IMG/VR virus record: IMGVR_UViG_3300046718_000886
Location: 1-33,558 of that record
Direction: 5' to 3' (one strand)
Source of the DNA: a virus
DNA: 33,558 bases
This document shows, piece by piece, positions 1-33,558 of this stretch (its first letter is position 1; every line of letters starts with the position of its first letter). A program made the position numbers and the translations under genes. The notes below the pieces were generated by a model. That model was not told the DNA's origin. It did no database searches and saw nothing but the letters and a program-made list of their open reading frames with translations.

Positions 1-704
1 ATAGTCTGCCCGACATTGCCAAATTGTACGGTTGTGTTGTCTAAGATGAGGGTTCCGACACTGTTGGAACCGATCTGGGAGCCTGCGTTGCTATGGTTAA
101 GCCATAGACTACAGTTCTTGAAATAGACTGTCATCATGTTGGACGCTGCGCCGCCAAATTGGATAGTGCTAGTTGTTGCTGCGAACGAGACTCCTTGCCA
201 ATAGGTTGAACCACTAACCCAGAAAAAGAAGAAGGTAGTAGAAATCTGTGCACCAGTCGTTAGATCGGCCGATACAGGCGGGACTGAGCCGGCGCGGTTG
301 ACGCAAAGATATTGAATCACGCCGAATCCACCCACGAAATTGTTGCCCCAATCGGTCTGCGTTGTAGTTTCGCTGTGGTCGCTGCTGATGAAGACGCGAT
401 CATTCAAACCAAGTCGGTTTGCGCCATAGATCGTCCCTATATCACCGGCTGCCGCACCCCAAGCATATGTCGATTGAGAAGTGACATTCGTAAACGTAGC
501 GCCGCCTGTCGCTACCGTGTTGGTCTGACCAGTAGGCCACGAAGGCTCCGTGCTACTAGTGCCAGCAACCGTGCATCTGAATACATGCTTAGCCCGCGCT
601 GCCGGCGCAGTCGGTTTGACGATGTCACCTATGATGTAGGCGTGCGATGCCGCAAAGGTTGCGATAGCTGTGTAAGCTGCACTCGATACGTACCAATCTG
701 CCAT
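1..704 (-). CDS. Tail protein, partial (cut by the left window edge)
   Basis: An open frame runs from an ATG at 704 to the window edge without a stop, giving 234 residues that begin MADWYVSSAAYTAIATF. The first ~80 residues have the pattern common at the start of phage tail and spike proteins (SHAYIIGDIVKPTAP, then FRCTVAGTSSTEPSWPT, then GGATFTNV). The rest is rich in Ser, Thr, Asn and Gly with short alternating hydrophobics (for example VGTLILDNTTVQFGNVGQT), suggesting a beta-rich or beta-helical fibre. An AAGG motif lies 9-12 nt before the ATG, and the gene starts 11 nt after the stop of the 716-1105 gene, so it is the distal gene of the late operon visible here. A receptor-binding or tail-tip role is inferred from position and composition. 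The C-terminus is outside the window. Confidence 0.75.
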   Translation of the reverse strand, partial: MADWYVSSAAYTAIATFAASHAYIIGDIVKPTAPAARAKHVFRCTVAGTSSTEPSWPTGQTNTVATGGATFTNVTSQSTYAWGAAAGDIGTIYGANRLGLNDRVFISSDHSETTTQTDWGNNFVGGFGVIQYLCVNRAGSVPPVSADLTTGAQISTTFFFFWVSGSTYWQGVSFAATTSTIQFGGAASNMMTVYFKNCSLWLNHSNAGSQIGSNSVGTLILDNTTVQFGNVGQT

Positions 705-715
705 CAGTTTTTACC

Positions 716-1105
716 TTACAGCGCGAAGATACGTGAAGCACCGCTATCCCATTGCACGGTGACATCGCCACCTGTCGTCGCCTGCGAAAATCCATCGTTG
801 AACCACAGCAACTGTGACGTTGTGGTCGTCCCGGTGTCCTTGTAGCCGGCCAACGCCGTGATGGTGCTGCCACTCGTCACCGCCGTCAGGGTGACGTCAG
901 CCGCGTCAAACACGCCACTGGTCACCGTCTTGCTGGCCAAGGCGCCGCTGGCGACAATGACGCCGGAGAGGTCACTGTAGAACTGGTGAGAAGCGGAATA
1001 CGTATAGGCGGAGGTCAAGAGAACGATCTTGACTGTGGAACTGGTGAGATCGATGCCAGTCGAGATGAACGCCTCTTTGGCCTTGGGATAAACGTGGGAT
1101 GCCAT
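716..1105 (-). CDS. Small virion/tail-associated protein (129 aa)
   Basis: This 129-residue protein starts MASHVYPKAKEAFISTG and ends with WDSGASRIFAL. The pattern (YPKAKEAF, VKIVLLTSAYTYS, SHQFYSDLSG, SGALASKTVT, GVFDAADVTLTAVTSG, YKDTG, then WDxGAxxIFAL) matches from memory a widespread uncharacterised phage family encoded next to tail genes. No enzymatic motif is visible and its role is unknown. It lies between the GH16-like gene and the partial tail gene on the same strand, consistent with a tail-tip or fibre accessory protein. Its ATG follows a short leader holding a TAAATA box and a perfect 7-bp hairpin. One ATACGTAT octamer lies inside it at 998, read as Tyr-Thr-Tyr. Confidence 0.7.
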   Translation of the reverse strand: MASHVYPKAKEAFISTGIDLTSSTVKIVLLTSAYTYSASHQFYSDLSGVIVASGALASKTVTSGVFDAADVTLTAVTSGSTITALAGYKDTGTTTTSQLLWFNDGFSQATTGGDVTVQWDSGASRIFAL

Positions 1106-1135
1106 GGAAAACCCTCAATGGTATTGAGGTATTTA
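1106..1135 (-). promoter_or_regulatory. TAAATA box followed by a small hairpin before the 1105 start
   Basis: On the minus strand TAAATA (1135-1130) includes the TAA stop of the GH16-like gene. It is followed by CCTCAAT-ACC-ATTGAGG, a perfect 7-bp stem with a 3-nt loop, then GGTTTTCC and the ATG. The box is 24 nt from the start here, not the usual 3-6 nt. It could be a promoter with a structured leader, or a weak terminator between genes, since a short T run follows the stem. Confidence 0.35.
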
Positions 1136-1834
1136 CCCGACGCCCTGCCACACCCTCACCCAATCGATGTTCAACACCCACGAGTTCCCCGTCCCCATGA
1201 TGATGAACAAGCTCTGCCCATCAGTCTCCAAGTTGAACGCACTCGTGGCGTGACTGCCGATCAACTCATCATCGAAATACGTCTCGATCACATCGGCCGT
1301 CCATAACAAGCCATAGCGATGCCAACCTGAACTGCCTGTCGGCAAGGCAGCAGAGCCCATCGAAAAGCTGAGATCGGGTGGGCCATGGTTGAACGCGGTG
1401 GCCTCGGCGACCGGTGTGGTATGGCTGAAGATCGTGCCGAAATGCTCCATCACATCGATCTCGGTGGCGTTCGGCGCACTCAAGCTCGATCCACCCAAGC
1501 CAAACTCCGTCAGGTTCTGGGCACTCCAAACCCACAACGCCGGCCAGCCATTGGTGGGATCGGTGCTCTGATTGTCCATGGTCTGAAACTCGGCCATGAA
1601 CTCCAGATAGAAATGCCGCCAATGCCCCTGCCCAATCGAGGGCAAGGTGTCGCTTCCCGAGTTCAACGTATTGACCGGAATGGTCACCACGTTGCCATTG
1701 ATCGGGAACTGGCCATCGGTAATGCGCAACACCCCGCCATTAGGCGAGATACCGAAGCCGGCGCCTCGATCAGACGGCAACACCATCCACTTGGCGGCGT
1801 CTTCGGTCCAATTCCAATACCATTTGTAGGTCAT
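1133..1834 (-). CDS. GH16-like glycoside hydrolase (putative virion depolymerase)
   Basis: From the ATG at 1834 the product is 233 residues (MTYKWYWNWTEDAAKW...). Near residue 125 it carries TEIDVMEHFG, which fits the family 16 glycosidase catalytic signature ExDxxE (E125 nucleophile, D127, E130 acid/base). Aromatic stretches before it (NGWPALWVWS) and after it (GWHRYGLLWTADVIETYFDDELIG) also match the GH16 jelly-roll layout. GH16 enzymes cut beta-1,3/1,4-glucans, galactans and similar polysaccharides; the substrate here cannot be read from sequence. The start overlaps the stop of the gp10-like gene as ATGA, so it belongs to the late operon and is probably translated by coupling. A role as capsule or surface-polysaccharide depolymerase in the tail is inferred. 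No signal peptide is seen, which fits a virion protein rather than a secreted one. Confidence 0.72.
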   Translation of the reverse strand: MTYKWYWNWTEDAAKWMVLPSDRGAGFGISPNGGVLRITDGQFPINGNVVTIPVNTLNSGSDTLPSIGQGHWRHFYLEFMAEFQTMDNQSTDPTNGWPALWVWSAQNLTEFGLGGSSLSAPNATEIDVMEHFGTIFSHTTPVAEATAFNHGPPDLSFSMGSAALPTGSSGWHRYGLLWTADVIETYFDDELIGSHATSAFNLETDGQSLFIIMGTGNSWVLNIDWVRVWQGVG

Positions 1835-3825
1835 GGCGTCGGCGAGATCGTCCCCGGATCGGTGAAATCGTCCTCGAACACCAACCCGGTGAACCCAGCC
1901 ATCATCGCTGCCGGCGGCGGCCCGACTGTCGGGGTCTGTAGCCAGTTGCCGCCGAAGAACACCAAACCCGGCCCAACATACGTATGATCGGTGGTGCGGA
2001 TCGCGGTCACCTTGATCGGGGTCCATGCGCCGACATGATCCAGCCACAATTGATCCGCCATGCGCTGCACCGCGACACTGATGCCGGTGCCTTGCATCTC
2101 CAAGGTCACCCGAAACCCCCCGTCCATCATCGCCCCAAGTGGCAGTGTGAGCACCGAGACCGTGGCGGGTAACACGGTGAGGTCGATGGTGTAGGCGGTC
2201 CCTGTGCTCGTCACAGCGGCGCGGTAGCCCTGATTGAGATTGATCCCGCGACCGATGGCGAACATGTAAGAGCCGGGTGGCGGTTTCAGGGTGCCATCGG
2301 TGAGATCGACCGTGAACTGCACCGCGTAGTTGTTGACGGTCGGTGGGGTGGCAGTCTGATACGCCGTAATCCCCGAATCGGTGGCGATGAAGGAATCATC
2401 CACCACTTGGCCTTGGCCGGTGATCTTGAGGAAATGGCCGTTGGTGTCGGCCACATTGCTGTAGCTCTCCAATAGCGTGCCATCGGCCGCCACGAAACTG
2501 GTGTCCACCACGGTCTCGGATGCCGTGGTGTGCTTGCTCGTACCGACGGCCATGTTGGCGATCAGGGTGCGATAGAACACCCGTTTGTTCATGCCAGTAT
2601 CGATCATGTGCGGGAAGGAGCGCAGGCGTTTGATCGGGCCATTGCCAGCGCCACCGGGAGTGGCATCGGTATACGTATTAAGGTCTAGCTGATAGAGATC
2701 GCCGGTCTCCCAATCACCGACCACGATCTTGCCGTAGGCGAAGGCGCAGCAGTTGCCGCGATGGCGGTGTTCATTGCCATTGGCATCAAGCCAGCAGCGT
2801 TCGTGCCATTCGCCGGTGATGATGTCATAGACCCATGTCTTGTCGGCCTCGGTGAAATTGAGCACGTAGAACTGATGCCCCTGCTGTTGATAGCAATAGC
2901 CGGTGGCGTCGGCGATATTCGAATAGGTGCTGAACTCGGTCTCGATGGAATGGGTACTGACACGGGTGACCGTGAAGCCGGATGCGGCGACCACCGTACA
3001 GTTACCAGCGACGTCTTGAGCCAGCCACAGGATCACGTCGGCGATCTTGGCGATGCTATAGACCGCCGCACAACCTACGTCGTGATAGTTGGCTGTGATA
3101 CTGAACGGGAACACATTGGTCTCGGTGCCACTCGGCGTGGTGCCCAAGCCGCCACCGCCTGTGTTCGCCCAGAACTCGGTGCTCACATTACCGATCAGTG
3201 TGAGCGAGCGACGAGACGCCACCACGGCAACGGAGTCGTCACCAAATGCCGCGCGTGAGACCACGTCGTCACCGGCGAACGTGGTCGCGCCGCTACCAGA
3301 GACATACCAACGCGGCGAGTCCGGCTCGGAAAGTATGAAGAACGTGTCGAGATACTCGACGCGTTGGCTGCCCTTGAAACCGTCGTCGGTGAGGCGTGCC
3401 CAGCCGGTATTGTCCGCCGGATTCCAATGCCAGCCATCTGAGGTACCATCGACGAGAACTGCGTCGATACCGCTATCGACGATGCTCACCGGCGTGGTGC
3501 GGGGGACGGCGGTGGATGGCTTGGAGGGCTGGATATGGCCGACCTGATGCCAGACCCAGTCGGGGCTGATGTAGTAGAGGTCTTGGCCGGCGACGCCGTA
3601 GAGCTTGCCGCTGGTGGCCCTGTAAAGGCCACGGATGCGTTCTTGTGGCGCCACGGAGAGCCGTCGCGTGCCGGGGGTGACGTTATGGCTATTGGGTGTT
3701 GGCTCGCCGGTACCGGCAGTGCGCGATACCGGGGTCTTTTCGAGGTAAAGGTTCAGGCACCGTTGCGCGGCAGAGACCAGCGTGCGGGTCTTGTAGGCGC
3801 CCCCGAGGAGTTCAGTGTAGGTCAA
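1831..3825 (-). CDS. P22 gp10-like packaged-DNA stabilisation / tail hub protein
   Basis: The product is 664 residues if it starts at TTG 3825. It then begins TYTELLGGAYKTRTLVSAAQRCLNLYLEKT, matching the typical start of P22 gp10-type tail-hub proteins (LLGxAYxxRSxxASAQRCxNLYPE). In P22 this protein joins the gp4-extended portal vertex and plugs the head after packaging. The middle has the repeated beta-propeller-like Trp/Gly/Asp segments of this family; the last ~200 residues look like an added beta-rich domain. The frame is open upstream to 4020, with an ATG at 3882, but TTG 3825 gives a TTGA overlap with the upstream stop, the same arrangement as at 15942, and best fits the family N-terminus. 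It follows the gp4-like gene and precedes the GH16-like gene. Two ATACGTAT sites lie inside it. Confidence 0.8.
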   Translation of the reverse strand: MTYTELLGGAYKTRTLVSAAQRCLNLYLEKTPVSRTAGTGEPTPNSHNVTPGTRRLSVAPQERIRGLYRATSGKLYGVAGQDLYYISPDWVWHQVGHIQPSKPSTAVPRTTPVSIVDSGIDAVLVDGTSDGWHWNPADNTGWARLTDDGFKGSQRVEYLDTFFILSEPDSPRWYVSGSGATTFAGDDVVSRAAFGDDSVAVVASRRSLTLIGNVSTEFWANTGGGGLGTTPSGTETNVFPFSITANYHDVGCAAVYSIAKIADVILWLAQDVAGNCTVVAASGFTVTRVSTHSIETEFSTYSNIADATGYCYQQQGHQFYVLNFTEADKTWVYDIITGEWHERCWLDANGNEHRHRGNCCAFAYGKIVVGDWETGDLYQLDLNTYTDATPGGAGNGPIKRLRSFPHMIDTGMNKRVFYRTLIANMAVGTSKHTTASETVVDTSFVAADGTLLESYSNVADTNGHFLKITGQGQVVDDSFIATDSGITAYQTATPPTVNNYAVQFTVDLTDGTLKPPPGSYMFAIGRGINLNQGYRAAVTSTGTAYTIDLTVLPATVSVLTLPLGAMMDGGFRVTLEMQGTGISVAVQRMADQLWLDHVGAWTPIKVTAIRTTDHTYVGPGLVFFGGNWLQTPTVGPPPAAMMAGFTGLVFEDDFTDPGTISPTP

Positions 3826-4556
3826 TTCAAGCTCGCGTAGCTCGGGATGCCATGACCCGCCCAGCGCCCGCTGTGGCGCCATAGCGCCGGTGGGCAGGAC
3901 AGCCGTGGTATCTGGGCGTTGGCGGAACGGATCGTGTTGAGCGCGACCTTGGCGAACACCACGGAGACCGGATCGGCGGCAGCACCGAAGATCGGCCGGA
4001 TGCGACAGGCGAGATTCCAAATCAGCGCATCGACGTATTCGGGTGGGATGATGAACGGCGTGGTTAGATCGGGCGGGATGGTGAGGACGCCCTTGGTCAG
4101 GACGTGGATTTCGTACATGCCCTCGATCGCCACCGGATAGAGCAAGATATTGCCTAGCGGATAGGTGGCGTCATAGAACAGGATACTTGGGAAGGCTTGC
4201 AAGGTCTTACAGGCGATACTGACGTAGTCTTCGTGGGCCTCGATGACTTGGAGACCGATATCGACCGGGCTCGGCCCATTCACCGGCAGGAGGCGGACGT
4301 AAGCGGCTTCGATGCAATCGGGGCGATCAATCGGAAAGTCGCCACCAGTGCCAACAGTATAGCTGTCGGCGCCAGTTGAGACGAACCCGGTATCGACCAT
4401 GTTGGGGATTAGCCACCGTTTACGGTTCCATTGGCCCATCATGGCTTGCAGCAGGATAAAGCAATCGTTGACGTCCTCTGGGTCCGGAGTCTGACCAATT
4501 CCAGTGACGTTAGCTGCTTTCAGGCTTAAGTGTATCAGATCGAGGGGCGTCATCAA
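3822..4556 (-). CDS. P22 gp4-like head-completion / tail accessory factor
   Basis: This 244-residue protein begins MMTPLDLIHLSLKAANVTGIG and continues with ALL-helical text such as DPEDVNDCFILLQAMMGQWNRKRWLIPN. This is the usual pattern of the P22 gp4 tail accessory family, which binds under the portal ring and extends the DNA channel. The central part (RPDCIEAAYVRLL, PVDIGLQVIEAHEDYVSI) and the C-terminal IPPEYVDALIWNLACRI also fit from memory. P22 gp4 is 166 residues, so this is a longer member as found in many non-enteric podoviruses. Start is ATG 4556 or 4553. It overlaps the 3' end of the small 4764 gene and the start of the gp10-like gene, so it is mid-operon. Gp4 homologues sometimes have muralytic activity; no catalytic motif is visible here. 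Confidence 0.75.
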   Translation of the reverse strand: MMTPLDLIHLSLKAANVTGIGQTPDPEDVNDCFILLQAMMGQWNRKRWLIPNMVDTGFVSTGADSYTVGTGGDFPIDRPDCIEAAYVRLLPVNGPSPVDIGLQVIEAHEDYVSIACKTLQAFPSILFYDATYPLGNILLYPVAIEGMYEIHVLTKGVLTIPPDLTTPFIIPPEYVDALIWNLACRIRPIFGAAADPVSVVFAKVALNTIRSANAQIPRLSCPPALWRHSGRWAGHGIPSYASLN

Positions 4557-4764
4557 TATTATCCTCGGGGGCGGGCGTAATGCTTACGGTCGGCTGTCCC
4601 GCTTTGGCCGTTCCGGTCATTTCTGGCTTTGCATCTCCAGTCTCTGGCTTGGGGGGATGCGCCTTCGCCCAATCGGCTGGATGGACGCTTTGCTTCAGCG
4701 TGCGATATGAGTGCACGAGTGCATGGGTTTCCGCCTCTGCTGGCGTGAGTTTCTTAATGGTCAT
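4510..4764 (-). CDS. Small hydrophilic protein of unknown function (84 aa)
   Basis: The product is 84 residues, with a basic N-terminal helix (MTIKKLTPAEAETHALVHSYRTLKQ) and a Pro/Lys/Glu/Asp-rich, probably disordered tail. No family was recognised. It is the first gene after the terminator that follows the coat gene, and its ATG lies 5 nt after a TAAATA box with no Shine-Dalgarno motif. Its 3' end overlaps the start of the gp4-like gene by 47 nt. Position between coat and head-completion genes suggests a head accessory role, which is inference only. Confidence 0.6.
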   Translation of the reverse strand: MTIKKLTPAEAETHALVHSYRTLKQSVHPADWAKAHPPKPETGDAKPEMTGTAKAGQPTVSITPAPEDNIDDAPRSDTLKPESS

Positions 4765-4775
4765 AAAGCTATTTA
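4765..4775 (-). promoter_or_regulatory. TAAATA box, 5 nt before start 4764
   Basis: Minus strand CG-TAAATA-GCTTT-ATG. It lies directly after the T-tract of the terminator at 4776-4809, so the TAA is not a stop codon of any gene here. This argues that the box starts a new transcript. No Shine-Dalgarno motif is present. Confidence 0.5.
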
Positions 4776-4809
4776 CGAAAAAGAAAGCCCCGAGTGCAGG
4801 CTCGGGGCT
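4776..4809 (-). terminator. Rho-independent terminator after the coat gene
   Basis: On the minus strand AGCCCCGAG pairs with CTCGGGGCT (9 bp, 6-nt loop), followed by TTTCTTTTTCG. It lies 31 nt beyond the coat stop and before the next TAAATA box, a usual place to limit read-through from a highly expressed coat message. Confidence 0.85.
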
Positions 4810-4839
4810 GTAGTTAGATACGTATGATGTGGCGTTGTC

Positions 4840-6069
4840 TCAGGTACTGTCGGCCACAATTACACACCACTCGGCACGGGGTGACGCATATCCGTACAAA
4901 ATATCGGATCGGGTCAACCACTGATCTGTAGTCGTAATGTAATCGCGGATGATACGTATGCTGACACCGTCATACACCTGCCGGCTGCAATCGACCACGG
5001 CGCCGGTGGGCAGATCGAGGTCTGCGGTCGCCAGAGTGAAGGCTTCCTTCAAGAACACAAAGTTCTTGCGATACACCTCGCTCGCCTTGATCGGGCTGGC
5101 CAACGCCGGAGAACCGGAGATCGCCTTGCTGACGGTCTGATACTGCACCGGATTGCCGCCACTCGGCGGGATCAGGGGCGGGTAGATCGACACACTGGTG
5201 GCCGAGGTCGCCGCATTCGCGGTTACAACGAACTGCGCCAACACGCCATTGTCTGCCTTGGTGACACGATTGACGCTATTGACCCCAGCAATGGTAACGA
5301 TGTCACCCTTGGTGAGAGGTCCGGCCAGCGCCGCTGTGGTCAAGGTAAGACCATCCGCCGACACACTCGTCACTGTATTGAGGGTGGAGTAAGCAGCGGT
5401 GGTATGCAGGATCGCGGTTTGGTCCATCCGCCAATCATCAATACCCAAAGCCCGCGTGCCCATGAGGCCCGTGCGCCAACGATCAGAGGTATCGTTGGTA
5501 GGATTGAACAGACCGGTGAAGCCCGCGACGGTGCGGGACTGGGTCAACACGTCGAGGATCGCACAACGCTCACCACGCGGAGCGGAAAGCTGATCGAGCA
5601 CGGCACCCGCCTGTAGCCACGTGGTGGCGGTCGGCGAGATCGTGTTGTTGGAACCATCAACCGCATGCACGATATTCGGCACGCCTTCGACGAGGCTCAT
5701 AACGTCGGTCGCGACAGCCCCGGCCAATGAGTTCATCATGGGGCGTAATATTCTGGTCCCGAAATCACTTAGAGACAAGCTCAAATCGGCAGAGCTAAAG
5801 CTGACGTCAACGCCCTTCTGGGTGGCGACGGTCAACGTGGTGTTGCGCTCGGTGGTGTCCTGCGGCGACGCTGCACTGGCGCCAGAGCGGACGGTATAGT
5901 CATTCGGCAGACGGATGCGCAACGTGGCGCCAATCTTGCCGCCGCCGGTGCGGGCGAACTGCGGATCGTATTGCTTATCGATGGTCTGAAGAAATGCATT
6001 CGAGTTCAAAAACAGACGGAGGGCTTCCCTCGTGATCTGTGAAATAGTGAGCAATGTGTTAGTAGGCAT
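4840..6069 (-). CDS. Major capsid protein, P22 coat (gp5) family
   Basis: This 409-residue protein starts MPTNTLLTISQITREALRLF, a close fit to the N-terminal helix of the P22 gp5 coat family (P22 coat is 430 residues). Other family-like segments are FARTGGGKIGATLRIRLPNDYTVRSGA, an N-arm/E-loop type region, and KGVDVSFSSADLSLSLSDFGTRILRPMMNSLAGAVATDV. It forms the HK97-fold shell. It lies downstream of the scaffold gene, which is the usual P22 order. Its start follows GGGGA 11 nt upstream, in a leader of about 120 nt that begins near a TAAATA box, and its 3' end is followed by a strong terminator. One ATACGTAT site (4952) is read as Ile-Arg-Ile using the rare ATA codon. Confidence 0.88.
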   Translation of the reverse strand: MPTNTLLTISQITREALRLFLNSNAFLQTIDKQYDPQFARTGGGKIGATLRIRLPNDYTVRSGASAASPQDTTERNTTLTVATQKGVDVSFSSADLSLSLSDFGTRILRPMMNSLAGAVATDVMSLVEGVPNIVHAVDGSNNTISPTATTWLQAGAVLDQLSAPRGERCAILDVLTQSRTVAGFTGLFNPTNDTSDRWRTGLMGTRALGIDDWRMDQTAILHTTAAYSTLNTVTSVSADGLTLTTAALAGPLTKGDIVTIAGVNSVNRVTKADNGVLAQFVVTANAATSATSVSIYPPLIPPSGGNPVQYQTVSKAISGSPALASPIKASEVYRKNFVFLKEAFTLATADLDLPTGAVVDCSRQVYDGVSIRIIRDYITTTDQWLTRSDILYGYASPRAEWCVIVADST

Positions 6070-6195
6070 GGATTCGGTGTCCCCAAATATAGGTTGAGTG
6101 ACCCGAAATAAGCTCCGGTCTGGCCTCAGCCCTATAACGCGGGGACTGGTCGCAATCTCGGCTATAACCGGCCGGACGGTGGTAATTGCTATTTA
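6070..6195 (-). promoter_or_regulatory. Coat gene leader with upstream TAAATA box
   Basis: A minus-strand TAAATA (6195-6190, AC-TAAATA-GC) lies 120 nt before the coat ATG. The stretch between encodes no evident protein and contains GGTTATAGCC near 6161-6170 and TTATAGGG near 6130. If the box is a promoter, the coat message has a long leader with an SD-like GGGGA, unlike the near-leaderless genes elsewhere. Confidence 0.35.
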
Positions 6196-6220
6196 GTTGC
6201 AATATTCATCAGGGATGGCT

Positions 6221-6230
6221 TAAATATATC
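6221..6230 (+). promoter_or_regulatory. TAAATA box, 4 nt before start 6231
   Basis: Plus strand CT-TAAATA-TATC-ATG. An upstream TTGCAA (6198-6203) lies near -35 distance. There is no Shine-Dalgarno motif. It serves a lone plus-strand gene inside the minus-strand late operon. Confidence 0.5.
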
Positions 6231-6524
6231 ATGCCATTCCCATTGACCAAGGTATGCCGCCAATGCGGGGTCGAGAAATCGCTCGACAAGTTCTATAAGC
6301 ACAAGCGCAACAAGAGGGATGGCCATATGACCTCCTGTAAGCTCTGCCATCGCCGGCAATTCCCGCACGATACCGAACGCCTACGCACCAACATGATGCG
6401 CTGGAGAAACGCCCATCGCGAACACTATCGCCAGTATCAGAGGGAATACCAAAGGGAACGCAAGAGGAAGGCCGAATGGCTTGAGGCTAATTCATCCGCG
6501 CAACAGAACGTTGATAGCGCCTAA
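6231..6524 (+). CDS. Zinc-ribbon, highly basic small protein (97 aa)
   Basis: From ATG 6231 the product is 97 residues. Two CxxC pairs (C9/C12 and C36/C39; KVCRQCGVEKSLDKFYKHK... TSCKLCHR) form a zinc-ribbon-like knuckle as in HNH-type small phage proteins. The C-terminal half is a long basic helix with Tyr/Arg repeats (YRQYQREYQRERKRK). It resembles the 19637-19918 product in layout. It is transcribed against the late operon and sits between coat and scaffold genes, like a moron. An ATG at 6186 would add 15 residues, but the TAAATA box points to 6231. The catalytic HNH histidine-asparagine pattern is not clear, so nucleic-acid binding is safer than nuclease. Its 3' end overlaps the end of the convergent 6492-6695 gene. 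Confidence 0.7.
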   Translation: MPFPLTKVCRQCGVEKSLDKFYKHKRNKRDGHMTSCKLCHRRQFPHDTERLRTNMMRWRNAHREHYRQYQREYQRERKRKAEWLEANSSAQQNVDSA

Positions 6525-6695
6525 GAACGGCTTGGGCGTGTCATCGCCTACCGCCACGCTCTTGCACTCGATCAACAACCGATCCAATGCCAAGATGATC
6601 TGGCCAAACGCCTGTTCGGTCTTGAGCAATTGATCGACCTCGGTCTGCGTGATCTCCCTCTTGAGGTCCATCATGCTGTCATACACTTGGGGCAT
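6492..6695 (-). CDS. Small protein of unknown function (67 aa)
   Basis: Starting at ATG 6695 the product is 67 residues (MPQVYDSMMDLKREITQTEVDQLLKTEQAFGQIILALDRLL...), mostly helical with a possible coiled coil. The ATG shares its A with the stop codon of the preceding gene (TAATG), so translation is probably coupled. The frame extends upstream to 6731 but would then overlap the 71-aa gene. No family was recognised. It lies between scaffold and coat genes. Confidence 0.55.
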   Translation of the reverse strand: MPQVYDSMMDLKREITQTEVDQLLKTEQAFGQIILALDRLLIECKSVAVGDDTPKPFLGAINVLLRG

Positions 6696-6910
6696 TAGAA
6701 ATAATCCGGTTTTGGGCGACGTGGCCGCCATTTGCCGCTGTCGGTCGCAATCCCTTCCGCCAACGCAATCGCGGTATGGGCAGCACCCTCAAGTCGCTCA
6801 ACACATTCAATCAAACGCCCATAGGCTTGTACAACGCTCGCCATGCGATCCACGTCTTCCTGAGTGGCTTCGCGGTGTTCGTCCGTTTTGATGTCATAGA
6901 TTTTTACCAT
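6695..6910 (-). CDS. Small helical protein of unknown function (71 aa)
   Basis: The 71-residue product MVKIYDIKTDEHREATQEDVDRMASVVQAYGRLIEC... is helical and acidic, then ends with a basic, proline-containing tail (KWRPRRPKPDYF). It starts 2 nt after the scaffold stop and ends in a TAATG overlap with the next gene. Its middle (VQAYGRLIECVERLEGA) resembles the neighbouring 67-aa product (EQAFGQIILALDRLLIE), so the two may be paralogues. Function is unknown. Confidence 0.55.
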   Translation of the reverse strand: MVKIYDIKTDEHREATQEDVDRMASVVQAYGRLIECVERLEGAAHTAIALAEGIATDSGKWRPRRPKPDYF

Positions 6911-6911
6911 T

Positions 6912-7667
6912 TCAATACCCCCGACGCTGACGGTCGCGCTGATTCATCTCTTTCATATATTGATCCAACGGCATGGTCTCCAGGTTCTTCGGCCCAGACG
7001 CCGGCCCTGTGACCGGACGGATCGGCGCTGGCGCCTTGGACACCGGCTTGGGGGAGGTCAGCTTGGCAGCGATCTTGGCGATCTGTACAGCGGTCTTGTG
7101 CACCGGCTGGTTCAGCAACACCTCATATTCGTCGGGATTCTCGGCCAGATAATGCAAAATCTGATGCGGATTGCCGGCGTCTTGGGCGGCCTCGATAATC
7201 ACCGGCGGGACATATTGGCCGGCCATGCTGGACAGTTCCTTGATCTCTTCATCCCATGCCGCCTTGCCATACGTATCCACGCCTTGCTTGTAGATGTCGT
7301 TACACGTGTCAACGAAGACCTTTTGCCGGCTTAGCTGCTCGGCGCGTTCCTGCACCTTGCGATCCAGATCAGCGTCCGGCTCGGCCGGTGGCCGCTCGCC
7401 GCGTAGCTCTTGCAGTTGCGCCTTATACTGTCGCGCCTGCTTTTTCGCCTCCCTCATTTCGTGCGCCATCCGCGCCATGCGCTTGTCAGCGTCCTCCGCC
7501 GGCTCGGCCTCCGCGTCGTCAGTCTTGGTGGTCTCGGTGTCAGCCGGCTCTGTAGCCCCCTCTTGGGGCTCGGTCGGCTCGGTTTGTACGCTGGGTTCGG
7601 TTTCGTCGGGGGAGGGAGTGTTCTCGACCGGGTCGAAGCCGGGCTGTTCGGTGGTAGTCTCAGACAT
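6912..7667 (-). CDS. Capsid scaffolding protein
   Basis: The product is 251 residues. The N-terminal ~75 are very acidic and low complexity (Glu/Thr/Pro/Asp), then comes a basic/acidic coiled coil (KRMARMAHEMREAKKQARQYKAQLQELRGE) and a helical middle, ending in a short basic tail (MNQRDRQRRGY). Acidic disordered N-terminus, coiled coil and basic C-terminal helix is the architecture of P22-like scaffolds, whose C-terminal helix-turn-helix binds coat. It is encoded between portal and coat genes, as in P22. The start at 7667 has a clear GGAG 8-11 nt upstream. P22 gp8 is 303 residues, so this is somewhat short. Assignment rests on composition and gene order. Confidence 0.75.
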   Translation of the reverse strand: MSETTTEQPGFDPVENTPSPDETEPSVQTEPTEPQEGATEPADTETTKTDDAEAEPAEDADKRMARMAHEMREAKKQARQYKAQLQELRGERPPAEPDADLDRKVQERAEQLSRQKVFVDTCNDIYKQGVDTYGKAAWDEEIKELSSMAGQYVPPVIIEAAQDAGNPHQILHYLAENPDEYEVLLNQPVHKTAVQIAKIAAKLTSPKPVSKAPAPIRPVTGPASGPKNLETMPLDQYMKEMNQRDRQRRGY

Positions 7668-7709
7668 GGATTGCTCCGTTTCTCGGCAGTGCCCCTGCCG
7701 GTTGGGGGT

Positions 7710-8012
7710 TTAGAATAGATTGCCGGCCGGGCTGACCTCGATCGGGCCGCCTTGCGGTAAGGTGCCGTCGAGCATGAGGGCCTCGTAAATGTCGGCCTTC
7801 TGATCATCGGGAATGTCTCTGCGGCCGAGCATCTCAGCCATCACCTGCCGGGCATGCGCCCTCAAGGTCGGTGCGCACTGCTTGACGAACTTGGCGCGAT
7901 CGGGATGCTTCTTGTACCAGCCGTTGTACTGGCCGGCACATTCCTCGTAGACGGTCTCCGCCATAGCAACACAAAGATCAGCAACACGGTAATGGGCATT
8001 AACTTGGATCAT
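7710..8012 (-). CDS. Small late-operon protein of unknown function (100 aa)
   Basis: The 100-residue product MIQVNAHYRVADLCVAMAETVYEECAGQYNGWYKKHPDRAKFVKQCAP... is helical with three Cys and a basic centre. No family was recognised. It lies between the portal/59-aa genes and the scaffold gene. Its ATG is 5 nt after a TAAATA box whose TAA is the stop codon of the upstream 59-aa gene, with no Shine-Dalgarno motif. A role in head assembly is inferred from position only. Confidence 0.6.
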   Translation of the reverse strand: MIQVNAHYRVADLCVAMAETVYEECAGQYNGWYKKHPDRAKFVKQCAPTLRAHARQVMAEMLGRRDIPDDQKADIYEALMLDGTLPQGGPIEVSPAGNLF

Positions 8013-8023
8013 AATGATATTTA
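8013..8023 (-). promoter_or_regulatory. TAAATA box, 5 nt before start 8012
   Basis: Minus strand GC-TAAATA-TCATT-ATG; the first three bases are the stop of the 8021-8200 gene. Either an internal promoter or a translational signal that links the two genes. Confidence 0.4.
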
Positions 8024-8200
8024 GCCGTCTAACTCGTCGATGGTCGGGAGTCGAAATCGCGAGGGCGCGTTCAAAGCAGCAAAAGCCCGAACTTTTGCTT
8101 CAGTTGGCGATACCCCTTGGTCGATCAAATGCTGTGTGGCCAATTTCAACATTCGCTGCTGGATCATCGCGATTTCGTTGGCGGTGGGTTGATCGCTCAT
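8021..8200 (-). CDS. Small protein of unknown function (59 aa)
   Basis: A short gene with ATG 8200 overlapping the portal stop as ATGA and TAA at 8021. The product is MSDQPTANEIAMIQQRMLK... ending LNAPSRFRLPTIDELDG; it is helical, hydrophilic and without Cys. It fills the gap between portal and the 100-aa gene exactly, and the 4-nt overlap is the same coupling used across this operon, so I take it as real. No family was recognised. Confidence 0.6.
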   Translation of the reverse strand: MSDQPTANEIAMIQQRMLKLATQHLIDQGVSPTEAKVRAFAALNAPSRFRLPTIDELDG

Positions 8201-10449
8201 GCCGGCGGAGCGGCCTGCCCTGGTGGCGGCTGGCCCTGCGGCACCAATGGCATCGCCTGCTCTTGTGGCCCCGGTGGGGGCTCTGGTGGCGCTACACCGT
8301 CAGCATCTGGCCCTGCTGGCATTGGCGGCGGCGGCAACGGCGACGCGTGGGGGCTCTGGACACCGGCGTTATGGTGCATGCGGGCATCCTCATCGACGTG
8401 CATGGCAATCGCGTGATTGGCGTTCATGCCGAGTATCTCGGACACCAGCGACCGTACAACCGGACGCAACGCCAACGGATCAATGCCACCGACCGCCGTC
8501 AACCGCTTGGTCTCGCTGTCATACCAGTCGCGTTCGGCGTCCTGCTGCTTCGCTTTGTCTTTCTGCTTGTATTGCTCAAGCTCGGCGCCCTGCTGCTGCA
8601 TGACCTGATGCTGCTGTGCCAGCATCTGTTGCATCTGGCCCATGCGCGGGTCGGGATGATCCGCCTGCGCTTGTGGCGGCAACATGCGACGGAACCGATC
8701 GGCCAACACGTCAGCCATCGGGAAATCGCCCATCTGCGCCCACACGTCCATGACCAGCGGTGCCATAGACTCGTTCTGCGCCATGATGTCGGAAAGGGCG
8801 TTGAAGGATTCGAGGCGACTGGTTTGATAGCTTGGACCGACGTCGGCCTGCACCGCATATTCGCCGATGTTGGGATTGAAGATGCTGGCGACGTGCTGCG
8901 GGTCAATGCTCTCCGGCTCGGTCGGCATCGCCGGTATTTCCTGATGCGCTTGGGGGCTGTTTGGGTCTAATGCCACGGTGCCCTGTGTGCCATCGATATT
9001 GAGAATCTTGAGCAAACGCGGCGTGTCGTAAATCTTCGGGATCAGGTCGAGGACGATCTTACCGCAGAACCGGATCGACGAGGATAGATGATCAACATAG
9101 TGTCCAGTTGCAGTATTGGCAGCACGCTGACGCTCGTTAATGGCCTTTCCACTACGCTCGTTACCTTGCATTCCAAGTGAAGCCTCGAACTGACCGCTGA
9201 CCATAGCCATCTCGTTTTGCGCTACAGTCATGCCTTTCAAGTAAGCGTCCGCAAATACCGGAGCCTGTTCACGCTGCGGGCGGGGTATTTCTTTCCCATC
9301 GTCGTCCATATGATTATAAGGAAGTACTGCCAAATTGACTGTATTGGCTTGCTTCCATTCATTCTCATAGCCCTCGATGGCGTTTATCGGCGCGACATAC
9401 GGTGTCTTCGCTTGGAGAGCGACGAACTCAATGCCGGCACTGGAATAGTAGTTGTAAGCCCGCTGCGCATCGGTGATGTTGCGTACATGGCCTTTGCGAT
9501 CGAGTTGCTTGTCGATCACGGTCTCTTCGCCGACCACGCGGCACAGCGGGATATACTTGCCCGGCCAGTCGCGTTTCTCCACCACCTCGGAACCGGCGAT
9601 GAGAAACCATTCGATCTTATGATTGGGAATCTCGCGACGCCGCACACTTGACTGCCGCACCATATTGCGCACGTCAGAATTATCGACATCGCCCTCTTTG
9701 ATCGTGCTGCCATCCTGCATGTGATGCAAGACGTCGCTGTCCTCGACTTTGCGGAAATACTCGCAGATACGTATGGTGTCACGCGTCGCCCAGCCATAGC
9801 CGTCATCTGTTGCCAGTGGCGCGGTGTTGGAGGTCACCTTGTCCTTGTAGCGGGGATATTCCTTCTCGAACTCGTCCTGTTCCATGTCGCGGAACACAAA
9901 GCCCCATTTGGCGTCCGAGCCGTCGTATTCGTGAATCGTCGGGTCGAGATAGACACTCATCGCGTCAGCGACCCGTTGGATGTAAATCTCTTGATCGAAG
10001 CTATTGTCGTTGGCATACCCCGTGATAACGCGAAACCACCCAAGTCCCGCGTAAACCTGCCACCAACTGGCAGCGTCATAGGCTTGCTGGGCATTGCTGA
10101 TGTACTCGATGTGGCGGATGATGCCTTCATAGATTTGCGCCGCCTTGAAACTGGCCCCACCACCTACCGGATTGATCTTGATACCGGGCTTGTTGTTTCT
10201 TGAGTCATTCAAGATGTTGAGACAATACTGGCGAACCCGGTTCATCGTCAGACATGGCTTGTCAGAGGTGATCCGGTTGTTGGCAATCTCGGTCGGCCAT
10301 TGCGCATTATTGACGCTATCGCCGTTGCCGAATCGCACGTCATCCATCATCCGCGCTCGGGTGGCGGATTCCCATTCTTGTGCCCGGCGAAATCGATCCT
10401 GAGCCTCTTGGACAATGTCCTCGTCTGATTGGGTCAAAGCTGCATCCAC
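8197..10449 (-). CDS. Portal protein, P22 gp1 family
   Basis: The product is 750 residues (P22 portal is 725). It starts at a GTG (10449) as DAALTQSDEDIVQEAQDRFRRAQEWES, followed by RARMMDDVRFGNGDSVNNAQWP and KPCLTMNRVRQYCLNILNDSRNNKPGIKINPVG, which match the wing/stem entry of P22-like portals. The C-terminal third is rich in Gln and helical (QMQQMLAQQHQVMQQQGAELEQYKQKDKAKQQ), consistent with a barrel-like helical C-terminus, then a Pro-rich tail. Twelve copies form the ring through which DNA is packaged and ejected. It follows the terminase large subunit with a 16-nt overlap. One ATACGTAT site (9767) is read Ile-Arg-Ile. Confidence 0.88.
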   Translation of the reverse strand: MDAALTQSDEDIVQEAQDRFRRAQEWESATRARMMDDVRFGNGDSVNNAQWPTEIANNRITSDKPCLTMNRVRQYCLNILNDSRNNKPGIKINPVGGGASFKAAQIYEGIIRHIEYISNAQQAYDAASWWQVYAGLGWFRVITGYANDNSFDQEIYIQRVADAMSVYLDPTIHEYDGSDAKWGFVFRDMEQDEFEKEYPRYKDKVTSNTAPLATDDGYGWATRDTIRICEYFRKVEDSDVLHHMQDGSTIKEGDVDNSDVRNMVRQSSVRRREIPNHKIEWFLIAGSEVVEKRDWPGKYIPLCRVVGEETVIDKQLDRKGHVRNITDAQRAYNYYSSAGIEFVALQAKTPYVAPINAIEGYENEWKQANTVNLAVLPYNHMDDDGKEIPRPQREQAPVFADAYLKGMTVAQNEMAMVSGQFEASLGMQGNERSGKAINERQRAANTATGHYVDHLSSSIRFCGKIVLDLIPKIYDTPRLLKILNIDGTQGTVALDPNSPQAHQEIPAMPTEPESIDPQHVASIFNPNIGEYAVQADVGPSYQTSRLESFNALSDIMAQNESMAPLVMDVWAQMGDFPMADVLADRFRRMLPPQAQADHPDPRMGQMQQMLAQQHQVMQQQGAELEQYKQKDKAKQQDAERDWYDSETKRLTAVGGIDPLALRPVVRSLVSEILGMNANHAIAMHVDEDARMHHNAGVQSPHASPLPPPPMPAGPDADGVAPPEPPPGPQEQAMPLVPQGQPPPGQAAPPA

Positions 10450-11756
10450 GATGTACTAGTGCCGTTAATGAACGGCTTATGATCGTATTTAAGCGCATTC
10501 TTGCTCTTCGGCTGTTTCAACGCGATCGCGATATACCGGGCTGAATCTGCCCCATGTGACCACCGATCATGCACCGGCGCGTTCTTAAAACCACCGGCAC
10601 CATCGTTGATCACGTCATACCGATAATGCCGCAACGCCTGGAGGCCCTCCTCGCAATTGTCCTTGTCAAACCAAAGCTTGGGGAATAGCTCTCTAAGAGC
10701 GTTGATGCCGTCTGTGAGGCTCAAGTTCGGCACGATCCGCACCGCATGACCCTTCATACGTATGAGTTCTTCGATGCTGCGGCCGGTGCCGAGGTTCTTG
10801 GCACGGGCGTCATGCGGCAGCCAGATCGTGCTGATGGCATACGGCTTGTCGGACAAGTATTTTAAGTAATAATCGAGCGGTTTGCGGGTGTTTTCGTGAT
10901 AATCGATGCAATGCACCTCGCCACCGGGGATGCGTTGACAGAGCCAGATAGACGTTGCATCGGCCCAGCCGAGGTCAAGAAACGCTTCCACGGGGGCCAT
11001 CGGGTCATAGATCACCCGGCGGATGCGCCTTTCCTGCTCACATTGGACTAATTGATCGTAATACACCGCGCCAGTGAGAAACGCCCGGCAATGGCCTTCC
11101 CAGATGTGCAAATAGTCATGGTAAGACCGCTCTTTCATGTCGAGCATCTCGGCCTTGAGCACCTCGGGGAACCATGGGTTGTCCTGCCAGTTCAAACGCG
11201 CCACCCAAGCACTCTTCGGCGGGTCTTTGATCCAGCGGACGTAACTGTTGTCCGTCTCCAGGTCCGGATTCATGCACACCCAGACCTCGGAGTCGGGCGC
11301 ACGAATGGTGGGTAGGAGCGTGTCCCAACTGGACTTGGAGACGTTCTGCGCCTCCTCGACGAAGCAAATATCAATGCGTTCGTAGCTGCGGACGGCATTC
11401 ACATTGGTCTTCAACCCGGCAAATCGTATTTCAGAGCCGTTTTTACCGTATATGCATTTGCTTTCGACCTCGAAATACGGAGAAAGGCCCAATGTCTTGA
11501 TCTGATCGGCCAGCAATTGATGAATCGAGTCGGAAATCGAGGTCATGTACTCGCGACAACACAACACTCTGGTCATCTTTTGCTGACACCGCAGCAGAAT
11601 CGCCCTTGCGCAACTCCAACTCTTGGATGAACCGCGCCCACCCCAGAGAACCTTGAACCTGTGCGGCTCGAACAGCGGTTTGCACTTGGGTGGAAAGCTC
11701 GCCTCGACGTTGAATACCGGAGGCGGCGGTAGTTTCTCGCCTCTAGTGTTCGGCAT
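10434..11756 (-). CDS. Terminase large subunit (ATPase/nuclease)
   Basis: The product is 440 residues. Walker A is GGRGSSKS at residues 39-46, and a Walker B-like segment IDICFVEEAQNVS lies near residue 130, with EE as the catalytic carboxylates. The C-terminal nuclease half begins with VEAFLDLGWADATSIW, where D of LDLG would be the first metal-binding Asp of the RNase H-like fold. The pattern is that of the PBSX/Terminase_3 type used by headful-packaging phages. It pumps DNA through the portal and cuts concatemers. The ATG overlaps the terS 3' end by 14 nt. One ATACGTAT site (10756) lies in frame as Ile-Arg-Met. Confidence 0.92.
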   Translation of the reverse strand: MPNTRGEKLPPPPVFNVEASFPPKCKPLFEPHRFKVLWGGRGSSKSWSCARAILLRCQQKMTRVLCCREYMTSISDSIHQLLADQIKTLGLSPYFEVESKCIYGKNGSEIRFAGLKTNVNAVRSYERIDICFVEEAQNVSKSSWDTLLPTIRAPDSEVWVCMNPDLETDNSYVRWIKDPPKSAWVARLNWQDNPWFPEVLKAEMLDMKERSYHDYLHIWEGHCRAFLTGAVYYDQLVQCEQERRIRRVIYDPMAPVEAFLDLGWADATSIWLCQRIPGGEVHCIDYHENTRKPLDYYLKYLSDKPYAISTIWLPHDARAKNLGTGRSIEELIRMKGHAVRIVPNLSLTDGINALRELFPKLWFDKDNCEEGLQALRHYRYDVINDGAGGFKNAPVHDRWSHGADSARYIAIALKQPKSKNALKYDHKPFINGTSTSWMQL

Positions 11757-12141
11757 CGTCGTCTTTCGCCGGCTTTTTGTCGGTCTTCTTGGGGGATTCG
11801 AGGCTTGGTGGGGTCGCTACAGTGCCAAACAGCACCTTGATCTCGCTGATCGGCGGCCGATCGCCGCCGATATGGCCCTCGACCCCCGGTTTGCCCCAGC
11901 CACGGTCTAAAATCGTGCTGGCAGCGGCGACTTTGGCCGCCGCACTGGTTCTCGGGTCATTCATCACGCCAGCCAGCGTGGTGATTGCCGCTTCGGTGTG
12001 CCGTTGCGCCAAATCCCGCAGTTGCGCCGAGTTCAACCGCTGCGGTTCAATATAGTATTCAATCGGCGTGGTCTCGGAAAAGCGGGCCTCGGCGTCATCG
12101 TAATGGCTGTCCAGCACGACCACCGGTTCTTTCTTGTTCAT
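11743..12141 (-). CDS. Putative terminase small subunit
   Basis: The product is 132 residues, with N-terminal charged text, a helical centre (LNSAQLRDLAQRHTEAAITTLAGVMNDP) and the segment AAAKVAAASTILDRGWGKP, a pattern often seen in small terminase-like phage proteins. It ends with a charged Lys/Asp tail. The small subunit recognises pac DNA and hands it to the large subunit. The call depends mainly on its place directly upstream of, and overlapping, the large terminase at the head of the late operon. The start follows a TAAATA box by 5 nt. A ParB-like or regulatory protein is a less likely alternative. Confidence 0.65.
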   Translation of the reverse strand: MNKKEPVVVLDSHYDDAEARFSETTPIEYYIEPQRLNSAQLRDLAQRHTEAAITTLAGVMNDPRTSAAAKVAAASTILDRGWGKPGVEGHIGGDRPPISEIKVLFGTVATPPSLESPKKTDKKPAKDDDAEH

Positions 12142-12177
12142 CGCAGTATTTAGATTACCGGCGGGTAAATATACTTA
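12142..12177. promoter_or_regulatory. Divergent TAAATA boxes between terminase and tail-fibre operons
   Basis: The 36-nt gap holds a minus-strand TAAATA (12152-12147, 5 nt before ATG 12141) and a plus-strand TAAATA (12166-12171, 6 nt before ATG 12178), separated by 13 nt. The gap is too short for two conventional promoters with leaders, yet both divergent operons begin here and neither start has a Shine-Dalgarno motif. This supports overlapping promoters giving nearly leaderless messages. Confidence 0.6.
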
Positions 12178-12942
12178 ATGACCTCCCTGATTCCCTCCCC
12201 CGTTTTGCAATTCCTCGACGGTGACGGCAAACCGTTCGCCGGTGGCTCGATCGCCGTCTATGAACCGGGCACCTTCACCCCGTTATCCACCTACGTAGAC
12301 AGCGGGGGAACAGTACCTAATTCCAATCCGATCGTGTTGGACGCAGATGGCCGCTGCGTGATGTATGGCCATGGCCGCCTGCGCTTGATCCTGTTCGATG
12401 CCGCCGAGAACTTGATCTGGGATGGCGAAACCGCCGCCTATCTGAACGAAGACGTCATCTCGCCGGTGATGCTCCCCGTGGTCGGCGCGGCGACACTCGC
12501 CGAAGCACGTCGGCTTTTAGGAGTTGACGACGCAATCCAGACCGCCGTGGACAATATCGAACTCATGCCGGGACCGGCAGGACCCACGGGCGTTGCGGGA
12601 CCGCAAGGGCCGCAAGGCGTGCCTGGAGGAGACGGCCCACCCGGTAGCAGTGATAATCAAATATCAAAGGGTAATCCCGGTTGGTTATTCATGCCGGACA
12701 CGGGATTCTTACTGCAATTCGGCAATGACGCGACCGATGGCGGTGGGGCCAAGACGGTGCCGTTTCCTCGCGGCTTCACGGCGCTGATCTCAGTGACCGC
12801 CGTGACCGTGGATAATCCGGTCAATATCGTGCTGCGCTGTGCCAATATGACGCCGAACTTTTTCAGCGTGTTCATCGAGGACACCGATAACCACGGTGGC
12901 ATCGGCGCCAAGTTCAATTGGATGGCGGTGGGATACGTATGA
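12178..12942 (+). CDS. Collagen-like tail fibre protein A
   Basis: The product is 254 residues. Residues 1-125 form a domain shared with the next gene (PSPVLQFLDGDGKPFAGG...GTVPNSNPIVLDADGRCVMYGHGRLR..., ending in DDAIQTAVDNIELMPGP). A short collagen-like Gly-x-y stretch follows (GPAGPTGVAGPQGPQGVPGGDGPPG). The C-terminal ~90 residues (FMPDTGFLLQFGNDATDGGGAKTVPFPRGF... IGAKFNWMAVGYV) match the P2/lambda-type tail-fibre tip domain (gp53-like C-terminus). It probably forms a trimeric fibre with the collagen segment as linker. It is the first gene of a four-gene plus operon and starts 6 nt after a TAAATA box. Its stop overlaps the start of fibre B inside an ATACGTAT octamer. Confidence 0.8.
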   Translation: MTSLIPSPVLQFLDGDGKPFAGGSIAVYEPGTFTPLSTYVDSGGTVPNSNPIVLDADGRCVMYGHGRLRLILFDAAENLIWDGETAAYLNEDVISPVMLPVVGAATLAEARRLLGVDDAIQTAVDNIELMPGPAGPTGVAGPQGPQGVPGGDGPPGSSDNQISKGNPGWLFMPDTGFLLQFGNDATDGGGAKTVPFPRGFTALISVTAVTVDNPVNIVLRCANMTPNFFSVFIEDTDNHGGIGAKFNWMAVGYV

Positions 12943-13799
12943 CCAACGCCCTCCTCCCCATCCCGAAATGGCAACTGTTCGATTTGAACGGCGATCCGCT
13001 GAGCGGCGGGTCAGTGCAATTCTACATCCCCGACACAACGGTCGCCAAAGATACGTGGCAAGACCCGCTCGGCACTACGTTTAACACCAATCCGTTGATA
13101 CTCGATGCGGCTGGACGAGCGATCGTGTTCGGCACTGGTCGTTACAGATGCATTATTAAAGATCACCTCGGCAACCTGATCTACGATCAGCTATCCGCCG
13201 CACCGCTGGGCGATGATGCAATCTCAGCGGTCATGCTGCCGGTGGTCGCGGCTACCGACCTTGCCACCGCTCGCCACCTGATGGGCATCGACGACGCGAT
13301 CGCAGCGGCAGCGGCCAATATCACCTTGATGCCGGGACCGACCGGCCCAGCCGGGCCTGTGGGGCCGCAGGGACCCAAAGGCGATACTGGGGCCACTGGG
13401 CCTGCCGGACCTGCTGGCGCCGGTGCCAGCGCCGATGGTGGGGCGGCGGACGCATATACCACGGTCACCCAAGACACCTCGGTGACGGTGAACACTACCA
13501 GCGGCGTGGTGGAATGGACCTTCGTCGGCCAACCGGGCAGAGCCGTCGATACCGGCATCGGCGACGGCGCCCCAGACGTGATTTCGCTGGCCAACTATAA
13601 GATGATCCGCGACGGCACCGAGATTTTCGACGACGCCAAGGCAGGGTCGCTCTATAAACATGCCCCCACATGGGATCGGCCGGGCGCCGGAACCCATACG
13701 TATGTCATCCATTTTTACACCGATCCGGTATTCGGGTTCGATTGGCATGACAAGTTCTCGCCCAGCGCGTGGTGCTATCTGACGGCAAAGTCGCTGTAG
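12939..13799 (+). CDS. Collagen-like tail fibre protein B (paralogue of A)
   Basis: The product is 286 residues from ATG 12939 (ATGA overlap with fibre A). Residues 1-125 align with fibre A (MTNALLPIPKWQLFDLNGDPLSGGSVQFYIPDTT..., NTNPLILDAAGRAIVFGTGRYR, DDAISAVMLPVV, NITLMPGP). It then has its own Gly-x-y run (GPTGPAGPVGPQGPKGDTG...) and an unrelated, longer C-terminal domain (VTQDTSVTVNTTSGVVEWTFVGQPG... HTYVIHFYTDPVF). Shared head-proximal domains with different tips suggest gene duplication followed by exchange of the receptor-binding part. A hetero-fibre or two separate fibres are both possible. One ATACGTAT site (13696) lies near the 3' end. Confidence 0.8.
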   Translation: MTNALLPIPKWQLFDLNGDPLSGGSVQFYIPDTTVAKDTWQDPLGTTFNTNPLILDAAGRAIVFGTGRYRCIIKDHLGNLIYDQLSAAPLGDDAISAVMLPVVAATDLATARHLMGIDDAIAAAAANITLMPGPTGPAGPVGPQGPKGDTGATGPAGPAGAGASADGGAADAYTTVTQDTSVTVNTTSGVVEWTFVGQPGRAVDTGIGDGAPDVISLANYKMIRDGTEIFDDAKAGSLYKHAPTWDRPGAGTHTYVIHFYTDPVFGFDWHDKFSPSAWCYLTAKSL

Positions 13800-13802
13800 C
13801 CG

Positions 13803-15458
13803 ATGCCTACCGGAATCAACCTGCTCCAGCCCTTGCCGACCGACGACAATCCGCTGACGGCGAATGCGCCGACCTTGGCGGATGGCATGGTCAATACGTA
13901 TGACACTGCGCGTGCCGCGCTGAGCAATCCCAACGTCAATATGATCTGGTCGAAAGGCAATCCGATCGGCACCGAGCGGCTCGGCGAACACTACTTGACC
14001 ATGCCCAACCCTGACACGGTGCCGGCCACCGAGATTGGCGGCAGACCGGTGTCGCGGCGGTTTGCCGACTTGTATGGCGACGCCACGACCACCGCCTTGG
14101 GCTTTGTCGGCGGCACCGGGCCGAAGATCAGGCAGTTCGGGGAGTTGGCACCGGGCGAGCTTGACCGGGTCTCCACGAGGATTCCGAGCGCGACGACGCC
14201 GAAGGGCGGCCAGCCGCCGCCTGATCCTCACACCACGGCCGAGTTCCAAGTCGGCCTCGATTCCTCGAAAGCTTCGGAAAAGGCGTATGATAAGAACGCG
14301 CTCAACTTTCGCGACGGAAACTACCCTGACTTGCCTTTGAAAGGCATGCGGAACCCAGATGCTATTACTGAGGCCACCATTGATCACATGAAGGACAATT
14401 TGATCTTTCTGCATGATGAAGCGGTGAGCACGCATGGGCAGGCCACTGTCGATACGGCAGGGCGCTGGTATGACGGGGCCAACAACCTGTCGCTCGATCT
14501 GGCCGACAAGAGCGGCCGTTCACCGCGCCAAGCCGCCGGCATGATCGCCACCTTGTCGCCGCAGAAAAGTTGGTATGAGAACGCCGATCTGGCCAAACGG
14601 ATCGTGAATATCGTTAACAATCCCAACCAGCGGCTGACGCCGGAGATGAACCAATGGGCAACCGATTACGTCACCGAGGCCAGAGCGGCTGCCGACACGC
14701 CCAGCAAGCAGAAGGCGGTTGACCAGTTGCAGATGTCGCTGGCGAGCCTGCGGCGCGGCCAGACCTTCGGCGAGATCAACGATCAGGACACGAAGGCTTT
14801 GTTCGTCCGCGCCTTCGATGAGGCGCACAATCCTCGGTCTTACCCAACCCTCGACCCCGATGGCAATCCGGGCGACCTCGTCAGGAACCTCGACGGCACC
14901 CCCAGATCGATTGCATGGGGCCAATTTGATACCATTCGGAAAGCGCTGGCCTCGCTCGATGGCGACCTGCCGACGATCTCGGAAAGCCTCGGGGGCAACC
15001 ACAAGGTGCGGTCGTTCCACAACAATATCGTCTCCCCGGACGCGCCCCAAGGCGATATCACCATCGACACCCACGCCATCGCGGCGGCGCATATGCGGCC
15101 GTTGGGGGCCTCTGACCCGGTGGTGGGCACCGGCCTAGGCACCGGCGGCTCCTCAAGCGCCGTAACAGGCTCCAAGGGCGCCTACGGCATCTACCACGAG
15201 GCGTATCGCCGGGCCGCAGACGAGCTTGGCATACAGCCTCGGCAACTCCAGTCGATCGCTTGGGAGGCGATCAGAGGCGTGTTCAGCCCCGAGGCCAAGC
15301 GCAACGCTTCCCTCGTCGAGGAGAATGCTGATATATGGCGGGGCTTCCGGGACGGTAAGTATTCCGCCGACGAAGCTCGCCGCATGGTCATGGACCACGC
15401 CGGAGGCATGAAACCCCCTAGTTGGTGGCAACCGCCACCGGAGGCACCGACCCAATGA
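13803..15458 (+). CDS. Large protein of unknown function in the tail-fibre operon (551 aa)
   Basis: The product is 551 residues, with no signal peptide or membrane segment seen. The first ~150 are low-complexity Pro/Thr/Gly text. From about residue 190 there is a globular region with the patterns SGRSPRQAAGMIATLSPQKSWYENADLAKRIV, DITIDTHAIAAAHM and GIYHEAYRRAADELGIQPRQLQSIAWEAIR, ending in EENADIWRGFRDGKYSADEARRMV. I recall similar LSPQ-W-N / D-H / AY-RAA-QLQAI-W blocks in uncharacterised phage proteins (a DUF7178-like group) but cannot confirm this. The conserved polar residues could form an active site. It starts 3 nt after fibre B and overlaps the next gene by ATGA. It could be an ejected protein, an effector or a fibre-associated enzyme. 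Confidence 0.65.
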   Translation: MPTGINLLQPLPTDDNPLTANAPTLADGMVNTYDTARAALSNPNVNMIWSKGNPIGTERLGEHYLTMPNPDTVPATEIGGRPVSRRFADLYGDATTTALGFVGGTGPKIRQFGELAPGELDRVSTRIPSATTPKGGQPPPDPHTTAEFQVGLDSSKASEKAYDKNALNFRDGNYPDLPLKGMRNPDAITEATIDHMKDNLIFLHDEAVSTHGQATVDTAGRWYDGANNLSLDLADKSGRSPRQAAGMIATLSPQKSWYENADLAKRIVNIVNNPNQRLTPEMNQWATDYVTEARAAADTPSKQKAVDQLQMSLASLRRGQTFGEINDQDTKALFVRAFDEAHNPRSYPTLDPDGNPGDLVRNLDGTPRSIAWGQFDTIRKALASLDGDLPTISESLGGNHKVRSFHNNIVSPDAPQGDITIDTHAIAAAHMRPLGASDPVVGTGLGTGGSSSAVTGSKGAYGIYHEAYRRAADELGIQPRQLQSIAWEAIRGVFSPEAKRNASLVEENADIWRGFRDGKYSADEARRMVMDHAGGMKPPSWWQPPPEAPTQ

Positions 15459-15709
15459 TCGACGGCGAGACTGAAATCCCTCGCGCCCTAGTGGAGCCCT
15501 ATGCCAAGGAGGCGCCGACGATCCAGACCATGATCGACAAGGGCCTGCCGCTGACCCGCAACTGCTACCTGATGTTGAACTGGGGCGCCGAGCAGCCGCA
15601 CCCGGACGACTGGACGCACGAGCACGAGGCCGAGGTGCCGGAGTGTTTCCGCGACCCCAAGGCGGTGAAGACGCCGTCCCACGTCCGGATGAACCGCGAC
15701 ACCGACTAA
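15455..15709 (+). CDS. Small acidic protein of unknown function (84 aa)
   Basis: The product is 84 residues (MIDGETEIPRALVEPYAKEAPTIQ... WTHEHEAEVPECFRDPKAVKTPSHVRMNRDTD). It is acidic, with a His/Glu-rich centre, and no family was recognised. The ATG at 15455 overlaps the stop of the 551-aa gene as ATGA, so both are probably made together; a partner or immunity-like role to the large protein is possible but not shown. Its stop overlaps by 4 nt the end of the convergent gene at 15706. Confidence 0.55.
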   Translation: MIDGETEIPRALVEPYAKEAPTIQTMIDKGLPLTRNCYLMLNWGAEQPHPDDWTHEHEAEVPECFRDPKAVKTPSHVRMNRDTD

Positions 15710-15942
15710 CGCGGCGTCTGGCGCTGCTGCGCCATGCGGGCGGCGTCCTTGGATACCCGTAGACCGGTCCTGATGTTGATCACCTGATCTTGGGTTGGGG
15801 ACAACGGCGAGGCGTCCAGCGCCGCCAGAAATCGGCGATACTTAGCAGCCTGTTGCAACCGGCCATGCCGCTCGTAATAGGCGACCATCTCGGTGAAGAT
15901 GGTGCGGGGGTCCTGCTGGAGATCGCGTTGCGACGGGATCAA
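15706..15942 (-). CDS. Small helical protein of unknown function (78 aa)
   Basis: The product is 78 residues (IPSQRDLQQDPRTIFTEMVAYYERHGRLQQAAKYRRFLAALDAS...), helical and basic. The start codon is TTG at 15942, overlapping the stop of the upstream gene as TTGA. The same TTGA overlap is seen at 3825, which supports both choices. It ends convergently with the plus operon with a 4-nt overlap. No function is assigned. Confidence 0.55.
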   Translation of the reverse strand: MIPSQRDLQQDPRTIFTEMVAYYERHGRLQQAAKYRRFLAALDASPLSPTQDQVINIRTGLRVSKDAARMAQQRQTPR

Positions 15943-16406
15943 GGGTCGAGTTCATACCACGAGAAGCCAACCCCGACATCGACGTTGTCGGTGGAGGCGG
16001 TCGCCGTCACCAAGATCGAATGGCCGGGATCAGCCACCAGCAACAGACTGGAAGTGGACGGCATGGCACTCTGCACCTTGAGGCTGGCGAGGTACTGACC
16101 GAAATCGCTGACCGTGGGATCGGCGCTGACCGACGCCGTGGATGGAGTGGTCGAGCCGATCCGCAGGTTGGATGACACATGCAGGGTACCGGGGCTGGTC
16201 ACGATCGGATTGGCGTAGGCGCTGAGCACGAGATACTGGTTCATCGCCCAACAAAACGAATTGCGAGTGTTCCAACAAATCAGTTTAGTGGTGGCGGTGA
16301 ACAACGCGATCGGCGTCTCGAAGGTGGTGGCGACCATCAAACGACGCGACCATACGTATGATACGCCAGAGGCTTGATAGGGGAGTTGGGGAGGGGAAAT
16401 GATCAT
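15939..16406 (-). CDS. Beta-rich protein of unknown function (155 aa), possibly virion
   Basis: The product is 155 residues, rich in Ser, Thr, Val and Ala, with alternating hydrophobic residues suggesting a beta fold (TLHVSSNLRIGSTTPSTASVSADPTVSDF, HSILVTATASTDNVDVGVGFSWYELDP). Such composition is common in phage decoration and tail proteins, but no family was recognised. It heads a two-gene minus operon and starts 4 nt after a TAAATA box (TAAATA-GGGG-ATG). An ATACGTAT site (16352) lies near the N-terminus, read Tyr-Val. Confidence 0.6.
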   Translation of the reverse strand: MIISPPQLPYQASGVSYVWSRRLMVATTFETPIALFTATTKLICWNTRNSFCWAMNQYLVLSAYANPIVTSPGTLHVSSNLRIGSTTPSTASVSADPTVSDFGQYLASLKVQSAMPSTSSLLLVADPGHSILVTATASTDNVDVGVGFSWYELDP

Positions 16407-16429
16407 CCCCTATTTACCGTAAATACCCG
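16407..16429. promoter_or_regulatory. Back-to-back TAAATA boxes (TATTTACCGTAAATA)
   Basis: The 23-nt gap between divergent starts 16406 and 16430 is almost filled by TATTTACCGTAAATA (16411-16425), an imperfect palindrome with one box per strand. Each box lies exactly 4 nt from its ATG (GGGG on the minus strand, CCCG on the plus strand). No Shine-Dalgarno motif is present on either side. Confidence 0.6.
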
Positions 16430-16636
16430 ATGACCAGCATCGGCGAAGACGTCAGAGATGTCATCAACAAGGTGACCGCGACCTTACCCCCCGCATTCGT
16501 TGCGCTGTTGTTCATCAACCTGCTTTTCATCATGGGGCTGATCTGGTTCGTGCATGACGCCTCGATCGCCCGGATCGATGCGATCAAAGAGATTTTCCAT
16601 ACATGCTCGCAGGCGATCAGCCATCATACCGATTAA
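16430..16636 (+). CDS. Small membrane protein, holin-like (68 aa)
   Basis: The product is 68 residues with a charged N-terminus, one clear membrane segment (FVALLFINLLFIMGLIWFV, about residues 23-41) and a mixed C-terminus (HDASIARIDAIKEIFHTCSQAISHHTD). One-helix phage proteins of this size can be holins or spanin-like inner proteins, but no family was recognised. It is monocistronic, starts 4 nt after a TAAATA box and is followed by a small hairpin. No canonical endolysin gene is adjacent, so the lysis role is only a guess. Confidence 0.6.
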   Translation: MTSIGEDVRDVINKVTATLPPAFVALLFINLLFIMGLIWFVHDASIARIDAIKEIFHTCSQAISHHTD

Positions 16637-16642
16637 GGCGGT

Positions 16643-16659
16643 GTAGCGTTCCCCGCTAC
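16643..16659 (+). terminator. Small hairpin after the 16430 gene (possible terminator)
   Basis: GTAGCG-TTCCC-CGCTAC forms a perfect 6-bp stem 6 nt beyond the stop of the membrane protein gene. There is no T-tract, so intrinsic termination is uncertain. The rest of 16637-16698 shows nothing else. Confidence 0.3.
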
Positions 16660-16698
16660 CCTGATACCAGAAACCTGCCAGACCCGCCTGAATCGCAC

Positions 16699-17049
16699 CT
16701 ACAGAGGAGCGTAGCGGGCGTCTGAGGTGAAGGGGGCCAGCCGGATCGGCCGGCGGCCAAACTCATGAATCGTCAGACCGGCCAAACGATGCAATGACGG
16801 GCCAAAGAACAAGCGTTGGCCGCCCGGACTATACGCCTCCCAAGGTTGCTCGGGACAGCCAGCCGCCACCAATTTGCGGGCCAACGCCATCGACGAACCA
16901 TGCGTCGAGGTAGCGATGAATTGTTGGTCCTGCCATGTCGCGGTGGCTTGGTCATAGATCGGCTTATTCGGAGTCTTATGCGGCGGTAGGGGGGTGACGG
17001 TCATATGTATGGACATGCAGAATTGTTGGCTGGAAACTTGGTGTTTCAT
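16699..17049 (-). CDS. Protein of unknown function (116 aa from the chosen start)
   Basis: From ATG 17049 the product is 116 residues (MKHQVSSQQFCMSIHMTVTPLPPHKTPNKPIYDQ..., later HGSSMALARKLVAAGCPEQPWEAYSPGGQRLFFGPSLHRLAGLTIHEFG). The second half looks globular, the first linker-like. No family was recognised. The frame is open to 17109; 17064 and 17004 (MTVTPLPPH) are other possible starts. I chose 17049 because it overlaps, as ATGA, the stop of a 24-codon ORF that begins just after a TAAATC box. It is the last of three small minus-strand genes, each preceded by a related repeat. Confidence 0.5.
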   Translation of the reverse strand: MKHQVSSQQFCMSIHMTVTPLPPHKTPNKPIYDQATATWQDQQFIATSTHGSSMALARKLVAAGCPEQPWEAYSPGGQRLFFGPSLHRLAGLTIHEFGRRPIRLAPFTSDARYAPL

Positions 17050-17120
17050 GCGGCATCGTTCCATCGAGGAGGTAGTCGTGTCCGGCGATCTCCGCCGGTA
17101 CCATGCCAAATCCCCAGCAT
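17046..17120 (-). CDS. Possible 24-codon leader ORF
   Basis: An ATG at 17120 lies 4 nt after a TAAATC box (one base from the genome motif) and opens a frame MLGIWHGTGGDRRTRLPPRW... that stops at TGA 17046, overlapping the next ATG as ATGA. The arrangement suggests a leaderless mini-ORF that delivers ribosomes to the 17049 start. Length alone gives no coding support. Confidence 0.25.
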   Translation of the reverse strand: MLGIWHGTGGDRRTRLPPRWNDAA

Positions 17121-17127
17121 TATGGAT

Positions 17128-17397
17128 TTATCGTCCTAGGATGGTCGGCGATAAAACCGGTCGCCATTTCGGGAACTCGGTCAAATCACTCGATGAGTGA
17201 CCGCCCCATGCCACCATGAACTTGAACGCATCCATCTCATGCAACAGCAACAACATGCGGCGCATGTATCGGCCTTCCACAATACTTGTTTCGGTATATG
17301 GTTGCCATTCCCCCTCGAATTGATCCTCACACCATGTCAAAATGACATGCCAATCAACCGGTCCAGTATATTCCAGACAGTGCGGATGTGATACCAT
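17128..17397 (-). CDS. Small protein of unknown function (89 aa)
   Basis: The product is 89 residues (MVSHPHCLEYTGPVDWHVILTWCEDQFEGEWQPYTETSIVEGRYMRRMLLLLHEMDAFKFMVAWGG...), with many Trp and acidic residues and a helical middle. No family was recognised. An AGGATGGG motif 10-17 nt upstream may serve as ribosome binding site. Its last residues (VLSPTILGR) are encoded by repeat copy R1, so the repeat overlaps the coding end. It is the middle gene of a three-gene minus cluster. Confidence 0.5.
   Translation of the reverse strand: MVSHPHCLEYTGPVDWHVILTWCEDQFEGEWQPYTETSIVEGRYMRRMLLLLHEMDAFKFMVAWGGHSSSDLTEFPKWRPVLSPTILGR
17134..17163 (-). repeat. CCTAGG-TTTTATCG repeat, copy R1
   Basis: Minus strand GGTTTTATCGCCGACCA, then TCCTAGGA, then a TAAATC box and ATG 17120. 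It lacks three bases present in R2 and R3 (the TTT of GGATTTTGG on the plus strand), but the distance from TTTTATCGC to the box is 17 nt against 18 nt in R3. Confidence 0.7.
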
Positions 17398-17408
17398 TCA
17401 GGAAACCC

Positions 17409-17440
17409 ATCCTAGGATTTTGGTCGGCGATAAAACCGGT
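17409..17440 (-). repeat. CCTAGG-TTTTATCG repeat, copy R2
   Basis: Minus strand ACCGGTTTTATCGCCGACCA then AAATCCTAGGAT, followed by GGGTTTCCTGA and ATG 17397. No TAAATA box follows this copy. It overlaps the 3' end of the 17412-17600 gene. Confidence 0.7.
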
Positions 17441-17600
17441 GGTCGGTCTGAATACCGCGAATGATCCACAGCATGAAGGCAATGAGCAGGACCAGTGACA
17501 AAAAACCGCTCGGCAGTGCGTGGATGAGAGTGCCACCCAGTTTGGTGGCAGAGCCGAGCATCGATCGGTTGTAGCCATTGCCGTTGTCATGGTCGGACAT
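17412..17600 (-). CDS. Small single-span membrane protein (62 aa)
   Basis: The product is 62 residues (MSDHDNGNGYNRSMLGSATK...), with a polar N-terminus, one membrane helix (GFLSLVLLIAFMLWIIRGI, about residues 32-50) and a basic tail (TDHRFYRRPKS). The charge pattern predicts the N-terminus outside and the C-terminus in the cytoplasm, though this is weak. It could be a holin or antiholin, or a superinfection-exclusion protein; no family was recognised. Its ATG lies 5 nt after TTAAATA, within repeat cassette R3. The final residues are encoded by repeat R2. Confidence 0.6.
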   Translation of the reverse strand: MSDHDNGNGYNRSMLGSATKLGGTLIHALPSGFLSLVLLIAFMLWIIRGIQTDHRFYRRPKS

Positions 17601-17640
17601 ACAGGTATTTAATCCTAGGATTTTGCTCCGCGATAAAACC
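17601..17640 (-). promoter_or_regulatory. Repeat copy R3 with TAAATA box before start 17600
   Basis: Minus strand GGTTTTATCGCGGAGCAAAA, TCCTAGGAT, TAAATA, CCTGT, ATG. TTTTATCGC lies 18 nt before the TAAATA, a spacing usual for -35/-10 pairs. Copy R1 keeps nearly the same spacing despite a deletion, which suggests that the two parts work together as a promoter or operator. Confidence 0.5.
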
Positions 17641-18045
17641 ACTAGGGCGCGGTCCGGATCGTCTCATAATCTAGACATTTTACTTTCAAGCCGGTCTGCC
17701 ATACCGTTTTAACATGGCTGGCCATGCCGAGGTGGCCTACTACTATAGGTGGTATGGCGCTGTTAGTGCAGATCGACCATCCGCACTAGCACCTCGTAAC
17801 TCCTTGATAACGCTCACTAACCGATACGCTACCCGTATCCCTACCCGTATGACCGACCGACCGAGGTGACGGTCTGCAACTAACGGTTGTGCGATACGCT
17901 ATTATCGCATGGCTGGTATGCACTACATGTTGTGTCATATCGGTTCGAGAACGTCTATATTTAGAGACGCGTGAATGGCCGATCAAAGAGGAAAATATGC
18001 CCTCTAGTTTTCAGCTAGTGAAATTCGAGGTGTAGGCGCAGTTTC
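17641..18045. other. Hairpin-rich non-coding stretch (about 400 nt)
   Basis: No confident gene was found. The stretch is dense in short inverted repeats: TAGTGC/GCACTA (17764-17788), GATACG-CTACC-CGTATC (17823-17839), TGCGATA-CGCTAT-TATCGCA (17890-17909), CGTCT/AGACG around a TAAATA (17952-17968), and GCCATACC/GGTATGGC enclosing 17698-17758. It also holds a tandem decamer CTACCCGTAT twice, 12 bp apart (17829-17850). A 50-codon minus frame (17938-17786, MTQHVVHTSHAII...) begins 19 nt after the TAAATA but has no coding support. A structured RNA, an operator or an attachment region are possible. No tRNA could be folded. Confidence 0.4.
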
Positions 18046-18222
18046 CTAGCCTAATGAGCGTATCCGCGCATTGAAATACTGGCCCTTCGAGCTAGCTGCA
18101 TCAAGACCATCGGCGAGGTCCTGATCAACGTTGGTATACGTATGGCTGCCGCCCTTCACGAAATAGATCGTCAGGCTCTTGGTGGTCGGCTCATACGTAT
18201 AATCCGCAACACAGGTGCTCAT
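18046..18222 (-). CDS. KTSC domain protein (58 aa)
   Basis: The 58-residue product MSTCVADYTYEPTTKSLTIYFVKGGSHTYTNVDQDLADGLDAASSKGQYFNARIRSLG matches the KTSC domain: Y-x(5-7)-L-x-V/I-x-F-x-x-G-x-x-Y-x-Y-x-x-V, then A-x-S-x-G-x-x-F-N-x-x-I-R. KTSC domains occur alone in many phages and at the C-terminus of some lysyl-tRNA synthetases; their function is not established. The ATG overlaps the upstream stop as ATGA. Two ATACGTAT sites (18136 and 18193, 57 bp apart) lie within this very short gene, both read with ACG TAT as Thr-Tyr. Confidence 0.8.
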   Translation of the reverse strand: MSTCVADYTYEPTTKSLTIYFVKGGSHTYTNVDQDLADGLDAASSKGQYFNARIRSLG

Positions 18223-18509
18223 CGCACTGAGGACCAACGATCATTCGGACTTGTCCATTGTCCAGCCGTCGCCTCTTCGCGCCGGCCATCGCAGACCAGA
18301 CAGTACTGCCCGGCGCCATGCTCACCATCACAATAGTCGCGCATGAGCCGGTGCGTGCGTAGCTGATCGAGATATAGCTCCCACGACCGATACCAATCCC
18401 TCGGCGGCAGGGTGTCGCGATGGGCGTTGTCCCAGTCGAGGATGTAGCGGCGTACCGCCGCCGTATCTGTTTGATCCAAATCTTTTGGTATCGAACTCAT
18501 ATGCATCAC
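18219..18509 (-). CDS. Small Trp/Arg-rich protein of unknown function (96 aa)
   Basis: The product is 96 residues from GTG 18509 (93 from ATG 18500). It has a helical first half (AVRRYILDWDNAHRDTLPPRDWYRSWELYLDQLRTHRLMRDY) and then C-D-G-E-H-G-A-G-Q-Y-C-L-V-C, which could bind a metal through Cys/His. No family was recognised. It overlaps its upstream neighbour as GTGA and its downstream neighbour (KTSC) as ATGA, so it is the middle gene of a coupled accessory operon. Confidence 0.6.
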   Translation of the reverse strand: MMHMSSIPKDLDQTDTAAVRRYILDWDNAHRDTLPPRDWYRSWELYLDQLRTHRLMRDYCDGEHGAGQYCLVCDGRREEATAGQWTSPNDRWSSVR

Positions 18510-18754
18510 GCTTCACCCCGCATCCACTCTGAGATTTCAACCCCGCCATTGCGAGCCGGCTGGAGTGGCAAGGAGACCGAGGCGGGGGATTGCTCCACTA
18601 CGACCACATGACGGCGCACACGGGCCGTGTGGGCCTCGCCATGGGGGTCTATCTGCCCGGCGAGGATGCCATTGCGAATAGTGCGCTGTTCGGCACGGAG
18701 GGTACGGATTTGCTGGCGGATAGCCGCCAAGCGATCAATCGGATTTTGGTTCAT
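18506..18754 (-). CDS. Small coiled-coil protein of unknown function (82 aa)
   Basis: The product is 82 residues: an N-terminal helix with heptad character (MNQNPIDRLAAIRQQIRTLRAEQRTIRNGILAG), then a basic segment and a mixed tail (VEISEWMRGEA). AGAGAG 5-10 nt before the ATG can act as ribosome binding site. The gene overlaps the end of the 18735-18929 gene by 20 nt and the next gene by 4 nt. Function is unknown. Confidence 0.6.
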   Translation of the reverse strand: MNQNPIDRLAAIRQQIRTLRAEQRTIRNGILAGQIDPHGEAHTARVRRHVVVVEQSPASVSLPLQPARNGGVEISEWMRGEA

Positions 18755-18929
18755 TGCTCTCTTTCATTATTTCGGCAGCCAGAGCAGCCTCTTCGGCGAG
18801 CTTGGCCTGTTCGGCCTGCTTATTGCGGGTCCACACAGTCACGAACGACGGATGATCCGCACGCCATTGCCGATAGAACTCCGGATTACGACGGTAATAG
18901 CGAGCTTGACTGGCATACTCAGGCTTCAT
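18735..18929 (-). CDS. Small basic Tyr/Arg-rich protein (64 aa)
   Basis: The product is 64 residues: MKPEYASQARYYRRNPEFYRQWRADHPSFVTVW... followed by an Ala/Glu/Lys helix (QAEQAKLAEEAALAAEIMKES). The YYRRNPEFYRQWRADHP pattern resembles the C-terminal Tyr/Arg repeats of the zinc-ribbon proteins at 6231 and 19637, but the zinc ribbon is missing, so it may be a shortened relative. The ATG directly abuts a TATAAT-like sequence (GATATAATG). The 126-nt region upstream holds two strong palindromes, so this gene is a candidate for specific repression. Confidence 0.55.
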   Translation of the reverse strand: MKPEYASQARYYRRNPEFYRQWRADHPSFVTVWTRNKQAEQAKLAEEAALAAEIMKESNEPKSD

Positions 18930-19055
18930 TATATCAATACTCTATAGTCAAAACAATGATCATATTCAAGATAGCTATCTTGATCACAAACTTGCGTTCA
19001 AGCTTATATTATCAGGTTGAATGCATTCAAGGTAGTCGGACTACCTTGATCGCAT
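18930..19055. promoter_or_regulatory. AT-rich control region with two related palindromes
   Basis: TCAAGATAGCTATCTTGA (18966-18983) is a perfect 18-bp palindrome. At 19027-19049 the arms TCAAGGTAGTC and GACTACCTTGA flank one G. Both are built from the half-site TCAAGRTAG, with 0 bp between the 9-bp halves in the first and 5 bp in the second. Extra TTCAA/TTGAA half-sites lie at about 18997, 19016, 19026 and 19054. A TATAAT (18936-18931, minus strand) with TTGTTT 17 bp upstream could be a promoter for the 18929 gene. The region is clearly AT-rich against its surroundings. Confidence 0.55.
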
Positions 19056-19442
19056 TCAAAGCTCATCATACGTATCCGTGCCGGGGATTGGATCATCCAG
19101 CAGGTCTTCACCGTCAGCGAACGCGTCACACAGTTCGTCGATCTCGCGTTGCATAGCGTTGTAGCGATTGGCCCAATCAGCGATACCAAAGCGCAGATGC
19201 ACATAGTTCAGCACCCGATCGAGCGATGGTGGCGAATTGCATGGTGTGCGTGGGTCCATGGTGAGCGTGTCATGGATGCGATAGGCCAGTTCGGTGGCGA
19301 TGGTGGCACGCTCATCCTCGCGCAGATTGCTGATCACTGGTGCGATAGCACGCTTCAGGGTGCGTTCGAGTTCGTAGTTCTGCAAGGTGTTCTCGACGAG
19401 GTTATCGAAATGCTCGCGAAGGTCATACGTATGGTAGGTCAT
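19056..19442 (-). CDS. Acidic helical protein of unknown function (128 aa)
   Basis: The product is 128 residues, almost all helical (MTYHTYDLREHFDNLVENTLQNYELERTLKRAIAPVISNLREDERATIATELAYRI...), with an acidic tail (DAFADGEDLLDDPIPGTDTYDEL). No family was recognised. It has a clear AGGAGCG before ATG 19442, next to the stop of the 59-aa ORF upstream. Two ATACGTAT sites lie at its very start (19425) and very end (19068). Confidence 0.6.
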   Translation of the reverse strand: MTYHTYDLREHFDNLVENTLQNYELERTLKRAIAPVISNLREDERATIATELAYRIHDTLTMDPRTPCNSPPSLDRVLNYVHLRFGIADWANRYNAMQREIDELCDAFADGEDLLDDPIPGTDTYDEL

Positions 19443-19450
19443 CGGCGCTC

Positions 19451-19630
19451 CTATTGAATGGTAAGACAGGCCAGTAATTCAAAGGGGTGAAGAGCGTCAA
19501 AAAGCCCCGTTCCAACATTTCGATGGACACCATGCCAGCCTGTCTTGTGTCCGAGGTGATTCACAACCTTCGAAAGGAGATCACAATGAGGTCTCGGTGG
19601 ACATCCCACCGCAGCACGCCCTCGACACAT
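19451..19630 (-). CDS. Small ORF (59 aa), possible gene
   Basis: The ATG at 19630 lies 3 nt after a TAAATA box that also forms the stop codon of the zinc-ribbon gene and runs into an ATACGTAT octamer. The product is MCRGRAAVGCPPRPHCDLLSK..., ending LFDALHPFELLACLTIQ, with several Cys and His. The TAG stop lies just before the Shine-Dalgarno of the 19442 gene, which fits an operon. On the other strand AAAGGAGATCACAATG (start 19586) is also a good initiation site, but its frame would run antisense through the zinc-ribbon gene. Confidence 0.4.
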   Translation of the reverse strand: MCRGRAAVGCPPRPHCDLLSKVVNHLGHKTGWHGVHRNVGTGLFDALHPFELLACLTIQ

Positions 19631-19639
19631 ACGTATTTA
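19631..19639 (-). promoter_or_regulatory. TAAATA box fused to an ATACGTAT octamer
   Basis: Minus strand GGA-TAAATACGTATG: stop codon TAA, TAAATA box, ATACGTAT octamer and ATG 19630 share 12 consecutive bases. It is the only place where both genome-wide motifs overlap. Confidence 0.35.
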
Positions 19640-19918
19640 TCCCGCCCGTCTTCGCGCTCTATATCGTCTCTGATAGTCCCTGAACTCCTGCATGTGGTCG
19701 CGTCGATACAGTCTGGCATAGTCCCGATAGTACTCAAGGTGCGTCCGGTAATATCTCATCTGGGCTAGCTTCGCCTGTTCCCGCTGCAAATAACTCCGCT
19801 TCCGCGTCTTCGCATAGCAGCGTTTACAGAGGCTCCGCAGTCGCTCACCATTCCGATAGAAGAACTCGTGGGTGGCCGGATACGCCACCTCACATGTGGG
19901 ACATGTCTTGCTGTTCAT
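19637..19918 (-). CDS. Zinc-ribbon, highly basic protein (93 aa)
   Basis: The product is 93 residues. CxxC pairs at C6/C9 and C31/C34 (KTCPTCEVAYPATHEFFYRNGERLRSLCKRC) are followed by a long Tyr/Arg-rich helix (MRYYRTHLEYYRDYARLYRRDHMQEFRDYQRRYRARRR). The layout is the same as in the 6231 product, and such proteins are common in phages as short HNH-like or zinc-finger proteins; the catalytic histidines are not evident. It probably binds nucleic acid. It heads the accessory minus operon, with ATG 6 nt after ATAAATA and no Shine-Dalgarno motif. Confidence 0.65.
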   Translation of the reverse strand: MNSKTCPTCEVAYPATHEFFYRNGERLRSLCKRCYAKTRKRSYLQREQAKLAQMRYYRTHLEYYRDYARLYRRDHMQEFRDYQRRYRARRRAG

Positions 19919-19930
19919 GGCACATATTTA
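19919..19930 (-). promoter_or_regulatory. TAAATA box, 6 nt before start 19918
   Basis: Minus strand GA-TAAATA-TGTGCC-ATG at the head of the accessory operon, with no Shine-Dalgarno motif. Upstream is the long non-coding region, so the TAA is not a stop codon here. Confidence 0.5.
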
Positions 19931-20412
19931 TCTCCCCCATTGAGGCCGATGCAGAGCGATTCAACGCGATGGTTCAATCTATCTCATAGCCGAGGCAAGG
20001 ACTAGTACGCCTAGTCTGACTTGTACACTTCGGTTGCTTGGAAAAAAACTCGCTCAACCTTTTGTGGGGACCATGTGTGTGTGATGAGTCTGTACTAGGA
20101 ATCCGTACTATGACCAAACCCTCTATGGGGAATCATGTGTTTTCTAGTACACACATACATGAGTCTGTACAGTTTGCGAGAAACTTTTTTTCCGAGCAAG
20201 TGGACTGTACCTAACTAGTACGTCTAGTCCGACTAGTGGGACTAGGTGCGGCGGGATAAGACGAAACACGTGTGGTCACGTCGGGGCGATTGGCATCGGC
20301 CTCAAAGGAGTCAAGACATTTAATCGCCGTAGGGCGTGAAAAATGTGCCCATCCGGCAGAATCGGTTTGATACACTGAGGCTATTGAAGTTGCGATCATT
20401 TGAGGAGCCCAC
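19931..20412. other. Repeat-rich region before the replication operon, origin-like
   Basis: No gene was found. A direct repeat of 21 bp (ACTAGTACGYCTAGTCYGAC plus T) occurs at 20001-20021 and 20214-20234 with 19 of 21 identical; each copy has internal dyad symmetry (ACTAG/CTAGT). Between them ATGAGTCTGTAC is repeated at 20084 and 20159, and a poly-A block (TTGGAAAAAAACTCGC, 20039-20054) is mirrored as a poly-T block (GAAACTTTTTTTCCGAGC near 20180-20197). GTAC/TAGTAC motifs recur many times. This combination is usual for replication origins or complex operators. The last 100 nt hold the helicase gene's leader with GAGGAG 8-13 nt before ATG 20413. Confidence 0.5.
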
Positions 20413-21975
20413 ATGGGACAACAAATCAGTATTGAACGCCTACGCGCCCAGGTCACCAAGCACCGGGTTGGCTTGCGCGACGATCCGCAAGCTGGGGCGC
20501 AGCCCGAGGCATATGATTTGGCCGACAAGATCATCAAGCTCTGCCATCAACATGGGTGGCCGACGCCGTATGGCAACGACTATTTCTTCACGTCGTTCCA
20601 TTTCTCCATTGAGGTATCGGCGAACTGGCAGACCGATGCGGCGCATGAGTACTTTGAATTGGGCTTGGCGAAGCCGCCTGACAAGGACTCGGTATGGAAG
20701 GTGCCCGGCACGATGGGCTTCCAGACGGCGGCGACCAATTTGCTGGCCAGTCAGTTCATCATCTCGTTGCGCGACGACACGTGTTTTCAGTTGTATCAAA
20801 TCACCGATCAGGAGCAGCGCACCGTATCGCCGGTGTTGGGGTCGCCCGGTGACGTGCACACCTGCATCTCGCGCAAGGTGCGACAGACGCTGGCGGACGA
20901 TGGTGTCGCGGTGACGCATGAGCGGATTGGTGCCATGTTGACCGGGTTCTATGCCTCCGCCCCGGCTGCCGAGCCGCCCAAGTTGTTGGGCCAGCCCGGC
21001 GACCTTGATTGGTGCCTGCAACGCGCCAGTATCCGTCCTGACGCCGCCATCGCGTTCCCCAACATACGTATGTTCTTGGACCGCTTGAACGACGGGGCGG
21101 CATTCTCCGCGTGGTGGTATGGTGCCTACAGCGGTCGCAACAAGGGCCGTCAGATGCTGTATATCTTTGACCGTCAGGGGCAGGGCGGCAAATCCAAGAT
21201 ATTAGGTACGTTGGCTGAGAGCCTGTTCGGCAATCGGATTTACACGAGTTTCCCGCCGACCGCGAACTTTGCCTCCACCCACATGACGTCTCATTTCGTT
21301 GGCAAGCGCTTGGTGGTGATCGGCGACAACAAGGACGCCTACGTATTGCATCGCGGCACGTTGAAAGAGATCAGCGGCGACGACAAGTTGTATGTGGACC
21401 CAAAGTATCAACAGCCATTCAGCACGACGATCGAGTGCCGGGTGTGTGTTGCCGCCAACGTGGCGCCGTTCATCATCAATGCGGTGCACAACACCAGCCG
21501 CACGTTGTTTCTGGTGTTGGAGCCGTTGACCATCGCCGATCAAGACCGCGACGTGGCGTATGCCGAGAAATGTGCTGCTGAACTGCCCGGCTTTCTCGCC
21601 TATGCGCAAGCGCAATATGAGCGGCTGTGTCCCAACGACTATGCGATCGAGACCAACGACGCGGTCAAGGCGGCAACGGAGTTGCGGATTCAGCACTGTG
21701 CCACCATGCACGTGGCGGTGTTCGAGGAATATTTTGTGCCTGACCCGCAGGGCAGTTTGACGCATCGTGATTGGACCCATGTGTTGCGCGAGATGAAGCT
21801 CGATCGGCACAAGGGCGAGGACCTGTTCCAATGGATTCTTGCCAGCCACAACGTCACCCAGTTTGCCATGCCCAACAAAGGCGGCGGGTGGTATTTGGAT
21901 GGCATCCGTCTGAAGACGGCGACGGACAAGCGGCACACCATCAATGGCGAAGAGAAGGGAGGGTTTGATGCTTGA
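20413..21975 (+). CDS. Replicative helicase-like ATPase (phage D5/DUF5906-like)
   Basis: The product is 520 residues. Around residues 255-262 is a Walker A motif GQGGKS in the context MLYIFDRQGQGGKSKILGTL. It is followed by HFVGKRLVVIGDNKDA (Walker B-like), LKEISGDDKLYVDPKYQQPFSTTIECRVCVAANVAPF (sensor region) and NTSRTLFLVLEP (arginine-finger region). This order is typical of the SF3-like helicase half of phage primase-helicases. The first ~200 residues contain GLRDDPQAGAQPEAYDLADKIIKLCHQHGWPTPYGNDYFF but no primase metal motif that I can recognise. It is the first gene of the replication operon and overlaps the polymerase gene. It probably unwinds DNA at the fork. ATACGTAT at 21064 is read Ile-Arg-Met. 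Confidence 0.75.
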   Translation: MGQQISIERLRAQVTKHRVGLRDDPQAGAQPEAYDLADKIIKLCHQHGWPTPYGNDYFFTSFHFSIEVSANWQTDAAHEYFELGLAKPPDKDSVWKVPGTMGFQTAATNLLASQFIISLRDDTCFQLYQITDQEQRTVSPVLGSPGDVHTCISRKVRQTLADDGVAVTHERIGAMLTGFYASAPAAEPPKLLGQPGDLDWCLQRASIRPDAAIAFPNIRMFLDRLNDGAAFSAWWYGAYSGRNKGRQMLYIFDRQGQGGKSKILGTLAESLFGNRIYTSFPPTANFASTHMTSHFVGKRLVVIGDNKDAYVLHRGTLKEISGDDKLYVDPKYQQPFSTTIECRVCVAANVAPFIINAVHNTSRTLFLVLEPLTIADQDRDVAYAEKCAAELPGFLAYAQAQYERLCPNDYAIETNDAVKAATELRIQHCATMHVAVFEEYFVPDPQGSLTHRDWTHVLREMKLDRHKGEDLFQWILASHNVTQFAMPNKGGGWYLDGIRLKTATDKRHTINGEEKGGFDA

Positions 21976-23953
21976 TAGCACAGCCATGACCTGCCCTGCC
22001 CCGTCTGTGTCGAAGCCCCCGGCCCTTGATCGGCCACCGGGGGCGCCGGTGGAATACGTATTCTGTGATTTTGAATATCAGCCGCAGCGCGATGGCTCGG
22101 TGCGTGTTCTGGTTGGCAGCTTCATGCATACGGCGTTCACCGCCGTTGCGCCGGAGGCGGCGTCGCCTCAAGAGTGGGTGACGATCGATTTTCGATTTGA
22201 TGTCGCCGCTGCCACTGCGCAACTCGCGGCGCTCTGTCAGCGCTGGCGCCACGCGGTCTGGGCATCGTTCGCTGCGCACGCGGAGATCACCTGCTTTCTG
22301 ACCCTCGGTCTCCCTGTCGATGACATGGCGTGGCTGTGTCTGTATGCCGAGGCGCGGCAGATTACCGGCAGCCACAACGACTTTTTCACCCGCAAGGCGG
22401 GGCTGCTGTATGCCCTGGAGGCGCTGGGCGTGCCGACCGGCACGTCTACCGCCCACAAGGAGCGTATGCGGCTCATGATCATCGAGAACGATCCGCTGGC
22501 GCACTCGGACAAGGACTGGGACGCCATTGTCGGATACAACCGCGAGGACATTGCGCGGTTGCCGGAGCTTTGGCAGGCGATCCGGGACGTTCACGGTTTG
22601 AAGCAGAAATCGTATCCGCTGACGGCGGCGGTGTATCGCGCCGAGTATCTCAAGGCGTTGGCCAAGCTGGAGTTCAAGAGCCGGGGCTTCCCGGTGAATG
22701 TGCCGTTGCTCCATCGCATCTATGACAATCTCAAGCTGGTGCGGCGCTTGGTGGCCGAGGAGTGCAATGTGCAGTACGGCGGCAAGGTGTTCAGGTACAA
22801 CGCCCGCGAGGACAAGTATTCGGTGCATTTCGCCGGCTTGGTGGAATTGGTGGATGCGCAACGGTTCCCGACCGAGTGGGCGTTGACGCCATCCGGCCGG
22901 CTGCGGACCGACGTGGAGTATCTGGATGAGTTCGCCCAGAAGAACCCGCAGTTCAAGCCATTGCGCGACACCTTCATGTTGTTGGCGCAGTTGAAGGAGC
23001 ATGACCTGCGGCAGCAGGAGGTTGAGGGCTTCATCAAGGGCGTGTCGATTCCCTATTACACCGTGACCGGGCGCAACCAGCCGATGGTCAAGCGTGGCTT
23101 TCTGATGAACCTGCCGCCTTGGCTCCGCTTCATGGTGGCTCCGCACGCGGGCCACGTCTTGATCGTGGCGGATTGGAGCCAGCAAGAGATATACGTGGCG
23201 GCCAGTTTGTCGGGCGATACCGCGTTGCGGGACGCCTTGTTGTCTGGCGACGTCTACATCGCCATGGCCCGCATGGCCGGTTTGATCCCGCAGACCGAGG
23301 ACGATAATACGTATGAGGCGGTCCCGCTCAAGGTGCGCTATGCCTCGCAGCGGCAGGTGATGAAAAGCTGTGTCCTCGGCATCGGCTATGGCATGGGCGT
23401 TCCAAGCCTCGGCAAGCGCATCTTTCTCGACCAGCGCACACGCACCGATCTCACCTTGGACGAGTGCACCGAGAAGGCGGCCGAGATCATGGCATGGCAC
23501 AAGGCGACCTTCGTGCGCTACTGGACGATGATCGCCGACGAGGTGGCGACGGCCCGCGAGCAGGGCTGGATGCGGACGCGCGATGGCTGGACGCAGTTCG
23601 CCGACATGAACTCGCGCTACACCAAGTTGCAGAACTTTCACATGCAGGCCGGGGCGGCGGTGATCCTGCGCGAGGCGGTGCGGCGGTTGGCGCAGTATCC
23701 GCAGATCGAGATGGCCTGCACGCTGCATGATTCGATTATGTTGTATGCCCCGGAGGACGACGCGCTGGAGCACGAGAACATCCTGCGGTGTTGCATGCAG
23801 GAGGCGACGCGCCGGGTGTTGCACAACACCAAGCTGCCCTTGGATATCCCGGTCGAGGTGAAGACCTTTGATCATGCCACCGGCTATCAGGACGCGCGGG
23901 GGCGTGAGATGTTCGATCGCATCATGGCGATGCTGGCCGCCCATGGCGTGTGA
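21968..23953 (+). CDS. DNA polymerase, family A, with 3'-5' exonuclease domain
   Basis: The product is 661 residues from ATG 21968, chosen because AGGGAGG lies 6 nt upstream (21944 is an earlier in-frame ATG). N-terminal exonuclease motifs are VFCDFEYQ (motif I, DxE) and VGYNREDIARLPELW (motif III). Polymerase motif A is VLIVADWSQQEIYVAASLS (usual form DYSQIELRxxA), motif B is RQVMKSCVLGIGYGMG (R..K......YG) and motif C is CTLHDSIML (HD). Gln replaces the usual Ile and Tyr the usual Arg in motif A (QQEIY against QIELR). No 5'-3' exonuclease domain is present. It overlaps the helicase gene by 8 nt and would copy the phage genome with it and the SSB. Two ATACGTAT sites (22054, 23307) are inside. 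Confidence 0.93.
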   Translation: MLDSTAMTCPAPSVSKPPALDRPPGAPVEYVFCDFEYQPQRDGSVRVLVGSFMHTAFTAVAPEAASPQEWVTIDFRFDVAAATAQLAALCQRWRHAVWASFAAHAEITCFLTLGLPVDDMAWLCLYAEARQITGSHNDFFTRKAGLLYALEALGVPTGTSTAHKERMRLMIIENDPLAHSDKDWDAIVGYNREDIARLPELWQAIRDVHGLKQKSYPLTAAVYRAEYLKALAKLEFKSRGFPVNVPLLHRIYDNLKLVRRLVAEECNVQYGGKVFRYNAREDKYSVHFAGLVELVDAQRFPTEWALTPSGRLRTDVEYLDEFAQKNPQFKPLRDTFMLLAQLKEHDLRQQEVEGFIKGVSIPYYTVTGRNQPMVKRGFLMNLPPWLRFMVAPHAGHVLIVADWSQQEIYVAASLSGDTALRDALLSGDVYIAMARMAGLIPQTEDDNTYEAVPLKVRYASQRQVMKSCVLGIGYGMGVPSLGKRIFLDQRTRTDLTLDECTEKAAEIMAWHKATFVRYWTMIADEVATAREQGWMRTRDGWTQFADMNSRYTKLQNFHMQAGAAVILREAVRRLAQYPQIEMACTLHDSIMLYAPEDDALEHENILRCCMQEATRRVLHNTKLPLDIPVEVKTFDHATGYQDARGREMFDRIMAMLAAHGV

Positions 23954-24085
23954 TGTGGTGGGTCATACGTATGACCGGGCCATCGCCGCGCCCGACAATT
24001 TTCTAATTGCATCTCATCCGTCACATCATTTATTATGAACTTGTAGATCAAATCTACACATTTTCACAGTATCAGGAATTAACAA
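23954..24085. promoter_or_regulatory. Intergenic control region with two palindromes before the SSB gene
   Basis: GGTCATACGTATGACC (23961-23976) is a 16-bp perfect palindrome built on an ATACGTAT octamer. TGTAGAT-CAA-ATCTACA (24042-24058) is a perfect 7-bp inverted repeat, 27 nt before the SSB start. The stretch between is AT-rich (CATTTATTATGAAC). This could be an operator or attenuator letting the SSB be expressed separately from the polymerase. AGGAAT lies 6-11 nt before the TTG start. Confidence 0.45.
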
Positions 24086-25003
24086 TTGAGCATTTTACAA
24101 ACATCAGTGCGTGCCGCCTATCAGGCGGAAGAGTCTAAGAAGACCGCCTCGGTCAACCGTCAATTGCTGTCTCTGGTGCCGATGGCGTTCGGCAGTAACG
24201 CGGTGATCCGGCTGATCCCCAAGGCGGACGAGTCTGACCTGCCGTTCGTGACGCGGTGGGACATCAGCCTCCGGTTTGAGGGCAAGATCAATTCGGACCA
24301 AGACACCACCAATCAGGTGACGGTCAAGGTGCCGTCCATGAAGACCTGGGGTCTGGACGACTACATCATCAAGACGACGCAGCCGTATTGGCGTGGGTCG
24401 AAGGATGAAATCGATTTGATCGCGCGGCCGTATTACCACCGCCCGACCAACTACTACGGCTGTCTGGTGGTCAGCCTGCCGTTCGTCGAGCAATTCCCGT
24501 CTGACAATCCGGTGCGGATTTTGCCGGTGACGCGGCAGTTGCAGGACCAGATCGTCACCACTGGCATCAACAACGTGGATTGCGAGTATGCCATGTGGGA
24601 CTACGACCATGGGCATGATCTGGTGGTGCGCAAGGTGCAGCAGGGGCAATGGCCGAACTACTCAAGCTCCAGCTTCAATTTCAAGGAGCGGCCATTGCGG
24701 CCCGAGGAGCGCAAGGCGATCGAGGTCAACGGCTTGCCGGACCTGCAAGCGATGATCGGCGAGGTGCCTGACGCTGAGACGCAGGCGCAGATCAAGGCGA
24801 TGTTCCATGCCAGCCTTGATGGTGAGCCGTTCGACAACAAGCAGTGGGGCGGCAAGTTCCGCGCCTCGTCATGGGAGAAGGGTGACAGTGTGAAGCGGGG
24901 CGGTGCGTCGGAGGCGGATACGGCGGAGACCGCCGAGGCGACCGCAGCGATCCAGCGGGCGTTGGCCGGGCGCAATCGCAGCACGATCGGCGCTGGCAAG
25001 TGA
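24086..25003 (+). CDS. Single-stranded DNA-binding protein, phage gp32-like
   Basis: The product is 305 residues with a TTG start (SILQTSVRAAYQAEESKKT...) after AGGAAT. The layout fits phage SSBs: NAVIRLIPKADESDLPFVTRWDISLRF, then KDEIDLIARPYYHRPTNYYGCLVVSLPFVEQFPSDNPVRILPV, then the strongly family-like GQWPNYSSSSFNFKERPLRPEERKAIEVNGLPDLQAMIG, and an acidic/Ala-rich C-terminal region. Aromatic residues (YW, YYH, NYYG) would stack on bases. The zinc-binding cysteines of T4 gp32 are not seen, as in many podovirus SSBs. It lies after the polymerase and before a small unknown gene in the replication operon. Confidence 0.75.
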   Translation: MSILQTSVRAAYQAEESKKTASVNRQLLSLVPMAFGSNAVIRLIPKADESDLPFVTRWDISLRFEGKINSDQDTTNQVTVKVPSMKTWGLDDYIIKTTQPYWRGSKDEIDLIARPYYHRPTNYYGCLVVSLPFVEQFPSDNPVRILPVTRQLQDQIVTTGINNVDCEYAMWDYDHGHDLVVRKVQQGQWPNYSSSSFNFKERPLRPEERKAIEVNGLPDLQAMIGEVPDAETQAQIKAMFHASLDGEPFDNKQWGGKFRASSWEKGDSVKRGGASEADTAETAEATAAIQRALAGRNRSTIGAGK

Positions 25004-25017
25004 AAAGGGAACACGAT

Positions 25018-25338
25018 ATGAACAAGTATGATGCAGATTGTGCATTTGACGAGGACTACAACCCTGATCAGCAACCCCGCAGTGAACAGGACCTGCGGGT
25101 CGCGATCGAACGGTTGATCGATCAGGTCTGGTACACCCGCTGTTTTAACAGCATGCGTGCCAAGCGGGAGACAATCCCACCGGCAGGGGTGGAAGCGGCC
25201 CTCCGCATCGAGGCCGAGTTCAAGGCTCGTCGGGAGCTTATCGAACCCTCATCCGATTTCGAGTGGGGCATGATCAACGGCAAGCTCTCCGCCCTGCGTT
25301 GGGCGTTGGGTGATGAATGGGATTTCCTCGATACCTAA
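25018..25338 (+). CDS. Small acidic protein of unknown function (106 aa)
   Basis: The product is 106 residues (MNKYDADCAFDEDYNPDQQPRSEQDLRVAIERLIDQVWYTRCFNSMRAKRETIPP...), with an acidic start and helical remainder (EAALRIEAEFKARRELIEP, LSALRWALGDEWDFLDT). No family was recognised. It begins 15 nt after the SSB stop with AAGGGAA upstream and is the last gene of the replication operon. A large perfect hairpin follows 18 nt after its stop. Confidence 0.6.
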   Translation: MNKYDADCAFDEDYNPDQQPRSEQDLRVAIERLIDQVWYTRCFNSMRAKRETIPPAGVEAALRIEAEFKARRELIEPSSDFEWGMINGKLSALRWALGDEWDFLDT

Positions 25339-25355
25339 GTCTAGGCTGAACGAGG

Positions 25356-25386
25356 ACGGGCCATACGGATGATCCGTATGGCCCGT
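25356..25386 (+). terminator. Perfect 15-bp hairpin ending the replication operon
   Basis: ACGGGCCATACGGAT pairs with ATCCGTATGGCCCGT around a single G. It has no T-tract, so it may be a bidirectional or protein-assisted terminator, or a binding site. Each arm carries ATCCGTAT, a one-base variant of the ATACGTAT octamer and the core of the decamers at 28974. From 25387 to 25543 I see no convincing gene; a basic minus-strand frame (stop 25341) crosses the hairpin but has no good start. Confidence 0.55.
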
Positions 25387-25543
25387 TCGCGGTCCCGAGC
25401 CTTAACCATTTTTCTGATTACAGAGGGCCGGTCTTGCCCATCTCTGCCGGCATGTCTGAGTCTGAGGAACCGGGTAGAGTAGAGAGGCTCGGTATGGCGC
25501 CTACGCCGCGCCGTAGTGTGAAAGTGCCCTCCCACCTCAATCT

Positions 25544-25792
25544 CTAATCGGTCGGCGTATCCTGTCGCGCCCACACCCGCAGCAGCCGCCGAGCGGTGTT
25601 GAGAATCTTCTCCGGCTTGCTGTGGCCGTAGTCTACGATGACGTCGCAGAGTTCGTGCAGGGCGTGGGTTTCGCAATCAGACTGCGTCTCATAGTGGCCG
25701 TGATTCGCGCTGACGTACGCCTGAAAATCGGGTTCGCCGATCAACTCCATCAGCGTGTCATGCACGGCCTCGACATCCAGTTCATCATCCAT
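25544..25792 (-). CDS. Small acidic protein of unknown function (82 aa)
   Basis: The product is 82 residues from ATG 25792, chosen because GGAGGG lies 7 nt upstream (an earlier in-frame ATG at 25903 lacks such a site and overlaps the upstream gene). The sequence MDDELDVEAVHDTLMELIGEPDFQAYVSANHGHYETQSDCETHALHELCDVIVDYGHSKPEK... is helical and rich in His and acidic residues. No family was recognised. It is the last gene of a minus-strand pair with the coiled-coil protein. Confidence 0.55.
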   Translation of the reverse strand: MDDELDVEAVHDTLMELIGEPDFQAYVSANHGHYETQSDCETHALHELCDVIVDYGHSKPEKILNTARRLLRVWARQDTPTD

Positions 25793-25884
25793 TCGTGTAC
25801 CCTCCATGTGGCCCCCGGCAGATGGTGTCGCACCGGTCGCCTTCGTAGGGGGTCCATCACAAAGCAACATTGTTGCGTCGGGAA

Positions 25885-26193
25885 CTATTTGGGGTGACGC
25901 CATTCCCCATCGGGGCCGACGTGTCTCGTCTTGAGCCGCTCTAGTTCGTCGGCGGTCAATTTGATATAGCCGCGCATGATGGCGCCTTGTGGTTCGATTC
26001 GGATATTGGTCGATGGTCGCCAGCCGCCGATCGCGGCCATGATTCGGGACACCCGCCTGCCAGTGTCTGTGGAGTGTTCAGCCGCCGGGATGCCGACCGC
26101 ATCTTCGAGCAACTCGTAGGTGCTGATGCGATCGACGCGGTGTTGCCGCAAGAACCGCGCGATCAGCGTCTGCCACGGGTCACGCTTTGCCAT
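25885..26193 (-). CDS. Possible internal-start product (C-terminal 102 aa)
   Basis: Inside the coiled-coil gene, GGAGGAGG lies 4 nt before an in-frame ATG at 26193, the best Shine-Dalgarno/start pair in this part of the window. The product MAKRDPWQTLIARFLRQ... is exactly the VapE-tail-like domain without the coiled coil. The GAG GAG GAT codons could simply encode acidic linker residues, so the evidence is suggestive only. Confidence 0.35.
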   Translation of the reverse strand: MAKRDPWQTLIARFLRQHRVDRISTYELLEDAVGIPAAEHSTDTGRRVSRIMAAIGGWRPSTNIRIEPQGAIMRGYIKLTADELERLKTRHVGPDGEWRHPK

Positions 26194-26679
26194 GTCATCC
26201 TCCTCCGTCTGTGTCTCGGCCCGGTCTTCTGCCGGGGGCTCATACGTATGGCCTTTCGCGTTCGCCTTCAAGCGGGCGATTTCGGCGTCGCGTTCGGCCA
26301 GCGTCTTGTTCAAGGCGGCGATCTGCTGGGCGGTGCCGGCGTTCATCTCATAGTTGCTCGCCTGCAACCGCTCGATTTCCTCCTGTTGCTCGCGCAGTTT
26401 GTATTCGCGCCGACCGACCTCCAATTTGGCTTCGAGCAGTTCGGCCTGAAGGCGGAGGTTTTCCGCGACCAATTCGAAATGCACGGCGTCGCGGCTGGCT
26501 GGTCGGCGTGCGGCGCCGCTCTTCTTGCGCAATTCGAAATCCCGCAAGTCGATCCCCTGCGACTGCGCCATATTATAGAGGGCGTTCGCAGCCGCCTCCC
26601 GCGTCCCCTGATTGGGGTCTACGAGTTTGATGACGGTATTCTGCCACCTGCCGTTGAGGGTCTCTGCCATCGCGGCCAT
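25885..26679 (-). CDS. Coiled-coil protein with a VapE-like C-terminal DNA-binding segment
   Basis: The product is 264 residues from ATG 26679 (261 from 26670). Residues ~1-60 are helical (LNGRWQNTVIKLVDPNQGTREAAANALYNMAQSQGIDL), residues ~75-150 form a strong coiled coil (AENLRLQAELLEAKLEVGRREYKLREQQEEIERLQ), then comes an acidic linker. The last ~100 residues (DPWQTLIARFLRQHRVDRISTYELLEDAVGIPAAEHSTDTGRRVSRIMAAIGGW) resemble the small winged-helix tail found at the C-terminus of VapE/primase-type helicases. A regulatory or replication-accessory role is possible. The frame is open far upstream, but that part is not protein-like. A strong internal start exists at 26193. It diverges from the AlpA/Xis gene. 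Confidence 0.6.
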   Translation of the reverse strand: MAAMAETLNGRWQNTVIKLVDPNQGTREAAANALYNMAQSQGIDLRDFELRKKSGAARRPASRDAVHFELVAENLRLQAELLEAKLEVGRREYKLREQQEEIERLQASNYEMNAGTAQQIAALNKTLAERDAEIARLKANAKGHTYEPPAEDRAETQTEEDDMAKRDPWQTLIARFLRQHRVDRISTYELLEDAVGIPAAEHSTDTGRRVSRIMAAIGGWRPSTNIRIEPQGAIMRGYIKLTADELERLKTRHVGPDGEWRHPK

Positions 26680-26821
26680 CTGCCACAGCCACACGGGTGG
26701 GGGGAAGATGGAATCGATTTCGGGAACCCTAAACCTCTTCCCCCCGGACACGCGGGTATGGCAGACAGGTCGAGCGGTGGACGCATTACGCCGCGTGGGC
26801 TCTTTGAAGAGGTGAATTAGA

Positions 26822-27019
26822 ATGTTTGATACGACGGAGCCGGTGCATCCGGAGCCACTGATGGTCAGCGTCAAGATGGCGGGGCATATGCTGAGCCTCG
26901 GCAAGACCAAGTTGTTTGAACTGTGCAAGGACGGGCAGCTTGATCGGCGGCATGTTGGGCGGAAGGCGGTCATCACGGTGGCCTCGATCCGCGCCTATGT
27001 GGAGCGGTTGGCCGGTTAG
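26822..27019 (+). CDS. Helix-turn-helix protein, AlpA/excisionase type (65 aa)
   Basis: The product is 65 residues. MVSVKMAGHMLSLGKTKLFELCKDGQLDRRHVGRKAVITVASIRAYVERLAG matches the helix_turn_helix_17/AlpA-excisionase pattern (xAAxxLGxSxxxxYxLxxxGxLxxxxxGRxxxIxxxxLxxYL). Such proteins bend DNA at att sites or activate integrase. It lies 80 nt from, and convergent to, the end of the integrase gene, which supports an excisionase role. GAGG lies 9 nt before the ATG. A strong hairpin follows the stop. Confidence 0.75.
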   Translation: MFDTTEPVHPEPLMVSVKMAGHMLSLGKTKLFELCKDGQLDRRHVGRKAVITVASIRAYVERLAG

Positions 27020-27025
27020 AACGAA

Positions 27026-27055
27026 GAATGCCGGGGCATCGCTGCCCCGGCATTC
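27026..27055. terminator. Bidirectional terminator hairpin between xis-like and integrase genes
   Basis: GAATGCCGGGGCA-TCGC-TGCCCCGGCATTC is a perfect 13-bp stem with a 4-nt loop, starting 7 nt after the AlpA-type gene's stop and 45 nt from the integrase stop. There is no clear T-tract on either side. Its position between convergent genes fits termination of both. Confidence 0.7.
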
Positions 27056-27099
27056 GGTCTGTGGTCGCCTTAAGCTCGACCTGAGCCGGCCATGGCCCT

Positions 27100-28311
27100 C
27101 TAGCTCGACGAGAGATGCTCCGACCACGCGGCCATCATGCCGGCGCGGCGTTCGATCATGTCGGACCGCTGATAGCGCCTAGCGGTTTCGGTGCCGACCG
27201 CGTGCGCCAGCGCCACCTCGATCATGGTCTCATCGTAGCTATGGTCGCGGCCCCAGGTGGACAGCGCGGCCCGCATGCCATGCACGCCGACTGGCTTGCC
27301 GCTGTCCTTGTCTTTCCACACGCGGCCAGCGGCTTTGACCACTGCGGCCAGTGCCTCGCGCAGATCGTTGTCGCCCAGCCTGCCGAACACCAGTTCACCG
27401 TCCTTTGCCAGCCCTTGGAGCATAGCCACAGCCGGCGCCGTCAGTGGGACGCTGTGTGCGGTGCGCTCCTTCATACGTATCCCCGGCAGGCTCCAGACGG
27501 CCTGCTCGAAATCGATTTCATCCCAGCGTGCCCCGGCGACCTCCTTGCTGCGGAGGCCGGAGTGGATGAGCAATTCCAAGGCGCGGAACTTGGCCCCGTC
27601 GAGGGTGCGCAACACCGTCATGAAGGCGGCGATCTCGCTATGGTGCAGCGAGGGGTGTTCCTCCGGCGTGTGCACCTTGGAGGACAGGATGAACTCCAAG
27701 TTTGCTTTCCATAGCGCCGCGTTATCGCCGGTGCGCCAGCCCCTCGCCTTGGCGTAGTTGAGCACCTGTTCGATGTAGCCCCTGATCACGACGGCGGTGG
27801 GGTGGATGGTGGTCCAGATGGGATGCAGCACGTTGTAGACGTGTTCGGTCTTGATCGCGGCGACGTCCATGTCGCCGAGTTGGGGGTAGACATGCTGGGC
27901 CAGATAGCGTGGCACCTGCTTGGAGTAGCGTTCGTTGCTCCATTCGGTCTTGGCCTTCTCAATCCACAGGGCGGCGACCTCGCGGAACGGATGCGTGGCG
28001 GCTGGCTTGCGGGGGTCTTCGCCTGCGGCCAGCGTGCGGCGGTGTTCCAGCACCTTGTCGCGGGCCTCGGCGAGCGAGACCACGGGGTACGAGCCCAGCC
28101 CCATCCAATGGCGCTTGCCACCGTCGCTCCACTCCATGACCCAGCTTTTGCTGCCGGTGGGGCTGACCTGTAGCCATAGGTTCTTGGAGCAGCGGCAATC
28201 GCGGGTGGCGGCCTTCACCTGACGATCGGTCAGGTCTTTTCGATTTGCTTGGCCGGCGCGACGACCGCCCTTTCGGACGGTCGCCGGATCAATGTGCAGA
28301 TCGTGTGGCAT
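27100..28311 (-). CDS. Tyrosine integrase, P4/DUF4102 family
   Basis: The product is 403 residues from ATG 28311. The N-terminal arm-binding part is DUF4102-like (LTDRQVKAATRDCRCSKNLWLQVSPTGSKSWVMEWSDGGKRHWMGLGSYPVVSLAEARDKV). A core-binding SAM-like domain follows, then the catalytic domain with Arg in LLIHSGLRSKEVAGARWDEID, HxxR as HGMR (344-347), His370 in ALAHAVG and the nucleophile Tyr380 in RRYQRSD. It would integrate the phage at an att site, often within a tRNA gene. The start follows the stop of the upstream gene by 1 nt, so the two are co-transcribed. ATACGTAT at 27473 is read Ile-Arg-Met. Confidence 0.92.
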   Translation of the reverse strand: MPHDLHIDPATVRKGGRRAGQANRKDLTDRQVKAATRDCRCSKNLWLQVSPTGSKSWVMEWSDGGKRHWMGLGSYPVVSLAEARDKVLEHRRTLAAGEDPRKPAATHPFREVAALWIEKAKTEWSNERYSKQVPRYLAQHVYPQLGDMDVAAIKTEHVYNVLHPIWTTIHPTAVVIRGYIEQVLNYAKARGWRTGDNAALWKANLEFILSSKVHTPEEHPSLHHSEIAAFMTVLRTLDGAKFRALELLIHSGLRSKEVAGARWDEIDFEQAVWSLPGIRMKERTAHSVPLTAPAVAMLQGLAKDGELVFGRLGDNDLREALAAVVKAAGRVWKDKDSGKPVGVHGMRAALSTWGRDHSYDETMIEVALAHAVGTETARRYQRSDMIERRAGMMAAWSEHLSSS

Positions 28312-28312
28312 G

Positions 28313-28912
28313 TCAGCGGGGTGCCCCGCCGACGCGCGTGCCACGAATGAAGGCTGCGACCTTTTGGCAGCGATCGGAGGGCCACAGCTTGATCTTCTCG
28401 GCCGCCGTCCGCATCGCAGCTTCGGCATCGGGCAGCAGGTTCAGTTTCTTCGGCAGGACGGGCGACGGGTCTTCGAACGCCATCATGATCTTCCATGACG
28501 CATCGCCACCGTCCGCCCAGTCCCCATCGACCGGGGCATACAAGGCGATCAGCTTTGCCTCGTGCGGTTCCAGCCCCGGCATCGCGGCATGCACCGCCTT
28601 CTCCCATGCGGTCCAACGGTCGGGCATGGTGAGCGATTCAAAGGCGACGGGGAGGCTGCGCTGGATCGCTAATAGGCGATCCACGCCAGACTGTCCCAAG
28701 GTGCGCTTCGCCCGCAACTCGCGCTGTTCCCTCTCCAGTCGGTCGATCCAATCGCAGGTGTCCTCAACGCGCTTGCGCTCTTTCTCCTTTGCGATCTGTT
28801 CCGGCGTCTTGGGCGGGGGTGCTGCCGGTGGGGGTGGCGGCGCGATAGCTGCCGATGTCGGCGTCAGGACTTGTCGTGCGCCAGCGGCAAACTCATCCGG
28901 TGTCATAGCCAT
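28313..28912 (-). CDS. Protein of unknown function upstream of integrase (199 aa)
   Basis: The product is 199 residues: a Pro-rich linker (IAPPPPPAAPPPKTPEQ) after a short N-terminal helix, then a charged coiled coil (KEKERKRVEDTCDWIDRLEREQRELRAKR), then a globular region with several Trp (MPDRWTAWEKAVHAAMPGLEP, WADGGDASWKIMM). No family was recognised. AAGGAG lies 8-13 nt before the ATG. It heads the integrase operon and could be a regulator, but no DNA-binding motif is visible. Confidence 0.6.
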   Translation of the reverse strand: MAMTPDEFAAGARQVLTPTSAAIAPPPPPAAPPPKTPEQIAKEKERKRVEDTCDWIDRLEREQRELRAKRTLGQSGVDRLLAIQRSLPVAFESLTMPDRWTAWEKAVHAAMPGLEPHEAKLIALYAPVDGDWADGGDASWKIMMAFEDPSPVLPKKLNLLPDAEAAMRTAAEKIKLWPSDRCQKVAAFIRGTRVGGAPR

Positions 28913-29221
28913 GGTCGTGCTCCTTGTTGAGGGGAGCGGATATAGGCCCGGATCAGCCCCCGGCGCAAGGGTCCTATCCGTATTGCTATCCGTATCTTGG
29001 CGTCGGAGAGCGGAGGTCTGAGGGGAACCATCACGGAGTGTTGAGCAGGAGAATCAATGGGATGCGGTGTTCCGGGGACTGGGGCGAACGTCGGATAGCG
29101 GATGTGGCTTCTGTCACATATCGCGATAAGCCCTTGATATCATTGAGTTCCCAAAAACCTATCCGTATCTGTTGCCGTATCAGAGACGTGGCTCTTGGCG
29201 GTCTTCGGCGGTCGCTGTGAG
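28913..29221. other. Non-coding stretch with tandem CTATCCGTAT decamers
   Basis: CTATCCGTAT is repeated at 28974-28983 and 28986-28995 (12-bp period), and CTATCCGTAT plus a degenerate GTTGCCGTAT at 29159-29168 and 29171-29180 with the same period. No gene is convincing here. Because it lies next to the integrase operon, this is a candidate for arm-type integrase sites or repressor sites; no core att sequence can be identified without the host. Confidence 0.4.
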
Positions 29222-29411
29222 AGCCAAAGAATGGCTGTCGTCGAGATGGCAGGAGCCGATCGAACGGTGCCTTTTGTTGAAGCCATAGCGTGGCTGTGTG
29301 GCGACAGAGCAGCGCGTCACAAATGCATTCGTCGCAGCCAAAGCGTGGCTGTCTCGTCGAGACCCATCGGGATACCACCCTCGTCCACTTTGTCGAAGCC
29401 ATCAGAAGCTA
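29222..29411 (+). repeat. AGCCA-N5-TGGCT inverted-repeat array, left cluster
   Basis: Four units: AGCCA-AAGAA-TGGCT (29222), AGCCA-TAGCG-TGGCT (29281), AGCCA-AAGCG-TGGCT (29336), and a degenerate AGCCA-TCAGA-AGCTA (29397) that just enters the endonuclease gene's 3' end. Units are 55-61 bp apart and are usually preceded by GTCGA/GTTGA and followed by GT and then CG-rich text. Stems are 5 bp with a constant 5-nt spacer but variable spacer sequence. Confidence 0.65.
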
Positions 29412-29879
29412 TGCCTCGCGAGGCACCATATACCAATCACCCCGCACCACGCGATAGCGACCTCGCTGGCGCGTCATCCCGTAGGCATCGGCGGCGAGGG
29501 CGATCGATCCGAATCGGCCGAGCGAGGTCATCACGGCACAGGAGGCTGGATGCTGATCGCCACGTCTGCCCTTGAAACAGCCCCCGGCGGCGTTTGCTTT
29601 GGCCAGTGCGTCCAGATTCCTATGGTGCAGGCGGTCGCGATAGTTGTCGCGCGGGGTGCCGCAGAACACATTACCCGGTTCATACCCCCCGGAATCGCCG
29701 AACCGGCACATTTGATATTCGTCGCGATGAGGCCCTCGCCGTGCTCCTGGTCGGGCGGCCAGTTCGCGTTGCCACCAGCCCAGCCAATCTGGGTACGGGA
29801 AGTTCCAAGGGATGTTACGTCCCCGTGCCGCAGACTGCTGACGCTGCCATGCGTGATAGTTCTTTTTATTATTTTCCAC
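29409..29879 (-). CDS. HNH/NUMOD-like homing-type endonuclease
   Basis: The product is 156 residues from GTG 29879. MCRFGDSGGYEPGNVFCGTPRDNYRDRL resembles the ...D..GGYxPxNV.W.T..x..NR block of HNH endonucleases, with Cys/Phe in less usual places. The C-terminal TSLGRFGSIALAADAYGMTRQRGRYRVVRGDW resembles a NUMOD DNA-binding helix module. Many such genes are selfish homing elements in phages. The start is 5 nt after CTAAATA (the ATG at 29881 is in another frame). The gene sits inside an AGCCA/TGGCT repeat array, with units on both sides. Confidence 0.6.
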   Translation of the reverse strand: MENNKKNYHAWQRQQSAARGRNIPWNFPYPDWLGWWQRELAARPGARRGPHRDEYQMCRFGDSGGYEPGNVFCGTPRDNYRDRLHHRNLDALAKANAAGGCFKGRRGDQHPASCAVMTSLGRFGSIALAADAYGMTRQRGRYRVVRGDWYMVPREA

Positions 29880-29890
29880 ATGGCTATTTA
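29880..29890 (-). promoter_or_regulatory. TAAATA box, 5 nt before GTG start 29879
   Basis: Minus strand AC-TAAATA-GCCAT-GTG with no Shine-Dalgarno motif. The standard 5-nt distance fits the GTG frame better than the nearer ATG, and the GTG frame is the one with protein-like sequence. Confidence 0.5.
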
Positions 29891-29918
29891 GTCTCCATAG
29901 CCGATTGTGAACGATTTA

Positions 29919-30126
29919 AGCCATATTTTGGCTGTAGCGGCAGATCACCTTGAACAAGAGTATATCTTCTTTCGATTATCGAAGCCATACGTATGGCTGT
30001 GGGGACGGAGCGGCATAACTTATCGAAGCCATTCTCCTGGCTGTCGCTGACGTCGATGTTGTCGAAGCCATCCGGCTACCGTCGCAGGCTTGTCGAAATC
30101 ATTCCTTTTGTCGAAGCCCTCCGGCT
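29919..30126 (+). repeat. AGCCA/TGGCT inverted-repeat array, right cluster
   Basis: Units at 29919 (AGCCA-TATTT-TGGCT), 29983 (AGCCA-TACGTA-TGGCT, whose spacer forms an ATACGTAT octamer), 30027 (AGCCA-TTCTCC-TGGCT), 30066 (AGCCA-TC-CGGCT) and 30115 (AGCCC-TC-CGGCT), with a broken unit near 30085. Most are preceded by TATCGA or TGTCGA. Spacing is 39-64 bp. From 29891 to 30190 I see no gene apart from this array. Confidence 0.65.
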
Positions 30127-30190
30127 GTCCATGGCGAACGGTACCGAGCCGGGTGCCCGGCTGTCAACGCCCCGACGTTGACACGCGCCT

Positions 30191-30394
30191 ATGGACCTGC
30201 CACGGGTCGAATCGATTTCGGGAGTTCGCGTTGTGCATATCGTCGGCGGCCTGTTCGGCGTTGTAATCGGTGTGTGGGTATTTGGGTGGCTGGCCGAGAA
30301 GCTCCTCGTCAGCATCATGGAGTTCGCCGTTCACCTGAAGAGCATCCCGCAGAAGGTCGAGATCATCCAGAAGGATCAGGGCGCGGCGGATTGA
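30191..30394 (+). CDS. Small single-span membrane protein (67 aa)
   Basis: The product is 67 residues (MDLPRVESISGVRVVHIVGGLFGVVIGVWVFGWLAEKLLVSIMEFAVHLKSIPQKVEIIQKDQ...), with one membrane helix at about residues 15-34 and an amphipathic helix after it. It ends 19 nt inside the convergent M15-protein gene. No Shine-Dalgarno or TAAATA box is evident. It may be a holin, as it is next to a peptidase-bearing gene, but no family was recognised. Confidence 0.5.
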   Translation: MDLPRVESISGVRVVHIVGGLFGVVIGVWVFGWLAEKLLVSIMEFAVHLKSIPQKVEIIQKDQGAAD

Positions 30395-31911
30395 TCTGGT
30401 AGTGGGTTGCCCATCCGCTCGATTTCTCCACCAGTGCCGAGTGGGTTTCTCGCCTGCTGCTGGATCGCTTTCCCCACGGCGTCAGCAGCCTTCGCCCCGA
30501 ACTTTGCCCGTACCTCGTTGATGAACGGGCCGGCGATGAGGCCGATCGCGCCGCCCGGATAGCCGTAATGGTAGTGTCCCAGTATGCTGCCACCTACTGC
30601 AAGGCCGATGTCGATGATGCGATTGGCGGTTTTGATCGTACCGGGGTCGGTTGGCTTCTCCGTGGGAAGCTCATCCTTCGGTACCTTGTCCCAGTCGATG
30701 CCGCTCTTCTGCATATAGGTGACCGGCGTCTTTGGCGTCTCGCCCGGCTTACCCTTGAGCGAGTCCTGCGCCTTCTGCCAATAGCTGGCTGGGTCTGCTC
30801 CCGGCTTGCTGCCGTCCTGTTGCCATAGCTGATACGCCTTCTGTTTGATCTCGGCGTCTCGCGCACCGGACGACAAGGCATCATCGGCGGCCTTTCGATA
30901 ACCCTCCGCCGTCTTGGCGTTCTCGACGGCGGTGCTCTCCGCCGTGGTCATCTTATCCAATTGATCCCGGAACGCACCACGCCGCATGATCTCAGCGCCC
31001 TTGACGGCTTGCAGCCCCTCCAGCTTGGCGGCGGGCAGGATATCAAGGGCGGTGGCCACATCATCGCCTAGACCGGGCTGGCCGGTGAGGTATTTGCCGA
31101 CTGGGTTGCCGACCTGTCTGACGCCCTCTTGCAGGGCGCTATAGCCGCCTGCGCCGGCCTTGAGCAGGTTATTGGCACCATGGATTGCCAGCCACGCCGG
31201 CACGCCGCCCACGGCCGTCGCAACGTTCTCGGCGCCGGGGGTAAGCACAGTCGGTGCGTTGTCGGCGCCTTTTGTATAAGCCAAGCCGACCTGTGTCGCC
31301 CCCTCTTGCAGGCGATCGGACATCGATTGCGGTGGTTGTGGTGGGGCGGTTCTTGCCGCCGGGTTGGGAACCATGCGGTCTTCAACGGTGCCACGCGGAT
31401 CAACCACCGGTGCTGGCGGTGCCGGCGTCTTGATGAGATCATCAAACGGGGTATTCCCCTCTGGCGCGGCAGGTGCGGCGACAGCCGGCGGCTTTTTCGG
31501 ATTCATCAGTTCGTCGAACGGAGTGTTGGTATCGGTAGTGGCCACGGTATTCGCCTTGACGTTCGGGTGAAACTCGAAATGCATCGGATCACGCGTGCTC
31601 CCCGACCAGCCGCCGCCCCATGTCAATCCCCATTTGGCAGCCAAATCCCCGGCATTGGGCGGTAGATCGGTGGCGGTATTGGCGCCACGGGGATTCCGTA
31701 CAGAGTTGACATCGATCGCATTTCCGCTGGCGTGCAGGCTCGGAGTGTTGGTGCCGGCGATATTCCGATTGCTATAACCAGCCGATTGCGACGGATCGAT
31801 CTTGTAGCCTTGGGCTTCCAGATCGGTGAGGAAGCCCTGAAAGGCCGGAGCCGCTGCGCTATCGACGGTAAACTTGGCGCCTCCCGGCGTTTCGATTTGA
31901 ACCAGCGGCAT
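30376..31911 (-). CDS. Internal virion-type protein with N-terminal M15 (VanY-like) peptidase
   Basis: The product is 511 residues. Residues ~10-118 form an M15 D-Ala-D-Ala carboxypeptidase/endolysin domain with the zinc motif SLHASGNAID (S58, H60, D67) and DPMHFEFH (E113 base, H111 metal ligand). A Pro-rich linker follows, with a repeated NTPFDELM / NTPFDDLI motif often seen in podovirus ejection proteins. The rest is helical with a Gly-rich hydrophobic segment near residue 450 (IIDIGLAVGGSILGHYHYGYPGGAIGLIAGPFI), possibly membrane-inserting. I infer a virion protein that cuts peptidoglycan during DNA entry. The start overlaps the upstream stop as TAATG. A plain endolysin is less likely because of its length. 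Confidence 0.72.
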   Translation of the reverse strand: MPLVQIETPGGAKFTVDSAAAPAFQGFLTDLEAQGYKIDPSQSAGYSNRNIAGTNTPSLHASGNAIDVNSVRNPRGANTATDLPPNAGDLAAKWGLTWGGGWSGSTRDPMHFEFHPNVKANTVATTDTNTPFDELMNPKKPPAVAAPAAPEGNTPFDDLIKTPAPPAPVVDPRGTVEDRMVPNPAARTAPPQPPQSMSDRLQEGATQVGLAYTKGADNAPTVLTPGAENVATAVGGVPAWLAIHGANNLLKAGAGGYSALQEGVRQVGNPVGKYLTGQPGLGDDVATALDILPAAKLEGLQAVKGAEIMRRGAFRDQLDKMTTAESTAVENAKTAEGYRKAADDALSSGARDAEIKQKAYQLWQQDGSKPGADPASYWQKAQDSLKGKPGETPKTPVTYMQKSGIDWDKVPKDELPTEKPTDPGTIKTANRIIDIGLAVGGSILGHYHYGYPGGAIGLIAGPFINEVRAKFGAKAADAVGKAIQQQARNPLGTGGEIERMGNPLPDQSAAP

Positions 31912-33521
31912 TATTGGGTGCTCTCGTGATCAATCCACCCGTTCTTCACCGCGTAGTTGTAGTTCTTTTTTAGCGCAGGATCATTGTTGGATGCCTTATA
32001 GAATGTTTTGCGCTCCTGATCGTTCATCCGCGCCAGCCAGAAGACCCGTGGGTCGAATTGCCCATCCTTGGTTCTGGCGAGGAATTGCCGCTGCCAATCC
32101 TTGAACTCGTACGCCGGTCGCCCGGAGTTCTGCCATGCGTTCGACATGGCTTCTTGGGCATCATACGTACCCTGCAACTGATGCACGATGCCGGACAAGC
32201 CATACTCGCTCAGTTGGGGATGGGGCGAAGCGTCGATGGTATGTGCCAAGCCGGCATTGGTGCTGATCATCGAATCCATCAGGATGCTTTGCAGGTTGGC
32301 CATCGCCTTGGTCATCTGCTCTTGTGCGCCAACCGTTCGCTTTACATCGTCTGTGATGACGCCGGGCACTTGGGCCAGACGGGCCATGGTTTGGATGAAG
32401 CCGGGTTGATCTGGGCCACTGAACGCGCCGGGAACTTTGGCTTGAGTTATGATGTCGTCCAGCAGCGCAAACTTTTGCGCCCGACCGGCATCCGTATTGG
32501 TCAAAGCGATGCCTTGTTGGGTGGACGCGGCGCGATCGGCTTCCAATGACTCCTTGACCCCCGGTGGCAGATTCACCGCGACACCGGGGCTGCCGGAAAC
32601 AGTAGGTCTCACCGGTACTCCGGGGGCTGGCGGGGTCGCACCCGGTGCTGGTGGCGTTGCACCCGGTGCTGGTGGCGTTGCTCCCGGTGCTGGTGGCGTT
32701 GCTCCCGGTGCTGGCGGGGTCGCACCCGGTGCTGGCGGGGTCGCACCCGGTGCTGGCGGGGTCGCCCCCGGCGCCGGTGGTGTGACACCGGGGATTGGCG
32801 GCAATGGCCCCGGTGGTCCCGGCCGCTGAAGACCCGGTGGGACAACTTGGCCTTTCACCACCGTCCGTAGCTGGCCATAGTGAGGATTCTCGGAGCCGTC
32901 TTCCAGCCAGCGTCTATCGTCGGTGATCTGTACCGTATTCGACAGATCGGCGTTGCTTGGCGCCCCTGTACCGATGATTCCGCCGACCGGCTTCAACACA
33001 CCCGGAGTCGGGGTCAACTGGCCGGATTGGGTATAGCCTTGTACGCCTTGGCCGGTTTCAACCTCTTTGTTTTCACCAGCATAGTTCTTCACGGCTTCGG
33101 AGGCTGTCATCGCGTTCACGATGCCGGTATCGATTCTCGCCCGCAGCCCTTTGGGATCATTGGCGTAGTTCATGATGCCTTGTTTCTGCACACCATACGT
33201 CTGCTGATCGATCAAGCCATTGGCCAGCCGCTCATCGAGCTTCTTCAAAGCCCCGGCGACGATCTGATCATCCGGCAAGTTTCGAATCGAAAAGAGGTCT
33301 TGTTGGGTTTGGGCATGCATCTTTTGCTCAAGCGATTGCTGCCCGGTCTTGTTGGTCAGTTTCAGGTTTTCGAGTTCTTGCTTCTGATTCAGAATCTGCT
33401 GTTGGGTGGATTCATTCTGCGTCTGCGCATTGGTCAACGCCTGCCACTTGGACAAGGTATCCAATGGGCTGGGCTGCTGCGGAGCCGGACCGGTACCTAA
33501 AATAGCACTAACGTCTGCCAT
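31911..33521 (-). CDS. Internal virion-type protein with a Pro-rich heptad repeat (536 aa)
   Basis: The product is 536 residues. It has an N-terminal Gln-rich helix or coiled coil (ALTNAQTQNESTQQQILNQKQELENLKLTNKTGQQSLEQKMHAQ), a helical region, a low-complexity block of eight PPAPGAT-type heptads encoded by a 21-bp tandem repeat (32620-32787), and a C-terminal ~200-residue helical region (AQKFALLDDIITQAKVPGAFSGPDQPGFIQTMARLAQ..., FKDWQRQFLARTKDGQFDPRVFWLARM). The pattern and place before the M15 protein match podovirus ejection/internal proteins. AAAGGA lies 8-13 nt before the ATG. No ATACGTAT occurs in this gene or its neighbour. Confidence 0.65.
   Translation of the reverse strand: MADVSAILGTGPAPQQPSPLDTLSKWQALTNAQTQNESTQQQILNQKQELENLKLTNKTGQQSLEQKMHAQTQQDLFSIRNLPDDQIVAGALKKLDERLANGLIDQQTYGVQKQGIMNYANDPKGLRARIDTGIVNAMTASEAVKNYAGENKEVETGQGVQGYTQSGQLTPTPGVLKPVGGIIGTGAPSNADLSNTVQITDDRRWLEDGSENPHYGQLRTVVKGQVVPPGLQRPGPPGPLPPIPGVTPPAPGATPPAPGATPPAPGATPPAPGATPPAPGATPPAPGATPPAPGATPPAPGVPVRPTVSGSPGVAVNLPPGVKESLEADRAASTQQGIALTNTDAGRAQKFALLDDIITQAKVPGAFSGPDQPGFIQTMARLAQVPGVITDDVKRTVGAQEQMTKAMANLQSILMDSMISTNAGLAHTIDASPHPQLSEYGLSGIVHQLQGTYDAQEAMSNAWQNSGRPAYEFKDWQRQFLARTKDGQFDPRVFWLARMNDQERKTFYKASNNDPALKKNYNYAVKNGWIDHESTQ
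32620..32787 (-). repeat. 21-bp coding tandem repeat (8 units)
   Basis: Plus-strand units of the type CCCGGTGCTGGYGGSGTYGC plus one base begin at 32620, 32641, 32662, 32683, 32704, 32725, 32746 and 32767. Two sub-types (GGTGGCGTTGC and GGCGGGGTCGC) come in blocks, which suggests unit duplication by slippage. In the gene (minus strand) each unit encodes PPAPGAT. Copy number probably varies between isolates. Confidence 0.85.
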
Positions 33522-33558
33522 GGATTATCCTTTAAGCATTTGCTTGATTGACACCGGC

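Follow-up and report, generated by a model that had tools for sequence, protein, structure and literature searches.

The R element is a short two-part repeat lying directly before the start codons of small genes in a phage genome. It is read here as a clade-specific, mobile, start-proximal regulatory cassette, probably a promoter or operator placed beside possibly leaderless starts; this function is deduced from sequence, and the reading is given a probability of about 0.45, that is, somewhat below an even chance. The window, i.e., the whole stretch of DNA that was analysed, comprises the 33,558 bases of virus record IMGVR_UViG_3300046718_000886. It looks like the genome of a temperate phage of the podovirus type, and it encodes a P22-like portal, a terminase, a family A DNA polymerase and a tyrosine integrase. 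The closest relatives known are a pair of uncultivated contigs, L004 (21.3 kb, terminase 98% identical) and L005 (11.1 kb, 100% identical over the matched part); the next best stands at 54%. A TerL search against prophages in bacterial genomes returned nine relatives at 30–50% identity, none of them close.

R is composed of GGTTTTATCGC, a gap of 9, 9 or 6 nt, and TCCTAGGA, and its three copies are all located on the minus strand. R1 (17613..17640, 9-nt gap) occupies −40 to −13 from the ATG of gene A, R2 (17410..17437, 9-nt gap) occupies −40 to −13 from the ATG of gene B, and R3 (17134..17158, 6-nt gap) occupies −38 to −14 from the ATG of ORF C0. In the whole window, exact GGTTTTATCGC is present only at 17148-17158, 17427-17437 and 17630-17640 (minus strand) and exact TCCTAGGA only at 17134, 17410 and 17613; the joint pattern of the two halves gives three matches on one strand and none in the reversed control. 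That is to say, the three-copy repeat noticed in the sequence-only reading is real. Of its positions, 17134 was correct and the other two were off by one (17410 and 17613 are the right values, with the copies on the minus strand), and the gap of 8–11 nt given there has to be replaced by 9, 9 and 6 nt. The TCCTAGGA half spans −20 to −13 before A and B and −21 to −14 before C0; although R3 is 3 nt shorter internally, its first half starts at −38, close to the −40 of the other two. Of the three copies, R2 and R3 resemble each other most, with 20 of 20 bases shared from ACCGG to GACCA, against 80% for R1. As had also been noticed earlier, two copies encode the ends of the genes upstream of them: R2 contributes the last residues and the stop of gene A, whose TAG lies inside TCCTAGGA, and R3 encodes the end of gene B, whose stop codon is the TAA of a TAAATC (17125..17130, minus strand).

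The case for R rests on these three exact joint copies. Taken singly, TCCTAGGA shows no enrichment when one mismatch is allowed (5 found, 7.07 expected); GGTTTTATCGC with two mismatches is enriched (14 found, 7.44 expected), a count of 14 being reached in 0 of 100 shuffles. Mismatched R halves elsewhere in the window and its relatives stay at shuffle level, and an R-like stretch at 16830 of L004, which follows the capsid gene and adjoins an inserted HNH-type gene, was likewise a shuffle-level match and was not counted. The exact 29-base R pattern gave no match in the viral contigs; a relaxed pattern gave 11 stretches in the viral collection (raw count), one in the L004 contig and ten in other sequence contexts, and the DNA of the R region had no match in the phage and plasmid collections. 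R3 alone has a clear inverted partner (GGTTTTATCG / CGATAAATCC, the partner at 17124), which by reading is absent at R1 and R2. No RNA hairpin common to the copies was found, the folds of R1, R2, R3 and the L004 copy being different; this removes one mechanism and does not prove a mechanism at the DNA level.

The genes beside R are small. Gene A (17412..17600, minus strand) encodes a small protein of 62 aa with one hydrophobic stretch, holin-like by inspection. Gene B (17128..17397, minus strand, 89 aa) is a near-orphan with short weak matches only, in L106-L108, and its own-frame coding score is the highest of the six frames. ORF C0 (17046..17120, minus strand) has 24 codons, and its stop codon shares bases with the ATG of gene C (ATGA). 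Gene C (16699..17049, minus strand, 116 aa) has an alternative TTG start at 17109 and one relative, in L105 (55% over residues 33–115), where there is no R element. ORF H (16430..16636, plus strand, 68 aa) is inverted and divergent from the gene starting at 16406, and its layout is like that of the L004 gene A, with one hydrophobic stretch and RI-A and C-A motifs near the end; no blastp similarity was found between gene A and ORF H. Genes A, B and C and ORF H score as coding in their own frames. The own-frame score of C0 is not its best and its coding status is doubtful, so that the start of gene C and the third spacing of R are uncertain, and the dependence of this third spacing on a doubtful start codon counts against the cassette reading. 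Searches of Pfam and PHROGs gave no family for A, B or C, and the proteins A (from L004), B and C had no match among phages. Since the A, B and C proteins have no mutual similarity beyond chance (best cross-match E 0.16), R is not merely part of a duplicated gene, in keeping with the earlier reading.

The comparison with L004 bears on the history of the repeat. L004 has a single R copy (6978-7005), identical to R1 at 27 of 28 bases and located at −40 of its gene A, and R2, R3 and genes B and C are absent from it. The search of related genomes, which the sequence-only reading had proposed, thus recovered one copy in L004 and no R in the other three of the four related records; the R region falls outside the coverage of L005, and R2 and R3 are known from a single genome, the window. 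The segment absent from L004 (16420..17441, about 1.0 kb) carries R2, B, R3, C and the inverted ORF H, and its counterpart in L004 is about 0.1 kb encoding the C-terminal part of gene A. Gene A of the window and its 78-aa L004 orthologue are homologous through residue 53 (83% identity), and the window protein is truncated at the C-terminus. Its last nine residues, HRFYRRPKS, are made of the junction and R2, nearly all of R2, which starts 5 nt beyond the final codon of the homologous part, i.e., at the breakpoint with L004. Because R2 stands at this breakpoint and encodes the new tail of gene A, the gene ends once described as adapted to the repeats are better read as a truncation scar. The simplest history would be an insertion that truncated gene A; this direction, insertion rather than loss in L004, is what we infer from a comparison of two genomes. 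ORF H may be a replacement of the truncated gene A. Elsewhere in L004 (16876-17637), an inserted gene that looks, by inspection of its translation, like an HNH-type endonuclease separates the capsid gene from the gene following it; it is absent from the window.

A second element, TAAATA, is the top hexamer ahead of ATG starts, in the window as well as in L004. Of its 15 occurrences in the window, 11 stand 3–7 nt ahead of an ATG that opens an ORF of 40 aa or more; the sites placed 3–6 nt before an ATG are 4775−, 6221+, 8023−, 12152−, 12166+, 16416−, 16420+, 17611−, 19639−, 19930− and 29890−. The spacing of 3–7 nt is also found for 7 of 10 sites in L004 and 3 of 6 in L005, with shuffle means of 0.05 (window), 0 (L004) and 0 (L005). 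The survey took in 90 sequences (the window, L004-L083 and L096-L104), of which those below 7000 bases were dropped to leave 51 rows; among the 48 loci outside the clade (at least 7 kb), the highest count of spaced sites was 3 of 24 (L078). Among the starts that bear TAAATA are those of TerS and the divergent fib1, of the pair 16406/16430, of gene A (17606..17611, minus strand, at −11 to −6) and of gene 4764, and at orthologous starts it stays as the flanking bases change. TAAATC stands at −10 to −5 of C0, and at R2 both hexamers are missing. TAAATA is a separate, phage-wide, clade-specific start element and not part of the R cassette. It is possibly the −10 box of leaderless genes. In the list that was checked, the TAAATA genes of the window have no Shine-Dalgarno match closer than −12. 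Inspection by eye shows no −35 box shared by the TAAATA sites. A −10 box of leaderless transcripts and a translation signal cannot be told apart by sequence. In two divergent gene pairs, 12141-12178 and 16406-16430, the start codons are about 36 and 23 bp apart with TAAATA at each start, and the latter pair is centred on the near-palindrome TATTTACCGTAAATA. At 4740-4840 (minus strand), roughly a dozen bases separate the end of a terminator-like hairpin from the ATG at 4764 that TAAATA marks, a layout that is also present in L004 and L005.

In the preferred reading, R would act directly upstream of start codons and most likely in transcription. The promoter or operator region would cover about −40 to −13 of leaderless or nearly leaderless starts, which would take in the −35 position and the spacer, and a protein-binding site there would be an activator site, an operator or an unusual promoter half. 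The phage-wide start element (TAAATA at A, TAAATC at C0) would occupy the place of the −10 box beside R. R1 before gene A would be the copy common to the window and L004, and R2 and R3 would have come with the segment bringing B, C and the inverted ORF H; this segment would have removed the 3′ end of gene A, and each new gene would have been placed behind its own R copy. Of the earlier proposal of a two-part promoter or operator moved by duplication, the part that is supported is a start-proximal element at near-constant distance before unrelated genes, with additional copies where the extra genes are. The two-part promoter as proposed is not supported: the spacing of 18 and 17 nt to TAAATA/TAAATC holds for A and C0, but R2 is without such a box, TAAATA occurs without TTTTATCGC, and no sigma-70 site lies at the copies. 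In the consensus scan (−35 and −10 hexamers at 16–18 nt), no site overlapped any R copy. This result speaks against a promoter role, as do the box missing at B and the fact that no candidate regulator for R was identified.

Several other explanations have to be weighed. R might be a translation-initiation element, with TCCTAGGA supplying a Shine-Dalgarno-like AGGA and R tuning how A, B and C are initiated on a single long transcript. All copies are indeed start-proximal, two of them overlap the end of the upstream gene like the internal signals of an operon, and AGGA is present in all three at nearly equal distance. However, AGGA ends 13–14 nt before the ATG, compared with 6–8 nt at the clearest ribosome sites of the phage (AGGAG, AAGGAG, GAGGTGA, GGAG), and a plain ribosome-binding role is therefore less likely; moreover, the conserved GGTTTTATCGC half would have no role in pairing with 16S rRNA, and the absence of a shared hairpin also weighs against a translational role, which is rather unlikely. 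A recombination footprint, in which R would be a mere boundary repeat for the gain and loss of small genes and any control role would be incidental, agrees with the position of R2 at the L004 breakpoint, with the flanking of gene B by R2 and R3, and with a published parallel, a Corndog gene with a flanking 17-bp direct repeat (PMC4351075). Exchange at repeats leaves the constant distance to three start codons unexplained, though, and gives no account of why gene A was kept truncated rather than cleanly replaced, so that as a full explanation it is unlikely; a recombination role is compatible with the regulatory one and may be additional to it.

The DNA upstream of gene A suggests one more candidate. 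About 300 nt of non-coding DNA (17605..17905, minus strand) end in R1 and are about 96% identical to L004 between flanks of 58–79%, and R1 could be the tail of a structured leader RNA of this length, of which R2 and R3 would be copied remnants. The block folds better than its shuffles (z −2.69 in the window, −2.54 in L004), and one A-U to G-C double change preserves a stem. Yet the pairs of the window fold are kept at 90 of 96, no better than with randomly placed substitutions (P 0.49), and the structured RNA was rejected as a candidate, its overall pair conservation not exceeding random placement in spite of that one compensatory change. The R1 hairpin is formed by neither R2 nor R3. An Rfam search of 17000-18300 gave only two matches, far below the gathering scores and to eukaryotic snoRNA families, which were discarded, and no tRNA or tmRNA was found. 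Since other L004/window alignment blocks are as similar, recent common ancestry may suffice for the identity of the block. A leader RNA is very unlikely. A 19-mer from the block also matches L111 in an unrelated context. Least probable is coincidental or simply tandem-duplicated DNA without function: there are three copies in only one genome and short duplications are common, but exact 11- and 8-base halves stand at a constant distance from three starts amid diverged DNA, and R1 is kept in L004.

With regard to known systems, Arbiol et al. are said to have described in 2010 mobile early-promoter cassettes of T4-type phages, reportedly consisting of a host-type promoter and a stem-loop. These resemble R in being regulatory cassettes that multiply with inserted small genes, and they differ in the host-type promoter and the stem-loop, which were not found at R. 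The T4 late promoter is TATAAATA and the cyanophage counterpart is NATAAATA, and they too have a TAAATA core as the sole conserved box with no −35 box apparent (PMC2984593); in contrast to TATAAATA, the two bases before TAAATA (TA) are not conserved in the window. Among the window ORFs whose proteins were searched, no sigma factor was found and no gp55-like or RNA polymerase gene was seen.

The closest layout is that of the start-associated repeats (SAS) of Cluster K mycobacteriophages, 13-bp repeats of which some have an extended inverted repeat; the authors did not settle what they do and discussed roles in translation or as promoter or operator (PMC3203893), and a 2025 paper still describes their function as needing experiments (PMC12699233). 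The SAS resemble R as short asymmetric repeats immediately before some start codons of unrelated genes, mostly in one orientation, within which the stop codons of upstream genes may lie and beside some of which stands a second, longer element. R likewise stands directly before the starts of unrelated genes in one orientation, the third case depending on the doubtful C0. The SAS differ in being GGGATAGGAGCCC, in having 11–19 copies per genome and in containing a proper AGGAG, whereas in the window the short element is TAAATA, R has three copies, and its AGGA is too far from the ATG. By reading, the 13-bp GGGATAGGAGCCC consensus with up to two mismatches is not contained in the three R copies or the TAAATA sites, and the pair of imperfect 17-bp inverted repeats of the extended SAS is absent at R1 and R2, only R3 having an inverted partner; there is no sequence relation, and the phages belong to another group. 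In Cluster O, relatives have one copy of the repeat that flanks the Corndog gene; divergent leaderless promoters were also predicted, and a 17-bp palindrome is present in more than 30 copies (PMC4351075). The likeness lies in a repeat that occurs twice around an extra gene but once in relatives, and in divergent genes that lie close together and would be transcribed from their very start codons; the difference is that SigA promoters were predicted there from sequence, and no sigma-70 consensus is found at the window repeats. By analogy, the window case appears like Clusters K and O in layout without shared sequence, a variant rather than a member.

Phages constantly gain small genes, and the capture of such newcomers by phage control is rarely visible. 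Here, one close genome pair shows the one-copy state on one side and three copies with new genes on the other, and because both states can be seen, the idea that the cassette travels with the genes is directly testable. A wider scenario, which is quite unlikely as it stands, is that the clade starts many genes as leaderless mRNAs from a TAAATA-only minimal promoter read by a putative sigma-like or activator protein, R being an add-on control site gained with small-gene insertions. If that were true, inserted genes would arrive already wired into the phage programme. The strict distance between TAAATA and ATG amounts to a clear prediction of leaderless transcripts.

Besides these elements, the 8-base palindrome ATACGTAT is iterated along the genome: the window (33.5 kb) has 24 sites, L004 (21.3 kb) has 16 and L005 (11.1 kb) has 8. 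The runner-up among the 8-base palindromes of the window has 6. Counted on both strands, its 48 occurrences (24 sites, each on both strands) compare with a first-order expectation of 0.38, an excess of more than 100-fold, and coding and non-coding DNA alike carry about 0.7 sites per kb (e.g., at 998, 4818, 12933, 16352, 19425 and 29987). As a host marker, ATACGTAT showed no comparable density among 9 genomes or among 289 of an alphaproteobacterial class sample, nor, together with CATACGTATG, among 114 genomes of another class. In this it is like the highly iterated palindromes of cyanobacteria, for which a link to DNA methyltransferases has been described (PMC4390886).
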